Source of the DNA: Pseudoalteromonas piscicida
GTDB taxonomy: Bacteria; Pseudomonadota; Gammaproteobacteria; Enterobacterales; Alteromonadaceae
DNA length: 64,000 nt
NCBI RefSeq assembly: GCF_000238315.3
Contig: NZ_CP011924.1
Location: 269,501-333,500 of the forward strand
Direction: 5' to 3'
Shown: positions 1 through 64,000 of the stretch, piece by piece
How the letters are laid out: every line of letters starts with the position of its first letter
Numbering within the stretch: position 1 is the first letter of the stretch
The notes under the pieces: model-generated
Databases searched by the model: none
The model's input: only the letters and a program-made list of their open reading frames with translations
Told to the model about the DNA's origin: nothing
Translations under genes and position numbers: made by a program

Positions 1-1
1 C

Positions 2-1483
2 TTTGAAGGATGCTTTGCCGATAAAAAAGTTTACTTAGGCGAAATGCGTACCGATGACAAGGGCCGCTTACTTATGCTTGGTGGACACGGGGTGTCAGAA
101 AATCCTCAAGGCCACGAGGCGATAACTTTCGGTAATAATGAAGGCTGGTACGATGATACTTCGGACGGCCCTGTAACTGCTGAGGTGAAATATCAAGGCA
201 AAGCACTTGATGTGAAACCTGCATGGGTTATTTGTGCGCCACCAGATTACGCGCCAATGCAAAAATCTCCGCGAACCATGTGGGATTTAATGCGTCAGGT
301 TGCAGTTGATGCCAAGATGCTACCAGCACCTGAAGGTAACCCCTCCTTTAGTAAAGACATTCTGCCAATTTTCCAAAGGTTAACCGATTTACAATGGGTT
401 AATGCGGGATTTGCCGCAGGGTTTGGCTGGAATAGCCCCTTTGATTTTACTTCAGAGACTTGGATCAGCCGTTTAAATGACAATTCACGCACATGGCAAG
501 AAGCAAGACGTAATCTCTTTAATAACTTTAGACAGATAGAAAAAGTCACCACGGCGGATGAAAAACATAGTTGGAACCCTAAATTTGCCGCTACCGCTCC
601 GCAGTTGTGGCCTTGGTTGTACGGCGATGCGATGAGTGTAGATGCCGATGACTCGCCAAGGCAGTTTGTCACCCTGACAGACATTCAGTTGAATATGTTA
701 CAGCAGTGGTCGAATGGCGAATTTGACTCTGATTACGACCCTTGTTATTGCCCCCCAACCAGCATTGATGAAATTCCGGTTGCTGAGCAGCCTGAGATGT
801 TAACTAAAGCGGCGATGGAGTTCTGTTTAGCGGATGCTTTCCACCCTGGATGTGAAATGACTTGGCCAATGCGTACAGTGGGCATGTATAGCGAGGCTTT
901 CCGTCTTAAACATTCAGAAGATACTGCACCGACCCACGGCACCAATTATGGCGTGGAAATGACATCAGAAATCGCGCTGCATTCGAGCGGCCCATTAAAA
1001 ACGGGGCAGGTTGCTGGTGGCATTACACGTTGGATGGCCATTCCTTGGCAAACAGACACCGCGAGTTGTCGCGATGGCTACAATGAAGCGTACGACCCTT
1101 ATTTACCGACCTTTTGGCCTGCACGAGTGCCAAATAATATGCTTAGCGAGCAAAATTATCACCGGGTAGTCGATGAAACTAAGCCATTTGCAGAGCGACA
1201 AGCAGCATTTAATGATCGGGAGCTGTGGCTAAACGATTTGCCGATAGGCCCTTCAACCAACTATATTGAGCAGATCAACAGTATGATCACTGGGTTTGGT
1301 CAATTGGCGGTGGTATTACCGAAAACAGAAAAAGGCGTAACTGGTTTTCCAACCACCATGCAAGTAGGGTTAACACCAGTCAAAGCGGAAAAACTGCTGG
1401 CTGCGGATAATAACGAAAGCATGCGAGATTGTCGTCCTGATTTGTCACAAACCGACAAAGCACACCGCCGGAATCGCAAATAA
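2..1483 (+). CDS. LodA/GoxA-like CTQ quinoprotein amino-acid oxidase, 3' part
   Basis: C-terminal part of a LodA/GoxA-family oxidase. These enzymes oxidatively deaminate amino acids (lysine epsilon-amine in LodA, glycine in GoxA), releasing hydrogen peroxide, and use cysteine tryptophylquinone (CTQ) made from their own Cys and Trp. The frame is open to the left edge, so the true start lies outside; an ATG at 44 is internal. Family-type stretches include LGEMRTDDKGRLLMLGGHGV near the left edge and GGITRWMAIPWQTD at about 1018-1060. The likely CTQ pair is Cys codon 851-853 (in HPGCEMTW) and Trp codon 1031-1033 (in TRWMAIPW), 60 residues apart, similar to the Cys516/Trp581 spacing recalled for LodA. 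The maturation flavoprotein gene follows 11 bp downstream, as in lodAB and goxAB. Substrate cannot be told from this part. Confidence 0.85.
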   Translation, partial: FEGCFADKKVYLGEMRTDDKGRLLMLGGHGVSENPQGHEAITFGNNEGWYDDTSDGPVTAEVKYQGKALDVKPAWVICAPPDYAPMQKSPRTMWDLMRQVAVDAKMLPAPEGNPSFSKDILPIFQRLTDLQWVNAGFAAGFGWNSPFDFTSETWISRLNDNSRTWQEARRNLFNNFRQIEKVTTADEKHSWNPKFAATAPQLWPWLYGDAMSVDADDSPRQFVTLTDIQLNMLQQWSNGEFDSDYDPCYCPPTSIDEIPVAEQPEMLTKAAMEFCLADAFHPGCEMTWPMRTVGMYSEAFRLKHSEDTAPTHGTNYGVEMTSEIALHSSGPLKTGQVAGGITRWMAIPWQTDTASCRDGYNEAYDPYLPTFWPARVPNNMLSEQNYHRVVDETKPFAERQAAFNDRELWLNDLPIGPSTNYIEQINSMITGFGQLAVVLPKTEKGVTGFPTTMQVGLTPVKAEKLLAADNNESMRDCRPDLSQTDKAHRRNRK

Positions 1484-1494
1484 TAAGGGCTAAT

Positions 1495-2574
1495 ATGGCT
1501 GAAAGGAAATCGGATATTGTCATTGTAGGTGCAGGCATTGCTGGATGCATTGCTGCACTTGCTTTGCATCCCCACTATCAGGTCATAGTAGTCGATAAGC
1601 TCGCTACAGCTAAAGACAAAGTGGGCGAGTGTTTACCGCCAGCGGCCTCTAGAATTCTCAAAAAGCTTAACCTGTTGCACTTATTACAAAGCCCGGAACA
1701 TCTCACTTGTCACGGTATGATTTCGTTTTGGGGCAGTGAATCGCCTACCATAGTGGATAACGTTAAAAACCCCGATGGTTTGGGGTGGCACATTCATCGG
1801 CAGCATTTTGAACAGCAGCTTCGTGATCAATTAGTGCTTCGTGGTATCCCTTTGTTATCCTCTACAAAGCTCACTGATGTGGTGCAAACACAATCAGGGT
1901 GGCAAGTTAGGGTTGAAGGCTGCGACACTGACATGTCTATCACGACAACACTGCTTATTGATGCCACCGGTCGCGCCTGTCATCTGGCGAGGCGACTCGG
2001 TGCAAAACTACAACAGTTTGATAAGCAAATGGCACTGTGGCTTACCGCAGAGGTTGCCACGACGAAACAGTTTGCGGTGATAAGCGATGAAGAAAATGGC
2101 TGGTGGTATAGTGCACCGAGCGCGGCATGCTCTTCACTCGACTCCAATATGCAGCCGCGGGTGTTTTCTTGGCAGGCTTGCGCTGATGCGATCAAAAAGT
2201 GCAACATCACCAGCGCTCGAGATTTTTTAGCAAAAGTAAAGCAGGTGAGGGGGTTTAACACCTTAGTGGACTTGGTGAATATAGAAACAGCACACCTGCA
2301 TCCAATGGTAAGTGCAAATTCGGCCCGTTTGGATAGTTGCGCAGCAAAAGGCTGGTATGCGGTGGGTGATGCGAGCATGAGCTTTGATCCGCTCTCTTCG
2401 CAAGGTATGTTGCATGCCATGACCAGCAGCATGCAACTTGCGGATATGCTGCTGTTGCACGGCATGGATTACAAACATGGCGCAAAACTATATCAGTCGC
2501 AAATGGATAGAGTGTGGATGCGTTACCTTGAGCATCGACAGCACTTTTACGAGGGGTCAAAGTTAATCGGTTAA
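1495..2574 (+). CDS. LodB/GoxB-like FAD-dependent oxidoreductase for CTQ maturation
   Basis: 359-aa flavoprotein of the tryptophan-halogenase/PHBH-like monooxygenase group. The N-terminus has the Rossmann FAD motif GAGIAGCIAALAL (about residues 12-24), then VGECLPPAASRIL (about 43-55), and a second FAD motif GDASMSFDPLSSQGMLHAM at about residues 290-308. In lodAB and goxAB the partner flavoprotein is needed for the post-translational modification that makes CTQ in the oxidase; that role is inferred here from family and from its position 11 bp after the oxidase gene on the same strand. It has no signal peptide, so it should act in the cytoplasm. The start is the ATG at 1495. Confidence 0.85.
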   Translation: MAERKSDIVIVGAGIAGCIAALALHPHYQVIVVDKLATAKDKVGECLPPAASRILKKLNLLHLLQSPEHLTCHGMISFWGSESPTIVDNVKNPDGLGWHIHRQHFEQQLRDQLVLRGIPLLSSTKLTDVVQTQSGWQVRVEGCDTDMSITTTLLIDATGRACHLARRLGAKLQQFDKQMALWLTAEVATTKQFAVISDEENGWWYSAPSAACSSLDSNMQPRVFSWQACADAIKKCNITSARDFLAKVKQVRGFNTLVDLVNIETAHLHPMVSANSARLDSCAAKGWYAVGDASMSFDPLSSQGMLHAMTSSMQLADMLLLHGMDYKHGAKLYQSQMDRVWMRYLEHRQHFYEGSKLIG

Positions 2575-2679
2575 CAGGTATTATTGTTTTGTTTTGATGC
2601 TGAAAAAGTAGCAGGTAACGATAATTGAGCTACTGTTTAAAGGTATATAAATAAGCCGTGTTTGGTTTAAGGAAGCTAT

Positions 2680-3819
2680 ATGCCTATCCAGCAAGATAAC
2701 ATTGAAGAAACCTTGTTTTTCAGCCAGTTACTAAAGCAAACCTCAGCAATAGAATTATTAAAACAAGTACTTATGCATTCTCATCATGCGGTGGTTGTCA
2801 CCGATGCAGATAGGGAAAATGGCTACCGCATCGTCTACGCCAATAAAAAGTTTTGTACGCATACGGGTTATGAGCTCGCAGAGCTTGTTGGCAATTCTCC
2901 GGCGATTTTACAAGGGCCTAAAAGTAATAAAAGCGTTATTGCTAAGCTAAGCGATGCCCTTGAGCGCAACGGCTTTTTCTACGGATCCTCTATCAACTAT
3001 CGTAAAGATGGCAGTATGTATCCGGTAGAGTGGAATATTTCCGCTATTCGTAATGAGCAAGGGGAGGTGACACATTATATTTCGATGCAAAAAGACTTAA
3101 CTAATCTGCGTCGACTCGCAGAACAAATCCAAGAGTCGACAGAAGTCTTTAAGAAGTTTTACTTTAAAATCTCACATAATCAGGCATTTGTTGGGCCTGA
3201 AGCGCGACGCCAAAGAGATCGAGGAAAGATTGCGCCAGAGGCAATTGAATTGTTTGATGAAACCCTCGAAGAGCTCAAGAAAAATGAAAAATTACTCAAC
3301 GGTAATTTACGCTCAGAAGCCGCCAATGATCTATTCGATGATGCTTTTTTCGATATGGGCCCAGACGACCTCGGAGCATTTTCAAGTAAATTGCAAAAAG
3401 AGGCGGAATCTGCCAGCGAATTTTGGCTTGAGTGTCCGATAGAAGGCGATGATGTTGCATGTTTACTTGAAGCCGTAGAAGAGGTAGATTCCGAAGTTGG
3501 CCTTATTCAAGCCAACGGATATTCACAGCAACGTATTGAACTAATTGTAAAGTTGTACAAAGAATTGGCTAATAGCTTGTATTTTTGTGTTGAGTTTAAT
3601 GATGGCGCGTTATTAATTGATGAGGTTGCAGAATGTTTAACGGCGCATTTGCACGATAAAGATATTCCCGTTGAGATGCTGGTGATGTTTAACAAAGATT
3701 TGTTTGTTTGGATTAAAGAAGTGTTTGAATCGAAAGAATGCGACAACATCTATAGTGGTGAAACCAATACCATTGCTGCTGGCCGTCAGTTGATTGCGAT
3801 GCTTAAAATGTCTGAATAA
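2680..3819 (+). CDS. PAS (LOV-like) domain protein of unknown output
   Basis: 379 aa. Residues about 25-145 form a PAS domain with a PAC tail (VVVTDADRENGYRIVYANKK; RKDGSMYPVEWNISAIRN; HYISMQKDLT). The region corresponding to the LOV motif GRNCRFLQ reads GNSPAILQG, so the photoactive cysteine is absent and blue-light adduct chemistry is not expected. The C-terminal 230 residues are acidic and mostly helical-looking, with no kinase, GGDEF, EAL or methyl-accepting motif that I can identify. It probably is a cytoplasmic sensor or scaffold; the output is unknown. It has its own upstream gap of 105 bp and is followed convergently by a decayed kinase fragment. Confidence 0.6.
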   Translation: MPIQQDNIEETLFFSQLLKQTSAIELLKQVLMHSHHAVVVTDADRENGYRIVYANKKFCTHTGYELAELVGNSPAILQGPKSNKSVIAKLSDALERNGFFYGSSINYRKDGSMYPVEWNISAIRNEQGEVTHYISMQKDLTNLRRLAEQIQESTEVFKKFYFKISHNQAFVGPEARRQRDRGKIAPEAIELFDETLEELKKNEKLLNGNLRSEAANDLFDDAFFDMGPDDLGAFSSKLQKEAESASEFWLECPIEGDDVACLLEAVEEVDSEVGLIQANGYSQQRIELIVKLYKELANSLYFCVEFNDGALLIDEVAECLTAHLHDKDIPVEMLVMFNKDLFVWIKEVFESKECDNIYSGETNTIAAGRQLIAMLKMSE

Positions 3820-3846
3820 ATGTTGCCTAGAAGTGGCGATGAACAC

Positions 3847-4437
3847 TCACCTATTCTCTGCCGTCAGTGGAAGCTGAATATGAGCAATTGCGCCTTGTGC
3901 TTGTTCAAAATCGACTTGATTTTCTTGCGTGGTGGGAATTTCTATCAAGGTTTGAGCAAGTGACTTAATCGGCGAGAGAGAATTATGAATCTCGTGGCTG
4001 AGTACTCTGATCATTTTTTGCCAAGCGTCGCGCTGAGCTTGGCTGACAACCGCTTGCACATCAGTCAGGATCACCAAGTGTGCCTGCATGCCTGCAATGG
4101 TAAGCTCACTATAGCGAAGCTGTCACTCATCACCTAGAGTAGGGTGGTTAAAGCGCCAATGTCTACTATGATACTCAAGGCTAAACTTATGCGCTTTTAA
4201 CAAACGCTGGCTTTGCCATGGTTTGCCAATCCAATTTGAGAAGGCTTCATTGGCATGCACCAAGGCGGTATTGTTATCGAAAATTGCGATGGGGCTGGGC
4301 AGTTGCTGCAATACCCCTTTGATCCCAGCCCGTACGGTGAGCTTATTCACCCTATCTTGAACCAATAAAAATACTTCATTACAGGCATCAATATTCGACT
4401 GCGCAAGCTGCAGGTTGGCTTTGTGTAAGGTCTGCAA
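3847..4437 (-). pseudogene. remnant of a sensor histidine kinase
   Basis: Read on the minus strand, this is a PAS-like region (LPSPIAIFDNNTALVHANEA) followed by a dimerisation/phosphoacceptor box LSHEIHNSLSPIKSLAQ. It resembles the intact kinase at 51003-52274 (LNHEVRNTLTPV...MAQSL). An in-frame TGA after LGDE (about 4123-4125) interrupts it, and the frame ends at 3847 before any ATP-binding domain. The 5' end is fused in the same frame to the adaptor remnant, with TAA at 4438-4440 between them. The permease, ATPase and response-regulator genes expected between adaptor and kinase are missing, so an internal deletion is the simplest explanation. Confidence 0.7.
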
Positions 4438-5017
4438 TTATGATATTCGCTGTTGCTCAATATTAATGCGACGTTTCAGCTGGCGATGGGTAAGTACCGC
4501 GCGTTGGTAGTCGAGTTTAGAAACAACTCCATCTTCAACCAATTCTCCTTGAGCGGTAACCTCCAGTTCGGCACTTTCTAACTCAGATCTCAGAATTTCC
4601 AAATCCGCCTGATGAGACAGCAGTTCTCGTTGTTGATTGATATCGAGTTGTAGATATTGGTCTTGCGATTGCGCCAAACTGCGTTTGGCATCTTTTAAAG
4701 ATTGGGCCAAATTTGCATCTTGTAACCTCATGATGATGCTGTCGGGAACCCGGGCGCAACACAATTTCTTCAACCGTGGCATCGCTTGCGGCACTTATCA
4801 AACGCGGCGTTTTCGATTTAAGCTGTCCATATCCAGATACACTGACCTCTAAATCCCCTTGCTGGACTTCTGCAATCCATGTTTTCGCTATGGGCAAAGA
4901 TGCCTGCGCTGAGGACTGTATTAGCAGCCATATAATAACTACGGCGAAAATGGTTCCGCCAACAGCCCACAACCAGTTAACCTTGTTGCGCTTTTTATAT
5001 TCGACTTGTATATCCAT
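4438..5017 (-). pseudogene. remnant of a HlyD-type membrane fusion protein
   Basis: The 5' portion begins at ATG 5017 with a short cytoplasmic segment, one membrane anchor (about residues 14-34) and the barrel-entry motif VSGYGQLKSK. After VLRPGSR, near position 4745, the reading frame shifts; the continuation in another frame (PDSIIMRLQDANLAQSL...) runs through a coiled-coil hairpin to TAA at 4438. The intact-frame relative is the adaptor at 45222 (FSVKGYGRLRSK; LHLPGSRVEPDTVILQLTNP). Everything after the coiled coil is lost and replaced by kinase sequence. A sigma-54-like element lies 45 bp upstream. It is a decayed paralogue of the 45.2 kb operon. Confidence 0.75.
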
Positions 5018-5061
5018 GTTGATATCTCTGGTGGAATGAAGGTTGTTATTACTCAGTAGAT

Positions 5062-5077
5062 AACAAGTCGCATGCCA
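5062..5077 (-). promoter_or_regulatory. sigma-54 promoter-like element before the adaptor remnant
   Basis: On the minus strand the element reads TGGCAT-GCGAC-TTGTT, close to the sigma-54 consensus TGGCAC-N5-TTGCW, with the -12 GC changed to GT. It sits 45 bp before the start of the decayed adaptor gene, in the same place as the better match in front of the 45.2 kb paralogue. It may be a decayed promoter. Confidence 0.4.
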
Positions 5078-5262
5078 AAATTTAATTAACTGAAATTATT
5101 GAAATTTTTATTTTGTCTGCTTGCATGGAAGGAGGATTTTTGCGGTTTCGAAAATAAAAATTGTGGTTTTGGGATGAGTTAGCACAGCACTTTTGTTGAA
5201 TTTATGTAATTTTTTGTTGCAGTTTGGTCCGTGGTCTGGTTTTATTTGGCATAGAAAAAGAT

Positions 5263-5285
5263 GTAAGGATAACTACTAATTATGA
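5263..5285 (+). repeat. 23-bp inverted repeat, left copy (carries RBS and ATG)
   Basis: Perfect 23-bp match to the reverse complement of 6982-7004. It starts GTAAGGATAA, has a 7-nt centre CTACTAA and ends TTATGA. It includes the ribosome binding site TAAGGA and the ATG (5282-5284) of the gene to its right. ATAA/TTAT form a small dyad around the centre, an arrangement like the inner ends of Xer/dif-type recombination sites. Identity stops abruptly on both sides. Confidence 0.9.
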
Positions 5286-6286
5286 ATCTCAATTCACACT
5301 ATTCATTAGAAAGAGTTGTGAGCTCTAAAGATCAAAAGTATATCGAAGGATTATCGATATACTCTAGGTACACACACCCTGCTCTTAGAACGGAAACTAA
5401 TACAATTACTTATTGGCTAGATAACTATAACAAAAAGTTTGATGATGAGTTCCATGTCCTTGTTTTTTCAAATAATGAAATAGTTATTGGCTATACTCAA
5501 CTAACCTATTTCGTTGAAGAAAATATAGTTGTTATTGACTATATATCCATAGATGAAAGATATAGGAAGAACAATACCTTTTTTGAGTTTGCAGATCAGC
5601 TTGCCCAGTATATTGAGAGTAAATTTCCCAGCTCAAGCTTTTCCGTTGTAGAGCTAGCCTTGATAGATCAGCCTTATCATCAAAGTGATAATTTTGAGTT
5701 GATGAAAAAGCTACTAGGCATGATTGGATTTTATGAGTTGGATCTTGATTATTGGCAATTAGAGCTTTCAGCTAGCAATCATGAAAGCAAGGTTCCTGCA
5801 CATTTATTTTTAAATCCTAGGCCTCTTCATTGTAGTTTAAGGAAAGAAACCGCATTGGATTTACTACACATGCTGTATATTAAACATTACTCAAGGTGGT
5901 TTGAAGTATACGAGGAAGATAAAGTTATTTTATACAAGGAAAAAGCTCAAGAGCTTTATAGCACCGCAAAGACATCTCTCGTTGATGATGTTTATTTTAA
6001 AGGTGGAAGTGATAAAGCATATGAAAGTATAGTAAAGACAACAACTGCACAGCCTACTCAACATTTAGGTCTGTCGGTAAAATTGACTTTTTTATTTTTG
6101 GTATTAGCGTTATCTTTAGTGTTTTTTATTAAAAAAACAGAAATAGATAAAGATGATTTCTTTTACTTTTATGGTTTTCTTTCCGTTAGTTTCGTCTTTT
6201 TTCTTTCTTTGTTCTCGTCGCGTGCACTGGAGGTACTAAAAGTTGTATCTAAAACCTTCAGCGACATTTTAAAAGGAAAGCCATAA
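5282..6286 (+). CDS. GNAT-fold-like protein with C-terminal membrane hairpin
   Basis: 334 aa, not recognised as a named family. Residues about 5-160 look like an N-acetyltransferase (GNAT) fold: FHVLVFSNNEIVIGYTQLTYF resembles strands 2-3, followed by VVIDYISIDERYRKNN, where the acetyl-CoA loop would be, then FFEFADQLAQYIES. The C-terminus has two predicted membrane segments (about 265-283 and 293-312), unusual for GNATs and suggesting membrane attachment. The gene is visibly AT-rich compared with its neighbours. Its start codon and RBS lie within the left 23-bp repeat, and its last 29 bp overlap the convergent methyltransferase gene. The function is unknown; horizontal acquisition is likely. 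Confidence 0.6.
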   Translation: MNLNSHYSLERVVSSKDQKYIEGLSIYSRYTHPALRTETNTITYWLDNYNKKFDDEFHVLVFSNNEIVIGYTQLTYFVEENIVVIDYISIDERYRKNNTFFEFADQLAQYIESKFPSSSFSVVELALIDQPYHQSDNFELMKKLLGMIGFYELDLDYWQLELSASNHESKVPAHLFLNPRPLHCSLRKETALDLLHMLYIKHYSRWFEVYEEDKVILYKEKAQELYSTAKTSLVDDVYFKGGSDKAYESIVKTTTAQPTQHLGLSVKLTFLFLVLALSLVFFIKKTEIDKDDFFYFYGFLSVSFVFFLSLFSSRALEVLKVVSKTFSDILKGKP

Positions 6287-6985
6287 AGTTACATCCACCT
6301 CTTTTTAGTATGTTAACCCTTTGAAAAAAAGGATCTAACTTGGAGAGTTTGGAAGATAGTTTCGGGTTACTTGTACTTCGTAAGAGCAGTGTGGATATGA
6401 TATGTATCGAGTTGCTCTTTTTCTCTAACAAGTTAAAACTGTGTAAAATTGAGTTTATGTAATCAATAGAATAAAGCCAAAGATGTTCGCTTTCTCCATT
6501 ATAAAAGGTGTGGATCGGAGTTACACTTTCCTTGTACTTGTCTGTAAATATAAATTCATAACTATTACTAGTTTCGTATTCTAAAACTAAAACTCCACCT
6601 TTTTTTGTTACTCGATTAAGCTCTTTAATAGCAAGCTGTGCATCAACATAATTTAGTACCGAACCTACACACATATTACAATATCAAATGACTCATCAAA
6701 AAAAGGAATGTTTGTCACAGAGCCTACTATTGATTTGTCCTCAAAATTTAATAAATTCTCTGCTATATCTAGATGATAAATAAAATCACCAGATATTCCG
6801 TAAGAGTTACCTCCTGAACCCGCAAGTAATACTCTTTCTGATAATTTCACACCATCTTCTATGCTTAAATAATCGTATAAATACTGCTTAATTTTTCTGT
6901 AGGTGTGATAGTGCCATTGATCGGAAATATCCCAGATATTCTGAAGCTTATTATACTTATCTCTTACATCACACTCTTCAATCAT
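6258..6985 (-). pseudogene. class I SAM-dependent methyltransferase, frameshifted
   Basis: The first frame (6985 to 6665) carries the SAM-binding motif VLLAGSGGNSYG and the acidic strand end HLDIAENLL, ending at FDIVICV before TAG. The second frame (from 6674) continues with GSVLNYVDAQLAIKELNRVT and KKGGVLVLEYE, the usual post-motif helix and strand of Methyltransf_11-type enzymes. Joining the two as DIVICVGSVLNY needs removal of 2 nt from the TGTGTGT run at about 6665-6674, so a dinucleotide expansion is likely. Translation would start in the right 23-bp repeat, 18 nt after the recombinase stop codon, so the two would be cotranscribed. The 3' end overlaps the convergent gene by 29 bp. The substrate is unknown. 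Confidence 0.7.
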
Positions 6986-7004
6986 AATTAGTAGTTATCC
7001 TTAC
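6982..7004 (-). repeat. 23-bp inverted repeat, right copy (carries RBS and ATG)
   Basis: Reverse complement of 5263-5285 with no mismatch over 23 bp. Its first base is the last base of the recombinase stop codon (7004-7006). It contains the RBS TAAGGA and the ATG (6983-6985) of the methyltransferase gene. Together the two copies bound a 1.7-kb segment with mirror-image translation starts. Confidence 0.9.
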
Positions 7005-7957
7005 TAACTAGCAATTCGTTTCCTTACATTGGCTTTAGTGATCTTTTTTTGCAGCGCGTTGTCGGTAACATGGGTATAAATTTCCGTGGTTGAGATACTA
7101 CTGTGTCCGAGCAACCGTTGGACGAATCGAATGTCGAGGCCTGATTCAAGTAGTTCGCATGCCGCGCTGTGCCTTAGCATGTGTGGAGTGACTTTGAGTT
7201 GGGTGTATGCTTGTTGACTAAGTTTTTTGATTAGTTTGCGTAAGAATTGCGTTGAGGCGGGTTCCCCGCGGCTATTAATCAGTAAATGATCGCAATGTGG
7301 TGCGCAAATAGCGCGGCTTTCAATATAGTTCTTGAGTAATTTGGCTATTTCTTGATCTGTGAGATACACAAACCGTTCTCTGGCTCCCTTACCTAAGATT
7401 TTAATCTTCTTTTCGTTGATATAGATGTCAGTTAAACAAATTCCAGCAAGCTCAGAGACGCGGATCCCTGTGCTAATCATAAGTTCTAACGCGATGAGTG
7501 AAGTAAATTCATTTAGCATGCGCTTTTGACTGATGCTATATGTGTTTGATGATTCTACCCATAAGTTTTTACAGTTTTTTCTGGCTTGTTTGAGCAAGCG
7601 TTTCAAGTCTGAGTGTGGTACGTTTCTTGGTAATCTTTTGGGTAGCTTAATGTCTAGCTGGAATTTATGAAAAGGATTAAGCTCGATGAATTCCTCTCGC
7701 TCAAGCCACTGGAACATAGCCCTTACACACGCCATTTTGCGCTTTATTGATGTGTTTGATAGCTCTGCATCAACCAGAAATTGATGGAACTGTGATAAGT
7801 CTACTTTGCTAATATCTTTAATGCTTTTATTTTCATCAAGTGCCTGCATAAACTGCTTTAGGTCAATTTGATATGCTTTCAAGGTGTGATCTGAGAGTTT
7901 ACGTTTATCTTTACACAGGGAAATGAACTGTTGAGAAAGTTGGTTTATTGATTGCAC
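7004..7957 (-). CDS. tyrosine recombinase (XerC/D-like integrase)
   Basis: 317 aa with an N-terminal SAM-like core-binding domain (about 1-95) and a C-terminal catalytic domain. All expected catalytic residues are present: Arg166 (STGIRVSEL), Lys190 (LGKGARER), His259 and Arg262 (HMLRHSAA), His285 (LLGHSSIS) and nucleophile Tyr294 (TTEIYTHV). There is no IntI-type extra domain, so this is not an integron integrase. About 20 residues (roughly 128-148) look inserted before the first catalytic block compared with XerC/XerD. The stop codon abuts the right 23-bp repeat, and the gene is the only recombinase near the inverted-repeat segment, making it the obvious candidate to act on those sites. It looks intact. 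Confidence 0.9.
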   Translation of the reverse strand: MQSINQLSQQFISLCKDKRKLSDHTLKAYQIDLKQFMQALDENKSIKDISKVDLSQFHQFLVDAELSNTSIKRKMACVRAMFQWLEREEFIELNPFHKFQLDIKLPKRLPRNVPHSDLKRLLKQARKNCKNLWVESSNTYSISQKRMLNEFTSLIALELMISTGIRVSELAGICLTDIYINEKKIKILGKGARERFVYLTDQEIAKLLKNYIESRAICAPHCDHLLINSRGEPASTQFLRKLIKKLSQQAYTQLKVTPHMLRHSAACELLESGLDIRFVQRLLGHSSISTTEIYTHVTDNALQKKITKANVRKRIAS

Positions 7958-8078
7958 TGCGATAAATCTACTTTTGCTAATACCTAATTTAGTGACCGTA
8001 TTAGAACAGATTGTTGATAAAAACTGTATATAATCAATTGATTTAAAGGAATGTAGAATACAAGCGTGTTGTTAAATA

Positions 8079-8095
8079 GGCTCCAAGTCGGAGCC
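8079..8095 (-). terminator. hairpin after the 11.7-8.1 kb operon
   Basis: GGCTCC / GGAGCC stem with a 5-nt loop, located 23 bp beyond the stop of the last minus-strand gene of the operon. On the minus strand it is followed by TATTTAAC, a weak T-tract. Confidence 0.45.
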
Positions 8096-8117
8096 TCGGT
8101 ATTATGACAATAATTGT

Positions 8118-8636
8118 TTATTCGCTAATCTGCATTTGTTCAAAGAGCGTATGGTAGTCTTCTAGATGCCAATTTTTAGTGATTTTCTCACCATCAACGT
8201 AGTAAACATCGACGGCTCGAAAATCAATGGCTTGACCTGCTCCTTGGTGCTCACCAAATTGGCCGCTGAAGTGTCCAAAGAAACGTAGTCGTACCGTGAC
8301 AAATGAACCACTGACTAGTAAGTGTTCGACTTCTGCTTTCAGGTCTGGCACTGCGCGACGAAATCCTGATGAGGCTTCTAGCACGCCTTTCAAGCCTTGC
8401 TTTCTACCTCTTGGTAATGTCATATCAGTAAATGTGTTACTTAGTGCCTGTCTCGCAAACTTAGTGTCTCCACTGTGCCAAAAAGCAGCGTATTGCAATA
8501 CGGCATTCGCGGCTATTTGACATTGTGTTGAGTCACAAATTTGCGCAACCTTTGCTACGGGTAACTCCTCATTGGGTGCTGCTAATGCTATAGTCGCACT
8601 GACACTTAGTGCTAAAATTAAAGCATGTTTAATCAT
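8118..8636 (-). CDS. secreted SnoaL/NTF2-like protein
   Basis: 172 aa with a clear signal peptide (MIKHALILALSVSATIALAA). The mature part has the alpha+beta barrel pattern of SnoaL-like (NTF2-fold) proteins: ALSNTFTDMTLPRG, FRRAVPDLKAEVEHLLVSG, RLRFFGHFSG, AIDFRAVDVYYVDGEKI and KNWHLEDYHTLFEQM. Members are often called polyketide cyclase-like or ester cyclase, but catalysis is unproven for most. It is the last gene of a five-gene minus-strand operon and starts 12 bp after the deacetylase stop. Export to the periplasm is inferred from the signal peptide. Confidence 0.75.
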   Translation of the reverse strand: MIKHALILALSVSATIALAAPNEELPVAKVAQICDSTQCQIAANAVLQYAAFWHSGDTKFARQALSNTFTDMTLPRGRKQGLKGVLEASSGFRRAVPDLKAEVEHLLVSGSFVTVRLRFFGHFSGQFGEHQGAGQAIDFRAVDVYYVDGEKITKNWHLEDYHTLFEQMQISE

Positions 8637-8648
8637 TACCGAGCACCT

Positions 8649-9587
8649 CTAAAACACGCGCTCTGGGTTGGTTGGTACGTCTTGCTGCTTTAGGGTCCAT
8701 TTCGCGATGTCTATCTTGCGCATAAACTTAACCTTTGGGTGCGATTTTGCGTAACGAATAAAGTCGTCAAGTGCTTTTACGCGAGCCGGACTGCCTGCGA
8801 GCCTGTCGTGTGCACTGATAGACATCATACGGCGCTGGGATTTTCCTTCTTCATAAAGCACATCAAATTCGTCCTTTAACTCTTGCAAATAGGCTTTTGC
8901 TGTCATTGCGGAACTGCCGCCATAGCGCACGATATCGTTATTTCTAAAGGTATAAGGCACCACCACGAAGGGCTTGCCATTAACCGGGGTAAACGAAGGC
9001 TCATCCCGAGATAAGTCATCAATATGATAGACAAAGCCAAGGGACTGCAAAATAGTTAATGTTTGCTCAGAGTGGCGCATCCAAAACGCATTAAAGCCTT
9101 GTGGTCTTTGCCCTGTGATCTTTTCAAGCACGTCTGCACTGTGAATATAAGATGCTCGTTCTGCTTCGGGTGTCATCGAGTATTGTGGTGTCCAGTTTTG
9201 TCCATGACCTGAAATCTCATGCCCCTTTTGAGCCACCATTTTGGCAAGTTCAGGATTGAGCTCTGCAGCTTTTCCTACCATGTGGGACGTCACTTTGATG
9301 TTGTGCTTATCCCAAAGCTTAAGCAATCGTGGGATCCCTTCATTCATGCCATACTGATACCAAGTAAGAGCGACGGTGTCGGGGTAGCCTGCTTCTTGCT
9401 GAGGAAATGGCCCTGGATCGCTTGGGTCTTGTGCGGTTGCTTCAAACTGCATGGAGATAGAGATCACCAGTTGAGCATCATCAGGCCAGTAATTGCCAGA
9501 CTCTACTTCAGCGCCGTGGGCTGTGCCTGCAAGCAGGGCGGTTGCTGTTAGTAGTGCTCGAATACTTGTGGTCAACGTGGTACGCAT
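8649..9587 (-). CDS. secreted polysaccharide deacetylase-family protein (NodB/PuuE-like)
   Basis: 312 aa with signal peptide ending near GTAHGA. The NodB-fold features are VTSHMVGKAAELNPELAKM, GHEISGHGQNW (metal-site His pair) and a late MMSISAHDRLAG block. The pattern is closer to the PuuE/allantoinase-like and peptidoglycan-deacetylase-like branch than to chitin-oligosaccharide NodB; the actual substrate cannot be assigned. The gene starts 2 bp after the PEBP-family stop and is followed by the SnoaL-like gene, so it is translated from the same operon. Presence of a signal peptide puts it in the periplasm, unlike cytoplasmic PuuE. Confidence 0.75.
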   Translation of the reverse strand: MRTTLTTSIRALLTATALLAGTAHGAEVESGNYWPDDAQLVISISMQFEATAQDPSDPGPFPQQEAGYPDTVALTWYQYGMNEGIPRLLKLWDKHNIKVTSHMVGKAAELNPELAKMVAQKGHEISGHGQNWTPQYSMTPEAERASYIHSADVLEKITGQRPQGFNAFWMRHSEQTLTILQSLGFVYHIDDLSRDEPSFTPVNGKPFVVVPYTFRNNDIVRYGGSSAMTAKAYLQELKDEFDVLYEEGKSQRRMMSISAHDRLAGSPARVKALDDFIRYAKSHPKVKFMRKIDIAKWTLKQQDVPTNPERVF

Positions 9588-9589
9588 GG

Positions 9590-10141
9590 TTATTCTCCTG
9601 CGGCTCTTGGGCCTGCATACACAGAAAGTGTTGCCTGCGCTAAGCTATGCTGGTGGATAAAAAATCCAGTAAGTGGTGCCGTTGCACCAGCTGGCACGGG
9701 GAGTGTAACTACATCTAGCGCATGCACGGTAAAGGTGTATTTATGCTTGCGACCAATAGGCGGGCACGGGCCAAAGTACCCAGGCTTTCCTAAATCCGTA
9801 TTACCTTCAATGGCTTGGCTTGGTAAAGTTTCTGCGAGCCTCGTGGTGTCTTTGGGCAGGTTATACACTTGCCAGTGCCAAAATCCGCTGCCGGTTGGCG
9901 CGTCTTGATCGTAAAATGTCACCGCAAAGCTCTTGGTTTGTTTAGGTGCATTTGACCAAACTAAGGTTGGCCGTGTGCTGTTTCCCTCGCAGCCAAATTG
10001 ATCCCAGTATTGAAATGGTCGAATAGATTTTTCGGCAACAAGATCTGGGCTTTCTAGTGTAAACTCAGGTGCTGAGATTGCATTGGTTGCACCGAGTAAT
10101 GCCATAGAGGCTAGGGATAAGTTCAGTAATAATGGTTTCAT
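9590..10141 (-). CDS. secreted YbhB/YbcL-type PEBP-family protein
   Basis: 183 aa with a signal peptide (LSLASMALLGATNAISA). It has the phosphatidylethanolamine-binding-protein motifs: TRPTLVWSNAP, FYDQDAPTGSGFWHWQVYNLP (ligand-pocket DPDAP-like block) and GKPGYFGPCPPIGRKHKYTF. Bacterial YbhB/YbcL proteins are called Raf-kinase-inhibitor-like by homology only; a biochemical role is not established. Its ATG overlaps the TGA of the ene-reductase gene by 4 bp (ATGA), a sign of translational coupling. Confidence 0.85.
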   Translation of the reverse strand: MKPLLLNLSLASMALLGATNAISAPEFTLESPDLVAEKSIRPFQYWDQFGCEGNSTRPTLVWSNAPKQTKSFAVTFYDQDAPTGSGFWHWQVYNLPKDTTRLAETLPSQAIEGNTDLGKPGYFGPCPPIGRKHKYTFTVHALDVVTLPVPAGATAPLTGFFIHQHSLAQATLSVYAGPRAAGE

Positions 10142-11259
10142 ATTGCACCTTTTGCTCTTAATTGTTGAAAATCTGCATAGTCGGTGTAGCCCTGCTCGCT
10201 ACCACCAAATAAAGGCGCATCAGGGTTGATTGGACTCAAAGGTAATTGATGAATCAGACGGTATACGAGATCTGGGTTGGAGATAAATTTGCGACCAAAA
10301 GCCACAAAGTCGACTAGGCCTTGTTCAATAAGGGCTTCGGCTTGCTCTGGCTCGTAATTTCCCGCCACAATAATGGCGCCGTGAAATTTTCTTCTTAGTG
10401 CTTGCCTAAAACTCTCCGTCACGACCGGCGCATCATCCCAGTCTGCTTCAGCTAAGTGCACATAGGCAATGCCTAGGCGGTTAAAGTGCTCCGCGGCGAG
10501 CAAGATAGTATCAATGGCCTCTTCGTCTTGCATGCCACGTTGAGTAATAAAAGGCGCTAATCGGATCCCTACTTTTTCAGGCCCAATTGCTTGGCTAATC
10601 GCGGTGATAACTTCAACCGCAAAGCGAATTCGGTTTTCCTTCGAGCCACCATATTGATCATGACGTTGATTAGAGCTGCGGCGTAAAAACTGGTCAATTA
10701 AGTAGCCGTTACCAGCGTGGATCTCAACGCCATTAAACCCTGCCATCATGGCATTTTCAGCCGCATGAACATAATCTTCGACTATGCTCTGTATTTCTTG
10801 GGTTGCCAGCGCGCGTGGTGTCGGGCAATCGACCATTTCACCCACTCCTTTTTCATTGACTACCCACACTTGTGCGTCAGGCGCGAGTGCTGAGGGGGCG
10901 ACGGGTTGGCCATCTTCATGAAAAGTAGAGTGAGACATACGACCGACATGCCAAAGCTGACAGAAAATACGACCACCTTTTTGATGTACTGCATGGGTGA
11001 TTTCCTTCCATCCGGCAACCTGCGAAGCGGTATAAATTCCGGGAGTAAATGAATATCCTTTGCCCTGACAAGAGATTTGTGTGGCTTCACTAATGATAAG
11101 CCCTGCCGAAGCGCGTTGGGCGTAGTACTTTGCCATCAACTGGTTTGGAATATCTCCCGGTTGTGTTGTTCGAGAGCGGGTCATTGGTGCCATCAAAATG
11201 CGGTTTGGTAAGATTAAATTACCGATTTTTTTCTGCGTAAATAACAATGGATCAGACAT
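10138..11259 (-). CDS. Old Yellow Enzyme-family alkene reductase (NemA-like)
   Basis: 373-aa FMN-dependent NAD(P)H:flavin oxidoreductase. The TIM-barrel signatures are MAPMTRSRTTQPGDIPNQLM at the N-terminus (FMN binding), SEATQIS, QLWHVGRMSH, GVEIHAGNGYLIDQFLRRSS (His/Asn substrate-activating pair), DQYGGSKENRIRF and FGRKFISNPDLV. These enzymes reduce activated C=C bonds in enones, nitroesters and similar electrophiles in the cytoplasm. It follows the VOC gene by 13 bp and overlaps the PEBP gene by 4 bp. The LysR gene transcribed in the opposite direction from 11805 is the likely regulator. Confidence 0.92.
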   Translation of the reverse strand: MSDPLLFTQKKIGNLILPNRILMAPMTRSRTTQPGDIPNQLMAKYYAQRASAGLIISEATQISCQGKGYSFTPGIYTASQVAGWKEITHAVHQKGGRIFCQLWHVGRMSHSTFHEDGQPVAPSALAPDAQVWVVNEKGVGEMVDCPTPRALATQEIQSIVEDYVHAAENAMMAGFNGVEIHAGNGYLIDQFLRRSSNQRHDQYGGSKENRIRFAVEVITAISQAIGPEKVGIRLAPFITQRGMQDEEAIDTILLAAEHFNRLGIAYVHLAEADWDDAPVVTESFRQALRRKFHGAIIVAGNYEPEQAEALIEQGLVDFVAFGRKFISNPDLVYRLIHQLPLSPINPDAPLFGGSEQGYTDYADFQQLRAKGAI

Positions 11260-11272
11260 AGTATTCTCCTAA

Positions 11273-11692
11273 TTATTGGACAAGTGAGTTGATGTGGCGT
11301 GGAAACAGCACTTCAATTTTTAGAGATTCAGGTGCAAAGATAAAAACCTGATGCTCATTGCTAACGGGGACATCTCGTTCCACATAGCGAACGCCAAAAC
11401 GCTCTAGTCGGGCGATTAACCCAGGGTAATCATCACCACGAAATGCAATATGATCTATGTTGCTAGTACCCATGCTTGCGGTTTGCACAGAGCCAAGGTA
11501 TTCAACCTGTGCTTGGGTATGTGGAGATTGTTCAACCAGATGAATGAAAGGTTGTTGTTGGTCGCCATAGAACCACTTTCCTGGAAATGGAAAAGGTGGA
11601 CGTAAGCCTTCTTTAAGCCTAAGCACCTGCTCAAAAAAGATTGCCATCTTTGCCATGTCACGTGCTCTAAACAAAAAGTGATCTAACTGCAT
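11273..11692 (-). CDS. VOC-family (glyoxalase-like) protein
   Basis: 139 aa, a complete paired beta-alpha-beta-beta-beta unit: MQLDHFLFRARDMAKMAIFFEQVL, PFIHLVEQSP, NIDHIAFRGDDYPGLIARLERFGV, and EHQVFIFAPESLKIEVLFP. Metal-ligand positions (His4, Glu in KIEVLF) are consistent with the vicinal-oxygen-chelate fold. The reaction is unknown; in company of an ene-reductase, detoxification of reactive carbonyl compounds is a reasonable inference. It is the first gene of the five-gene operon and faces the divergent LysR gene across 112 bp. Confidence 0.8.
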   Translation of the reverse strand: MQLDHFLFRARDMAKMAIFFEQVLRLKEGLRPPFPFPGKWFYGDQQQPFIHLVEQSPHTQAQVEYLGSVQTASMGTSNIDHIAFRGDDYPGLIARLERFGVRYVERDVPVSNEHQVFIFAPESLKIEVLFPRHINSLVQ

Positions 11693-11804
11693 GGTGTGTT
11701 ACCTCCATTGGTGTTAGCGATTTATGCGTTGAGAACAGTCTATTTGTTTATTAATATTTGATAATTGGCTTATATATAAAATTACTTTTCATAAAAGGTG
11801 AATA
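11693..11804. promoter_or_regulatory. divergent promoter region between VOC operon and LysR gene
   Basis: This 112-bp intergenic stretch separates divergently transcribed genes, the classic LysR arrangement. It contains the dyad ATTA-N8-TAAT in an AT-rich stretch (about 11750-11766), fitting a T-N11-A LysR-type operator. Precise promoter elements are not assigned. Confidence 0.35.
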
Positions 11805-12731
11805 ATGAAAAGCAAAGCAGACGATATGGCGCTTTTTGTTCAAGTGGTGCGCTCTGATGGCCTGGCTGCGGCAGGGCGAGTATTAGGGCTTTCTCCTGCG
11901 AGCATGACCGCACGGATCAATGCACTTGAAGCGCACTATAAAACCCGTTTACTCACTCGAAACACCAGAAGTATCAAACTGACAGAAGCGGGAGAGCGGT
12001 TTTACCAAGGATGTGTGCGAGTTATTGAGGAGGTTGCGGCGGCGGAGGCGCTACTGCAAGATGCCGATCCTGATTTGAGAGGCACACTCAAAATTGCAGC
12101 AAGCTCAGACTTTGGCCGTCAGTACGTGGTTCCCGCCGTTGCGGAGTTTGCCACGCAGCATTCACAGGTGGTGGTTAACCTGAGCCTAGGGGAGGGCTTA
12201 GTCAAATTAGTTGAGTCTGGCACTGATATTGCCATTCGTTATGGTAATTTAAATGATAGCAGCTTGATATCTCGGCCTCTGTTAAACAACCGCAGAATGC
12301 TGGTTGCCGCCCCAAACTATCTCGAACAGTATGGTACACCAGATTGCTATCAAGCATTACAGCAACATCGCTGTTTAGTACTGGAAAGAGCAGGACAGGC
12401 GCTAAACGATTGGTATTTTATCGACAGAGACACGCAAGCAAGCATCATTGAAACCGTGCCTACCTGTTTAGTGAGTTCAGATGGAGAAGTATTGCGGAAC
12501 TGGGCTATTCAAGGGCTTGGGATCACTATTAAGTCGTGGCTGGATGTTCACAAAGATATTAAAGCGGGACGATTGGTGGAGTTGTTGCCAACTCAAACAT
12601 TGGGATTTAGTCCAACGGACTCAGATAAAGTCGCGCTGCAAGCTATTTATCCATCTAGGCAGTTTCAACCTCGTCAAGTCAAAGCTTTTCTCACCTTTTT
12701 TAGCGAGTATTTACAACAAATGCATGATTGA
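11805..12731 (+). CDS. LysR-family transcriptional regulator
   Basis: 308 aa. The N-terminal winged helix-turn-helix (about 5-65) shows LGLSPASMTARINALEAHY and TRNTRSIKLTEAGERF, followed by a linker helix and a periplasmic-binding-protein-like effector domain (LKIAASSDFGRQYVVPAVAEF, SGTDIAIRYGNL, VLRNWAIQGLGI). It resembles the DmlR/YafC-type branch. Divergent orientation to the VOC/ene-reductase operon suggests that it controls that operon; the inducer is unknown. Confidence 0.9.
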   Translation: MKSKADDMALFVQVVRSDGLAAAGRVLGLSPASMTARINALEAHYKTRLLTRNTRSIKLTEAGERFYQGCVRVIEEVAAAEALLQDADPDLRGTLKIAASSDFGRQYVVPAVAEFATQHSQVVVNLSLGEGLVKLVESGTDIAIRYGNLNDSSLISRPLLNNRRMLVAAPNYLEQYGTPDCYQALQQHRCLVLERAGQALNDWYFIDRDTQASIIETVPTCLVSSDGEVLRNWAIQGLGITIKSWLDVHKDIKAGRLVELLPTQTLGFSPTDSDKVALQAIYPSRQFQPRQVKAFLTFFSEYLQQMHD

Positions 12732-12827
12732 TTTTATTTCAATGAAGTCTAACGAATTAGCCGTGCGTAAGTGATAAAGATATGCATAATAAACGCTCAT
12801 ATTTAAATTAACTAAAGAGGTTCAAGG

Positions 12828-13445
12828 ATGGCAATTGGCAATATTAAACACGTAATTTTTGACGTTGGTAACGTATTTGTGAGGTGGTCACCAGAGGAGA
12901 TAGTTCGGCTTACCTTTGGCAACCAATGCGACGTTGAGAGTCTAGCTAAGCAGTTGTTCCACAGTGAGATTTGGTTTGCGATTAATCGAGGAGAACTGAC
13001 TGAAGCAGACACCAAGCACGCTTTTATGCAAACCTGTCACTTAACCTCTGAGCAAGCTGACGAACTGTTCTTTTATATCAAAGAATCGCTGATCCCACTT
13101 TATGGCACGCTTTCACTGATGCAGCGCCTAAAGGCGGCTGGATATAGTGCATATGCCCTCACCGACAATGTGCATGAGATTGTGAGCCACCTAAAAGCGC
13201 GTCATACTTTCTGGCAACACTTTGACGGAGAAATTATTTCTGCTGAGCTTGGCTGCATGAAGCCCGGTAAAGCTATTTTTACTCACTTACTGGAGCGCTA
13301 CCAACTGGCGGCAGATGACTGTGTTTTTCTTGATGATGTCTTAGCGAACGTTGAAGGTGCAAAGCAGGTCGGATTACATGGCATTCAGTTTTTTAATGCG
13401 GCGCAAGCTGAGCGCGAGTTGCGTGAGCTAGGATTGGTGTTTTGA
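12828..13445 (+). CDS. HAD-superfamily phosphatase (YihX-like)
   Basis: 205 aa. HAD motif I is VIFDVGNVFV (nucleophile Asp12; the DxGN form is typical of YihX-like proteins), motif II lies in AYALTDN, motif III is the Lys in GCMKPGKAIF and motif IV is CVFLDDVLANVEGA. YihX hydrolyses alpha-glucose-1-phosphate; substrate here is inferred only from subfamily similarity. It is monocistronic, with an AAGAGG-like RBS before the ATG. A hairpin follows 20 bp after the stop. Confidence 0.85.
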   Translation: MAIGNIKHVIFDVGNVFVRWSPEEIVRLTFGNQCDVESLAKQLFHSEIWFAINRGELTEADTKHAFMQTCHLTSEQADELFFYIKESLIPLYGTLSLMQRLKAAGYSAYALTDNVHEIVSHLKARHTFWQHFDGEIISAELGCMKPGKAIFTHLLERYQLAADDCVFLDDVLANVEGAKQVGLHGIQFFNAAQAERELRELGLVF

Positions 13446-13464
13446 TCGGGTTGAGACTCCAAAA

Positions 13465-13484
13465 TAGGCCCAAGTGCGGGCCTA
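13465..13484 (-). terminator. terminator of the leader-peptide transcript
   Basis: TAGGCCC / GGGCCTA stem flanked by A/T runs. It lies between the convergent HAD gene and the first small peptide gene; on the minus strand it is followed by ATTTT. Confidence 0.55.
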
Positions 13485-13491
13485 AAAAGAA

Positions 13492-13704
13492 TTAATCGCA
13501 CATATACTGTCTATTGGTGAAAGCGCAGTCGTGATCACCGTAACAAGAGATAGCACCTGTACGGCAATCGTGGCGGTTAGTCGGTACACAGTCCAAATCA
13601 GTCAAACGGTTTACACCACCACCAATTTGGGGGGTTGCTTGTGGCGTAATAGCTTGAGCATTGTTTAAGTTTTTAAGCGGCTTTTTATTCAGTTTAATTT
13701 TCAT
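13492..13704 (-). CDS. small Cys-rich peptide with GG-type leader (putative RiPP precursor)
   Basis: 70 aa. It begins MKIKLNKKPLKNLNN, a basic leader pattern (KxKLxKKxLKxL) seen in several peptide-natural-product precursors, and has TPQIGGG at residues 24-30, a double-glycine-like cleavage motif. The remaining 40 residues hold five cysteines and a repeated unit (CVPTNRHDC and CAFTNRQYMC). RBS AAAGGA lies 8 nt before the ATG. A relative with the same leader follows 32 bp upstream at 13737-13919, and another is at 36664-36855. I see no maturation enzyme or peptidase-containing exporter nearby, so precursor status is inference. Confidence 0.65.
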   Translation of the reverse strand: MKIKLNKKPLKNLNNAQAITPQATPQIGGGVNRLTDLDCVPTNRHDCRTGAISCYGDHDCAFTNRQYMCD

Positions 13705-13736
13705 TTTTCATTTCCTTTGGGTGGTAAGAAAGCGTA

Positions 13737-13919
13737 TTAACAGCGAAGAGAGCCACAGTTATAGCAAGAACCAAATGCTTTCGTGTTGCATAACTCGGTT
13801 ATTTCTCTGTCACAACCCGCGGTTAAATAACCTCCCGCGATGTTTGGTGTTTGGGCTTTTTCCAAGCCTGCAGTATGGTTCAGTTGTTTTATCTTTCTTT
13901 TTTTTAGTGTTAATTTCAT
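13737..13919 (-). CDS. second small Cys-rich leader-type peptide
   Basis: 60 aa from the ATG at 13919, chosen because AAGGA lies 8 nt upstream and the leader pattern MKLTLKKRKIKQLN begins exactly there; an in-frame ATG at 13991 would add an unrelated extension. The motif QTPNIAGG occupies residues 23-30, matching TPQIGGG in the neighbour. The last 30 residues hold five cysteines (GC, LC, SC, NC and a C-terminal RC). It lies in tandem with the 13492-13704 gene and could be cotranscribed with it. The function is unknown. Confidence 0.65.
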   Translation of the reverse strand: MKLTLKKRKIKQLNHTAGLEKAQTPNIAGGYLTAGCDREITELCNTKAFGSCYNCGSLRC

Positions 13920-14222
13920 CTTATTTTCCTTATTGTGAAAGCTTGAATTGTCGTACAAAAAATAAACTGCATTGTTGACTGTACCCAACATAAATTATTT
14001 GTCAAATATGTTTTTTAAAGGTTAAATTTATGTTTTTCGCAATTGCCTTATTTCAACCCTGTGTAACTTCAACGCTCGATGACAAGCTGCTTTTTAGCCT
14101 TGAGTGCAGCAACTATGGTGTAACGTACATTTGCACTGCCAGTCGCCCAACGCATCGATATTGTTTGGTCTTTTTAATCATGCAACACTGCAACATGAGA
14201 ATAATTAAAAAGCGGGATGAAG

Positions 14223-16124
14223 ATGCGTAAATTTACAGCCTTGGTGTGGTCTTGCTCTGTTTCCTTGTGCGTGGGTGTTGCGTTTGGTAACACGGCGCAA
14301 GCTGACGAGTCACCAATATTTAGTTCTAAAGCCACAGCACAGCCAATATGGGCTGAACACGGCATGGTATCTAGCCAAGAGGCACTTGCCAGTCAGGTTG
14401 GTGTAGAGATTTTAAAGCAAGGTGGCAATGCTGTTGATGCAGCTGTCGCAGTAGGTTTTAGCCTTGCTGTGACTTTGCCAAGAGCCGGAAATATTGGCGG
14501 CGGCGGCTTTATGCTAGTGCATCTGGCAAAAGAAAATAAAACCATTGCGATTGATTATCGCGAAATGGCGCCGAGCCGTGCGCATAAAGATATTTTTATT
14601 GATGAAAACGGCGAGGTAAACCCAAAGCTAAGCCTTCAGCACGGCCTTGCGGTGGGTGTTCCCGGAACGGTTATGGGAATGGAGTTAGCACTCGAAAAAT
14701 ATGGCACCATGACACTTAACCAAGTTATTCAGCCTGCAATTAAATTAGCGCGTGATGGCATAAAAGTGACCTCTGATTTAGCCAATTCGCTTTCTCATAG
14801 CTATATCAAAGAACGAATGCTTGGTGTACCGGCGTCTAAGGCTGTGTTTTATAAAAAGGATGGTAGCAGCTACAAGCCAAATGAATGGCTGGTGCAGGCT
14901 GACTTGGCTCACTCTTTGGAACTTGTTGCCGAAAAAGGCAGCGCGGGCTTTTATCAGGGCGAGACAGCAAAGAAAATTGTTGCTGCGGTAGAAGCAGCTG
15001 GTGGCATTATGTCGCTGGATGACTTAAAAGGCTATAAAGCGGTCGAGCGTGAGCCGGTAAAAGGTACGTATCGCGGCTACGACATAGTTTCTATGCCGCC
15101 TCCTTCATCTAGTGGTGTGCATATCATCGAGATGCTGAATATGCTGGAGCAATACCCTATTGGTGAGCTTGGGCATAATAGCGCTGCTACCGTCCATTTA
15201 ATGGCTGAGGTCATGAAACGTGCGTATGCTGACCGCAGTGAATATTTGGGCGACCCTGATTTCTACGACGTACCCGTTAAAGCATTGGTGGATAAGCACT
15301 ATGCAAAGCAGCGCAGTAAACAAATAAATGCAGACAAAGCGACGCCAAGCCGCGAGATTAAGCCCGGTAAATTATTACCTTATGAGAGTAACCAGACCAC
15401 GCATTATTCTGTGGTAGATAAGTGGGGCAATGCGGTGAGTAACACTTACACGCTTAACTTTAGCTATGGCTCAGGTATTGTCGCGGCTGGCACTGGCATT
15501 CTACTTAACAACGAAATGGATGATTTCTCGGCAAAGCCCGGCACACCAAATGGTTTTGGTCTGGTTGGTGGAGAAGCTAACGCTGTTGAAGGCAAGAAGC
15601 GCCCGTTGAGCTCGATGACACCGACGATTGTAATGAAAGAGGGTAAACCCTTTTTGGTAACGGGTAGCCCTGGTGGCTCGCGTATTATCACCACCACGCT
15701 GCAAATCATTATGAATGTTATCGATCATGGCTTGAATATCGCAGAAGCAACTGTGGCTCCGCGTATTCACCACCAATGGTTACCAGATGAAATTCGTATT
15801 GAACGTAGCTTAAATGTGGATACTCGACGTCTACTTGAAAACAAAGGACACACACTTTCAGAGCAGAATGCGATGGGCTCAACCCAGTCAATCATGCTTA
15901 CCGAGAAAGGTCTATTTGGCTCCTCAGATCCAAGGCGCGCAGATAGCGCTGCGGTGGGGTACCGGCGTCTAAGGCTGTGTTTTATAAAAAGGATGGTAGC
16001 AGCTACAAGCCAAATGAATGGCTGGTGCAGGCTGACTTGGCTCACTCTTTGGAACTTGTTGCCGAAAAAGGCAGCGCGGGCTTTTATCAGGGCGAGACAG
16101 CAAAGAAAATTGTTGCTGCGGTAG
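14223..16124 (+). CDS. ggt: gamma-glutamyltransferase with frameshifted C-terminal tail
   Basis: Periplasmic gamma-glutamyltranspeptidase, an N-terminal-nucleophile hydrolase cleaving the gamma-glutamyl bond of glutathione. The signal peptide ends near GNTAQA; GGNAVDAAVAVGF and NIGGGGFML mark the large subunit. The self-cleavage site and catalytic Thr are in NQ-TTHYSVVD (ACC codon at 15396-15398), followed by NNEMDDFS and GSPGGSRI. The normal protein should end at AAVGY (TAC 15960-15962), about 580 residues. A 1,133-bp tandem duplication removed the stop codon there, so translation runs 54 codons further in another frame to 16122-16124, adding 53 foreign residues. ATG 14223 is preferred over 14217 because GGGA lies 5 nt upstream. 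Whether the tailed enzyme is active is unknown. Confidence 0.85.
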   Translation: MRKFTALVWSCSVSLCVGVAFGNTAQADESPIFSSKATAQPIWAEHGMVSSQEALASQVGVEILKQGGNAVDAAVAVGFSLAVTLPRAGNIGGGGFMLVHLAKENKTIAIDYREMAPSRAHKDIFIDENGEVNPKLSLQHGLAVGVPGTVMGMELALEKYGTMTLNQVIQPAIKLARDGIKVTSDLANSLSHSYIKERMLGVPASKAVFYKKDGSSYKPNEWLVQADLAHSLELVAEKGSAGFYQGETAKKIVAAVEAAGGIMSLDDLKGYKAVEREPVKGTYRGYDIVSMPPPSSSGVHIIEMLNMLEQYPIGELGHNSAATVHLMAEVMKRAYADRSEYLGDPDFYDVPVKALVDKHYAKQRSKQINADKATPSREIKPGKLLPYESNQTTHYSVVDKWGNAVSNTYTLNFSYGSGIVAAGTGILLNNEMDDFSAKPGTPNGFGLVGGEANAVEGKKRPLSSMTPTIVMKEGKPFLVTGSPGGSRIITTTLQIIMNVIDHGLNIAEATVAPRIHHQWLPDEIRIERSLNVDTRRLLENKGHTLSEQNAMGSTQSIMLTEKGLFGSSDPRRADSAAVGYRRLRLCFIKRMVAATSQMNGWCRLTWLTLWNLLPKKAARAFIRARQQRKLLLR

Positions 16125-17095
16125 AAGCAGCTGGTGGCATTATGTCGCTGGATGACTTAAAAGGCTATAAAGCGGTCGAGCGTGAGCCGGTAAAAGGTAC
16201 GTATCGCGGCTACGACATAGTTTCTATGCCGCCTCCTTCATCTAGTGGTGTGCATATCATCGAGATGCTGAATATGCTGGAGCAATACCCTATTGGTGAG
16301 CTTGGGCATAATAGCGCTGCTACCGTCCATTTAATGGCTGAGGTCATGAAACGTGCGTATGCTGACCGCAGTGAATATTTGGGCGACCCTGATTTCTACG
16401 ACGTACCCGTTAAAGCATTGGTGGATAAGCACTATGCAAAGCAGCGCAGTAAACAAATAAATGCAGACAAAGCGACGCCAAGCCGCGAGATTAAGCCCGG
16501 TAAATTATTACCTTATGAGAGTAACCAGACCACGCATTATTCTGTGGTAGATAAGTGGGGCAATGCGGTGAGTAACACTTACACGCTTAACTTTAGCTAT
16601 GGCTCAGGTATTGTCGCGGCTGGCACTGGCATTCTACTTAACAACGAAATGGATGATTTCTCGGCAAAGCCCGGCACACCAAATGGTTTTGGTCTGGTTG
16701 GTGGAGAAGCTAACGCTGTTGAAGGCAAGAAGCGCCCGTTGAGCTCGATGACACCGACGATTGTAATGAAAGAGGGTAAACCCTTTTTGGTAACGGGTAG
16801 CCCTGGTGGCTCGCGTATTATCACCACCACGCTGCAAATCATTATGAATGTTATCGATCATGGCTTGAATATCGCAGAAGCAACTGTGGCTCCGCGTATT
16901 CACCACCAATGGTTACCAGATGAAATTCGTATTGAACGTAGCTTAAATGTGGATACTCGACGTCTACTTGAAAACAAAGGACACACACTTTCAGAGCAGA
17001 ATGCGATGGGCTCAACCCAGTCAATCATGCTTACCGAGAAAGGTCTATTTGGCTCCTCAGATCCAAGGCGCGCAGATAGCGCTGCGGTGGGGTAC
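14828..17095 (+). repeat. tandem duplication of 1,133 bp inside ggt
   Basis: Positions 14828-15960 repeat as 15961-17093 (offset 1,133 bp). Translated sections of the two copies show no differences. The breakpoints share GTAC microhomology (14826-14829, 15959-15962 and 17092-17095). Since 1,133 is not a multiple of three, the reading frame changes at the junction. Confidence 0.92.
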
Positions 17096-17098
17096 TAA
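15961..17098 (+). pseudogene. ggt: 5'-truncated second copy of gamma-glutamyltransferase
   Basis: Second unit of the duplication, encoding part of the large subunit and the whole small subunit including TTHYSVVD, and ending with the native VGY-TAA at 17096-17098. It lacks signal peptide and the N-terminal 200 residues. The only in-frame start near its 5' end is a GTG at 15977 that is a Val codon in copy one, with no convincing RBS. It is not expected to give a working enzyme, though a cytoplasmic fragment could be made. Identity to copy one suggests a very recent event or an assembly duplication. Confidence 0.85.
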
Positions 17099-17307
17099 TA
17101 CCAATTGAATTAATTCTCTAATCAATTTGAAGGGTGAAATAGCATATTAGCTTCGTTAAAAATTTCTCATTTAGAACAACTAAATAGCAAAATTTTTGCC
17201 TTGCCTATATGGATATAGGTACCTTAGCGGTAGCAGGACGCGAGAGCGGTGCTACTAAAGCTATTTCCCCGCTTCAAGATAGATCATTTACTTAATACAA
17301 CTGGTAT
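17098..17307. repeat. MITE-like palindromic repeat, copy A
   Basis: About 210 bp. Its ends, 17098-17113 (ATACCAATTGAATTAA) and 17292-17307 (TTAATACAACTGGTAT), are inverted repeats with 14 of 16 matches. A second inner inverted pair (AATTTGAAGGGTGAAATAGC against GCTATTTCCCCGCTTCAAGA) makes most of the unit foldable. No coding capacity. A diverged copy lies at 60190-60385. The left end overlaps the ggt stop codon. Confidence 0.75.
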
Positions 17308-17353
17308 AATATCCTGATTTCCATTGAGTCTTAAGTGTAATTTAAATCGAGTA

Positions 17354-17368
17354 GGGGCGAGATGCCCC
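17354..17368 (-). terminator. hairpin after the PepSY/157-aa gene pair
   Basis: GGGGC / GCCCC stem with a 5-nt loop, just beyond the stop at 17373 of the minus-strand gene. The T-tract is weak, so this is a tentative call. Confidence 0.4.
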
Positions 17369-17372
17369 TTTC

Positions 17373-17846
17373 CTATGTACTTTCTTTGATTAAATACTCT
17401 GGCAGTGGCCAATTCATGATGACGACTTCGCCTTGCCAAGTTTCAATCGTCAGCCAAACCCTGTCGTCTTTTGATAATGTTTTCTTTGCTAAAGCATGTA
17501 CGTGTTGACCGTGTTTTGTGCCGTGAAGGATCCCGAGCTCATGCTCCATAAGCTGTGCAAGTGGCATCGCGTTGGGGCCGATATTGAGATAGCCTTGACG
17601 CATAGAATCAACATCGCCTTTATTAAATAGCAATAAGAAGTCTTTGACGTATAAGTTATCGTGGATGTATGGCGGCTTGTCGTCAAAAGGCATTGGTGTA
17701 ATGCTGTACTTTCCAAGTGTTTGCTCCGCCAATGGAGCGGGAAATTCTGGATGTAATGATTGATAATAAAACCAAGCTGGCAATACCAGCAATAGAGCAT
17801 TTAACCAATATATATTGTGTTGTATAAAGCGTTTGACTGCATTCAT
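17373..17846 (-). CDS. small inner-membrane protein of an iron-uptake cluster
   Basis: 157 aa with one N-terminal membrane segment (about 12-30, YWLNALLLVLPAWFYYQSL) and a soluble part predicted to face the periplasm. No enzyme motif recognised; FNKGDVDSMRQGYLNIGPNA and HGQHVHALAKKTLSKDDRVW are its most distinctive stretches. It starts 6 bp after the stop of the PepSY gene and therefore belongs to the same transcript, opposite a TonB siderophore receptor. A role in siderophore-iron handling is inferred from context only. Confidence 0.6.
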   Translation of the reverse strand: MNAVKRFIQHNIYWLNALLLVLPAWFYYQSLHPEFPAPLAEQTLGKYSITPMPFDDKPPYIHDNLYVKDFLLLFNKGDVDSMRQGYLNIGPNAMPLAQLMEHELGILHGTKHGQHVHALAKKTLSKDDRVWLTIETWQGEVVIMNWPLPEYLIKEST

Positions 17847-17852
17847 GGCGAT

Positions 17853-19007
17853 TTACCCTTGTTGTGCTTTTAGTTGTCTTGCATTGCTTCGTTCTTGGCT
17901 ACGCGCGCGTTTGGTCCGAAGCTGATACATGATAAATCCGGTAACTGACATCCCGGATAAAATACAGCCAAAAATAAACCAGATGACTTTTGTCCAGATC
18001 CCTCCAATGGTGCCGTAGTGCAGTGGATCTGTGATGTGCATAACCGTTTGTAAGCCTGTCATTGAATCAGGGTTTGCATGATGAACGACTGTATCATTCC
18101 AAGTGTTGTAGGCAATATTAATGCTGTAATCGTCATAGAGTACGTAGTCGTTTGCGCCACTGATTTTAAGCGTATCGCGGTTATGCTCAGGTAGCATGAT
18201 GTAACTTGGACGAAAGTCAGTGTACTGTTGTTGGATTTCAGCGAGCGCTAGATCAACACTGGTCTCTACTGCATTCGCGTTTATTGTTGAGTTGGGTATA
18301 TTCGCTGCATTTAATGTTTCATGATGTTCGAGTTCAACACCAGCATGCCACAGCACCGCTTGCGTTAAATACCACAGTCCGGTAAGGCTCATTACGGCCA
18401 TAAACCAAAGCGACCATACTCCACTGAGTTTATGGATGTCAGCGGCAAGGGTGCGACCACCTTGTGATTTACGCAGCTTAAACTGAAAAAACGCTAACCA
18501 AAACTTTTTGTATACCACCAGGCCTGTGATCAACGCGCCCAATAGGATCAGTGACATAAACGCCACTAAATAGTAACCAACACTATAGCCATTTTGCCAT
18601 GGAAATAGCAGCCAGCCATGTAGTGAACGCATAAAGTTAATAAACGTATTGCCGTCATTTATTTCCTGAACAGCTCCTGTGTACTGGTTTACGTATGCAA
18701 GCGCATAGGGCTTGTCGACGTCGGTAAACATCACCACGTAGGTCAAATAGGGCTCTCTCACATTGAGCCCCATGACATCTGCACTTGGGTGCTCATCCTT
18801 AAACGCGCGTAACACTGAGCCCGCTGACATCTCACTTACTTGACTGGGGTTATGTGCCCGAGAATCAGGGTTGGTAAGCCATGTAAGTTCATGGCTGAAA
18901 ACGGAAATGGTACCTGTGATACAAATAAAGCAAAACAGTAGCCATATTGGCAGTGAAAACCAACCATGCAACTGAAACCAAAACTTGTTGCTTATTTTCT
19001 TTGCCAT
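17853..19007 (-). CDS. PepSY-associated membrane protein (PiuB/FoxB-like)
   Basis: 384 aa with four predicted membrane segments: about 14-36 (WLLFCFICITGTISVFSHEL), 140-165, 195-215 (VWSLWFMAVMSLTGLWYL) and 340-362. Conserved histidines in the membrane helices (HGW, HEL, HKLSG) fit heme-binding PepSY_TM proteins, some of which reduce ferric siderophores in the inner membrane (FoxB, PiuB, FhuF-like roles). It is divergent from the TonB siderophore receptor at 19326 and cotranscribed with the 157-aa gene. Ferrisiderophore reduction is an inference from the family. Confidence 0.82.
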   Translation of the reverse strand: MAKKISNKFWFQLHGWFSLPIWLLFCFICITGTISVFSHELTWLTNPDSRAHNPSQVSEMSAGSVLRAFKDEHPSADVMGLNVREPYLTYVVMFTDVDKPYALAYVNQYTGAVQEINDGNTFINFMRSLHGWLLFPWQNGYSVGYYLVAFMSLILLGALITGLVVYKKFWLAFFQFKLRKSQGGRTLAADIHKLSGVWSLWFMAVMSLTGLWYLTQAVLWHAGVELEHHETLNAANIPNSTINANAVETSVDLALAEIQQQYTDFRPSYIMLPEHNRDTLKISGANDYVLYDDYSINIAYNTWNDTVVHHANPDSMTGLQTVMHITDPLHYGTIGGIWTKVIWFIFGCILSGMSVTGFIMYQLRTKRARSQERSNARQLKAQQG

Positions 19008-19274
19008 TGCGTGTTCCTAGTTTTTTGAATGACGGCGACAAATTAAAGCTGAGGGAGTATTTGCGCAAAAATGTAAATAAAGTATATCTTTTTAAAAGTG
19101 TAAATAGCAATTATATTCATTTGGATGTGCGTTAAATGGCATGTTTTATTCGTTTAGCGGTTTATATTACTCGTTTCCTTTATGGGAAAATTGTTTTAAA
19201 TTAGTTGGTTACAGTTTTTGGGAACGTTCCTTAAATCGGGTTCGAAACTGGTTGTAATTCATCTTAATGTTATT

Positions 19275-19293
19275 GCTAATGGTTATCATCTGC
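19275..19293 (+). promoter_or_regulatory. Fur-box candidate before the siderophore receptor
   Basis: The 19-mer GCTAATGGTTATCATCTGC matches the Fur consensus GATAATGATAATCATTATC at about 13 positions, strongest in the centre. It lies 32 bp before the chosen receptor start, a position allowing repression by iron-loaded Fur. Confidence 0.5.
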
Positions 19294-19325
19294 ATTATTA
19301 TCGTTTCAATTTTTACAATATTAGG

Positions 19326-21461
19326 ATGAACCCAGTGAACACTCTGCCTCTCAAAACGCTCTCATTTGCTGTTATGGCAGCGCTCGGCACGTCAGCATTA
19401 CAGGTGCAAGCAGCACAGCAAGATAATGAAGAAATTGAAAAAATAGTTGTGACGGGAAAATACACCGTCAATGAAGTGATAGACACCGCAACTGGCTTAG
19501 GGTTATCCCTTCTTGAGACGCCGCAATCTGTTAGCGTTATTACCGCTGCACGGATCAAAGAGCAAAAGCTCGATACGTTGACCGACACCGTATTAAATGC
19601 GATTGGGGTGTCAGCGAAAGAAGTTGATAATGTTCGTAATACGTTGCAGTCACGTGGCTTTGACATTACCAATTATCAAATTGACGGCGTTCCTTTGTCA
19701 TGGAGTTTGGCGGGGGATTCAGGTGAAACCATCGCGGATGTTGCGATATATGAGCGCGTGGAGTTTGTGCGTGGTGCAACGGGGTTATTAACCGGCGCGG
19801 GTGATCCTTCAGCTTCTATTAACCTAGTACGCAAACATGCAAATAGCACCGACCTCACAGGTTTTGCTAGTGTCTCTTTGGGGAGCTGGAACAATAAAGA
19901 AGTGATGGTGGACGTTGCCAATGGATTAACTAACGATGGCAGTGTGCGTGGACGTGTGGTGGCGAAGTATGAAGAAGGTGACTTGTATTTAGATCTCTTT
20001 TCTGACGAAAGTACCGTGCTTTATGGGGTACTAGAAGCGGATTTAAGCACGCATTCGACGATCCGCGTTGGTGCTAGCTATCAGCGTAACGACCCTACCA
20101 GTCCAACTTGGGGGGCATTACCTACTTTCTTTACCGATGGAAGTAAAACAGACTGGGAAGTTGAAAAAACCACGGCTGCAAATTGGACAGAGTGGCAAAC
20201 TACTGGCACCAATGCTTTTGTGAACTTTAGTCACAACTTTGCAAATGGCTGGGAACTGGTTGCCAATTACAACAAGCTGAAATACGAGCAAGATACAGAG
20301 CTGCTCTATTTATTCGGCACGTTGGATAAAACAACGGGTGAGGGCTTAGCGTCTTGGCCTTATAAAAGTACAGGTGAAAGTAACCAAGACAGCTTTGATA
20401 TCCAGCTTAAAGGTTTTTATCAACTCGCCGGTCGTGAGCATGATTTTGTAACTGGCGCGCTTTACAGTGAGCAGAGTGCCGATACCCTCACTTTCGCTGC
20501 GCTCGATAATGCCTTTTTGCCAGTTGGCAATTTTTACGAGTGGGACGGCAATTTCCCTGAGCCGACGTGGGGCACAGAAACCTCAGTTGCTCAAGATATG
20601 GATACCGAGCAAAAAGGGTTTTACGCCGCAACAAGGCTAAATCTTAGCGATGAGCTTAAAGTAATAGCGGGTGGTCGTTTGTCGAGTTGGCAGCGCGAAG
20701 GCGAAAGCTATGGCGTCATCACTGATTTTGGCGACAATGGCGTATTTATACCTTACGCTGGCGCCTTGTACGACTTGTCGACAACACAGCGAGTGTATGC
20801 AAGTTACACAGAAATATTCCAGCCGCAAAATGCCCAAGACCGTAATGGTGATTTCCTTGAGCCAATCAAAGGAAAATCATACGAAGTGGGGCTAAAAAGT
20901 ACCTATCTAGACGACACGCTGCAAACAACATTGGCGATTTTCCAAATCGAACAAGATAACCTAGCTCAAGATGATGTTGGATACATAGTTCCTGGTTCGG
21001 TAAATACAGTCGCGCAATATGCTGCTGAAGGCACAACCAGTAAAGGCTTCGAATTTGAAGTGGTGGGTCAGTTAACTGACGGTTTTGATGTGCATTTGGG
21101 TTATTCACAATACAAAGCTGAGGATGCCAACGGCGTTGAAGTGAATACGGATAACCCAAGAAAGCAATTTAAGTTGTATACGACTTACCAATTTGTGAAT
21201 GCTTTACCTGAGTTGACGATTGGTGGTGGCGTGAACTGGCAGGATGACACTTATTCAGTAACGGGCAACGATAGGCTAGAGCAAGATGCTTATGCACTGG
21301 TTAGCTTGATGGCAAACTACGCACTGGCAGACAATATGGCGCTACAGCTCAACGTAGAAAACCTCTTCGATGAAAAATACTACAGCCAAATTGGCTTCTT
21401 TGATCAGTATCGCTATGGTGCGCCGAGAAATTACAGCTTAAGTTTTAGCTATGATTTTTAG
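19326..21461 (+). CDS. TonB-dependent siderophore receptor (FpvA/FhuE-type)
   Basis: 711 aa from ATG 19326; an open frame begins at 19218 but its first 36 residues precede a proper signal peptide (LSFAVMAALGTSALQVQAA), so the later start is chosen. A TonB box-like EEIEKIVVTG follows. The plug has LLETPQSVSVIT, LQSRGFDITNYQIDGVP and VEFVRGATGLLTGAGDPSASINLVRK, the pattern of ferric hydroxamate/pyoverdine-type receptors; the barrel ends in a terminal Phe (SFSYDF). It imports a ferri-siderophore across the outer membrane using TonB energy. The ligand is not predictable. A Fur-box candidate precedes it, and a PepSY membrane protein is divergent. Confidence 0.92.
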   Translation: MNPVNTLPLKTLSFAVMAALGTSALQVQAAQQDNEEIEKIVVTGKYTVNEVIDTATGLGLSLLETPQSVSVITAARIKEQKLDTLTDTVLNAIGVSAKEVDNVRNTLQSRGFDITNYQIDGVPLSWSLAGDSGETIADVAIYERVEFVRGATGLLTGAGDPSASINLVRKHANSTDLTGFASVSLGSWNNKEVMVDVANGLTNDGSVRGRVVAKYEEGDLYLDLFSDESTVLYGVLEADLSTHSTIRVGASYQRNDPTSPTWGALPTFFTDGSKTDWEVEKTTAANWTEWQTTGTNAFVNFSHNFANGWELVANYNKLKYEQDTELLYLFGTLDKTTGEGLASWPYKSTGESNQDSFDIQLKGFYQLAGREHDFVTGALYSEQSADTLTFAALDNAFLPVGNFYEWDGNFPEPTWGTETSVAQDMDTEQKGFYAATRLNLSDELKVIAGGRLSSWQREGESYGVITDFGDNGVFIPYAGALYDLSTTQRVYASYTEIFQPQNAQDRNGDFLEPIKGKSYEVGLKSTYLDDTLQTTLAIFQIEQDNLAQDDVGYIVPGSVNTVAQYAAEGTTSKGFEFEVVGQLTDGFDVHLGYSQYKAEDANGVEVNTDNPRKQFKLYTTYQFVNALPELTIGGGVNWQDDTYSVTGNDRLEQDAYALVSLMANYALADNMALQLNVENLFDEKYYSQIGFFDQYRYGAPRNYSLSFSYDF

Positions 21462-21478
21462 CAGACTGTAAACTAACT

Positions 21479-21502
21479 AAGCGTGGCTAGTGAGCCACGC
21501 TT
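21479..21502 (+). terminator. rho-independent terminator after the TonB receptor
   Basis: Stem AAGCGTGGCT / AGCCACGCTT (10 bp) with loop AGTG, followed by TTG on the plus strand, 17 bp after the stop codon at 21461. Confidence 0.8.
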
Positions 21503-21570
21503 TTGTTCATTGTTTATTTATTGCAAGAACTGTACGCTTGGGGGCAATACAGTCAAAAAGGAATTTTGCA

Positions 21571-22152
21571 ATGAATTTATCCCCTGCTTTTTTGGTCGCT
21601 GGCTTTATAGTAAATATGAGTACAGCGTCCGCCACACCGGACTATCAAAATGTGCTTAACCAGCTACCGCTGCCACCTAATGAACTTACCACTTTACTGC
21701 ATGACCTAGCACTACATGGCCTTGAGCAGCACGCTATGGCTGAATTAATTAAGGGCTATAACCGATTACACAACAAACGGATAGAATGTGCCAACGTTGC
21801 GACTGTGTTGAAAAGGTCGCAATTGGACTCACTCAAAATGGATGTAGAGTACTACACCACTGTGCTTTTTTATGTTGATGGTTTGAACAAAAATCAGTGT
21901 GAATCTACGGAGTTTGGCGCTTTTACAAGGACAGTCGCTATAAATTATGTGATGCATAAGAGCCCGAGGGAGCTTAAGCTGGTGAAAGCAATGAACGTGC
22001 TATCTTCTGGACGTTACGCAAATTTTATTGAGTTTGAGGCTGAGTTCAACGCTTTACCTGAGACCGTTAAAACGGCCGCGCTAAAAGCGGATTTTCTTCG
22101 AGATAACTTTAATTTGTTTCAAAGCTTGGAGCAAGTTCACGGACACGAGTGA
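21571..22152 (+). CDS. small secreted protein, paralogue of its neighbour
   Basis: 193 aa from ATG 21571, chosen because AAAAAGGA lies upstream and a signal peptide (LSPAFLVAGFIVNMSTASA) starts there; the frame is open further upstream but that would run through the terminator. No known domain recognised. It aligns by eye with the next protein: RIECANV/KAACESE, NQCESTEFGAFTRTVA/RECEAEEYGEFARLVA, FEAEFNALPE/TELEFNQLPE and SLEQ/TLEQ near the end. Two cysteines are shared and may pair in the periplasm. Its TGA overlaps an in-frame GTG upstream of the next gene's likely start, so the two are probably cotranscribed. Confidence 0.6.
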   Translation: MNLSPAFLVAGFIVNMSTASATPDYQNVLNQLPLPPNELTTLLHDLALHGLEQHAMAELIKGYNRLHNKRIECANVATVLKRSQLDSLKMDVEYYTTVLFYVDGLNKNQCESTEFGAFTRTVAINYVMHKSPRELKLVKAMNVLSSGRYANFIEFEAEFNALPETVKTAALKADFLRDNFNLFQSLEQVHGHE

Positions 22153-22166
22153 TAAAAGGAATATTT

Positions 22167-22733
22167 GTGAAATCCCTGCTATTAGTTTTGATATTGTTTG
22201 CGTTTGCGTTTGCGTTTGCGTTTGCGTTTGCGTTCGCGTCGCAAACTAACGCTGAAACAATGTCAGTAGATCTTACGCCGACTATTGAATATCCAGTCGA
22301 ACAACTTGAACCAGTTCAAAAGACGCTGCTTAGTGAGCTGTTAAATAGCGTAACACAACTGGGTGATAGAAAAGCGGCATGCGAAAGTGAGCGTGCTATT
22401 ACAGAAGAGCAATTGCGCAGTCTTAATATTACCTCGCAGCAGCGAGGTATCGTTTTATCTTATTTTTATATTCACCAAAAAAGGGAATGTGAAGCCGAAG
22501 AATATGGCGAATTCGCCAGACTTGTTGCTGCGAATTTAGCGGTGCAAAAGCAGTCAGAAGTCTTAAGGTTCGTGAATACGCTAAACACGGTAAGCTCCAG
22601 CGTTTATTTCGATTATGTTGAAACGGAGCTGGAGTTTAACCAGCTACCAGAAAGTGTTCGCAATAGAACCTACCAAGCCGAGTTTTTACAGCATCCGTTT
22701 AGTCTTATGCATACGCTAGAACAGTTCGAATGA
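22167..22733 (+). CDS. small secreted protein with repeat-encoded signal peptide
   Basis: 188 aa from GTG 22167, preferred over GTG 22149 because AAAAGGA ends 6 nt before it. The signal peptide core is written by a (TTTGCG) tandem repeat giving alternating Phe-Ala seven times, followed by a likely cleavage near TNAET. The mature part is paralogous to the preceding protein, sharing two cysteines and the EFNQLPE segment. No known family recognised. Change in repeat number would keep the frame and lengthen or shorten the hydrophobic core by two residues each time. Confidence 0.6.
   Translation: MKSLLLVLILFAFAFAFAFAFAFASQTNAETMSVDLTPTIEYPVEQLEPVQKTLLSELLNSVTQLGDRKAACESERAITEEQLRSLNITSQQRGIVLSYFYIHQKRECEAEEYGEFARLVAANLAVQKQSEVLRFVNTLNTVSSSVYFDYVETELEFNQLPESVRNRTYQAEFLQHPFSLMHTLEQFE
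22197..22238 (+). repeat. hexanucleotide tandem repeat (TTTGCG)6 plus TTCGCG
   Basis: Six perfect TTTGCG units at 22197-22232 and a seventh degenerate TTCGCG at 22233-22238, all within the signal-peptide coding region. In frame they encode Phe-Ala pairs. Confidence 0.95.
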
Positions 22734-22985
22734 TTCGGCGTGATGTTCTTATTAAGTAAAATCTAAGCTGGCATAATACGGTTTAATCATTCGTATGCGG
22801 TACGTTTTGCGATATTCACATTGATTGCGAGCGTGCTATTACTCAGTGTTAACCACGTTTATGGTTTAGCAGTAGTGATGTTTATTTCAGGACTCGCGTT
22901 TGCTGCTACTCGCTTGGTATCAAAAACACGATGATACAAGGCGAGTAACTCAAGTTGTCAGTGATTAAGGATGTAAGAGTCGCGC

Positions 22986-24431
22986 TTACTTCGTGCGACA
23001 TACCGCTTGTTTATCTGTAGTTTCGCTGCTGCAGGTTAGAAAAGCGGCACCACTTTCATCCAAAAACTCCCCTTGCCACGCGCCATCTTTGCCAAGCTTA
23101 ATTGATAAAAAGCCGAACTTACCTTGCTCGTTAACGATTGCGTTTTGGCTATCAAGTGCATAATCAAATTCACTAAAGGCATTGGTATCACTGAGGCTGA
23201 CGCCGCTATTGCCGACAACGATTTGTGGAGGGCGTGCGGTACTGGCAGCAAAGGTGGAAGACTGATAAATATGCATATGTCCTGCGAGTGATAAAGTGGC
23301 GTGTTCAGGCAACTTACCTTGTCTGGTGCTCTTCAGCGCGGTTTGCAACATCACATTTAGTGTGTCTTTGGTTGTTGGGTCTTCAACGCCCCAAATGGGT
23401 CTGTGGCTCATAATCCACATGGGTTTGGCTTTGAGCAGTTCGCTTCTGACATTAAGTCGTTGATATTGCTGTTGGTAGACTTTTGTCAGGCCATTATCAG
23501 CACTGGCATCACAGGCATTGGCGCTATCCATTACCCACACACTGAGCGTTTTTAAGTTGATGGTATAGGAGTTTTGCACAATGATATGGGCACTTGCAGA
23601 TTGTGGCGGTTGATTATAATCCCCTTGAGATGGACATTGCTGTTGGTCAATGGCATCAGGAAGATTGGCTCCCGGGCCAAAAAAGTAAAACCAGCCAATT
23701 CCTGCGCGGCTACAAAGTTCATGATTGCCTCGCGCAAAAATCCATGGTGCGGTTGCTGAAAGATCCGTTGTTGCGGCAAAAAAGTCGGCTTGCCAGTTGC
23801 TCCATGTATCTGGTCTTGGGCTATTTAACGCGTTTTGACTGTAGTAGGTATCGTTAAGACCGCAGCTAGTACCACCATATCCACCATCGCCTGCGTCATA
23901 AGCATAGGTATCACCGGAAATCGCACCACCCGTGCCTCGGTAGTTGAAATCCCCCATATGGAGCAACAATTGTGGTTGTTGCTTTGCCCCTTGCTCTGCG
24001 AGGGTTTTAAACGGCTCGGCAGCAGTGTTGTTTTCGCAAACGGATGACTTACAGCCAGTGTCGCCAAAAACCGCAATTTTATTCGGATCGAATGTCACGG
24101 GTGCTAACGAGAATTGGCTATCACTGACGGTATAAGCCGTGTTTGGGGAGATTTTTGCTTCACATACTGAAACCGGAAAGTGTGTTTGGTCTGGACGCAT
24201 TGCTCGCAACTGCATCGGCATGGATTTTTTACCAAAGAGCAAGCTTGGGCATTGATTGGCGTCGTTGAGTACGCCGTCAACAACGACGCGCGCGTAGATA
24301 TTTGGGGCTTCAGTAGTGGAAGGCGCAAACATTGAGTAAGCGCCTAATACTTTGGTATTCGCTTGTTGGACTGCAAACGTGCTGCTACAAGCAATTAAAT
24401 TGAGCGTCGCAATGGCGATGATGATGCGCAT
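22986..24431 (-). CDS. secreted metallophosphoesterase (calcineurin-like)
   Basis: 481 aa. It begins as a lipoprotein or signal peptide with lipobox-like LIAC (about 12-15). The calcineurin-like metal motifs are all present in order: GDTGC, LLLHMGDFNYRG, ARGNHELC, MSHRPIW and LAGHMHIYQSS. This is the layout of purple-acid-phosphatase-type extracellular phosphoesterases; the phosphorylated substrate is unknown. It is the last of three minus-strand genes for exported proteins (28163 to 22986), but a 91-bp gap and its own upstream motif at 24468-24480 suggest a separate promoter. Confidence 0.85.
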   Translation of the reverse strand: MRIIIAIATLNLIACSSTFAVQQANTKVLGAYSMFAPSTTEAPNIYARVVVDGVLNDANQCPSLLFGKKSMPMQLRAMRPDQTHFPVSVCEAKISPNTAYTVSDSQFSLAPVTFDPNKIAVFGDTGCKSSVCENNTAAEPFKTLAEQGAKQQPQLLLHMGDFNYRGTGGAISGDTYAYDAGDGGYGGTSCGLNDTYYSQNALNSPRPDTWSNWQADFFAATTDLSATAPWIFARGNHELCSRAGIGWFYFFGPGANLPDAIDQQQCPSQGDYNQPPQSASAHIIVQNSYTINLKTLSVWVMDSANACDASADNGLTKVYQQQYQRLNVRSELLKAKPMWIMSHRPIWGVEDPTTKDTLNVMLQTALKSTRQGKLPEHATLSLAGHMHIYQSSTFAASTARPPQIVVGNSGVSLSDTNAFSEFDYALDSQNAIVNEQGKFGFLSIKLGKDGAWQGEFLDESGAAFLTCSSETTDKQAVCRTK

Positions 24432-24467
24432 GACTTCATTCCTTTTTGAACAGTTGAATGAAGTTTA

Positions 24468-24480
24468 ATGCATTGTTAAC
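24468..24480 (-). promoter_or_regulatory. 13-nt motif shared by two upstream regions (copy 1)
   Basis: ATGCATTGTTAAC on the plus strand, 37 bp before the phosphoesterase start; the same 13 bases occur at 28204-28216, 41 bp before the 533-aa secreted protein. The sequence includes the palindrome GTTAAC. Its role is unknown; it could be a shared regulator site or promoter part. Confidence 0.35.
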
Positions 24481-24522
24481 AATTTGCGAGTCTTGAATAC
24501 GAATATCCTTATTTTCGCCTGA

Positions 24523-26511
24523 TTATTGGTGTTTGCAGCGGTAGAAGCCGGTGACTGTGTCTTGGCTAAAGCGCGTGCCGTTAACATAGGTGTCTTGGTT
24601 GATTTTACCAAACTGCGCTAGGTTAAATTGCAATCGTGCAAGCATTTCAGCACTCGAGGCCTGCTCAAAGATTTCTATTACCGGTGGATCGCCAACAAAG
24701 TTGGTATACCAAGGAAACCAAGAATTGTCCTGCCCACTGACTGTTTGATTCGGATAATAATTCCCCCCTTGCCAACGGTCGAAGGTAAGATCTTCGAGGC
24801 TAAATAGGCCAAAACCTGGCTGTGTCATACAAGCATCAGCCGCCTGATACTCAGGGTAACCTGAGCTGGCAGCAAAATGATTACAAACATTATGTGGCAA
24901 ATTACTGCTATTCGCCGCTTGATATTCCACCTTTCTAAACATCACTGGCTGTGCGGGACTTCCTGATGGGTAGACGATATTTGCCGCGACAGGTGAACCC
25001 CAGCGATAATGGTACATGGCCACAGCCAACCCTAAATCTTCCTTACTGGTGGCAACATTATCTGGATGAGTCCACACTCCACCCGGATCGGTTGGCGTTG
25101 CCCCATTTTTAAAAATAATCCCATATTGATTGTTTTCTAATTGATTCATTAGATTTGGCGTTGTGTTGTCAACTACCGTCGTTGGGATCATTGTGCTTGC
25201 GGCATTGGGAGTATAGGTGAGTGTTGGGTTATTTAACGCCTTCCAGCATAGCAAGCCATAACCATAGCCATTGGCTATCATCGGGCAGCCAGACATTGCT
25301 GATGCCGATTGATTGCTTTCATATGTATGTGTTGTTGAACGTGCCGAAACTTCGCCGGAGCTAACCAATATTCCCCAAGCATTGCGAGTAATGCGAATAT
25401 CAGCAAACTCGGTGTCAGGAATAAATACCGTTGTGGCCGAAATAACCTGTAGTTCTAAATCTAGTTCTAGTAGAGAGGTGGCAACGAGGGCGTCTTCATG
25501 AAGCTTTGGATACTGCGTCATAATCGTTTGCTGCGATGGTTTAATCACAGCGTCTCTTGGTGATAACCCCAATAAATATAAGCGATCGTTATCAAGATAG
25601 CTTGCCAGTGGGCGTGATAGCTCAAGTTGTGCGATTGGACGCTTGGCTTGAATATTTGAGTTGGTATCCGTGAGGGTGAGGTCGGTATTTTGAAGCAGCA
25701 ACCAATGCTTATCACTTAGGCCAACAACCTGAGTTTGGTTAAGTATGTGACGAGATACGCTATCAGCTTGGCGAGTGACGATTAAGCTATCGTCACTCAA
25801 CGGATAACTAGACTGTGTGGTGTCATTGTGGTGATGACGCAGCGCCGGTGGCTGATATTGTCCGATTAAAGTGGTAAGTTCAATGCGAATAGCGTCGTGA
25901 GTACTTTGAATAAGCCAATTTCCGGTTTCATCTCGAACAAAAATAGCCGGACTATATTGGCCAGATTTATCCACGCTAAATGCTTGCCAAGTGGTATTAC
26001 AGGCTTTGGCGCAGGAGGGGGAACTTCGAGTAAGGGATGACTTATCTTTTGTCAGAGATTCGTCATAGTTATCATTAAAAACAAAGGGTAACTCAGCTTT
26101 ACCCGACGCGAGTTGTAACGTGAACAGTAAGCGCCGCTGATTGCCGCTGGCATAGAGTCTGTTTTCTTTTAGATAACCGAGCTGGAGTTGAGAGTAACTC
26201 TCTAACTTTTTCATGTTTCCAGCTTCACCTTGATAGCTGGGCTCATACGTCTCGCTATTGAATGGTGCGGTTTGCTCTAACTGGGGAAATTGCAGCGTTT
26301 GTTTGCAGGCATCTTCTGCGCATGTTTGTAAGGTGATCCTTTGGTCCTGATATTGAAAAGAATACCAAGGTGAAAGGGCTTGATAACCTTGTTGTCCTGC
26401 GTGAAATAAGAGCGGTAGGGTTGATGTATCGTAGTGCTCTGACTCTGCTGAGGCATTAACACTTAAAGACAAAGCCCAGCAGGTAAGCGTGGTGGCGATG
26501 AACTTATTCAT
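24523..26511 (-). CDS. large secreted protein of unknown function (662 aa)
   Basis: Not recognised. It has a signal peptide (TLTCWALSLSVNASA), then a beta-rich body (LLFHAGQQGYQALSPWYSFQYQDQ; LALLQNTDLTL-like strands) and a Cys-containing C-terminal third (NVCNHFAASSGYPEY; ADACMTQPGFGLFSLEDL; Cys four residues from the end). Six or so cysteines suggest periplasmic or extracellular disulfides. It begins 50 bp after the stop of the 533-aa protein gene on the same strand, so the two are likely cotranscribed and may form one secreted system. No catalytic motif seen. Confidence 0.6.
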   Translation of the reverse strand: MNKFIATTLTCWALSLSVNASAESEHYDTSTLPLLFHAGQQGYQALSPWYSFQYQDQRITLQTCAEDACKQTLQFPQLEQTAPFNSETYEPSYQGEAGNMKKLESYSQLQLGYLKENRLYASGNQRRLLFTLQLASGKAELPFVFNDNYDESLTKDKSSLTRSSPSCAKACNTTWQAFSVDKSGQYSPAIFVRDETGNWLIQSTHDAIRIELTTLIGQYQPPALRHHHNDTTQSSYPLSDDSLIVTRQADSVSRHILNQTQVVGLSDKHWLLLQNTDLTLTDTNSNIQAKRPIAQLELSRPLASYLDNDRLYLLGLSPRDAVIKPSQQTIMTQYPKLHEDALVATSLLELDLELQVISATTVFIPDTEFADIRITRNAWGILVSSGEVSARSTTHTYESNQSASAMSGCPMIANGYGYGLLCWKALNNPTLTYTPNAASTMIPTTVVDNTTPNLMNQLENNQYGIIFKNGATPTDPGGVWTHPDNVATSKEDLGLAVAMYHYRWGSPVAANIVYPSGSPAQPVMFRKVEYQAANSSNLPHNVCNHFAASSGYPEYQAADACMTQPGFGLFSLEDLTFDRWQGGNYYPNQTVSGQDNSWFPWYTNFVGDPPVIEIFEQASSAEMLARLQFNLAQFGKINQDTYVNGTRFSQDTVTGFYRCKHQ

Positions 26512-26561
26512 AATCTTTCCTTATTGGAGTAGGGCAGCGCATAGCCGCCCTTAACAAAAAC

Positions 26562-28163
26562 CTAGTGAATGATGCCTTGGCGTTGGCCCGCATTAACGGG
26601 TTTGTTGAGCTGCACAGAGAGCCAGTTTTCAACGTCGCTACGTAACGACGCATCGCTATCAGGACCGGATTGTGACGAATAGAACCATAACCCTGTTGGT
26701 GCTGGAGCATTGACATTGCTGCCACAGGTAAAGTGATTTGCCGCATACGTCACCGCGCCTGAGCTACCATATTCGTAATGACTGTCCGAATAACCACCGT
26801 AGCCTCTGGCTTGCACCCGACCTTTTGAATCAAGGGTAAAGTGATACACCTCATTGGGTTGCAACAAGAAAGGACTGACATCGGACGAATCAAAGCGCGC
26901 GCGCATTGTGGTGGTAACACTGGCTTGATTACCTGAACGCGTGATCATGCCTGCCAAGTTGGTGATAAGCGCATCGGCCAATTGACCGTCCAGCAAGCTG
27001 CCAGGGTTACCATTGACGATTGCAGAAGTAATGCCAAGTGCGGCTTTGACGACTCCAATGGTGGAGTTCAAATTCCATGTGGTGTTGTATCCCATGGCTG
27101 CGCCACCGGCTTTATTAAACAAGATGACTTCAGGTGCAGCTCCTGGCAAATCGACCGCAAATTTTGCGCCGTCTGTCGCATGTGAGTTGGTCCCTTTTGA
27201 CCAGATTTTTTTAGCTTGCCCGGTTACATGGTAGCGAGCTGAATAAGTGCCTCTGACTTCTAAATTGCCCGAGCAGGCATTACTTTGATTACATGCAAAT
27301 CCCCCTGTGTCTGCACACAACATTTTGACGTGGAACTCTGTCGAGTTATGGGCTGAGGTGTTGTCGAAACTGAGCGCTTTATTTTTTGACCAACGTTTCC
27401 CCTTAGCTGAGTGAAAGGCGCCGTAGGCTGAGGTATTGACATAAGCATGGTGCTTAGAAAAACCACTACCATCGCTGGTGGATGTGCTCCAAGGCGTTTG
27501 GGTTGATGGGTAGTTAGTGACCACTTGGCCTGTGCTGGTTGAAGGGGTCACCATCTGACATGAGCATTGTGACTTAGGTCCGAAGATGGGTTTTTTAGTC
27601 AGCAATTCTTTTAATTCGGCAAGAATATCTGACGGTAGCGTCCTATCGTATTCAAGTACCGAGAGCCCTTTACGTTTAGGCGCTGCGTATTCCTTATGCC
27701 AAGTGCTGTAAAGCTGCGGTGCATTTCGCTCTAAATGTTGGCTGAGTGTTGGCACTTTTTGCTGTTGTGTCCATTTTTCGAATACCGTCGGTTTAAATTG
27801 AATAAGATATCGAGTAAAGAAAAAGTTGTCTTCAGGCGCTTGCTCGGTAAAAGCATTTTCCCATGCTGATAATACGTTTTGATCTAATGCTTTTGCTTGG
27901 CTTAGCATCTCCCCATCTCGATAGTCGCGGATCAAGCTATCGACATAGCGGTCTAATTCATATTCTTCGTCGTTGTCGGAGATATATTCAAGCAAGGAAA
28001 CACGGTCTTGAGACCAGTTTGAAATGGCTTGCCACGCTTCTGGGCTTACTTGAGAGGGTGCCATTTCTCCATATTCTTCTGCGGCTTGCAGCGAAATACT
28101 ACCCAGCAACAAAGTGCTGGTAACTAGGCTGACTAATTTGGGGGTGAAATTTCTCTGTTTCAT
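26562..28163 (-). CDS. secreted protein of unknown function (533 aa)
   Basis: Not recognised. Signal peptide (LVSLVTSTLLLGSISLQAA) followed by a helical, acidic N-terminal region (about 25-180), then a Ser/Thr/Asn-rich beta-type region starting at a Cys cluster (SQCSCQMVTPSTS) with further pairs (MLCADTGGFACNQSNACSG). The C-terminus contains LRSDVENWLSVQLNKP. The composition is typical of an extracellular or surface protein. It is the first gene before the 662-aa protein, and carries the shared 13-nt motif 41 bp upstream of its ATG. Confidence 0.6.
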   Translation of the reverse strand: MKQRNFTPKLVSLVTSTLLLGSISLQAAEEYGEMAPSQVSPEAWQAISNWSQDRVSLLEYISDNDEEYELDRYVDSLIRDYRDGEMLSQAKALDQNVLSAWENAFTEQAPEDNFFFTRYLIQFKPTVFEKWTQQQKVPTLSQHLERNAPQLYSTWHKEYAAPKRKGLSVLEYDRTLPSDILAELKELLTKKPIFGPKSQCSCQMVTPSTSTGQVVTNYPSTQTPWSTSTSDGSGFSKHHAYVNTSAYGAFHSAKGKRWSKNKALSFDNTSAHNSTEFHVKMLCADTGGFACNQSNACSGNLEVRGTYSARYHVTGQAKKIWSKGTNSHATDGAKFAVDLPGAAPEVILFNKAGGAAMGYNTTWNLNSTIGVVKAALGITSAIVNGNPGSLLDGQLADALITNLAGMITRSGNQASVTTTMRARFDSSDVSPFLLQPNEVYHFTLDSKGRVQARGYGGYSDSHYEYGSSGAVTYAANHFTCGSNVNAPAPTGLWFYSSQSGPDSDASLRSDVENWLSVQLNKPVNAGQRQGIIH

Positions 28164-28531
28164 TTTTCTATTCCTTCATCGTTGTGCTGAGTCAACATGC
28201 CTCATGCATTGTTAACTTGCCTTGTGATGTTGGAAACTTTTTCAGCGATTGAATAGGAGGTTGTAGGGCCAGTTAGGGTCAACTTGGGTAAAACCTTTGG
28301 TATTAAGCGGACGCATTAGGCTAGGTAAGTTTTGATATCAAATAGTGATAAATAAAAACTTAAATATCAAAATTTTGCATATACTTTTACCCGAATTTAC
28401 CCAATTGCCCCGTAACTTTTGCTGCAATCAATATGCGCTTGAGGCAGGATTTTGCTATCGCCGTTATTGGAGTCTCAGCGTGAGTACATTCGCAATCGAG
28501 TAACGGTGTCATAACCAATAAGGAGACAGTT
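28164..28531. other. intergenic region between divergent secreted-protein genes
   Basis: 368 bp separating the divergent 533-aa (minus) and 157-aa (plus) genes. Apart from the 13-nt motif at 28204-28216 and an AT-rich stretch near 28330-28385 suited to promoters, I see no gene, RNA or repeat here. Confidence 0.5.
28204..28216 (-). promoter_or_regulatory. 13-nt motif shared by two upstream regions (copy 2)
   Basis: Same 13 bases as 24468-24480, in the same orientation and at nearly the same distance before a start codon (41 against 37 bp). See that entry. Confidence 0.35.
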
Positions 28532-29005
28532 ATGAGACGAGTAATAGTAGTATTGGGAGCAACTTTGATTGCGAGCTTTGTACAAGCCCATAGCCCAGAA
28601 ATGATAGCGCAGCTCGAAGTTGCTGATGGGGCGAGATGTCCAAAGCGGCAAACGATTTTGCTAGGTAAAATGACATTAACTGCTGGAACCTTTAAATATT
28701 TACACAGTGAAGGAAGTAATGTTTGCACAAGTCCCAAGCAAAGTATTTCTGGTCGCATTACACCACAACTAGATTGTGGCCAGTTTGATGATTGGCGGCT
28801 TGCTTATGATATGGGTAATAAAATGTGTCAATCCCTACATCAAAATATGAAAGGCTTTAGTAATAGCTTAAAGCCTGATATGACAGTGTATCCACGCTTC
28901 GAAGGACCTTTTGAATTCAAAGGAGATCGCCATCACCAAGAATATGAGGCCGGTATGGGCGTGACTTTAGCATGTTATTTATGTGAGACTGTTACGGTTA
29001 ACTAG
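28532..29005 (+). CDS. small secreted Cys-containing protein
   Basis: 157 aa with signal peptide (VIVVLGATLIASFVQA). The mature part has about six cysteines (GARCPKR; SNVCTSP; QLDCGQF; NKMCQSL; TLACYLCETV), which suggests disulfide bonding outside the cytoplasm. A GGAGA-type RBS lies before the ATG. No family recognised. It is monocistronic, followed by a terminator shared with the convergent TPR gene. Confidence 0.55.
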   Translation: MRRVIVVLGATLIASFVQAHSPEMIAQLEVADGARCPKRQTILLGKMTLTAGTFKYLHSEGSNVCTSPKQSISGRITPQLDCGQFDDWRLAYDMGNKMCQSLHQNMKGFSNSLKPDMTVYPRFEGPFEFKGDRHHQEYEAGMGVTLACYLCETVTVN

Positions 29006-29021
29006 GGCCTGTTAATACCAG

Positions 29022-29040
29022 AAGGGGCGGAAGCCCCTTT
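29022..29040. terminator. bidirectional hairpin terminator
   Basis: AAGGGGC / GCCCCTT stem with loop GGAA, followed by TTTG, located between the convergent 157-aa and TPR genes. Confidence 0.65.
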
Positions 29041-29050
29041 GTTGTAGATA

Positions 29051-30661
29051 TTAAGCCGCGTTGGAGCAAGCTAAGATTTGTTCCAGTTGTGCAACTTTTT
29101 GAGAAAGAGGCACGGTATCGAGATTAGCGTCTTCTTGGCATTGAGTGAGTACATATTGTGCCGTGGTAACAATATTTCGAATACGCGGCTTTTTGGGCAG
29201 CGTTTTGATATTAAGATAGCGTTCAAGAGTACGCACTCGTAAGCGACCATCATCGATATTCACTTTCCATACTTTGCTTTCTTCCGCTAATTCGACACGA
29301 GTTTTGCCACTATTTTGCTCCCAAAGTGCCAAAGTGAGCGTCATCACCTCAACCATCAATAGTCTTGCGGCTTGTTCGTCAATGCTCGTATGTTTACTGT
29401 GCAATCCATGAGTGCCGGTGCGGGTGGTATAGCGAATAACGCAGTAAGTAACCAGCACACCTGCTAAAAATGCGATAAGCCCGATGAATATATGAGACAC
29501 AATATTTGTCTCTGTTTGTTGCTTAGGTGCGGCCAAGACGTTAGCGCTTTGGAGGCGAAATTGATAAAGGTTCTCACTTTGTATACGACTACTTTTAAGC
29601 ATGTCATTATAACGCTGTGCGGTCTCTACCGCTTCTTTATAAGCGTGTGTTTGTAGTTGGGACTGCAATAAAGCAATGTAAAATAACTCCGTAAGCTGAC
29701 TATTTTGCTGATTATGTGCTTCAAGCCCCTGTTTAAGTAACGTTTGTGCTGTTAGGTTATCGCCCTCAAGCTGCTTGAGTTTGGCTTCAATAAGCAGTGC
29801 TCGCTGATCCACTTTACCGTGTTGAATTAGTTGCCGAGTGCGTTTGAATGAAGCGAGTTGCTGTTGTGCCAGAGTGATATGATTTTGAGCAATGGCAATT
29901 TCGGCCAATAATAAATAGGCTCGAGACAATTGAGTATAGGCACCGCTTTGTGTCAAAGGTTGAAGTAAATCTTCAATGATTTCAGTTGCTTTGTTGTAGT
30001 CGCGCTTTTTGTAAAATACCTCCGCGATGCTTAGCAAGGTGTGATTCGCTTTGACTTGGTCGCCAGCTTGCTGGTGGAGCGCATGGGCTTGACGAAACGA
30101 GAGAATGGCATCATCCAACTGATTAATATCCCTCGACACATTCCCTAAATTATTAAGTGTGATCGCTTGCCTCTGCAGGTCATTGGTTGCTTTCGCTATT
30201 TGGTAGCTTTCTAAAAATAAAGTAAGGGCGGTATCTAGATCTCCGAGTGCCTGATAAGCATTAGCTAAATCGTTTGCTGATTTACCCAGGAGTTCGTTTT
30301 GTTGCAACTTAGCCGCAAGCGTTTGCGCTTCGTGGAAGCTCTTAAGCGCTTGAATATAATTGCGCTGGCGATAACGATTAATACCACTTTGTCTTAACAC
30401 CTGAAAGCGTTGGAGTGTGGTTAACTTCCATGTTATCAACTCATCCAGTATTTGATTGCTGAGCTTTATGTCACCCACTCGACGATACAAGCTAACAAGC
30501 TCAAGGTGTGCATCAAAAGCTTGGGCACCGTTGGGTTCAAGCGTTTCAAGATGTTGCTTACAAGACAAAATTTGGCTTGTGAGGTTAGCATTATTAGCAC
30601 TTGGGCATTCTGAACCATGCGCCGGTAACACAACGAGCAGTAAAGCTAAAAGCAAAGGCAT
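29051..30661 (-). CDS. TPR-repeat protein with one membrane segment and cytoplasmic tail
   Basis: 536 aa. Signal peptide (LLLALLLVVLPAHG), then several tetratricopeptide repeats at about 60-340 (for example YIQALKSFHEAQTLAAKL, NDLANAYQALGDLDTALTL and LNNLGNVSRDINQLDDAIL). A membrane helix at about 392-412 (IFIGLIAFLAGVLVTYCVI) is followed by a 125-residue cytoplasmic domain (LLMVEVMTLTLALWEQNSGKTRVELAEESKVWKV; RTLERYLNIKTLP) that looks like a small DNA- or protein-binding module. The architecture suggests a periplasmic sensor with cytoplasmic output, but no known output domain is identified. Confidence 0.65.
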   Translation of the reverse strand: MPLLLALLLVVLPAHGSECPSANNANLTSQILSCKQHLETLEPNGAQAFDAHLELVSLYRRVGDIKLSNQILDELITWKLTTLQRFQVLRQSGINRYRQRNYIQALKSFHEAQTLAAKLQQNELLGKSANDLANAYQALGDLDTALTLFLESYQIAKATNDLQRQAITLNNLGNVSRDINQLDDAILSFRQAHALHQQAGDQVKANHTLLSIAEVFYKKRDYNKATEIIEDLLQPLTQSGAYTQLSRAYLLLAEIAIAQNHITLAQQQLASFKRTRQLIQHGKVDQRALLIEAKLKQLEGDNLTAQTLLKQGLEAHNQQNSQLTELFYIALLQSQLQTHAYKEAVETAQRYNDMLKSSRIQSENLYQFRLQSANVLAAPKQQTETNIVSHIFIGLIAFLAGVLVTYCVIRYTTRTGTHGLHSKHTSIDEQAARLLMVEVMTLTLALWEQNSGKTRVELAEESKVWKVNIDDGRLRVRTLERYLNIKTLPKKPRIRNIVTTAQYVLTQCQEDANLDTVPLSQKVAQLEQILACSNAA

Positions 30662-30889
30662 AAATATTAGTCTAGATACATTGTTTTTACATATTAATAT
30701 AGTGGTAACAAAAAGTCGTGTCTGCCTTTAACAAATCTCAGGTTGACTATTTTTTTGGATTTCACAACTGGTTAGCAGCAAATGTTTAAATTTATCAGTA
30801 TGACCAGACTACACTTGATACGGTCAGGCGGTTGCAGACAACGCATTAGATGGAGGCCAATATGCACACATATTAAGTGTGTATATTGG

Positions 30890-31789
30890 CTATCCTTTTA
30901 GCAATAAAAATACTCCAGCCAAAGCAATTAGGCCTCCAAACATCATAGACTTAGTAATCGCTTCTCTGCGCAGTAGCCCAATCGTCATGACCATGAGCGG
31001 TGCCGTTGCAAAGATGGTTTGTGCGATAGCGGGATCAGTATGATTAACGGAAATCAACTGTAGCCACAGCCCAATAAAGGTGCCAAAAAACACTGCAACG
31101 AATAACCAGTTTTTACCGTCGATTTGTTTAAGTGTGAGTGCTTTAAACAGGCTTTGTGATCGCAAACAAACAACAATAAAGGCCACAAATAGGGTGCCGG
31201 AGCCCAAGCGGATAAGTGCCGCCCACAAACTACTAATGCTTTCGTTATTTAGCGCACCTTTGGAAAGTACCATACCCGCCGCTTGGCAAATGGCAGCCGT
31301 GAGTGCAAAACAGACTCCCAAGAGATAGTGTTTTTTGTCTAGCACTGGCTGGCTTCTACTTGGCTTAATCGCCAGCATCACGCCAACGGTCGTCACTGCA
31401 ATGCCGAGCCAAGCGGATGCGCTGAGATAAACACCAAGAAGTACAATATTTAAGATCCCCGCGATGGCAGGTGCAAGACTTTCAATAACCAAAGTGCGAG
31501 CAGGACCTATATTTCTAAGTGCGGCAAAGTAGGCGCTGTCACCAATCGCTATGCCCAGTACCCCACTGGCTATCAGCCAGCCCCAGCTCGAGAGTAAGGT
31601 CGGGTACATAGCATCACCTGCGATGAGCAAACACAAGATCATCAAAGCAGAAGCGATGACGCCTTTGCTGACGTTCAACTCAAATGGGCTAAGATGATGG
31701 CTAAATCGTTTGTAGAGTATAGTTGAGCCAGCCCATACCCCAGCCGCCGCAATCGCTGCCGCTTCGCCAATACCAATCATAAATACCAA
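30890..31789 (-). CDS. DMT-superfamily (EamA) transporter
   Basis: 299 aa with about ten hydrophobic segments in two EamA halves, each starting with the pattern AGVWAGSTILYKR (first half) and LTAAICQAAGMVLSKGA (second half). Drug/metabolite transporters of this type export amino acids, metabolites or drugs through the inner membrane; substrate not predictable. It stands alone, with metA divergent 168 bp away. Confidence 0.85.
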   Translation of the reverse strand: MVFMIGIGEAAAIAAAGVWAGSTILYKRFSHHLSPFELNVSKGVIASALMILCLLIAGDAMYPTLLSSWGWLIASGVLGIAIGDSAYFAALRNIGPARTLVIESLAPAIAGILNIVLLGVYLSASAWLGIAVTTVGVMLAIKPSRSQPVLDKKHYLLGVCFALTAAICQAAGMVLSKGALNNESISSLWAALIRLGSGTLFVAFIVVCLRSQSLFKALTLKQIDGKNWLFVAVFFGTFIGLWLQLISVNHTDPAIAQTIFATAPLMVMTIGLLRREAITKSMMFGGLIALAGVFLLLKG

Positions 31790-31879
31790 GCTTCTTGTGT
31801 TTATTAATATGGTGGCAAGTATACATAAATTGAAATAATCAGTGAGAGGTGAGACATAAAATTATTACCGAAAATGTTT

Positions 31880-31903
31880 AGACGTCCATACATCTAGAGG
31901 TTG
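31880..31903 (+). promoter_or_regulatory. MetJ operator (met boxes) before metA
   Basis: Three adjacent 8-mers, AGACGTCC, ATACATCT and AGAGGTTG, match the met-box consensus AGACGTCT at 7, 5 and 4 positions. MetJ with S-adenosylmethionine binds such tandem boxes and represses met genes. Position overlaps the probable -35 element of the metA promoter. metJ itself is not in the window. Confidence 0.7.
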
Positions 31904-31928
31904 AAATTTTCCAGTTTTTGTCCATAAT
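31901..31928 (+). promoter_or_regulatory. metA promoter
   Basis: TTGAAA (31901-31906) and CATAAT (31923-31928) with a 16-nt spacer fit sigma-70; the start codon is 30 bp downstream. The -35 element overlaps the last met box, so MetJ would block RNA polymerase. Confidence 0.55.
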
Positions 31929-31957
31929 AATGCCATTCGATTAGTCTGGAGCAGCGC

Positions 31958-32905
31958 ATGCCAATCACCGTCACCGACGAACTCCCAGCCATTGCCCAAT
32001 TGCGTCATGAAAATGTGTTCGTGATGCCACAAAGTCGTGCATCAACGCAAGAGATCCGCCCAATGCGGCTCGCGATATTAAACTTGATGCCGAATAAGGT
32101 GGAGACTGAGGTGCAATTTATCCGATTACTGGCAAATACCCCTTTGCAGGTGAACGTTGATTTGTTGCGACTAGACACCCACCGTAGCTCTGTAAACTCA
32201 GAGCAACATCTAGATATGTTTTACCGCTATTTTTCGGATGTAAAAGAACAAAATTATGACGCTTTGATCGTCACCGGTGCGCCGCTGGCGCATCTTGAAT
32301 ATGACGATGTGGTGTATTGGCAGGAATTACAGGCGTTTTTTGATTGGGCTGAGCACCATGTTACTTCAACCCTGTTCTCCTGTTGGGCCGCACATGCCGG
32401 TTTGTATCACCATTATGGGTTAAAGCGAGCGCTCAAAAATGACAAACTGTGTGGCGTATTTAAACACCACTGCTACTTTGACCACGGGGCGCTCACTCGT
32501 GGTTTTGATGATGAGTTTTTGGTGCCACACTCGCGCTATGGCCACATCGACATCGATAAAATTAACGCGTGTAAAGACCTAGTAGTATTAGCGGGCTCTG
32601 AAAAAGTGGGCGCTTACTTAATTAAAAATCACTCAGGTAGCCAAGTATATATTACCGGTCATCCTGAATACGACGCCGATACGCTACAAAAAGAATATCT
32701 TCGCGATTGTGAAAAAATGGCCAACGCACCGCAGCCTGAGAACTATTTTCCTGAGAATGACACCAACAAACGTCCATCTAAGACATGGCAAAGTCATGCA
32801 TTCTTGTTATTCTCAAATTGGTTAAACTACTATGTTTACCAAACCACACCTTATGATATTAACTTAGTTAGCCAAGATGTAAGGACTAACAATTATGCCG
32901 AATAA
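31958..32905 (+). CDS. metA: homoserine O-acyltransferase MetA
   Basis: 315 aa, full length for MetA, which activates homoserine with succinyl-CoA (or acetyl-CoA in some members) in methionine synthesis. Motifs: [38 protein letters not shown], the nucleophile Cys in [27 protein letters not shown] and the late catalytic His/Glu in [12 protein letters not shown]. The acyl donor is not certain from sequence. The gene overlaps metH part 1 by 11 bp and is preceded by met boxes, so methionine levels should control the whole operon. Confidence 0.96.
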
Positions 32906-33974
32906 TGTAGCCGTAAACGGTGAGCAAATAGCAGAGCAGCTTAAGCAAGCGATGCAGCAACGTATTCTGATCTTAGATGGTGCAATGGGAACCATGATCC
33001 AAAAGCATAAATTAGAAGAGCAAGACTATCGCGGTGAGCGCTTTAAAGATTGGCATGTCCTTATCAAAGGCAACAACGATCTGCTAAGTTTGACGCAGCC
33101 TGAGATAATCAAACAGATCCATCGCGATTATCTAGCTGCTGGCGCGGATATCATTGAAACCAATACTTTTAATGCTACCACCATCTCGATGGAAGATTAT
33201 GACATGGCAAGTCTAAGCCGTGAGATTAATCTTGAATCGGCGAAGCTTGCACGTGCGGTATGTGATGAATTTACCGCCAAAGATCCTAGCAAGCCTCGCT
33301 ATGTGGCAGGTGTGCTTGGTCCAACGTCAAAAACTTGTTCGATTTCTCCAGATGTAAACGACCCAGGCTTTCGCAATATCACTTTTGACAAGTTGGTTGC
33401 AGCTTATGTCGAATCAACGCTTGCTCTTATCGAGGGCGGTGCTCATCTTATTTTGATTGAGACTATTTTTGATACGCTCAACGCCAAAGCCGCGTCTTAC
33501 GGTGTAGAAGAAGCGTTCGAGCAAGCGGGCGTCACTCTGCCTGTTATGATCTCGGGCACGATCACCGACGCTTCCGGTCGCACGCTATCAGGGCAAACCA
33601 CCGAGGCGTTTTATAACTCCATTCGCCATATTAAGCCAATCTCTATCGGCCTCAACTGCGCGCTAGGCCCTGATTTATTAAGACAATATGTAGAAGAGCT
33701 GTCACGGGTTTGTGAGACCTTTACCTCTGTGCATCCAAACGCAGGGCTTCCTAACGAATTTGGTGAATACGACCTAGACGCCGACGACATGGCAAAAGAG
33801 ATTATCGATTGGGGTAACGAAGGGTTTATCAATATTGTTGGCGGCTGCTGTGGCACTACGCCTGAACATATTCGCGCCTTCGCGAGAGGCCTTGCACAAA
33901 CCCAGCCGCGTAGCTTGCCTAACATCGAAGTGCGGATGCGTTTGGCAGGTCTTGAAGCCTGTAACTTAAATTAG
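32895..33974 (+). CDS. metH: MetH part 1: homocysteine-binding domain as a separate protein
   Basis: 359 aa, equal to the N-terminal (beta/alpha)8 homocysteine module of cobalamin-dependent methionine synthase (about residues 1-353 of Escherichia coli MetH). It shows [10 protein letters not shown], the zinc cysteine in [11 protein letters not shown] and the Cys pair in [12 protein letters not shown], the three Zn ligands that activate homocysteine. It ends at LEACNLN-TAG. The next protein starts 9 nt later in the same frame and supplies all remaining MetH domains. Its start overlaps metA by 11 bp. Confidence 0.9.
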
Positions 33975-33983
33975 GAATTCACC

Positions 33984-36605
33984 ATGACACAAACAGCAGT
34001 ATTTACCAATGTCGGTGAACGTACCAATGTAACGGGATCGGCAAAATTTAAGCGCTTAATTTTAGAAGAAGATTACGAAACCGCGCTGGATGTTGCTAGA
34101 GAGCAGGTTGAAAGCGGCGCGCAAGTGATCGATATCAACATGGATGAAGCCATGTTGGACTCAAAAGCTGCGATGGTGAAGTTTCTTAATCTGATAGCGT
34201 CAGAGCCGGATATTTCTAAAGTTCCCATCATGGTCGACTCGTCTAAATGGGAAGTTATTGAAGCGGGCCTGAAATGTATTCAAGGTAAAGCCATTGTAAA
34301 CTCAATCTCTTTAAAAGAGGGTGAGGCACCATTTATCCACCAAGCTAAAATCATTAAGCGCTTTGGTGCTGCTGTGGTGGTGATGGCATTTGATGAAGTT
34401 GGTCAAGCGGAAACCGCAGAACGAAAGTTTGAGATCTGTCAGCGTTCTTACAAAATCTTGGTTGACGAGCTTGGGTTTCCGCCAGAAGACATTATTTTTG
34501 ACCCCAATATTTTCGCGGTCGCTACGGGTATCGAAGAGCACGATAACTATGCCGTAGAATTTATCGAGGGCACGCGCAAAATTAAACAAAACCTGCCGCA
34601 CTGTAAAGTGTCAGGGGGCGTATCGAACGTTTCTTTCTCTTTTCGTGGTAATAACCCGGTGCGTGAAGCGATCCACTCTGTGTTTCTTTACCATGCGATT
34701 AAAGCGGGCATGGATATGGGGATCGTCAATGCCGGTCAGTTAGCCGTGTATGACGATATTCCAAAAGAGCTCCGTGATGCCGTTGAGGATGTGATCCTCA
34801 ATACCGACGCCGGTGCTGGCGAGCGATTGGTTGAAATCGCGCCTAAATACTCGGGCATGGCGCAAGCCGAAAAACAGGAAGATTTAGAGTGGCGTTCTTG
34901 GCCAGTTGAAAAACGCTTGGAGCACGCCTTAGTTAAAGGGATCACCGAGTTTATCGACGAGGATACCGAGGCCTGTCGGCAACAGTTTGATAAGCCAATT
35001 CAAGTGATTGAAGGGCCACTGATGGATGGCATGAACGTGGTTGGCGACTTGTTTGGCGCGGGCAAAATGTTCCTGCCTCAAGTGGTGAAATCTGCTCGAG
35101 TGATGAAGCGCGCGGTTGCCTACCTCGACCCTTACATTGAGGCCGAAAAAGAAGAAGGCTCAAGCAACGGTAAAGTGATCATGACCACGGTTAAGGGCGA
35201 TGTACACGACATTGGTAAGAACATCGTGGGCGTGGTACTGCAATGTAATAACTACGAAGTCGTGGACTTGGGTGTGATGGTGCCGGCAGAGAAAATTCTG
35301 CAAACGGCCATTGACGAAAACGCTGATGTTATTGGTCTGTCTGGTCTTATTACGCCATCCCTTGATGAAATGGTGCATGTTGCGAAAGAAATGACGCGTC
35401 GCGGCTTTGATATTCCTCTACTCATTGGTGGTGCAACCACATCGAAAGCACATACGGCGGTTAAAATTGAACCTCAGTACGACAAAGGTGTGATTTACGT
35501 CAACAACGCCAGTCGTGCGGTTGGTGTGGTATCTAGCCTGTTAAGTAAAACCCAAAAGCCAGAGTTTTTAGCAAAAACCGCGGACGAATATGTCAAAGTA
35601 CGGGAGCAGCAGGCGCGTAAAAAGCCACGTTCAAAACCGGTTACCTTGGCGCGAGCTCGCGATAATGCGGTAAAACTTGATTGGCAAAGCTACACGCCAC
35701 CGGTGCCAAATAAGTTGGGGATCACCGAGTTTAAAGACGTGAGCATTAAAACGCTACGTGATTATATCGACTGGACGCCATTTTTTATGACCTGGTCATT
35801 GGCCGGTAAATATCCACGTATTCTAAAAGACGAAGTGGTTGGTGAAGAGGCGCAAAAACTGTTTCATGATGCCAATGTCATGTTAGATCAGTTAGAACAA
35901 GCGGGTACTTTGCAGCCACTGGGTGTGATTGGGTTGTTCCCTGCTAACCGCGTGGGTGATGATATTGAAATTTATACCGATGAGTCGCGTAGCGAAGTCT
36001 TGGTTACGTCATGTCAGCTGCGTCAGCAAACCGAAAAAAACGATTTCCCTAACTATTGTTTGTCGGATTATATTGCACCTAAAGGCACGCCTGATTATTT
36101 CGGTGCATTTGCCGTCACTGGTGGTCTTGAAGAAGATGACTTAGCGGACGCATTTGATGCCAAGCAAGATGATTACAACAAGATCATGATTAAAGCGGTC
36201 GCAGATCGCTTAGCCGAGGCATTTGCTGAATACTTACATGAGCAAGTGCGTAAAGTGCACTGGGGATTTGCGGCGGATGAAGCGCTAAGTAACGAAGAAC
36301 TTATCCGTGAAAACTATCAAGGGATCCGTCCAGCGCCAGGGTATCCTGCGTGCCCTGAACACACAGAGAAACAAAAAATTTGGAAGCTGTTAGATATCGA
36401 AAACCGTATCGGTATGAAGCTGACTAGCTCATACGCCATGTGGCCGGGAGCAGCGGTGTCGGGTTGGTATTTCTCGCATCCAGATTCTAAGTACTTTGCC
36501 GTTGCGAGTATTCAAAGAGATCAAGTAGAAGACTATGCTGCGCGTCAAGCTATGTCGCTAGAAGAAGCGGAGCGTTGGCTTGGTCCTAACTTAGGGTATG
36601 AATAG
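33984..36605 (+). CDS. metH: MetH part 2: folate, cobalamin and activation domains
   Basis: 873 aa. It starts with the pterin/methyltetrahydrofolate domain ([18 protein letters not shown]), then the helical cap, the B12 module with [14 protein letters not shown] (His is the lower cobalamin ligand) and [15 protein letters not shown], and finally the AdoMet-dependent activation domain ([35 protein letters not shown]). Together with part 1 it makes a complete methionine synthase, transferring methyl from methyltetrahydrofolate to homocysteine via cobalamin. An RBS AGGA overlaps the part-1 stop, 8 nt before the ATG, so part 2 looks genuinely translated on its own and is not merely the product of a point mutation. 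Confidence 0.93.
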
Positions 36606-36621
36606 CGCATATTGATGCCTA

Positions 36622-36653
36622 AAAATAGGCCTCACTAACGCGAGGCCTATTTT
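36622..36653. terminator. bidirectional terminator between metH and peptide gene
   Basis: AAAATAGGCCTC / GAGGCCTATTTT perfect 12-bp stem with an 8-nt loop, flanked by A and T runs, between the convergent metH part 2 and small peptide genes. Confidence 0.85.
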
Positions 36654-36663
36654 GCTGAACTTT

Positions 36664-36855
36664 TTATCGGCAAGTATCTCCTCTAGCCGATTTACATCCA
36701 CCACCATTTTCGCAAGACATATGAAAATGGCTTGCAGTAGGATCTTCCCAGATAGATCCGTTTGCACCATTCACTAGAGGTGTCATTTTATTATCTAGGC
36801 GGTTAGAAGTTGCAAGTTGTTTAATTGATTTTTTATTTAATTTTATGTTTAACAT
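36664..36855 (-). CDS. third small leader-type peptide
   Basis: 63 aa. The N-terminus MLNIKLNKKSIKQLA matches the leaders of the peptides at 13.5-13.9 kb (KxKLNKK-xLKxL). The RBS AAAAGGA before the ATG is also alike. A TPLVNGANG stretch lies at the place of TPQIGGG but lacks a clean GG. The C-terminal part is short, with three cysteines (MSCENGGGC, DTCR). Unknown function; possibly a diverged member of the same precursor family. It stands alone, terminating toward metH. Confidence 0.55.
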   Translation of the reverse strand: MLNIKLNKKSIKQLATSNRLDNKMTPLVNGANGSIWEDPTASHFHMSCENGGGCKSARGDTCR

Positions 36856-37078
36856 TTTAATTTCCTTTTGCTTTGTTGTTAATTTAGAAACTAAATGTTT
36901 TTTTCATTTACGTCAAGCATAATTTTGTTCCTTAAATTCGGACTCAAGTCTGGCTACTTACCTGTGTGCTAGCAGTAAATCCAAATTCATTAGAATATGT
37001 TGTTTAGTGGTTAACAGAGCGCGCTAAATTCAAGTATACTGATTTGAATAACTGTTAATAATAAGGCTTTACTCAACA

Positions 37079-37963
37079 ATGAAGATGAAGTGGCTGTCTT
37101 CACTCCTTTTTATTTCCAATCTCTGTTGGGGGAGCAATCAGCTGGTTGTTGATATAATCAGTAGCGAAAATTTCAGTCAGCGTTATGAGCACTTTCTTGC
37201 GGGTCGTGATGTCTTAGACGTTGATTCTTTTTTCCCAACCACCAAAGGTTCTCATGTTGAAATCATCGAAATGGTGCTATTACAGCAGGCCCTGTTTCTT
37301 GGTGGTGAAACACGTAAAGTCGTATTTAATCCAAAACCTTCGGTGAATATTCTAGAGTTTTCTGATCTGATCGCTGGGGAAAGCTTAATCCTTGCTCGCA
37401 GTGTTTGGCATGAAAATATCGTGGACTATCGCGGGTCATTATTTATCTCAGATCCGCTTGTTGAAGTTGGAGATTACGAAGCTGGGCTTTACGTCACCAA
37501 GCGTAATGTCGCACTGCAGCAAACGCCGCTTTCACAGCTTCGGCAGCTGAATGTGGTATCTAACCCGCAATGGGAAGTGGATTGGCGTGCCTTGATGAAT
37601 ACAGATTTACACATGGTGAGCTTTATTGGCCCGTGGGAAACCATGTTGGCAATGGTAGAAAGTGATGTCGTCGACACTATGTTGATTAATTTTAGCGTGA
37701 GTGATTCTTTAACTTTAAATTTTGAAGGTAAAGAATATGTCCCAATCGAAAATATTAAGGTTGTCTTGCCAGACTCTCGGCATTTTGTCGTCAGTAAAAA
37801 TCATCCTGAAGGCGTGCAAATATTTGCGGCACTCAATCGTGGGTTAAAAATCCTTAAACGACGAGGCGTGATTAAACGGGCGTTGACAGAGTCCGGTTTT
37901 ATCAACAAAAAAGTAGCGAATTGGCAGGTAGCTAACGCTGAAATGCTGGTGGGAGGAGACTAA
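37079..37963 (+). CDS. periplasmic solute-binding-like protein
   Basis: 294 aa with signal peptide (LSSLLFISNLCWGSNQ). The fold pattern is that of SBP_bac_3-like proteins: EIIEMVLLQQALFLGG, IAGESLILARSVWHE, SVWHENIVDYRGSLFISDPL and VVDTMLINFS, with a late HPEGVQIFAALNRGLKIL. No amino-acid-binding signature is convincing. Because its stop overlaps the start of a TPR-GGDEF protein (TAATG), it probably acts as a ligand-sensing partner of that cyclase rather than a transporter component. Confidence 0.6.
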   Translation: MKMKWLSSLLFISNLCWGSNQLVVDIISSENFSQRYEHFLAGRDVLDVDSFFPTTKGSHVEIIEMVLLQQALFLGGETRKVVFNPKPSVNILEFSDLIAGESLILARSVWHENIVDYRGSLFISDPLVEVGDYEAGLYVTKRNVALQQTPLSQLRQLNVVSNPQWEVDWRALMNTDLHMVSFIGPWETMLAMVESDVVDTMLINFSVSDSLTLNFEGKEYVPIENIKVVLPDSRHFVVSKNHPEGVQIFAALNRGLKILKRRGVIKRALTESGFINKKVANWQVANAEMLVGGD

Positions 37964-39831
37964 TGCAGCCAGCTGTGGTATCGCTTTGCATATTGGTGAG
38001 TGGGCTAATTACATTTTGTGGTTTTGCTTACGAATCATCGGAACAAATACAGCGCAATTTAAATGCGCTACAAGTGTCGGCTGAACAAGATTATGACTTG
38101 TCTTTGTTACCGGACATCAGAGCGCTGCGAGAGCAAGCGCGTACGCAAGGTAATAAGCCGCTGCAAATCAAAGCATTACTGTTAGAAGGTAGTATAGTTC
38201 AGCATTTTGGTGATTTTGAAGATGGTCTGGACTTGCACCAACAAGCGTTGCAGTTGGCCGAAGCCGATAACAATACGTTTTTAAAGGCAAACACCTATCT
38301 CGCCATCGCTCACCTTGATATTGACTTAGAGAGCTATGAATTAGCGCAGCGCTATTTGGATAAAGCGTCAGTACTGGCTGAGCAAATTGATGATAATGCC
38401 CAGATAAAAGCCGATATCAGTTTATGGCAGTCGCGCTTGAATATGGATAAGGGCGCTTATCGTTTAGCGCTTAAGTCTTCTTTCGTACCAGAGAATTCAG
38501 GTATTCGACAGGAGACACTAGCGCAATTAAAGCTCACACGCTCTTGGGCTCATTTACAGCTCGGTGAATATTTATCAGCCAAACAAATTCTAGATGAGTT
38601 AGACAATGCAGGTTATTTGGTTCAAAACCAAAGAATGCGGATTATGGCAGCGGTGCAGCGTGCCAGAGTGGCTTTACAAAGTGGTGATTTTGCAACTTCA
38701 ATCGATTTAGCTCAGGCAGGGCTGAGAGATACACTCGGCACACGTTTTTTACTTTTTCAATCTCAGTTGCAATGGATACTGGCTTCAGCTTATGCCCAGC
38801 TTGGAGACTATCAGCAAGCGCATCGTTATTTAAAACGCTATGCCGTTACCGAGCAGTCACTGAATTTGCAAAAGCGTAATAACAAACTGCTGAAGCTAGA
38901 AGCGCAGTATTCTCTCGCGCAACAAAAGCAGGCGCTTAATGAGCTTGAGCGAGATAATGCTCAGCAGGCAAAGCAAATTATGGCGCATCAGCAACAGATA
39001 GAAAACGCAAGATTAAGCCAGCAACGTTGGTTATTGATAGCCTTGCTGGTGTTTACTTTAGTGCTGGTTTTTTATTGGCGCTGGCAAAATCGCCGTTACA
39101 CCAAGCTGTTAGAGAGTCAGGTTGCGCAGCGGACCGAGGAATTAGCGGAGCGAAACAAGCGGTTGCAAACCCTTAGTTTCACTGATAGCTTGACTGGACT
39201 GAGTAATCGGCATCATTTTTTTAGCGTGATTGATGGCACCATTGAAGTGTACAGGCAAAAGTGGCAAATTCCGCAAACACAACAGAATGCCGATTTAATT
39301 TTTGTGATTGTCGACATCGATCACTTTAAAAGTATCAATGACAGATTTGGTCATGCCGCAGGAGATATCGTGTTGCAAGACTTTGCTGAAATCCTTAAGC
39401 AATGCACTCGAGAGTCAGATATTCTAGTGCGCTGGGGTGGGGAAGAGTTTTTGCTGGTGATGCCAGATATGGACAGAGCGGCTGCGCACGAAGTGACAGA
39501 GCGGATCCGTCGCCAAGTGGAGAGCTATCCATTTGTGGTGAACGATCAAACTATCAACTGTACTTGTTCAATTGGTTTTGCTCCGTTCCCGTTTGATCCA
39601 ACACAACCAGATAAGCTTAGCTGGGAGCATGTGTTGGAGTTAGCCGACGGTGGTTTATATCTTGCGAAAGAATCTCATCGTAACGCTTGGGTTGGAGTCC
39701 ATACCGGAAGCGAGGAAATGCAAAGTCCGGCAGAGCACGTGGTGCAAAACCTACGCTCATATTTACAAGCGGGCAAATTAAAAACGTGGTCAAATTTATC
39801 CGATCTTATTTATGCTTGTAATACCCGATAA
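37963..39831 (+). CDS. TPR-GGDEF diguanylate cyclase
   Basis: 622 aa: signal peptide, TPR-type periplasmic region (about 50-340), a membrane helix (about 352-370, LLIALLVFTLVLVFYWRW), a coiled linker, and a C-terminal GGDEF domain with FTDSLTGLSNRHHFF, DIDHFKSINDRFGHAAGD and the active-site RWGGEEFLLVMP. It should synthesise cyclic di-GMP from GTP in response to a periplasmic signal. An RxxD inhibitory site five residues before GGEEF is not evident. Its ATG overlaps the stop of the binding protein by one base, so the two are coupled. Confidence 0.88.
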   Translation: MQPAVVSLCILVSGLITFCGFAYESSEQIQRNLNALQVSAEQDYDLSLLPDIRALREQARTQGNKPLQIKALLLEGSIVQHFGDFEDGLDLHQQALQLAEADNNTFLKANTYLAIAHLDIDLESYELAQRYLDKASVLAEQIDDNAQIKADISLWQSRLNMDKGAYRLALKSSFVPENSGIRQETLAQLKLTRSWAHLQLGEYLSAKQILDELDNAGYLVQNQRMRIMAAVQRARVALQSGDFATSIDLAQAGLRDTLGTRFLLFQSQLQWILASAYAQLGDYQQAHRYLKRYAVTEQSLNLQKRNNKLLKLEAQYSLAQQKQALNELERDNAQQAKQIMAHQQQIENARLSQQRWLLIALLVFTLVLVFYWRWQNRRYTKLLESQVAQRTEELAERNKRLQTLSFTDSLTGLSNRHHFFSVIDGTIEVYRQKWQIPQTQQNADLIFVIVDIDHFKSINDRFGHAAGDIVLQDFAEILKQCTRESDILVRWGGEEFLLVMPDMDRAAAHEVTERIRRQVESYPFVVNDQTINCTCSIGFAPFPFDPTQPDKLSWEHVLELADGGLYLAKESHRNAWVGVHTGSEEMQSPAEHVVQNLRSYLQAGKLKTWSNLSDLIYACNTR

Positions 39832-39907
39832 GCGAATTCGGTTGTTTGGAGACATCCAGTTTAGGTGTATCATCTTGAACAAGATAGAATAATAAAGCGT
39901 TATAGTT

Positions 39908-42418
39908 TTGCTGCCGATTGAAGCCTTCATCCCCGAGATCATTTCCACTTTAACCAATGATAACCGTCTGGTATTACAGGCCGAACCCGGCGCAGGTAAG
40001 TCGACCTTAGTGCCGCTGCGTTTACTGCAAGCTGATATTTTTTCAGGTAAAAAAATAATTATGCTTGAGCCACGTCGTGTGGCGGCAAAATCTATTGCGA
40101 CCTATTTAGCCAAACAGCTGGGAGAATCGGTCGGCGAGCGAGTAGGCTATCAAATTCGAAACGAGCAACGTGTTTCATCCAACACCCGCTTGGAAATCGT
40201 CACCGAAGGCGTATTGACTCGCCGTCTTCAAGCGGATCCTGAACTCAGTGATGTTGCACTTATTATTTTCGATGAATTCCATGAGCGTTCGATTCATGCG
40301 GATTTAGCTTTAATGCTCGCGTTTGAAGTGCAACAAGCGTATCGCGACGATCTCAAATTACTGGTGATGTCTGCAACGATAGACACCGAGCTTTTATCGA
40401 ATTATTTGGATGGCGCACCAAGGTTATCTTGTCCTGGTAAAACTTATCCAGTTGAAATTGAATATGTCGGTAAAGCGAGTCGTTACTTGGCAGATCATGT
40501 GTTAAGTGCGCTGCGCCATGCTTTCACTCTACAAAGCGATGGCGATGTATTGGTATTTCTCCCCGGGCAGGCTGATATTCAGCGCTGCATTCAGGCGTGC
40601 CAAGAGCTTGAACAAAGTAATGTTGAGCTTCTGCCTTTGTACGGCGGATTACCCTTATCTGAACAAGAAAAGGTGCTCAGTAAAAGCGCCAGTGCATCAA
40701 GACGTGTTATTTTTGCGACCAATATTGCTGAGACCAGTTTGACCATAGCCGGGATCACTATGGTTATAGATTCTGGCCTTGAAAAACGCTTAACCTATGA
40801 CGTTAAAAGCGGTCTCTCGCGGCTAGATACGGTGATGATCTCAAAGGCATCAGCAACACAACGTGCAGGACGTGCAGGTCGTCTACAAGCGGGCCAGTGT
40901 TTACGTCTTTGGCGCGAAAGTGAGCATAATAATTTAAGTGACTTTCAGCCAGAAGAAATAACCACCACTGACCTTTCTGACTTAGCGTTAGAGCTAAGTG
41001 CGTGGGGAGTGACACAATACAAGGACGCGAATTGGCTAACACCGCCACCGATGCAACATTTTTCGGTGGCCTGTCAATTGAATCAGTCGCTTGGCTTGGT
41101 CGATGCGCATAATAAAGTGTTAACTGCTGGGCAGCGTGCACTACAACTGGGTGTTTCGCCTCGTCTTGCCAGCATGCTACTGCGATGTGAGACGCCAATT
41201 GCGCAACAACTAGCTTGTTTTTTGGCGGCAATATTGAGCGAGCGCGATATTGTAGTACAAGCCAACACAAGCGATATATTTGAGCGAGTATTGGCGTTGA
41301 TTGAGTTTGTGCAAGACCGTACCCGTACCGCCAAAGCATATCGTTTGCACAGAGCTGCCGCAGAGCAGGCCGTAAAATTGGCCAAATCATTTGCACACAA
41401 ACTAGGAGTTAGGCTCAAGAGTGAAGCAATCACCCTTGTAGATATTCAAACCTTAGTGCCCACTTTATTGCTCCATGCCTTTCCTGACAGAGCTGCGCAA
41501 AAACGTCCTCAAGGGGATAACCGCTACTTGCTTGCGAATGGTCGGGGGGTAACATTACGTGACGGAGATCCGCTGCAAGGTCAGACCTATTTGATTGTTT
41601 GTGATGTGGATGGCAAAAATAAGGATGGCTTAGTATTTCTAAGCTGCGCAATCGAAAAGGGCACATTACTTGAGCAGCTAGCGCCATACTTGAGTGAGGC
41701 GGTGCAGTATCAACTGGATAGTAAAAAAGAAGCGGTTCAGGGCCGGCAACAAGTTAAATATCATGCTCTGGTATTAAAAGAGCAAAATCTGAGTCAGATC
41801 CCCAAAGAAGCGTTTGCCCAATGTGTAAGGGATATCCTCACATCGGAAGGGCTTGGTATACTCAATTGGTCGGCAAAAAGTCACGCTTGGCTCGCTCGAG
41901 CTAAATGGTTAAGTGAGCAGCTAGATACCTTCCCACTGATATCTGAGGCAAGTTTGATAGCGCAGCTTGATACTTGGTTATTGCCCTATTTGACGGGCGT
42001 AAATACTATCAAACAACTGAAGCAACTGGATATTTTTAACCTGCTTCAAGCGACACTCACTTGGGAGCAGCAACAGCAACTCGAAGCGCAAGCACCTGAG
42101 TTTTACACCACGCCAAGCGATAAGCGAGTCGCGATCCGCTACGATGAGCACCAAGGGCCAACCGTTTCTGTGGTGTTACAAGAAATGTTTGGTCAATTGA
42201 CGTCGCCAACGCTCGCCAACGGCCAAGTCCCGGTACGATTTGAGCTGCTATCTCCAGCGAAAAGGCCAATCCAAACCACCAGTGATTTAAGCAACTTTTG
42301 GCAAACTTCTTATTTTGAGGTGGCCAAAGAAATGCGTGGTCGATATCCAAAACACAGATGGCCTGATAAACCGCTTGAGGAAAAGCCTGGCCGCTCCATC
42401 AAACCGAGAGGAAAATAG
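39908..42418 (+). CDS. hrpB: ATP-dependent helicase HrpB
   Basis: 836 aa DEAH-box helicase of the HrpB family. Motifs in order: Walker A AEPGAGKSTLVPL, TEGVLTRRL, DEFHERSIHADLALM (Walker B), MSATIDTE, FLPGQADIQRC, FATNIAETSLTIAGI and QRAGRAGRL; the family C-terminal region follows with RWPDKPLEEKPGRSIK at the end. The start is TTG (39908), since LPIEAFIPEI is the normal HrpB beginning; the RBS is weak. The physiological role of HrpB in most bacteria is poorly defined. Monocistronic. Confidence 0.93.
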   Translation: MLPIEAFIPEIISTLTNDNRLVLQAEPGAGKSTLVPLRLLQADIFSGKKIIMLEPRRVAAKSIATYLAKQLGESVGERVGYQIRNEQRVSSNTRLEIVTEGVLTRRLQADPELSDVALIIFDEFHERSIHADLALMLAFEVQQAYRDDLKLLVMSATIDTELLSNYLDGAPRLSCPGKTYPVEIEYVGKASRYLADHVLSALRHAFTLQSDGDVLVFLPGQADIQRCIQACQELEQSNVELLPLYGGLPLSEQEKVLSKSASASRRVIFATNIAETSLTIAGITMVIDSGLEKRLTYDVKSGLSRLDTVMISKASATQRAGRAGRLQAGQCLRLWRESEHNNLSDFQPEEITTTDLSDLALELSAWGVTQYKDANWLTPPPMQHFSVACQLNQSLGLVDAHNKVLTAGQRALQLGVSPRLASMLLRCETPIAQQLACFLAAILSERDIVVQANTSDIFERVLALIEFVQDRTRTAKAYRLHRAAAEQAVKLAKSFAHKLGVRLKSEAITLVDIQTLVPTLLLHAFPDRAAQKRPQGDNRYLLANGRGVTLRDGDPLQGQTYLIVCDVDGKNKDGLVFLSCAIEKGTLLEQLAPYLSEAVQYQLDSKKEAVQGRQQVKYHALVLKEQNLSQIPKEAFAQCVRDILTSEGLGILNWSAKSHAWLARAKWLSEQLDTFPLISEASLIAQLDTWLLPYLTGVNTIKQLKQLDIFNLLQATLTWEQQQQLEAQAPEFYTTPSDKRVAIRYDEHQGPTVSVVLQEMFGQLTSPTLANGQVPVRFELLSPAKRPIQTTSDLSNFWQTSYFEVAKEMRGRYPKHRWPDKPLEEKPGRSIKPRGK

Positions 42419-42479
42419 GCTTGTAAAGAAGTCATAATGGCTATAACGTGAGCAATCTAATAATATAAAGGAGTGTGAA

Positions 42480-43277
42480 ATGCGGTCTATTATGGCGTTC
42501 ATTTTATTGGGCTTATTTGTTGTTCAGCCAACTTATAGCGGTGAGTTTGAAGTGCTTTATCAATCTGACACAGCAAAAGTCGTCAGAGATAAAAGTTATG
42601 GCACAAACATTGGGATCTTTGCAACGAAAAGGGGAGTGGTGATCATTGACCCTACAACTGAAGATGCGGATTTGCCAAAGCTCAATGATTTGATACAGAA
42701 TAGCTTTCAGACCGAGAAAAAATACCTGCTAAACACACATAGTCATTCGGATCATACTGGTGGTAATGCTTTTTTCCAACAGCAAGGTTTTACACTTATT
42801 GACAGCCCGCAAGGGTTAAAGGAGCTTTGGGTGATAAAGCATACTCAAGCCGTTTCACATACCGCCAATGACAACATCCTCTATCATCCTACAAGCAATA
42901 TTTTGTTTACCGGAGACATTTACACCACAAACTGGCATCCAACATTTTATGCCGGGGGCTTAACGGGTTTTAATAAAGCGGTCGATTTGATTTTGTCGAT
43001 TGGCGATCAAAATACGTTGATAGTGCCAGGTCATGGCAAACCTACATCGAAAAGAGAACTCGAACAACATAGAATTCAAACATTCGCTTGGGTTGAGCGG
43101 GTTAAAATTTTGAATCAGGCGGGTAAGTCGGTTGAGCAAATAAAGAACGATGCTAAGATCAAGCGCTTATTAGCGCAGTTTAATCTTGAAGGGCGACAAC
43201 CTTTTCTTCCAGAGCGGGCGCTTACCCGTTTTATTGAGCGCACTATTACCGTGTTAGGGCAAGCGAATAAAGCTTAA
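42480..43277 (+). CDS. secreted metallo-beta-lactamase-fold hydrolase
   Basis: 265 aa with signal peptide (MAFILLGLFVVQPTYS). The metal motif is NTHSHSDHTGGN (residues 85-96), followed by VSHTAND, LFTGDIYTT and VPGHGKPT, so two-metal MBL chemistry is expected. It resembles subclass-B1/QuiP-like secreted MBL-fold proteins rather than a defined carbapenemase; do not infer resistance. The RBS AGGAG lies before the ATG at 42480. A membrane protein gene follows 27 bp later. Confidence 0.8.
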   Translation: MRSIMAFILLGLFVVQPTYSGEFEVLYQSDTAKVVRDKSYGTNIGIFATKRGVVIIDPTTEDADLPKLNDLIQNSFQTEKKYLLNTHSHSDHTGGNAFFQQQGFTLIDSPQGLKELWVIKHTQAVSHTANDNILYHPTSNILFTGDIYTTNWHPTFYAGGLTGFNKAVDLILSIGDQNTLIVPGHGKPTSKRELEQHRIQTFAWVERVKILNQAGKSVEQIKNDAKIKRLLAQFNLEGRQPFLPERALTRFIERTITVLGQANKA

Positions 43278-43304
43278 TAAAACTGCTAAAAGGCTGAGGC
43301 TGAT

Positions 43305-44411
43305 ATGCAAACAAAAAGTGGAAAAATAGCGTTATATTTTCTGTTAGCCATCCTTGTGGTAATAAGTTGGTTGCCAGAGTTTAATACCGCCATGATGGCC
43401 TTTATTGATGATGCGCTACTGCAGTCTTCGCTTGTCTATGCTTCAGCACGTACGGTAAATGGCGCTATTTCTTTGCTGCAATCTGCCGAGGTTGGGATTG
43501 GTGTTGCAAGCATTCAGCCTGCGCAGCTACTCGATCCTATCAATGATTTAGCCGAATACATTTCTGATGTGATGCAACTAGCCATTGGCTCTTTGTTTAT
43601 ACAACGTATTCTCTACACTATTTCCACTCATATTTTATTCAGTGTTGCTTTTACCGTCACCGTAATTGGGTATTTCGTGTGTTGCTATCTAGGACTTTGG
43701 CAAACGGTAAGGACTAAAATATTAGCCACGATGCTACTGATCCGTTTTGTGGTTCCGTTTGTAATTCTATCGACGGGTCTCACTAGTCAACTGTTACTGG
43801 ACCAAGAAATAAATAAACAAAGTGAAGTGGTGTCGAGCAGTGTTGACCTCTTTCAATCTCAAGCTACAAAGACCAGCACACAAAGTGTAAAAATAAAGGC
43901 TCAAATCGCCAGTCAAAAGCAAAGCCATAGTGAGCAAATAGCGCTATTGACGAAACAACAGATCCGTCTTCATGGTGAAGCGACCGAGCTACATGCTGAA
44001 ATTACCGCTTTGGAAGGTGATATTGAAGCGGCTCAAGCGAACCGAAGTTTATCCGAGTGGCTAACATTTACCAAAAGTGAAGAGGCTAAGCCACTGATTG
44101 AAAAGCAGCAGCGATTGGCCAGCGATAAAACAAAACTCGACACTGAAATAGCGCTTATCAATAGAGAAAAAGATCAACATCAACACGCAATCGAAAAGCT
44201 CAATGAGCAGCTTCACGGTAGCAATGAGGGGACGCTAAGCCGAGCAATTAAAGCGGTTTCTAGTGGTATTAGCGATATGCTCGATGCTGCTGAGTCACTT
44301 TTTATAGACTTCTTAAACGTGGTATCGCTTTTGGTACTGAAGTTAGTATTGATGCCGCTGTTATTTTTCTATTTGGCGAGTAAAACCTTTAAAGCAATTT
44401 GGCGATTATAG
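43305..44411 (+). CDS. membrane protein with long periplasmic/cytoplasmic coiled coil
   Basis: 368 aa, not recognised. Predicted membrane segments at about 8-24, 105-132, 141-160 and 333-358 surround a charged helical stretch (about 165-300) with heptad character (QIALLTKQQIRLHGEATELH; LEKQQRLASDKTKLDTEIA-like spacing). The pattern suggests a scaffolding or stator-like protein. It lies 27 bp after the MBL gene and may be cotranscribed. No enzymatic motif. Confidence 0.6.
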   Translation: MQTKSGKIALYFLLAILVVISWLPEFNTAMMAFIDDALLQSSLVYASARTVNGAISLLQSAEVGIGVASIQPAQLLDPINDLAEYISDVMQLAIGSLFIQRILYTISTHILFSVAFTVTVIGYFVCCYLGLWQTVRTKILATMLLIRFVVPFVILSTGLTSQLLLDQEINKQSEVVSSSVDLFQSQATKTSTQSVKIKAQIASQKQSHSEQIALLTKQQIRLHGEATELHAEITALEGDIEAAQANRSLSEWLTFTKSEEAKPLIEKQQRLASDKTKLDTEIALINREKDQHQHAIEKLNEQLHGSNEGTLSRAIKAVSSGISDMLDAAESLFIDFLNVVSLLVLKLVLMPLLFFYLASKTFKAIWRL

Positions 44412-44729
44412 TATTAGAGTCTAAGAATACCTCCACGTATATAGACATAAAATATAGTTCAATAGGGCCAGTGCTAATATGATTAGCATCATACTTAAAG
44501 ACTTCTATAGAGTTTTAGAATTCGGTGGTCGGTGTTAAATAATTGACATTGGAATTGAAATAGGTACGATTTAAAATTAGTCAGTTTTTATTGCTTTTAA
44601 GTTGTTTTAGGTAATTTCTGAGCAGGTTGAAATGTAATAAGAGCTTGGCTGTTGCGGTTGATATACCCGTCTTAACATGTAAATGAAACACCCCATAGGC
44701 TTTGTGGGCTGAATAAAAAGGAAATTAAA
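44412..44729. other. intergenic region with one promoter candidate
   Basis: 318 bp between the coiled-coil membrane protein and the DUF1496 gene. AT-rich; besides the promoter candidate at 44543-44570 and the RBS before 44730, I see no gene or repeat. Confidence 0.45.
44543..44570 (+). promoter_or_regulatory. sigma-70 promoter candidate for the DUF1496 gene
   Basis: TTGACA (44543-44548), 16-nt spacer, TACGAT (44565-44570). It gives a leader of about 150 nt before the start codon. Confidence 0.5.
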
Positions 44730-44957
44730 ATGATAAAATATATTTTTTCAGTTTTGCTATTAGCACCTGTTTTTTCAATTGCTGCTGAAGCGAATAATGT
44801 TGAAGTAAATAACAAACAAGCAAAAACTTACGACTCAACAAAGTTTTGCTACTACGCAGATAAACAATTCTCTGAAGGCGCAAAACACTATATCGGCGAT
44901 GTCGTGCAGCGTTGTGTTAGACGCGGGGACAATATCTTGATCTGGAAGACACTCTAG
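44730..44957 (+). CDS. small secreted DUF1496 (YnjH-like) protein
   Basis: 75 aa. Signal peptide (YIFSVLLLAPVFSIAA) and a compact mature domain with the DUF1496 hallmarks: KFCYYADKQFSEGA, GDVVQRC and a C-terminal W near LIWKTL. Two cysteines probably pair in the periplasm. Function unknown for the family. The RBS AAAAGGA lies before the ATG. It stands 264 bp before the export operon. Confidence 0.75.
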   Translation: MIKYIFSVLLLAPVFSIAAEANNVEVNNKQAKTYDSTKFCYYADKQFSEGAKHYIGDVVQRCVRRGDNILIWKTL

Positions 44958-45174
44958 TTTGCTGTAAACTTCGCGACCTATCATAGGTGCGCAGCTTACA
45001 TCGGTTGTACACCTCTAACTATGATCAAGTTAAAGCGTAACTAAGAGTTACTTTCTAGACTTCCCATTCATTATTTACTTCAAAAATTCCCAGAAAAGCT
45101 CTGCCACAGTCCCACTGTTGGGAAAGAAACACAAACAAAAAATTAAAAAATACAATAAATCAATAGGTTAACTT

Positions 45175-45190
45175 TGGCATAGATGTCGCT
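45175..45190 (+). promoter_or_regulatory. sigma-54 promoter of the adaptor-ABC-two-component operon
   Basis: TGGCAT-AGATG-TCGCT matches TGGCAC-N5-TTGCW with GG and GC spaced by exactly 10 nt; transcription would start near 45200, 20 bp before the adaptor ATG. Dyads upstream (TTCCCA 45087-45092 with TGGGAA 45119-45124; CCACAGT 45104-45110 with ACTGTTGG 45114-45121) could bind the operon's own activator. Confidence 0.65.
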
Positions 45191-45221
45191 TTTACGTATA
45201 AAAAATTAATACAGTGAAGCG

Positions 45222-46475
45222 ATGGATATTAAAACGACTCTGACAAAACCACCTGTCAAGGCTTTTAGGTGGCGATTAATTGTGACTGTCACCCTAATTA
45301 TACTCTTTGGTATGTTGTTCTTACCGGACAGGCATCAGCTAGATGTTGAAACACTCAAGTTTGCCTCTATTCAATCCGGGACAATAGAATTTAGTGTTAA
45401 AGGCTATGGCCGATTACGCTCAAAGATCAGTAGAGAGATCACAACTGCATTTGCAGCGCAAGTTGAAACCGTACTGCATCTTCCTGGCAGCAGGGTAGAG
45501 CCAGACACCGTTATTTTACAGTTAACCAATCCTGAGTTAACTCAGCAACTCCACCGAGAAAGACTGGTACTCGCTAGGTAAAAAGCCAATGTTGAAGCAT
45601 TAAGGCTAAGCCAAGAAAGTGAGCGATTAGTATTAAAAGGACAAAATACCCTACTCAGCAGTGAGCTTGAAAATGCCAAATTGCGAGAGCAGGCTGAGCG
45701 CCAATTAGTCACTCAAGGCATAGTTTCAAGCTTAGATCATCAGCGCTCAATCTTAACGGTCGCCCAGTTAAGCGAGCGAGTAAAACTTGCTCAGCAGCAA
45801 CTTAGCCAAACCAGTGCTTTACACAAGCAAAGAATTGAGATTGAGCTAGAGCTATTAAAAGAATATGAGCTGAGCTATCAGGTCGCGCTTCAGGCGGTGG
45901 AGCAATTACAAGTTACAGCGGGGATCAGCGGCATGTTGCAGCAAGTACATGTCAGTCAAGGTCAAGCAATTACACGCGGGCAGGCGCTAGCTGTGGTGGG
46001 TAGTGAGCGAACTTTGGTAGCCGACTTAATGGTGCCAGAGCGAGAAGCAAGCGAGATTATCTTAGGTCAACGAGCGCTAGTAGACACCTTTGTTGGTCAG
46101 GTTGAGGCTAAGGTTAGCCGCATTGTGCCCATCGTACAAGACGGGCGTATTGCGATAGAACTGACATTACTTGGAGAGCTGCCAAGCAATGCTCGCCCAC
46201 TTTTGACTGTTGAAGGGCAAATTTTTACAGCAAAAAAGACCGCCGCACTTTCACTGATTAAGCCACCGCGTGTAACTCCACAATCTCATAGTCAATTATT
46301 CGTTTTAGATAAACAAAACAACATGCTTATCAAAAAAAGTTTTAAGTTTGGTAAACTAGCCGGCAATGCCATAGAAGTACTTGAAGGCGGTTTATCCGGT
46401 GAGCAAGTGGTGGTGTCAGAAATGTCTGACTACCAGCACCTAGAAAAAATAACAATTAAATCACTCAATCGGTAA
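45222..46475 (+). pseudogene. HlyD-type membrane fusion protein with in-frame stop
   Basis: Would encode 417 aa. One membrane anchor (about 20-37), then FSVKGYGRLRSK, a coiled-coil hairpin, and barrel/membrane-proximal domains (LVADLMVPEREASEI; VEGQIFTAKKTAAL). The codon at 45579-45581 is TAA after LVLAR, with the frame continuing unchanged to 46475 (KANVEALRLSQ...). The paralogous remnant at 4.4-5.0 kb has sense codons in the corresponding stretch (NLAQSLKDAKRSL). No frameshift is needed, so a single base change, for example from CAA or GAA, explains it. Downstream ATPase starts 11 bp after the end. Either the transporter is inactive, or the stop is suppressed or a read error. Confidence 0.8.
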
Positions 46476-46486
46476 AGGAAGAACAA

Positions 46487-47209
46487 ATGGACAAGACAAT
46501 TTTGGCATTACATCAAGTGAGCAAAGTGTTCTTTGGCGAGGATGTTGAAACTCACGCCATTAGCAACATTAACCTTGAAATTGAAAGGGGCGATTACGTT
46601 GCGATAACTGGTCCGTCAGGATCGGGAAAATCCACTCTATTGAGCATTCTTGGACTATTAGATGACATCACTTCGGGCAGCTATCGCATCCAAGATATAG
46701 AAACCAGTACGCTAGACGCAGACACGCAAGCAGAGCTGCGTAATTTGCATATCGGTTTTGTCTTTCAGTCATTTAATCTACTCGATGGGTTAACGGTATT
46801 TGATAATGTGGCTTTACCGCTTCAATATCGTGAGCCTGCGCTTGCGACTGACGAAATTGAGCGCCGTGTGATGGGTGCACTTAAGCAAGTTGAAATGTCC
46901 CACCGAGCAAAACATAAACCAAACCAACTATCTGGTGGCCAGCAGCAGCGAGTGGCTATTGCGCGTGCGCTTGCAGGCGAGCCAAGTATTTTATTAGTCG
47001 ATGAACCAACTGGAAACCTCGATTCTAAAAATGGTGATGCGGTAATGGCCTTGCTGGGGGAGTTGAATAGTCAAGGCACAACCATTTGCATGGTGACGCA
47101 CGATATTCGCTATGCAGGTTATGCCAAGCGGCAAATTCAGCTTTTAGATGGTGTACAGGTTTCATCAAGCGTTGCAAAACGCGATATTTGTACTGCGGAG
47201 GTGGTGTAA
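46487..47209 (+). CDS. ABC transporter ATPase (MacB/LolD-type)
   Basis: 240 aa, single nucleotide-binding domain. Walker A GPSGSGKSTLLSIL, Q-loop FVFQSFNLLDGLTVFDNVALP, signature LSGGQQQRVAIARAL, Walker B SILLVDEPTGNLDSKNGD and the switch His in MVTHDIRYA are all present. It powers a MacB/LolCDE-like mechanotransmission exporter with the FtsX-type permease that begins at its stop codon (TAATG overlap). A GGAAG RBS lies before the ATG. Confidence 0.92.
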   Translation: MDKTILALHQVSKVFFGEDVETHAISNINLEIERGDYVAITGPSGSGKSTLLSILGLLDDITSGSYRIQDIETSTLDADTQAELRNLHIGFVFQSFNLLDGLTVFDNVALPLQYREPALATDEIERRVMGALKQVEMSHRAKHKPNQLSGGQQQRVAIARALAGEPSILLVDEPTGNLDSKNGDAVMALLGELNSQGTTICMVTHDIRYAGYAKRQIQLLDGVQVSSSVAKRDICTAEVV

Positions 47210-49635
47210 TGGGGTTTTTGCAATTTCGGCGTCAACTAGGGCTGGCAATTAAAAGTTTGGTTCAGGTGCCGAATTTTTGTATCACATTAGTACTGACGTT
47301 GGCACTCGCGTTAAGCTGTTTTTTTGTCGCATTGAGTCTATTTAGTGGCTTTTTTATTAAGCCGCTTGAGATTGAAGATGAATCAAGATTTGTGGTAGTA
47401 GAACAAAAAAACGTATATCAAGATAGGATGTCTGAAGGGTTGCAAAGCTTTCAAAATATGCTGAACTGGTATCAGAGTCCCTCCATGTATGAAAAGCGAG
47501 CTTTGATCAGTAGCTTTTCCGATGTGGTTGAAAATCTAGCTGGCAAACCAAAGCTTACGCTGACTTTTGCAAGTTCGGATTATTTTAGTATGGTGAAAAT
47601 GCCGCTAGCACTGGGGCGATACCTAACGCCGACGAAAAGCATTAGCCAGAAAAATCCAGAGGTCATTATTTCCTATAAACTTTGGCAACAATACTTCAAT
47701 GGTGATGACAGTGTGCTTGGGGAGAGTCTGCGGATTGTTGGCAGACTGTACACCATCGTCGGTGTTGCTGCACGTACGCATGTTGATCCTTACTTTTTAA
47801 GTGAAGGAAATGGGGCGCTGTGGCTTAGTTTCTCTGAAGATGAGCGATTTTTTGGTGATCAGCGCGGCGAGTATCATCCGTGGAGTAGCAGACTAAACAA
47901 CTTGAAGTTACTGGCGATATTACCAGTCAATAGTGGTCAGGATATCCTCGCAGAGCAGCTATATCAAAATGCTCAACTGCACCAAAGCGAATGGAAATCG
48001 GCTGACGAAGCGTTACTTGATATTGAACCTATAGTACGTTCCTACCGTGACGTAGAACTGGCGGGACATGACAAGCTTGCCATTATCGTATTGTTGAGTG
48101 TGTCATGCTTGGTACTCATCGCAATTTTTAATGTAAGTAATTTGTTTATCTCTCGAGCTCACACCATCCAGCAGCAACTGGCCTTACAAGCTATGCTCGG
48201 TGCAAAGCGTAAGCTGTTGTTTCGTGGAATCTTACTAGAAGCGCTGTTATTGGTGTCAAGCGCTGTGCTGGTGGGGTTATTTATCGCCGCGTGGGAGCTG
48301 AGGTTAGTTAAATCGCTCACCAGTGGTTATTTGCCGCTGATTGACACTTTAAGCTTAGATACCACGGTGCTGCTCAGTGCTATCCTAACCGTGCTGTTAT
48401 TAGCTTTATTGTTTGCGTTTGTCACCTCACGCATGATTGATTTTAGCCAACTTAAGCAAAGCATGCAGTCGTCAGGTAAGGGTAGCGTAAAAGCGGTACG
48501 CACAACGACGACAAAAACACTGGTTGCGGTACAGCTGTTTTTTACCACTGTGCTGGTGCTTGGGGCGACCTTAGTGCTATGTAAAAGCGCCGATACTTTG
48601 CTTAGACCGCTCGGAACAAAGTTGGATAATATGTATAGCGTGATGCTGCATATTCCCGCAGATCCCACTCCATTTCCCGCGCGTTACGCCAATATTGAAG
48701 GATTCAAACTCGCGTTGGCTAACATTCAGGGCGTGTTAGGCGTCGCCCATGGAGAAAGTCCATTACAAAGCGATGTCCCTGTGGTTGCTATGCAGGATAT
48801 GGCGGGTGAATGGACACCGAGCATGGTTAGAGGTAACGTTGGGGCGGATTATTTTGCATTAACTGGGCTTGAACTCGTTGCAGGACGCACGTTTAGCGAG
48901 GCTGCAATTCGAGGCGAAAAGGAAGAGGCTATTGTCTCTTCAGCCGCGGCACAGGCGTTAAAACCGGGCGGTGATGTGATTGGTGAAACGTATTTTATTT
49001 TTAACCCAGATGTACCTGCTGAAATCGTAGGTATTTCAAAAAACTTCAACCATCCTAAACGTCATCATGAGCTTCAAGGTAAAGCGGTTTGGCTACCTGC
49101 GCTGCCTTTGGGTTATCCATTTATGATAGAAATGGAATCGGGAGCATCACTTACTCGCGCTCAGATCCAAAATGCCATCAGCACCGTGAATGGTCAGGCG
49201 GGAATATGGCGTTTTTCAAACTTAACAAAGACATATCAAAGCATTACCTATTTGGAGCGTTTGACTTTATTGCTAAGCTTTGCGCTTTGTGGTTTTTGTT
49301 TATTGTTATCTGGGGTGGGCATATATGGCGTGCTTAACTATAGCTTTCAACAAAGACGCTACGAGTTTGGGATGCGAATGGCACTTGGTGCCAAAAGACA
49401 CCGCTTATCTCGGTTGTTATTGTCAGATACCATCGCACCCATGCTAGTGGCGATGTTGGCTGCCATTATGGTTGTTGCGGGATTTTATATGAGTGTTTCG
49501 TCAGATTGGTTGTTGGCAAAATCTAGCTGGTTGCTTGTGGTGATTGTTACCATGTTGGCTTTTGCGTTAGCCACGGCGATTTACCCAATGAGACAGTTAA
49601 TAAACTCGACACCAATGCGTGCATTAAAACATTAA
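47209..49635 (+). CDS. FtsX-type ABC permease with two MacB-like halves
   Basis: 808 aa from ATG 47209, overlapping the ATPase stop by one base; an open frame starting at 47086 has no support. Two repeats of membrane helix, periplasmic core, and three further helices: helix near 20-45, periplasmic MacB_PCD (about 50-270), helices about 285-310, 335-360 and 380-405; then helix about 435-455, second periplasmic part and FtsX helices near the C-terminus (LLLSFALCGFCLLLSGVGIYG). The motif FGMRMALGAKRHRLSRLLL is typical of the family. It exports an unknown substrate with the adaptor and ATPase. Confidence 0.88.
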   Translation: MGFLQFRRQLGLAIKSLVQVPNFCITLVLTLALALSCFFVALSLFSGFFIKPLEIEDESRFVVVEQKNVYQDRMSEGLQSFQNMLNWYQSPSMYEKRALISSFSDVVENLAGKPKLTLTFASSDYFSMVKMPLALGRYLTPTKSISQKNPEVIISYKLWQQYFNGDDSVLGESLRIVGRLYTIVGVAARTHVDPYFLSEGNGALWLSFSEDERFFGDQRGEYHPWSSRLNNLKLLAILPVNSGQDILAEQLYQNAQLHQSEWKSADEALLDIEPIVRSYRDVELAGHDKLAIIVLLSVSCLVLIAIFNVSNLFISRAHTIQQQLALQAMLGAKRKLLFRGILLEALLLVSSAVLVGLFIAAWELRLVKSLTSGYLPLIDTLSLDTTVLLSAILTVLLLALLFAFVTSRMIDFSQLKQSMQSSGKGSVKAVRTTTTKTLVAVQLFFTTVLVLGATLVLCKSADTLLRPLGTKLDNMYSVMLHIPADPTPFPARYANIEGFKLALANIQGVLGVAHGESPLQSDVPVVAMQDMAGEWTPSMVRGNVGADYFALTGLELVAGRTFSEAAIRGEKEEAIVSSAAAQALKPGGDVIGETYFIFNPDVPAEIVGISKNFNHPKRHHELQGKAVWLPALPLGYPFMIEMESGASLTRAQIQNAISTVNGQAGIWRFSNLTKTYQSITYLERLTLLLSFALCGFCLLLSGVGIYGVLNYSFQQRRYEFGMRMALGAKRHRLSRLLLSDTIAPMLVAMLAAIMVVAGFYMSVSSDWLLAKSSWLLVVIVTMLAFALATAIYPMRQLINSTPMRALKH

Positions 49636-49672
49636 AGTTTGGGCGTAAGCCCATACAAAATATGAGTAGGAA

Positions 49673-51010
49673 GTGATGACGCCAGTTTTAATCATCGACG
49701 ACAACCCTGACGTGCGAATGTCAGCCACCATAGTGCTACAAAGTCATGGTTTTATGAGCCTTGAAGCTGCACACCCAGATGAAGCCAAAGCTTTGTTATC
49801 AGAGCAGCCTGTTGCGCTTATTTTGCTTGATATGAACTTCAATAGAGATACCACCTCAGGAAAAGAAGGACTGCAATTTCTTAGTTGGCTGAGACAAGCG
49901 CAAATAAGTGTGCCTGTGGTGGTTATTACCGCATGGGCCAAAGTTGAGCTTGCGGTCCAAGCAATGCAGCTGGGCGCATGTGACCTTATTGAAAAACCTT
50001 GGCAAAACCAGCGACTGCTGAACACTGTTAGACGCTACACCAAAAGTGCTGAAGCGCTATCGTCATCACATGAACCACACGCAGGCAATAACGCAACCAC
50101 TCAGTTATTTCAGCAAGCTCAGCGCGTTGCAAAAACCAATGCCAATGTGCTTATTTTGGGAGAAAATGGCTGCGGAAAAAGTCAGTTGGCTAAATATATT
50201 CATGATACTAGCTGTCGCTCTGAGCACGCTTTTGTGAGCGTAAATATGGCCGCTATTCCAACAGAATTATTTGAAAGTGAGTTATTTGGCCATCGTAAAG
50301 GCGCATTCACCGATGCAAAAGCAAACCGCACTGGGCGGTTTGAAATGGCTGAAAATGGCACTTTGTTTTTAGATGAAATCGGCAGCTTGCCGCTGCCACT
50401 TCAGGGTAAGCTATTACGCGTGCTCGAAACGGGTGAATATGAAGTCGTGGGAGATTCTGAAACGCGCCGCAGTAACGCGCGGATTGTTTCTGCCACTAAT
50501 ACGGATTTGTCAGAAGCGATTAACGCAGGGCAGTTTCGTCAGGACTTACTTTATCGCTTAAATACGGTGGTGCTAAAGGTACCGCCACTCAGAGCGAGAT
50601 TAGCAGAGCTGCCAAACTTAGCTGCCCATTTTTTAACGAAACACACTAGGTGCCATGGTAATGATACCGGACGGGAGCGCACGCTAACCACTGCGGCGCT
50701 AGACAAATTATTAAGTTACAGCTGGCCTGGCAATATTCGTGAGCTATCTCATGTCATTGAACGAGCGGTGATCTTAGGACTTCAGCCTGAAATAACTGCG
50801 GATGATATTGAGCTTGAGGAAGGTGTACCAGAGCAAGAGATCCCACTTTTGAGCCTTGAAGAAGCCGAAAAACGCATGATTGCAAGAGCGATCCGCCATT
50901 TCGATGGCAATGTAGTGGCCGCTGGAGAGTTTTTGGGCTTGAGTAAATCTGCAATTTATCGACGCCTAGAAAAGCATGATATTAGCCCAAAGGCAGAGCT
51001 TGATGGCTAA
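49673..51010 (+). CDS. sigma-54-dependent response regulator (NtrC family)
   Basis: 445 aa: receiver (about 3-120) with phosphoacceptor Asp in LILLDMNFN and conserved Lys in EKPW, AAA+ domain with GENGCGKSQLAKYI, ELFGHRKGAFTDAKANRTGRF and GTLFLDEIGSLPLPLQGKLL, and a C-terminal Fis-type HTH (GEFLGLSKSAIYRRLEKHDI). The sigma-54 contact loop reads GAFTDA, a known natural variant of GAFTGA. It overlaps the kinase gene by 8 bp and probably activates the promoter at 45175-45190. A small hairpin (TGGGC/GCCCA) lies 20 bp before it. Confidence 0.93.
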   Translation: MMTPVLIIDDNPDVRMSATIVLQSHGFMSLEAAHPDEAKALLSEQPVALILLDMNFNRDTTSGKEGLQFLSWLRQAQISVPVVVITAWAKVELAVQAMQLGACDLIEKPWQNQRLLNTVRRYTKSAEALSSSHEPHAGNNATTQLFQQAQRVAKTNANVLILGENGCGKSQLAKYIHDTSCRSEHAFVSVNMAAIPTELFESELFGHRKGAFTDAKANRTGRFEMAENGTLFLDEIGSLPLPLQGKLLRVLETGEYEVVGDSETRRSNARIVSATNTDLSEAINAGQFRQDLLYRLNTVVLKVPPLRARLAELPNLAAHFLTKHTRCHGNDTGRERTLTTAALDKLLSYSWPGNIRELSHVIERAVILGLQPEITADDIELEEGVPEQEIPLLSLEEAEKRMIARAIRHFDGNVVAAGEFLGLSKSAIYRRLEKHDISPKAELDG

Positions 51011-52274
51011 GCTGGCATCACTTGAGCATAAGTTATTGGTGGGCTTTGCGATACCTATAAGCACACTTACTATGCTCGCGCTTGGGATGATCTGCTATTT
51101 TGAGCTTACGCTGTTAAGTGCAATCACTTTGTTGCTCGGTGTGATGATCCCCTCTGTATTCGCACTGAGTTACGGTTATCGGGCAGTAATGCAGGTGCTT
51201 GAAAATTTGGCTGTCCAGTTGGATGGTGTAACCAACGAGGAGTTTGGTGTCTGGCAGTTAGCGCAGTACCGTAAGGGCCGGGTTGAATTGCTCAAGGCCG
51301 AGCTCAAAGAAGCTGCCAAGCGATTACAGCAAAAGCGTCAAGAATATGGTCAAAATGAAGCTTTTGTATTTAATTTTATTAGCGAACTCACCCTGCCAAT
51401 TGTGGTACTTGATGGGCATCATCATGTGTATTTTGCCAATCATGCCATGAATACCGTGTATCCAGAGCAGGTGTTACATGGTGCACATGCGAAAGCACTG
51501 GCGCTTCAGTATGTGGATGAACAGTGGCAGCATACGCAGCACATCTCTCGATTTAGCATTGCGGCTCATAAACTATATCGGGGGCAGCGGGTCTATCAAT
51601 TACTGGTGTTTTTCTCGGTGGAGCAAGCGCTGCGAGATAATGAAAAGCAGGTATGGCAAAAGCTACTGTCGGTGCTCAATCATGAAGTGCGAAACACCTT
51701 AACTCCGGTCTACTCAATGGCGCAATCTCTACAACAAGATGGCAATATCATTTCACCTGAGATGCAGCAAACTATGCTCGGTGTAATAGAAAGCCGTGCC
51801 GCTCATTTACAGCAATTTGTTGCAAACTACGCACAAGTAGCGCAGCTTCCACCCGTTGATATGCAAAGCATTGAGGTAGAGTTGCTGGTATCGCGCTGGC
51901 AAGCTTTATTTCCCGGTGTTGAGATAAAGGTGCTTTATATAGGTTTGGTTTATTGTGATGAAGCTCAGCTAACGCAGGCTATGATCAACCTTGTCAATAA
52001 TGCCGAGCAAGCGAATCAATCTGCGGGGAATGATGGCATAACACTAACCATAGATAAACCAAAAAATTGGCGATTTACCCTAGCAGATAACGGCGCAGGT
52101 ATCGCCAATCCAGATAACCTTTTTGTACCATTTTATTCCACTAAACCAAATGGCTCGGGTATCGGCTTGGTGTTGAGCCGGGAGCTTATTCGTAATCAGC
52201 AAGGGGAATTGCATTTAGCGAATTTATCGGACAATAAAGGGGCTCAAGCTGTGGTTACTTTGCTTTCGCGTTAA
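51003..52274 (+). CDS. membrane sensor histidine kinase of the export operon
   Basis: 423 aa from ATG 51003, preferred over 50976 because it gives an 8-bp overlap with the regulator and an AAAGGCAG-like RBS. Two membrane segments (about 15-35 and 40-65), a PAS-like sensor (LTLPIVVLDGHHHVYFANHA), the phosphoacceptor box LNHEVRNTLTPVYSMAQSL and ATPase motifs NLVNNAEQA, LADNGAGI and GSGIGLVLSREL. It should phosphorylate the neighbouring NtrC-type regulator. The same family is seen as the fragment at 3847-4437. Confidence 0.9.
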   Translation: MAKLASLEHKLLVGFAIPISTLTMLALGMICYFELTLLSAITLLLGVMIPSVFALSYGYRAVMQVLENLAVQLDGVTNEEFGVWQLAQYRKGRVELLKAELKEAAKRLQQKRQEYGQNEAFVFNFISELTLPIVVLDGHHHVYFANHAMNTVYPEQVLHGAHAKALALQYVDEQWQHTQHISRFSIAAHKLYRGQRVYQLLVFFSVEQALRDNEKQVWQKLLSVLNHEVRNTLTPVYSMAQSLQQDGNIISPEMQQTMLGVIESRAAHLQQFVANYAQVAQLPPVDMQSIEVELLVSRWQALFPGVEIKVLYIGLVYCDEAQLTQAMINLVNNAEQANQSAGNDGITLTIDKPKNWRFTLADNGAGIANPDNLFVPFYSTKPNGSGIGLVLSRELIRNQQGELHLANLSDNKGAQAVVTLLSR

Positions 52275-52278
52275 TAAT

Positions 52279-52310
52279 AAGTGGTGATAACTTGGTCGTT
52301 ATCACCACTT
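52279..52310. terminator. bidirectional terminator of the export operon
   Basis: AAGTGGTGATAAC / GTTATCACCACTT, a perfect 13-bp stem with a 6-nt loop, between convergent kinase and lipoprotein genes. Confidence 0.8.
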
Positions 52311-52317
52311 AGCAGGT

Positions 52318-53772
52318 CTAATCGTCGAGTGTTTTTTTAATGAACAGACCCGCCATAGAGATATCAGTAGAATGTGTCATGGGCGCATTCTCAAGTCCCA
52401 CAGCGCTTAACACGCCATTTTGAATGGTTAAGTCTTGGAAACTGGCGGAACGTGCGGTGCTAGTGGTTTCAACAGCAATATCGGCTAGGTTTTCAAGGTT
52501 GATTTCCCCAATAAACGCCTTGCTATGTTCAACCCAGCTATTTGTGTCCACTTGTACACCACCAGTATGGCCGTACACAAATAATGTGCCGTTGCTGATC
52601 TTTACTCCACGTAGCACATCTTCTTTATCTAAGTCATACCAATAACGCTCGGCAGCCCTTTCACCATGGTAAACTTTTACTAAACCAATATCCCATTCGC
52701 TTGAATATCTTGTTCTACCCGTTTTGCTGCGACGTGCCGATACACCAACAAATACACTGTCTTGATGTACTTGAACATCCTCCACTAACGATGAGTCAGT
52801 ATCACTGATAAATTGTTCATTGAGTTGTTCACCGTCTACATTAAAGGTTTTTACAATCATGTGCATCGCACTTTGATCCGTGTTATCGGGTATCGCATGG
52901 TTGGTCGAAAATTTATGATTGTAGGCAGGAATTGCATCAGTACTAATATGTTGCACTGTGTATAAAAATCCGTTCTCAGAGAGCGCCATTTCAATTGCTT
53001 CAGAAGCACGCGAGCTGTTAGCCCAGTAACGAATATCAATCAGCTTTTGCCACTTAAGTTGGAGGTTTACGTCGTATTTCGCAATCTTTTGACCTCCGTT
53101 GTTATAACTGACGTACAAGTTGTTGTCATGGCAGGAGAATTTTACATTGTTAAAGCGCCACCATGTAATGCTAGTTTGCGTGTATGGAATTTCACTCAAT
53201 GGATTGTCTGTCGGAATAATAGTGAATGGCTTTTTAAGCCAAGCACTCTTATCAGCTGGGATATCATATTTAACGTCCATTGATAACGCCTTCATTTCAG
53301 CACTTTGTAGCAAAGTACCAGAGCCATCGTAGCGTTCAAGTTGTACACTGAACCGATCAGTATCTTCACGTTTAAATCTGCCTATGACGTATTCTCCTGA
53401 GTCAAAAACACAGGCATCAACAAATCCTTCTTGCGTTTGTTCATATTGATAAGTTTGGCCATCTAGGTTCGTGATCGCATAAAAACCTTCTTTATTACCT
53501 AGTTCTTCAACACTTGATGTTTCTCCGAGCACTAATAGTTTGTTGTCTTTTAAGTTGAAGACGCGCTCCAAAGTCGTGGTGTAACCCAAGTTGCTCGAGT
53601 AAACATGATTGTTTTGGTCCAGTGCCGTGATATTGAGTTTGTTTTCTGTGGGAGAGGGTGGTGGCGTGACCGTTTTGGGCGGTGGTGCTTGGTCTTGTGA
53701 GTCAGTTGAAGAGCCACCGCAACCAGTTAGTAGGGTAATAGTTGCAACTGCAATAGTTAATCCTAAACGCAT
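52318..53772 (-). CDS. lipoprotein with beta-propeller-like repeats, function unknown
   Basis: 484 aa. Lipobox LLTGC (Cys near 18) followed by a Gly/Ser and Pro-rich linker, then repeated beta-strand segments of the type LLVLGETSSVEE, YVIGRFKRED, LYVSYNNGGQKIAKYD and LFVYGHTGGVQVD, typical of WD/PQQ-like propellers. No catalytic motif. It is probably anchored in the outer or inner membrane facing the periplasm; position is convergent to the kinase gene, so no operon partner. Confidence 0.65.
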   Translation of the reverse strand: MRLGLTIAVATITLLTGCGGSSTDSQDQAPPPKTVTPPPSPTENKLNITALDQNNHVYSSNLGYTTTLERVFNLKDNKLLVLGETSSVEELGNKEGFYAITNLDGQTYQYEQTQEGFVDACVFDSGEYVIGRFKREDTDRFSVQLERYDGSGTLLQSAEMKALSMDVKYDIPADKSAWLKKPFTIIPTDNPLSEIPYTQTSITWWRFNNVKFSCHDNNLYVSYNNGGQKIAKYDVNLQLKWQKLIDIRYWANSSRASEAIEMALSENGFLYTVQHISTDAIPAYNHKFSTNHAIPDNTDQSAMHMIVKTFNVDGEQLNEQFISDTDSSLVEDVQVHQDSVFVGVSARRSKTGRTRYSSEWDIGLVKVYHGERAAERYWYDLDKEDVLRGVKISNGTLFVYGHTGGVQVDTNSWVEHSKAFIGEINLENLADIAVETTSTARSASFQDLTIQNGVLSAVGLENAPMTHSTDISMAGLFIKKTLDD

Positions 53773-54009
53773 AGTAAAATCCTTTCAAAAGTGAATCAAA
53801 GAAGTAGCGGTTACAAAATATACTAACTTAGGAACAAAATAGAGTTGTAAAAGAATGTTATCGTAGCGGGATTTTTTGTTATGCCGGTTTTTGTGCGTCA
53901 ATTTCATCAACTTCGCAATATTTGAATATTTATCTTTGTTTGGAATTTGTAACCTCTCCATATAAGTAGTTTTATCTTGCCATGTTATGGCAACTGAGGA
54001 TTAGTTTAC

Positions 54010-55383
54010 ATGAAAGATAAAAATCAATTAGGGCTTGTGCAGCTCGCCGAGATGCCCATATTAGCGCTGTTTATTCGAACCTGTATTCCCATTTGTATCG
54101 GTTTACTCGTTGTGGGTTTATATGCCTTGGTCGACGGCTGGTTTATTAGTCGCTATGTGTCAGAGATGGCATTTGGCGCTGTGGCCATGGTTTACCCGCT
54201 GCAAGTGTTAATGATAGCGCTAACCGCTATGGTATCTGCAGGTATGGCGGCCACAATTACAAGATTAATCGGTGCAAAGCAAATGGATAAAGCCGCGGAG
54301 GTTATCGGTCATGGACTGATAATTGGCGGTATAGTTAGCGTGGTATTCTTGATACTTGGTTGGCTTTATCCACTTGAGCTTTTATCACTTTTGCAAGTGG
54401 AAGCGGTTTTTGTAAAGGATGCGCTTAGCTACTTACAGCCGTTATATCTTTGTGCCATTAGCGGAGTTTTATTGCCAATTGTGGCTGATATGTTCCGTGG
54501 TCAGGGTAAACCGCAGTTGATGATGCTGTTGTTATTAGTCTCGGCTGTGTTCAATATACTGCTTGATTATCTATTTATCGCGCAATTTGGTTTGGGGGTT
54601 GCAGGTGCGGCATATGCGACAATCGCAGCGCAATTGGGGGCTTTGGTTATTGCGCTTCAGCTCAAAAGAAAGCGTACTGACTTGCTTGCGATTAAGGTGT
54701 GTTGGAAACCTCGTGCTTGGCTACCGATCCTCGCAATCGGTATGCCTATCTTAATCACGCAATTTTGCCTTGGCGTGCAAACTGCGGTGGTTAACTGGCA
54801 GCTGTTGTCTTTTGCAAACGAAAATTGGGTAGTAGCCCACGGCATGCTGGGACGTATTATTAATTTCGCAATTCTACCCGCGATTGCAATGTTGATCGCA
54901 TTTCAAACTATCGTCGGCTATAACTTAGCGGCAGGACATAGTGGGCGAGTAAGAGCGTGTACGCGTATTGCTTTTTTAGGTATGACAGGATTTGTGCTGT
55001 TATTGACGCTAGGGTTGATGGGATTGCCGAGGCTATGGCTGAGCCTGTTTACCGAGGCGAGTGAATTTCTCGAAATAGGAGAGCGCGTTTTTCGCTCAGC
55101 ACTTTGGGGGATGCCGCTGTTTGGTGTGGTAATTTTAGCGTCTGGATTTTATCAAGCAAAAGGTGATGCCAAACGCGCTTGTTTTTACAGCGCCTTGAAG
55201 GTGATGTTTATTCTAGTTCCATTAATCGTTATTGCACCGCACTACTTTGGCTTAAATGGTGTATTTATGGCACTTGTAGGGGCCGATTTTATAGCGGCAG
55301 GGTTAACACTTAAACTGTGTTGGCGGCACTATCAACAAGCTAAGAGCCAATCGGGAGAGATACAGCTTGCATCAATCAACTGA
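54010..55383 (+). CDS. MATE-family efflux transporter
   Basis: 457 aa with about twelve membrane helices in two bundles. Early motif LVDGWFISRYVSEMAFGAVA and internal VADMFRGQGKPQLMM plus the second-half FNILLDYLFIAQFGLGVAGAAYATI are typical of MATE antiporters, which export cationic drugs using Na+ or H+. The AraC-type regulator gene overlaps its 3' end by 17 bp and may control it. Substrate unknown. Confidence 0.9.
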   Translation: MKDKNQLGLVQLAEMPILALFIRTCIPICIGLLVVGLYALVDGWFISRYVSEMAFGAVAMVYPLQVLMIALTAMVSAGMAATITRLIGAKQMDKAAEVIGHGLIIGGIVSVVFLILGWLYPLELLSLLQVEAVFVKDALSYLQPLYLCAISGVLLPIVADMFRGQGKPQLMMLLLLVSAVFNILLDYLFIAQFGLGVAGAAYATIAAQLGALVIALQLKRKRTDLLAIKVCWKPRAWLPILAIGMPILITQFCLGVQTAVVNWQLLSFANENWVVAHGMLGRIINFAILPAIAMLIAFQTIVGYNLAAGHSGRVRACTRIAFLGMTGFVLLLTLGLMGLPRLWLSLFTEASEFLEIGERVFRSALWGMPLFGVVILASGFYQAKGDAKRACFYSALKVMFILVPLIVIAPHYFGLNGVFMALVGADFIAAGLTLKLCWRHYQQAKSQSGEIQLASIN

Positions 55384-56332
55384 GCAAAAGTTAAGCGCTG
55401 AAGAGATATATTTAGGGCGGTTACAACCTGTCATTGAATGGGTGCATAGCAATCCAGAGTCGCCGCTTTCATTACAGCAAGCGGCGAGCCTGAGCCATTT
55501 TTCTAAGTTTCATTTCCAGCGCATTTTTGCAGCTGTGATTGGTGAATCTTTGAGCCAGTACACTAATCGCGTGAGGTTGGAGCGCGCGGCCAATATGCTG
55601 TTGCTAGCCGAAGAGTACAGTGTGACAGATATTGCGCTACAGTTTGGTTTTTCTGGCAGTGCAAACTTTTCGCGAGCATTTAAAGAGCACTTTGGTGTGA
55701 CTCCTTCAAGTGTGCGAAAAACAGAACAACTACGTAAGCTGGTGGCAAAAAATAACATTGAGCCGGCACTTAACACGACACAACTTACCCGGATACACGC
55801 TTTAAGAGCTGAGCGACACAGTGTTATTCAGCCGGTTAAACTACACTCTATTTCACAGCTATCCTTATGTACTTTACGCGCGTCACAAGGCTACCAATTG
55901 CAAGGAATAAGCGCCTGTTGGCAGCAGCTTGCAGCGTGGGCTAGTGCACACGGACTGGATTATAGCCAAGTACAAAAGTTTGGTTTTGGTCATGATAATC
56001 CCGTTTTTACGCCACTAGATAAAGCGCGTTACGATGGCGCAATTGTGATTAACGATGAGTTAAAATCTGCGGTGACTCGGCCATATAAACTCAATGTGCT
56101 CAGCGCGGGAATATACGCAATTTTTGATTACCGTGGAGCAATTAAAGACTTGTTGAGTTTCCAATTAGATATTTTCGCAAAGTGGCTGCCACAAAGCGGA
56201 TACGAGCCAGAGGATGCGCCCTTAATAGAACATTATCCGGAAGTAATTTCACGAGAAAATGAAGGCTCGCCAAGTGAAAAGGTGATTGCGCTGGAAATTT
56301 GGTTAAAGGTCAAGCCGCTAAAATTCAAATAA
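55367..56332 (+). CDS. AraC-family regulator with GyrI-like effector domain
   Basis: 321 aa from TTG 55367, supported by GGGAGAG 7 nt upstream; no ATG is nearby. N-terminal two-HTH AraC DNA-binding region (LSLQQAASLSHFSKFHFQRIF; VTDIALQFGFSGSANFSRAFKEHFG) and a C-terminal GyrI/SOUL-type ligand domain (about 165-321; LSLCTLRASQGYQL, GIYAIFDYRGAIKDL). MarA/Rob-like regulators with this domain sense small molecules. The 17-bp overlap with the MATE gene suggests local control of efflux. Confidence 0.88.
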   Translation: MHQSTEQKLSAEEIYLGRLQPVIEWVHSNPESPLSLQQAASLSHFSKFHFQRIFAAVIGESLSQYTNRVRLERAANMLLLAEEYSVTDIALQFGFSGSANFSRAFKEHFGVTPSSVRKTEQLRKLVAKNNIEPALNTTQLTRIHALRAERHSVIQPVKLHSISQLSLCTLRASQGYQLQGISACWQQLAAWASAHGLDYSQVQKFGFGHDNPVFTPLDKARYDGAIVINDELKSAVTRPYKLNVLSAGIYAIFDYRGAIKDLLSFQLDIFAKWLPQSGYEPEDAPLIEHYPEVISRENEGSPSEKVIALEIWLKVKPLKFK

Positions 56333-56435
56333 AATTAAATTGTTACAATACTTTATTGGTGTTTTTTTTAAACTTCACAATTCGCCCACAAACTTTAAGC
56401 ATGATCAACCGTACACCAAGCGGGAGATTAAAAAA

Positions 56436-56852
56436 GTGGTTGAACTAGAGTTAATTCGAGTTGATAAATACAGTGAGCAGACTTTTACACATTTGCTAGA
56501 AGCGAGTCATTATCAAAAGCAAGTGGGCTCGTTTGAACTGTGTAGCGCAACCAATATCGCCTATCTCTTTTATGCAGATGGTAAGCTGGTTGGCTTTACC
56601 GTAATTGGTATTTCAAACCGCCGAGAGTTTGAAGTCAGTGCGCTTTATATTACTCCTGCCGAGCGCAGAAAGCGTTACGCCACTGAGTTTATGGCACACA
56701 TTTGGTCGGTATACAAAGGCCGTTGGAAAGTGCGTATGCAAGATAAGATTGAAAGTTCGTGCGGTTTCTGGCGCAAAACCTTGGCTGACATGACCAATCA
56801 ATCGCAACCGCATGGACGAGAAAGCGAGTATGAACACGCTTTTGCAGTTTAG
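56436..56852 (+). CDS. GNAT-family N-acetyltransferase-like protein
   Basis: 138 aa from GTG 56436, chosen because CGGGAGA lies 8 nt upstream; the open frame begins earlier at 56340 with unrelated sequence. Strands LIRVDKYSEQTF, AYLFYADGKLVGFTVIGI and EVSALYITPAERRKRYATEFMAHIW fit the GNAT fold, with the acetyl-CoA loop at AERRKRYAT in place of the usual Q/RxxGxG/A. Substrate unknown. Its last 4 bp overlap the convergent HugZ-like gene. Confidence 0.65.
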   Translation: MVELELIRVDKYSEQTFTHLLEASHYQKQVGSFELCSATNIAYLFYADGKLVGFTVIGISNRREFEVSALYITPAERRKRYATEFMAHIWSVYKGRWKVRMQDKIESSCGFWRKTLADMTNQSQPHGRESEYEHAFAV

Positions 56853-57301
56853 TACCACTCCTGCTTTTCTAGCCAAAATGCACGGCCAAAACCGCCTACA
56901 TATCGAACCCTAGCCACTTCAATTCGCCATAGGTGAAAATCACCGAGCATGGCATATTGCTGAGCTTTTTCGTGCTTTATTACGAATTGTGCAATCAGGT
57001 TTTCGCTATCCACTCTTGGTAGTTTGTGTGCATGCCCAAGAATAGTAACTCGCGGATTTTCAACATCTTCAACCGCGCCATCACCAAGCACCATAAACGA
57101 AAGTGCTGGGTGTTTGGCTAAATTCTTGGTGTGCTGGGCGATATCACTAATAAAGAAGTAAAAGTGATTATCTTCAAGAAAAACATACTGAGCGATAGAA
57201 GAAAAAGGAAAGCCTTTTTGATTGTTAGAGAAGGTAGATAAAAATGCGCTCCTATGGCTTTGGCATAAGGCCTTTGCTTCGTTGATTGCGGTTTCTCTCA
57301 T
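56849..57301 (-). CDS. HugZ/HutZ-like heme-utilisation flavin-fold protein
   Basis: 150 aa, pyridoxamine-5'-phosphate-oxidase-like split barrel: AFLSTFSNNQKGFPFSSIAQYVF, FYFFISDIAQHTKNLAKHPALSFMVL, and the C-terminal HLWRIEVARVRYVGGFGRAFWL, which is characteristic of HugZ/HutZ. Those proteins bind and degrade heme; this one is shorter than HugZ (about 250 aa) and lacks its extra C-terminal part, so it is better called HugZ-like. Heme oxygenase and a heme-type receptor lie 4 kb away. Confidence 0.75.
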   Translation of the reverse strand: MRETAINEAKALCQSHRSAFLSTFSNNQKGFPFSSIAQYVFLEDNHFYFFISDIAQHTKNLAKHPALSFMVLGDGAVEDVENPRVTILGHAHKLPRVDSENLIAQFVIKHEKAQQYAMLGDFHLWRIEVARVRYVGGFGRAFWLEKQEWY

Positions 57302-57499
57302 CTTGTTATGCTCTTAAATAATACATCTTCTAACTGTTATGATCGTTAAAACTAAAAATAAAATCAAAAACTAAGTAAGCAAAACCGCAAATTTGAAGCT
57401 ACCTTTTTAAAAGGTATGTTGGTAATTTTTAGAGTATTTACTTGGTTTTTTATCTCGTTTGTAACATAGTTTGTTTACTCAAAATAGAGCAATGACATT

Positions 57500-59524
57500 A
57501 TGCTAAGTAAACTAACAATAAAACAAAAAATTACTTTAGGCTTTAGTGCATTAGGCGTGCTGCTGTTACTTGCGTGCGTGCTTGCCTATTTAGCATTGGC
57601 GCAAATAAAGTCTGCTAATCAAAATATGGGGCAAGTCACTTTGCCTATTCAGCGCAGTGCTGACGCCTTGCAACTTGAGCAGCTTAAGCTCAGCAAATTG
57701 ATTTCCCAAGCTTATACCCTCGAAAGCGAGCAAGATATTAATCGGGCTCGACAGCAATTTACCACACAGCAGCAACTGTATGTTGAGCGTCAGCAACACT
57801 TAACGTCATTGACGCAAGCCATGCCTGAATTTGTCACACCATTAAAGCAAACTCTGGCGCTGGGTGAGCAGCTCAGTCGTGCCGCAGAACAAATGTTGCA
57901 GGCCAAGGCTGATGTTGTACAAGCGCAGCAACGGATCCAATCACAATATCAAGCACTGAAACAGGATAAAGAACAGGCCAGCAATGCCATGCTGGATCTT
58001 GAGTTAATCGAGACAGACAAAACACGGCAGTTGGAAGAAATGGTCGGCACCGGCGTTCGTATTGACGACATGTTGTTTACCTTGGAAAACAACAGTCAGC
58101 GGATCAGCGGATTAACCCTCGAGCAAGTAGAGCAACATCAGCAAGGCATGCTGTTCTTGTTAGATAATATTGAAAATAACTTAACGTTTTTGAAGCGCCA
58201 AGCCTATGGCATGGATGCAGATGATTTGTTAAATCAGTTTAGTGAGGGTATGACTAAGCTCAGAGAAAAGCTGGGTGAGCCTGGTCATCTTTATGTTGCG
58301 GTACAAGAGAAACTGCGTCAGCAGCAACAAGCGGCGATGTTATACAAGCAGTCAGAGCAGCATGCGTTTGCCATTTTAACTGAGCTTGAGAAAATGCAGC
58401 AAAGCGCTAATGCGGCGTTTAATCGTTCTCAAAATAATGCTGAAACCCTTATCGAGCGAGCGCAAAATACCGCCATTTTATTGGTAATTGTCTTTATTGC
58501 TTTAGGTGCGTTTATCTCGGTTTCAACCAGCCGGGCAATGCTTGGGCCGTTGGCTGCGGTGAATAAAATGCTCAAATACCTTGCTGCTGGAGACTTTTCG
58601 AAACAAATGAGTAAGCGCAGTGATGATGAATTTGGTCAGTTAATTGATAATATCAATCAGGTTAAAGACAATCTTCGTGCTTTGCTAGAGTCAATCAATA
58701 ACCAAGTTCATGAGTTAGAAGGACTATCGGAATCATCATTAAGCGAAAGTAAACAAATAGCCAATAATGCGACCGAGCAAATGCGCCGCATGGATAATGC
58801 CAATCGCTTAGCGCAAAGTATTTCAGCTAGCGCTTTGGCGGTTTCCGAGCGCTCGTCAGAAAGCCTCGCGAGCATCCATACCGCTAACCAGCATAAAACC
58901 GAGGTCAGTAAATACACGCAAGACAACAAACAACATATTCTATCGCTCAGCACACGCATGAGTGAAGCGGTAGAGAGCATGACCAAGTTGACCACGCATA
59001 GCGAGAACATCGGTAGTATCTTGGATACCATTGTATCTATCGCTGAGCAAACCAATCTGTTGGCGTTAAACGCAGCAATAGAGGCGGCTCGAGCTGGTGA
59101 GCAGGGAAGAGGGTTTGCTGTAGTTGCCGATGAGGTTAGAACGCTTGCGTCTAGGACACAAGAGTCGACCAACGAAATTAACCAAATGATCGCAGCACTG
59201 AGACAAGATACACATACCGCCTCTGAGGCCATCAATTCCGGCCAGCGTGATGTTGCCTCATGTGTTAAACAAAGTGAGGCACTAGCCAGTGCCATGGATG
59301 AAATTGCCAACGCTATTTTACAGGTTACGCAGTTAAGTGAAGAAGTGAGCCAAGCAGCTGATCACCAAGCGACGGATTGTCAGCAAATTGAGCAGGTGAT
59401 GCTAGATGCGCAAAGTACCGCAAACGATAATGCTCAGGCGATGCAAAGCTTGGCGAAAGGCAGCGAGTCGCTCAGTAGCTTCTCGCATCGCCTAGCCACT
59501 CTCGTGGAGCGATTTAAATTGTGA
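57500..59524 (+). CDS. methyl-accepting chemotaxis protein
   Basis: 674 aa. Membrane segments at about 9-31 and 325-345, between them a helical periplasmic sensor (about 32-320) of the long four-helix type. A HAMP domain follows ([20 protein letters not shown]) and then the signalling domain with the hairpin tip [35 protein letters not shown]. It should relay ligand binding to CheA/CheW and control flagellar rotation; ligand unknown. Monocistronic. Confidence 0.93.
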
Positions 59525-59735
59525 GGCGTTCTCTAAATTAACTTTATATTTAGTCATGTTGCTTATTCTTAAAAGACATATGGATAGTATGCGCTATTGA
59601 AACTTTGGAATAACAATCTTAGTATTATCGGAAGTGTAATTTAGTTTGTTCTATTGCATAATATTGGTTAAAGAATGGGTTGTGCTTGTTAATATTTCTG
59701 TTATATTCATCCGCATTATTTGATTTGGGGTGTAT

Positions 59736-60167
59736 ATGCAGCATCGTAGTCCAGCAACAAATAGTTTCCAAACAATATTAAATGAGATTGGCTTAACGAG
59801 CGAAGTGAATCCCAACAAACGTCTGGAAGACAGTATTCCGTTCTCCATTTTTACCGATCTTGCCTTATCGCTAAAGCTTGATAAGTTTGATTTAGCGAAG
59901 GCGATGGGTATATCACCATCAAGTTTGATAGAAATCGCGCAGAATAATAAGTTTTCTCGCTCACAGAGCCAGCGTTTTTATAAGATGATAATGGTGCTTG
60001 ATGAAGCTTTGACGCTTTTCGAAGGAGATTGGGATTCTGTTATCTTCTTTGTGAATAATCCAGCGATATGGCTTAACGGAAGAAAACCGCTTAGCCTATT
60101 TGTGAACAATGAAGGTGTTGCGCAGGTTTCAAGTTTAATTAAGCGTCTAGAACACGGCGTAATATAG
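59736..60167 (+). CDS. MbcA/ParS/Xre-type antitoxin-like protein, no toxin adjacent
   Basis: 143 aa from ATG 59736 (GGGG ends 6 nt upstream; a GTG at 59730 is less likely). N-terminal helical region with an Xre-type HTH (KFDLAKAMGISPSSLIEIAQN) and a C-terminal DUF2384 part (LDEALTLFEGDWDSVIFFVNNPAIWLNGRKPLSLF; the AxxWLNGxxPL motif). Such proteins pair with RES-domain or MbcT-like NAD-consuming toxins, but the next 230 bp hold only a repeat and no RES gene. It may be orphaned or act as a regulator. Confidence 0.75.
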   Translation: MQHRSPATNSFQTILNEIGLTSEVNPNKRLEDSIPFSIFTDLALSLKLDKFDLAKAMGISPSSLIEIAQNNKFSRSQSQRFYKMIMVLDEALTLFEGDWDSVIFFVNNPAIWLNGRKPLSLFVNNEGVAQVSSLIKRLEHGVI

Positions 60168-60189
60168 AGTAAAACTTGGCTTGCAAATA

Positions 60190-60385
60190 GTGCCAATTCG
60201 CTGAATTTAATAATCTATTTTGAGGCGAGAAAACCTTGTCGATAACACCCTTTAACGCGTCCTGCAATCGCCAAGGTATCTGCATCCATGTAGGCAAGGT
60301 GGAAACTTTGCTATTTAGTTACTCTAGATAAGAAGTTTTTAACGCAGTTAGCGCTAAAACTGGTTGCTAGAAAGGCATTAATTAT
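60190..60385. repeat. MITE-like repeat, copy B (degenerate, inverted relative to A)
   Basis: Similar to the reverse complement of 17098-17307. Shared blocks in order are CGCGTCCTGC, AAGGTA, ATCCAT-TAGGCAAGG, TTTGCTATTTAGTT and TTTTTAACG, with many substitutions between them. No coding capacity seen. It fills the gap between the ParS-like gene and ybaN. Confidence 0.6.
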
Positions 60386-60401
60386 CCGAAGCACAGGTTA
60401 C

Positions 60402-60791
60402 TTAGTAACGCTTTGATGGTCTGGAATAAATATAAGACATCACTGCGATCTTTATACTGCCAACTACGCAGGCCAGCCAAGCCGCTGGGGAGAGCAAAAT
60501 AAGTAAAGCATAACTTGCAGCCATGCCCAGTGTTGCCATGATTTTGGCCTTAAGTGGAATAACCTTATATTGCTTCCATTGCGTTAATGAAGCGCCGAAC
60601 CTTGGGTGATTTAGCAGCCACAAAGCCAGCTTAGGAGAAGCTTTTGAAAAGCACGCCAAAGCCAGAATAAAAAATACAGTGGTTGGCATGACGGGCAAAA
60701 CAATACCAATAACACCGAGGGCTACAAATAGGTATCCGCATAGCAGTAGGGCTATTTTTTTATAGTTGGCTAAGGCGGCTTTAAACATCAT
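60402..60791 (-). CDS. YbaN-type (DUF454) inner-membrane protein
   Basis: 129 aa with three to four hydrophobic segments (LLLCGYLFVALGVIGIVLPVMPTTVFFILALACF; ATLGMAASYALLILL; ACVVGSIKIAVMSYI). DUF454 proteins of this size are commonly found beside heme oxygenase or heme-uptake genes. Its start overlaps the heme oxygenase stop by 4 bp (60788-60791), so it is translationally coupled. Function unknown. Confidence 0.8.
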   Translation of the reverse strand: MMFKAALANYKKIALLLCGYLFVALGVIGIVLPVMPTTVFFILALACFSKASPKLALWLLNHPRFGASLTQWKQYKVIPLKAKIMATLGMAASYALLILLSPAAWLACVVGSIKIAVMSYIYSRPSKRY

Positions 60792-61378
60792 GAATAAACG
60801 TGTGCCTGGAATGCTTGGAAACGGGTGAACGCCTGGCGAGCACCTTCAATTAGCGCCTGTTCTTGCTGTTCGCTTAGTTCAATTGAGTCTATGATTTGCA
60901 CAAGCTCTCGCCAAGCGCTGCCGCGACCAGCTCCTGGACCTGCTAGATATCGAGCGCCGTGCTGCGCATCAAAATTGAGCTTGGCCCCAACTTGTTTACC
61001 CAGCATGGCTGCACCTACCTTTGAGCCCTCGACTACATATAGCCAGCCGAGTGCCGAAGCGACATCGGTATTGCTGCTTACTTCTGGCCTTAAATAGGGA
61101 TCAGGGATGGTGGTTTCAAGGTCGATAAAGTCTTGTTCAAGCAAACCTAAGCGGCGACGCGCGGCCAAATCAGGAATAAGCGCTAACAACTCTGGATGTT
61201 CATATAGGGCGCTCACATCTTTTAAAAAATAAAACTGTAGTCGTAAGAAATCGAGATAGCTTTGTGTATTGGCGAATGGGTCTTGCGCCATAATAGATTT
61301 GTCTACATTGTCGTGGGTATCTGCAGTTGCATGTTTTAAGTTTTGCGCTCGAGAAGGTGCAGAGGTAACGGTAGTCAT
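60788..61378 (-). CDS. bacterial heme oxygenase (HemO/BphO-type)
   Basis: 196 aa from ATG 61378, chosen because GGAG lies 5 nt upstream; an earlier ATG at 61423 adds 15 residues without RBS. Features of bacterial heme oxygenases: proximal His in LKHATADTHDNVDKS, YLDFLRLQFYFLKDVSALYEHP, and the distal-helix glycines in ALGWLYVVEGSKVGAAMLG. It opens heme to biliverdin, CO and iron. It follows the heme-type TonB receptor by 67 bp and overlaps YbaN, giving an iron-from-heme unit. Confidence 0.88.
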   Translation of the reverse strand: MTTVTSAPSRAQNLKHATADTHDNVDKSIMAQDPFANTQSYLDFLRLQFYFLKDVSALYEHPELLALIPDLAARRRLGLLEQDFIDLETTIPDPYLRPEVSSNTDVASALGWLYVVEGSKVGAAMLGKQVGAKLNFDAQHGARYLAGPGAGRGSAWRELVQIIDSIELSEQQEQALIEGARQAFTRFQAFQAHVYS

Positions 61379-61445
61379 TGATGCTCCAAGGTGATGTAAA
61401 AATATAGCGCTGTCTTTAAGCAAAATTACAGCGCCTAAGTATTGA

Positions 61446-64000
61446 TTAAAGTTTGAGTTCTAAGCCAATCGAAATGGTTTGGCCAGGTTCAGGCATCGCA
61501 ACGATTGAGCCGGTTGAAACCTTATACTGATCGGTCAAGTTGGTGATCGCTAGGTTGCCTTTGATGCTGTCGCTAAAGATATAATCAAGGTAAAAGTCGA
61601 GCTGATAGCCTGCTGGAATATACTCAAGTGCAGTTACCCCAGTCCCTGCCAAAAAGCCACCTGGATGATGTTTCTCAGAGTGCTTTTTGTAAGTAAAACC
61701 CGTATCAACTGTGTCGTTAAAGAGTGTCATACCAAGCGTTGCGATATAGCTTTTTTCAGGCGGCACACGAAGCGGTGTTAAACTCCCCGCGAAGCCAGTG
61801 GAATTACAAGTATCGACACCTACAGCTTCAGCCATTAAGCGCGAGCACATTTTGACGTCGGTGTACTTTGTGTAAGATAGCCTGCTGTAAAATAAGTCGC
61901 TTTGGTAATGAAGACCAAATTCCGTGCCAGGCAGTTCAAACTTATCATAGTTGGTAAAAGTGAACTTTTGATCCCATGAAGGTGCATCGGGTTTAGGTAA
62001 GAAGCCCGTAGCCAACATACTTTCAATATTAGTGTAGAAGTACTCCGCCGAGATAATTAGCTTATCCCCGTGATTGAGTAAGTTGCTAAAATCACTCTCA
62101 AAACCAATATCATACGATTTCGTTTTTTCGGGGGTGATCGGGTAATCACTGGAGTAAGAAAACACCTCATTAGAAACCGTTGTTTCGTACAGGTTTGGCA
62201 TACGATATGCGTTGCTATATTTGGCTTTAATGGCAGTATTATCAAACAGTTGATAATTTGCTTGTACGGTCACATCGGCTTTAGCATCAAATGTAAGCTT
62301 TTCTCCTGTTTGATAGTCCTCATTCACCGAGTCGTGAAGGTTTACGTTCAGTGCAAGCTCTACTGGTGCAAGATCGATATTGGCATTTGCAAATAACGCT
62401 CGTTTTGTTTGCTTACCGTGTCGTGAAGTTGACTTTAATTTGAAATCATCAGAGTGCCATGGGCGCTTAAAGTTGTTTTTCCAGTCTCTATGAGGCGACA
62501 ACTCTTCAGCCTGCCAAGATAGCCCGTATGTCAATGTCACAGGCGTATTTGCAAGCGATAATGCGGAGGTATTAAATACACTTACCCCGTGGCGTTTGTT
62601 GTTAAAACGGTGGAAGTATTGCCCTGCATTTTCACCTAGGTTACTGCCAAGGGCATTGTACTGTTGTAACCTCGCGCTGGTACGCCAAACGTTAACACTG
62701 AGGTCGACTAATGAGTTATTACTTGGTAAAAAGCGGTATAGTGCGCTAGTACTATTGACCAGAGCAGAGCCCGGAGCCCACTGCGGCATAGTTTCTACGC
62801 CTTCAGGAATTTCTTCGGACATCCATTGCTCTTGGCCATGCTCATCGATCACCTTCCAAAACTTGGTGTCGCCGGCTCTTTGTTTGTACCAGTAGGTGGC
62901 CAGCATTTCTCCTGCTTCTTGTTTATGGTAACGTGTGTTCACCTCTAATGATTGTTCGTCCGTAAATGCATAAGTTAGTTTGGCAAGATATGAGTCGCTT
63001 TCAAAGCTTGTATTGACGACTTCGCCATTTTGGTTAACGGGTGGTGGGATCAGAATGACTTCTGTGACTTCATCATACTGTTTTCCATGCTCGGTTGAAG
63101 GCACCCAGCGAATGTACTCTTTAGACTCAACGAAATCGTTAAAGCCATTTTTTCCGGCAAAGTAGTTACCGACCTTTTTCTTACTGTAAGCAAGCACCGC
63201 TTGTAAGTTATCCTGTTGGTAGGCGGTTGCTAGCGTAAATCCACCGCCTGCAAAATCGAGCGTGTCATTGTGGTTGCTTACCTCGTAATAACTTTGCAGG
63301 CCAAAGCTTTCCGGTACTTCAGGTGTTCTATTGTTGTTATGCGTATTAACCTTAACCAAAGCGCCATAACGCTTACCGTCTTGGAGAATATCTTGCGTGC
63401 CTAAGGTGCGGATATTGACTGTTCCGCCGATTGCGCCAGAGCCAAATGGTGATGCTTTGGCCGATGCGCCTTTTTCAACATTGACCGAGCTTATCAGGTT
63501 TGAATCGATATAGGTTCTATCCGACGAGCCCATATAGCCGCGGTTTGTGTGCGTTGATTGCAAACTGCCATCGATGAAAATTGGTACTCGTCCTTCGCCT
63601 TGGACTCCACGAATACCGATATCAAGCGCACCAGCTTCGTTTCGAATATTGTTTGCCTCTATACCTGAAAACGTTGAGAAAATATCCGAGTTAGATAAAC
63701 CTTTGGTTCGAGCAATCTGTTCACGATTAAGATTGAGTTTATCGCCTTTGACAGTGATGACTTCAATATTATCTTGCGGATTTGGTGTTTGCTTGTGCTT
63801 AGCCTGAGTGTTATTGGATTGGCCTTTTGCTGGCGTTAACTCGCTAATCGCCGCTTTAATAACGATGTTATTGTCGATAATACTCGCCATTAGCGGACTA
63901 CCTTTCAATGTACGCTCTAGTGCCTCGGTTAAACTTACCTCCCCTTTGAGTGCTGGGGCTTGCAGGCCATTTAATAGTTTCGCATCGGCAATTAGATTCA
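61446..64000 (-). CDS. TonB-dependent heme-type receptor with N-terminal STN domain (5' end outside)
   Basis: At least 850 aa. An apparent start at 63908 is internal: the frame stays open to the window edge and codes there for ADAKLLNGLQAPALKGEVSL and EALERTLKGSPL, an STN (secretin/TonB N-terminal) domain used by FecA/HasR-type transducers. The plug contains LDIGIRGVQGEGRVPIFIDG and VNVEKGASAKASPFGSGAIGG; the barrel has AYRMPNLYE near the FRAP/NPNL region of heme receptors and ends in a Leu-Lys-Leu strand. With heme oxygenase next door, a HasR-like heme receptor is most likely. STN suggests regulation by a sigma/anti-sigma pair beyond the right edge. Confidence 0.82.
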   Translation of the reverse strand, partial: NLIADAKLLNGLQAPALKGEVSLTEALERTLKGSPLMASIIDNNIVIKAAISELTPAKGQSNNTQAKHKQTPNPQDNIEVITVKGDKLNLNREQIARTKGLSNSDIFSTFSGIEANNIRNEAGALDIGIRGVQGEGRVPIFIDGSLQSTHTNRGYMGSSDRTYIDSNLISSVNVEKGASAKASPFGSGAIGGTVNIRTLGTQDILQDGKRYGALVKVNTHNNNRTPEVPESFGLQSYYEVSNHNDTLDFAGGGFTLATAYQQDNLQAVLAYSKKKVGNYFAGKNGFNDFVESKEYIRWVPSTEHGKQYDEVTEVILIPPPVNQNGEVVNTSFESDSYLAKLTYAFTDEQSLEVNTRYHKQEAGEMLATYWYKQRAGDTKFWKVIDEHGQEQWMSEEIPEGVETMPQWAPGSALVNSTSALYRFLPSNNSLVDLSVNVWRTSARLQQYNALGSNLGENAGQYFHRFNNKRHGVSVFNTSALSLANTPVTLTYGLSWQAEELSPHRDWKNNFKRPWHSDDFKLKSTSRHGKQTKRALFANANIDLAPVELALNVNLHDSVNEDYQTGEKLTFDAKADVTVQANYQLFDNTAIKAKYSNAYRMPNLYETTVSNEVFSYSSDYPITPEKTKSYDIGFESDFSNLLNHGDKLIISAEYFYTNIESMLATGFLPKPDAPSWDQKFTFTNYDKFELPGTEFGLHYQSDLFYSRLSYTKYTDVKMCSRLMAEAVGVDTCNSTGFAGSLTPLRVPPEKSYIATLGMTLFNDTVDTGFTYKKHSEKHHPGGFLAGTGVTALEYIPAGYQLDFYLDYIFSDSIKGNLAITNLTDQYKVSTGSIVAMPEPGQTISIGLELKL

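Follow-up and report, generated by a model that had tools for sequence, protein, structure and literature searches.

Can two convergent genes be expressed in alternation by flipping the DNA segment that carries them? The question is raised by a locus in the window, the 64,000-nucleotide stretch of Pseudoalteromonas piscicida DNA analysed here, in which an inverted repeat encloses two such genes and a tyrosine recombinase gene adjoins one of the repeats. Judging from sequence comparison, a site-specific DNA inversion switch is the best explanation of this segment and very probably the right one. The features concerned are the following:

5018..5262, +, left leader, non-coding; the left gene could be transcribed from here (putative promoter, with no good consensus match in the window)
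5175..8649, no strand, approximate presence/absence unit of leader end, segment, recombinase gene and SnoaL-like gene (mapped via the coordinates of G075)
5263..5285, +, left repeat copy, 23 bp, one half of the perfect inverted pair; listed beside the sites of relatives
5282..6286, +, left cargo gene, 334 aa, with a weakly GNAT-like N-terminal part (ORF; Acetyltransf_1) and a hydrophobic C-terminal part (by eye)
6258..6674, −, 3′ piece of the right cargo gene, in another frame, overlapping the left gene by 29 bp (ORF)
6665..6985, −, 5′ piece of the right cargo gene, SAM methyltransferase-like (Methyltransf_11); frame broken near 6668
6982..7004, −, right repeat copy, the other half of the perfect inverted pair; abuts the recombinase stop codon and holds the ATG of the right gene
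7004..7957, −, gene for an Xer-like tyrosine recombinase of 317 aa, reading towards the segment (ORF, family models, alignment)

Results

The window sequence contains the perfect 23-nt inverted repeat pair of the original prediction (5263-5285 and 6982-7004), with an ATG inside each copy (ORFs 5282-6286, +, and 6665-6985, −); the chance expectation of such a pair in a 7-kb stretch is ~6.5e-7. The left copy combines a crossover-like core, ATAACTACTAATTAT at 5269-5283, with an SD-like TAAGGA and the ATG of the left gene. In the window's own genome the 23-mer (≤3 mismatches) occurs as these two copies only, and it was found in 7 of 108 genomes of the genus. A search for the site across the order (≤1 mismatch) gave matches in 11 of 394 genomes, which besides the window's own were mostly single; in G462 and G254, for which the ORF list alone was used, ordinary genes surround the match. 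The proposed resemblance to dif is present as ATAA-N7-TTAT, but this pattern is non-specific (182 places in the genome versus 223 for the reversed control) and was discarded as a site marker by itself.

The convergent cargo genes do overlap by 29 bp (6258-6286), but the methyltransferase is not the single ORF that had been assumed: near 6668 a short GT run breaks it into two frames, 6665-6985 and 6258-6674, which overlap. Methyltransf_11 matches the 5′ piece weakly and just below the cut-off (E 8.6e-4, 20.3 bits versus 21.2), and profile searches gave no family match for the 3′ piece. As for the left gene, described earlier as encoding a GNAT-like membrane protein, the GNAT assignment is weak (Acetyltransf_1 E 0.011, below the cut-off) and the hydrophobic part was recognised by eye; no PDB sequence matched the protein at E≤1. 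Of the 108 genomes searched, G000 and G072 alone contain the cargo DNA of the window, and two others give short matches.

The recombinase ORF ends at the right repeat, as predicted, its TAG sharing one base with it. The frame is uninterrupted, and R166, K190, H259, R262, H285 and Y294, which we take to be the catalytic positions, are invariant in 14 of 14 aligned sequences. The protein scores 222.9 bits with the XerC model (cut-off 335.15) and 218.7 bits with the XerD model (cut-off 329.6), far below both, and XerCD/dif identity was rejected on these scores. An integron was rejected on the score with the integron-integrase model (99.2 bits, cut-off 265) and the inverted layout of the sites. 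Viral contigs hold no close relative (best identity 36%; 80 loci kept of 106 relatives), which speaks against a phage origin, and a plasmid origin was likewise rejected, a single plasmid record reaching E≤1e-50 (41%). Elsewhere the genome encodes two distant paralogues (28-30% identical) of almost full length.

It had been proposed to look for the site beside recombinase homologues in other genomes and to tabulate the genes enclosed; 16 further genomes indeed share the layout and enclose other gene pairs. A recognisable site copy abuts the recombinase homologue in 20 of 25 cases examined, most commonly with the core ATAACTAGGAATTAT, which in 11 genomes lies beside recombinases 42-55% identical to that of the window. 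Such a site is lacking next to three of the 25 homologues (G107, G513 and G521), and in G521 the gene is interrupted by a stop. The whole segment is readable in 17 genomes, the window's included, which were selected for having inverted sites; in these, inverted sites bound the segment and a recombinase gene is linked to it. The site comprises an outer arm of approximately AGTAASGATAA, a 7-nt spacer such as CTAGGAA or CTACTAA, and an inner TTATG. Within each of the 17 complete segments both copies have an identical spacer, which is CTAGGAA in 15, CTACTAA in the window and TTAAGAA in G757. Since 15 share CTAGGAA, the covariation of the spacers rests on the window and G757, plus the two flank contigs of G083.

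All 17 segments carry two convergent genes or short operons. The first ORF starts at core position 14-24 in 32 of 34 cases and the gap between the two gene sets is −50 to +27 bp, which leaves no room for internal promoters. In 11 of the 17, one partner is NTPase-like and the other an enzyme. Pfam searches of the cargo gave no match to a type I specificity subunit, as an hsdS shufflon would require, in any of the 17. PADLOC was applied to 10 cargo proteins of eight segments, the NTPases of G564, G615, G011 and G029 being left out; it returned a SIR2-type match in G093, a CHAT match in G075 and otherwise none or weak ones, so that defence cargo as a general rule is unsupported by this sample.

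Evidence for inversion came from two sources, in agreement with the prediction of an invertible segment. G072 is co-linear with the window in its flanks (on the recombinase side, 96% over 7519 bp), while a 543-bp piece (99.3%) that holds the repeat and the beginning of the GNAT-like gene is reversed relative to the window and lies beside the recombinase. This is a single case of opposite orientations of one cargo gene, between species (G000/G072), and G072 has lost one repeat by deletion. The second source is the draft assemblies, of which 10 of 15 have a contig end at the site (P ~5e-18 for random contig ends, with the largest single-genome chance applied to all), and in seven (G002, G011, G024, G029, G050, G092 and G093) the segment forms a contig of its own. 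The flank contigs examined overlap both segment ends by an equal length of 14-26 bp in six of these seven. In G002, G092 and G011 this overlap equals the stretch over which the two copies are identical (in G011 16 bp, the outer arms differing by one base), and in G050, G024 and G029 it is 1-11 bases shorter. The overlaps in G093 measure 127 bp exactly, a length to be expected of an assembler k-mer. The segment-only genomes contain as many exact site copies as one locus needs, with 0-4 additional one-mismatch matches per genome. These breaks indirectly indicate that both orientations may coexist within one sample.

Five of the 15 drafts (G027, G525, G564, G757 and G830) are unbroken at the site. 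The NTPase occupies the left position in every one of them that has an NTPase-enzyme pair (G027, G564 and G757) and in the single-contig G615, so that these loci may have a strongly biased or a fixed orientation; G553 and G525 agree in orientation as well. The frameshifted methyltransferase of the window and the deleted repeat of G072 suggest that some copies may be locked.

A promoter scan of the window gave no excess over shuffled sequences, which in fact held more promoter-like sites. Over 15 leaders, a test with sigma-70 weights gave a Fisher p of 0.03, a weak result in which relatedness is ignored; the window's own leader had a p of 0.38.

Discussion

Based on these comparisons, we propose a model in which the Xer-like recombinase would bind the two inverted sites and invert the segment between them. 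Since the start codon of the following gene lies at or directly beside the end of each site, either gene could be expressed from the flank that it happens to face. Transcription of the left-site gene would begin at a promoter in the leader, presumably the stronger one, and the gene at the right site would form one transcription unit with the recombinase gene preceding it. Inversion, probably performed by this very recombinase, would exchange the two roles, and a cell could thus swap the expressed gene by flipping the segment, giving a predicted either/or expression of the pair.

A cassette-type insertion at an att site had been named earlier as the alternative, and this holds in part, in that content differs between close relatives and one palindromic site is empty. 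Here the recombinase would mainly insert, remove or exchange two-gene cassettes at a palindromic home site, inversion being a by-product of the inverted sites, which we consider plausible though somewhat short of even odds. Flank homology between the window and G075 ends at the repeats, and cargo is without BLASTP similarity (E≤1e-4) between loci whose recombinases are 99% (G000 and G075), 94% (G050 and G093), 91% (G564 and G590) or 90% identical (G092 and G024, both of the NTPase plus ATP-grasp kind). Homologous cargo pairs in turn lie beside distant recombinases (G092/G615 64%, G050/G027 47%, G757/G564 46%), and the empty site, in G619, consists of two 16-nt outer arms mirrored around AGG. 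However, established recombination logic predicts inversion, and not excision, for inverted sites whose spacer is asymmetric, and exchange could also come from ordinary homologous recombination in the common flanks. Cassette exchange and the inversion switch are compatible and not mutually exclusive.

It is unlikely that repeat and recombinase are mere remnants of an element, with both genes expressed constitutively, one from each side, and orientation irrelevant. The frameshift in the window, the one-sided deletion in G072, the poor promoter score of the window leader and the five unbroken drafts would fit such a relic, whereas the breaks in the other ten drafts and the conservation of site and start position across genera argue against it. 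Still less probable is another cause for the breaks, such as extra site copies or hairpin-related coverage loss: each genome has a number of exact copies that fits one locus, assemblies should not break at repeats of 16-26 bp, and the break position tracks the identical stretch in G002, G092 and G011. Moreover, the two copies are 3.4-6.9 kb apart in the seven segment-only contigs and thus too far for a hairpin at the site.

By analogy, the inversion switch would work like the Mu G segment or the Moraxella pilin switch; what sets it apart is an Xer-like recombinase, cargo that can be exchanged and the position of the start codons at the site. In the G segment of phage Mu and the C segment of P1, inverted sites acted on by the serine invertases Gin and Cin bound two convergent alternative gene sets; there too, the recombinase gene lies just outside one end and inversion picks the set behind an outside promoter. 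These systems differ in their enhancer-dependent serine invertase, in sites inside the coding region that keep a constant N-terminus, and in their tail fibre cargo, as opposed to exchangeable pairs of unrelated genes. Pilin inversion by Piv in Moraxella bovis and M. lacunata shares the convergent alternative gene parts in an invertible segment with promoter and recombinase outside, but Piv is a DEDD recombinase, the sites lie within the pilin gene and there is one cargo. XerC/XerD-dif has in common a simple Xer-like tyrosine recombinase and ATAA...TTAT inner arms; the present system departs from it in its spacer (7 nt, that of dif being 6 nt), its scores and its gene-linked site pair. As in integrons, a chromosomal site whose gene content varies lies next to a recombinase. 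Integrons, however, are built of cassettes of one gene each, in direct order and with folded attC sites, unlike the paired convergent genes between sites that are inverted in 17 of 17 complete segments (selected for this arrangement), and their integrase model is not reached. Streptococcal hsdS inversion, in which PsrA/CreX-type tyrosine recombinases act on inverted repeats to invert gene bodies, is similar in its enzyme and repeats; it yields variant specificity subunits of one restriction system (PMC7096588, PMC4948785), as against the entire, mutually unrelated genes found here, whose start codons lie at the site. No description of the present layout was found in a literature search that covered few subscription papers and no bioRxiv preprints.

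Tentatively, and with almost even confidence, we hypothesise that marine gammaproteobacteria possess a chromosomal platform dedicated to exchangeable 'flip cassettes': paired convergent genes, most often a STAND-type NTPase and a biosynthetic enzyme, would move as pairs between distant recombinase loci and take their start signals from the crossover site, and their flipping would make cells within a single culture express opposite partners. Such a system might serve conflict, immunity or division of labour. What is suggested is an inversion switch with a fixed frame whose cargo is exchanged wholesale and in which NTPase-enzyme pairs recur. The defined gene pairs, strains and sites allow one to ask why two partners are kept in exclusive or unequal expression, and the same set serves the question of how gene pairs pass between inversion loci. 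The NTPase of the G092/G615 pair was detected in one of 375 family genomes at E≤1e-15, namely G615 itself; G092, from which the query was also taken, evidently lay outside this sample. Around the window's own segment, the block 5175..8649 is absent as one unit in three close relatives (G034, G018 and G071).

The window locus

The perfect 23-bp inverted repeat of the original prediction, with an ATG in each copy, was located in both copies with an ORF starting at each, and its chance expectation is approximately 6.5e-7 for the 7 kb examined. The complete recombinase ending at the right repeat was likewise recovered, its stop codon having one base in common with the repeat. The methyltransferase, predicted as one gene, proved to be two ORFs in different frames with the break at 6665–6674, which may reflect real decay, a sequencing error or slippage.

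5263–5285: left repeat copy, gives the ATG to the left ORF
5282–6286, plus strand: left cargo ORF, 334 aa
6258–6674: second ORF, continuation of the methyltransferase-like gene
6665–6985, minus strand: methyltransferase-like ORF, first piece, frame lost near a short GT run
6982–7004: right repeat copy, gives the ATG to the methyltransferase-like ORF
7004–7957, minus strand: recombinase, 317 aa, reading towards the segment

The recombinase matches Phage_integrase and SAM-like domains and is Xer-like, yet scores far under the XerC and XerD cut-offs; XerD is its top-scoring solved relative. Six positions matching the catalytic set, which we take to have the corresponding catalytic roles, are invariant in all 14 aligned homologues. 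The left flank (3847–5017) contains fragments of a sensor kinase and of a HlyD/EmrA-like efflux adaptor, seemingly brought together by a deletion; G075 has the whole adaptor and G072 the whole kinase (G and L numbers denote compared genomes and loci fetched from them; G000 is the window's own genome).

Distribution and anatomy

The recombinase was found in 14 of 108 genus genomes (E ≤ 1e-60). A 14-row profile matched 15 of 395 family genomes (E ≤ 1e-85), five counted before and ten new, the latter from eight other genera, and in a class-wide draw of 369 genomes two matched (E ≤ 1e-95): that of the window and G830, a member of another family. Among the 25 recombinases of the combined searches, 20 have a site copy adjoining the stop codon, as the original prediction proposed to check; the site is cut by a contig end in G024 and G029, both contigs stop where it ought to start in G046, and none was found beside the recombinase in G107, G513 and G521. 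In G619 the palindromic site at the recombinase stop is empty (L135:8405–8439), consisting of two outer arms of 16 nt that mirror each other around AGG.

Seventeen segments are complete (G000, G075, G093, G002, G050, G092, G024, G027, G011, G029, G553, G525, G757, G564, G590, G615, G830), measuring 1.7–6.9 kb with a G+C content of 0.29–0.38. Tabulation of the genes between the repeats, also proposed at the outset, revealed differing contents in one convergent layout: from each end one gene or short operon points inward, and the two sets lie −50 to +27 bp apart. The first ORF (100 aa or longer, opened by rule at the first ATG, GTG or TTG, with the two methyltransferase pieces of G000 chained) starts at core position 14–24 at 32 of 34 ends, 20 of them at position 14, the ATG of the inner TTATG. 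One end each of G011 (76) and G590 (157) deviates, the G590 start lying at a degenerate site copy. The core is most commonly ATAACTAGGAATTAT, with ATAACTACTAATTAT in the window, G072 and G083, ATAATTAAGAATTAT in G757 and ATAACTAAGAATTAT in G516; the right copy of G590 has a final C. The 7-nt spacer is identical between both copies in all 17 segments, but since 15 share one spacer, few cases support covariation. A variant site, AAAAGTAAGGATAATTAAATATTATAT, stands at the end of G083 contig C29 (L101:1–30), some kilobases from a gene that by eye resembles an NTPase, and may mark a second switch in that genome.

Evidence of inversion

In G072, where the flank order is as in the window and the recombinase is 96–97% identical, a piece with the repeat and the next 520 bp of the window's left gene is reversed and adjoins the recombinase. 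The opposite segment end, with the left repeat, is absent, which we interpret as the result of a subsequent deletion. G072 is the sole example of homologous cargo in opposite orientation.

Fifteen genomes count as drafts, here meaning assemblies of three or more contigs in which a site or a contig end adjoins the recombinase (G619, G107, G513 and G521 fall outside this count; G000, G072, G075, G553, G590 and G615 have one or two contigs). A contig ends at the site in ten of them (G002, G011, G024, G029, G046, G050, G083, G092, G093, G516; the one ending there in G093 being the segment contig), against a chance expectation of at most 0.8% per genome based on rounded contig counts. Seven drafts have a separate segment contig. 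In six of them, any one flank contig shares an equal length with either segment end: 24 bp in G002, 20 and 21 in G050, 26 in G092, 21 and 17 in G024, 16 in G011 and, on the recombinase side, 14 in G029, whose left contig was not found. In G002, G092 and G011 these overlaps match, to the base, the stretch over which the site copies are identical, and they are shorter than it in G050, G024 and G029; in G093 they are exactly 127 bp, one segment end per flank. No segment contig was found for G083, G046 and G516, although one of the patterns searched for does not fit the G083 and G516 cores. A repeat this short and with two copies would be expected to interrupt an assembly only when reads join both flanks to both ends. 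The predicted invertible segment is supported by the reversed cargo and these contig ends, flipping within a culture being indicated indirectly, through assemblies.

Cargo and its possible exchange

A large NTPase-like protein occupies one side in 11 of 17 segments and an enzyme the other. Several NTPase calls are weak AAA/STAND matches under the cut-off or a P-loop motif alone; the P-loop pattern was not found in the proteins of G757 and G564, and G757 was assigned by similarity to G564.

Cargo facing the NTPase-like protein
G092, G024, G757, G564, G615: D-Ala-D-Ala-ligase-like ATP-grasp
G050, G027: SHMT-like
G093: pyridoxal decarboxylase-like, facing a SIR2-NACHT protein
G002: carbamoyltransferase, facing an operon of a 384-aa protein and the NTPase
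G029: glycosyltransferase
G011: operon of a PLP-like enzyme (weak, E 0.016), methyltransferase and HAD hydrolase

The other six segments hold the window pair (G000), CHAT-EamA and a protein of 243 aa (G075), PAP2 and a protein of 347 aa (G553, G525), a KAS III-like protein and one of 332 aa (G590), and, facing a 226-aa protein, a glycosyltransferase that also has a weaker match of conflict-system type (G830). Since a PADLOC scan of ten cargo proteins gave clear matches for the SIR2 and CHAT proteins and none or weak ones for the rest, a defence role is a guess. In the G757 cassette, an aminoacyl-tRNA editing domain protein (L138:8938–9360) precedes the ATP-grasp gene, hinting at amino-acid chemistry.

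When the cargo of 15 segments (without G011 and G029) was compared all against all, both partners were homologous in four cases, with recombinase identities of 47% (G050/G027), 64% (G092/G615), 71% (G553/G525) and 46% (G757/G564). Conversely, four pairs have recombinases 90–99% identical yet cargo without BLASTP similarity (E ≤ 1e-4): G092/G024 (90%), G564/G590 (91%), G050/G093 (94%) and G000/G075 (99%). Cargo pairs thus appear to move between loci while recombinases remain. Because G092 and G024 both carry the NTPase and ATP-grasp kind despite this dissimilarity, and weak ATP-grasp similarities connect G024, G757, G564 and G615, the difference partly reflects diverged members of one kind, not the arrival of new cargo. 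Up to the repeats, the window and G075 share flanks of 94–96% identity; between the repeats, blastn gave no match (E ≤ 1e-5). The close relatives G034, G018 and G071 lack a block that begins 88 bp to the left of the left repeat and extends up to and including a SnoaL-like gene, the other three loci compared being uninformative on this point; at the same locus (L223, L225, L226), about 78 bp replace the segment, recombinase and SnoaL-like gene.

Expression and orientation

Because both genes begin at the site or close to it, with hardly any non-coding DNA between them, transcription should come in from the flanks; for the right-side gene it would come after the recombinase gene. On the left, the best promoter match of 6 among 15 leaders (G002, G092, G024, G027, G564, G590; near copies of G000 and G002 in G075, G083 and G011 omitted) is TTGAxx, 17 nt, xxxTAT, ending 13–16 nt ahead of the repeat. 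Taken over all leaders, this test gives weak evidence (Fisher p 0.03, with sigma-70 weights and related flanks counted separately), and the window leader's match is no better than shuffles. A GGAAAG run precedes the left copy, not the right, in G092, G024, G027, G564 and G590 and could act as a Shine-Dalgarno sequence. Four assemblies that carry an NTPase-enzyme pair are unbroken (G027, G564, G757, G615), all with the NTPase at the left, and the 127-bp overlaps of G093 place it there as well, so orientation may be biased or regulated.

Comparison with known systems

In the Mu G segment, as in the Moraxella pilin switch, an invertible segment carries alternating gene sets beside an invertase, and the locus here follows the same plan. 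The Moraxella switch is listed in PMC11868660. Inversion of gene bodies by a tyrosine recombinase is already known for hsdS (PMC7096588, PMC4948785), and PMC12529663 ties serine recombinase inversion to phage inhibition. Start codons at the crossover site combined with exchangeable pairs are not described in the available portions of PMC11868660, PMC7096588, PMC4948785, PMC5903667, PMC8138268 and PMC12529663. We classify the locus as a site-specific inversion switch, a variant with these two features; on a bolder reading, it may be a platform for cassette exchange.

Elsewhere in the window, two small minus-strand ORFs (13492–13704 and 13737–13991) with lysine-rich leaders, a TPxIxGG motif and cysteine-rich ends look, by eye, like modified-peptide precursors.
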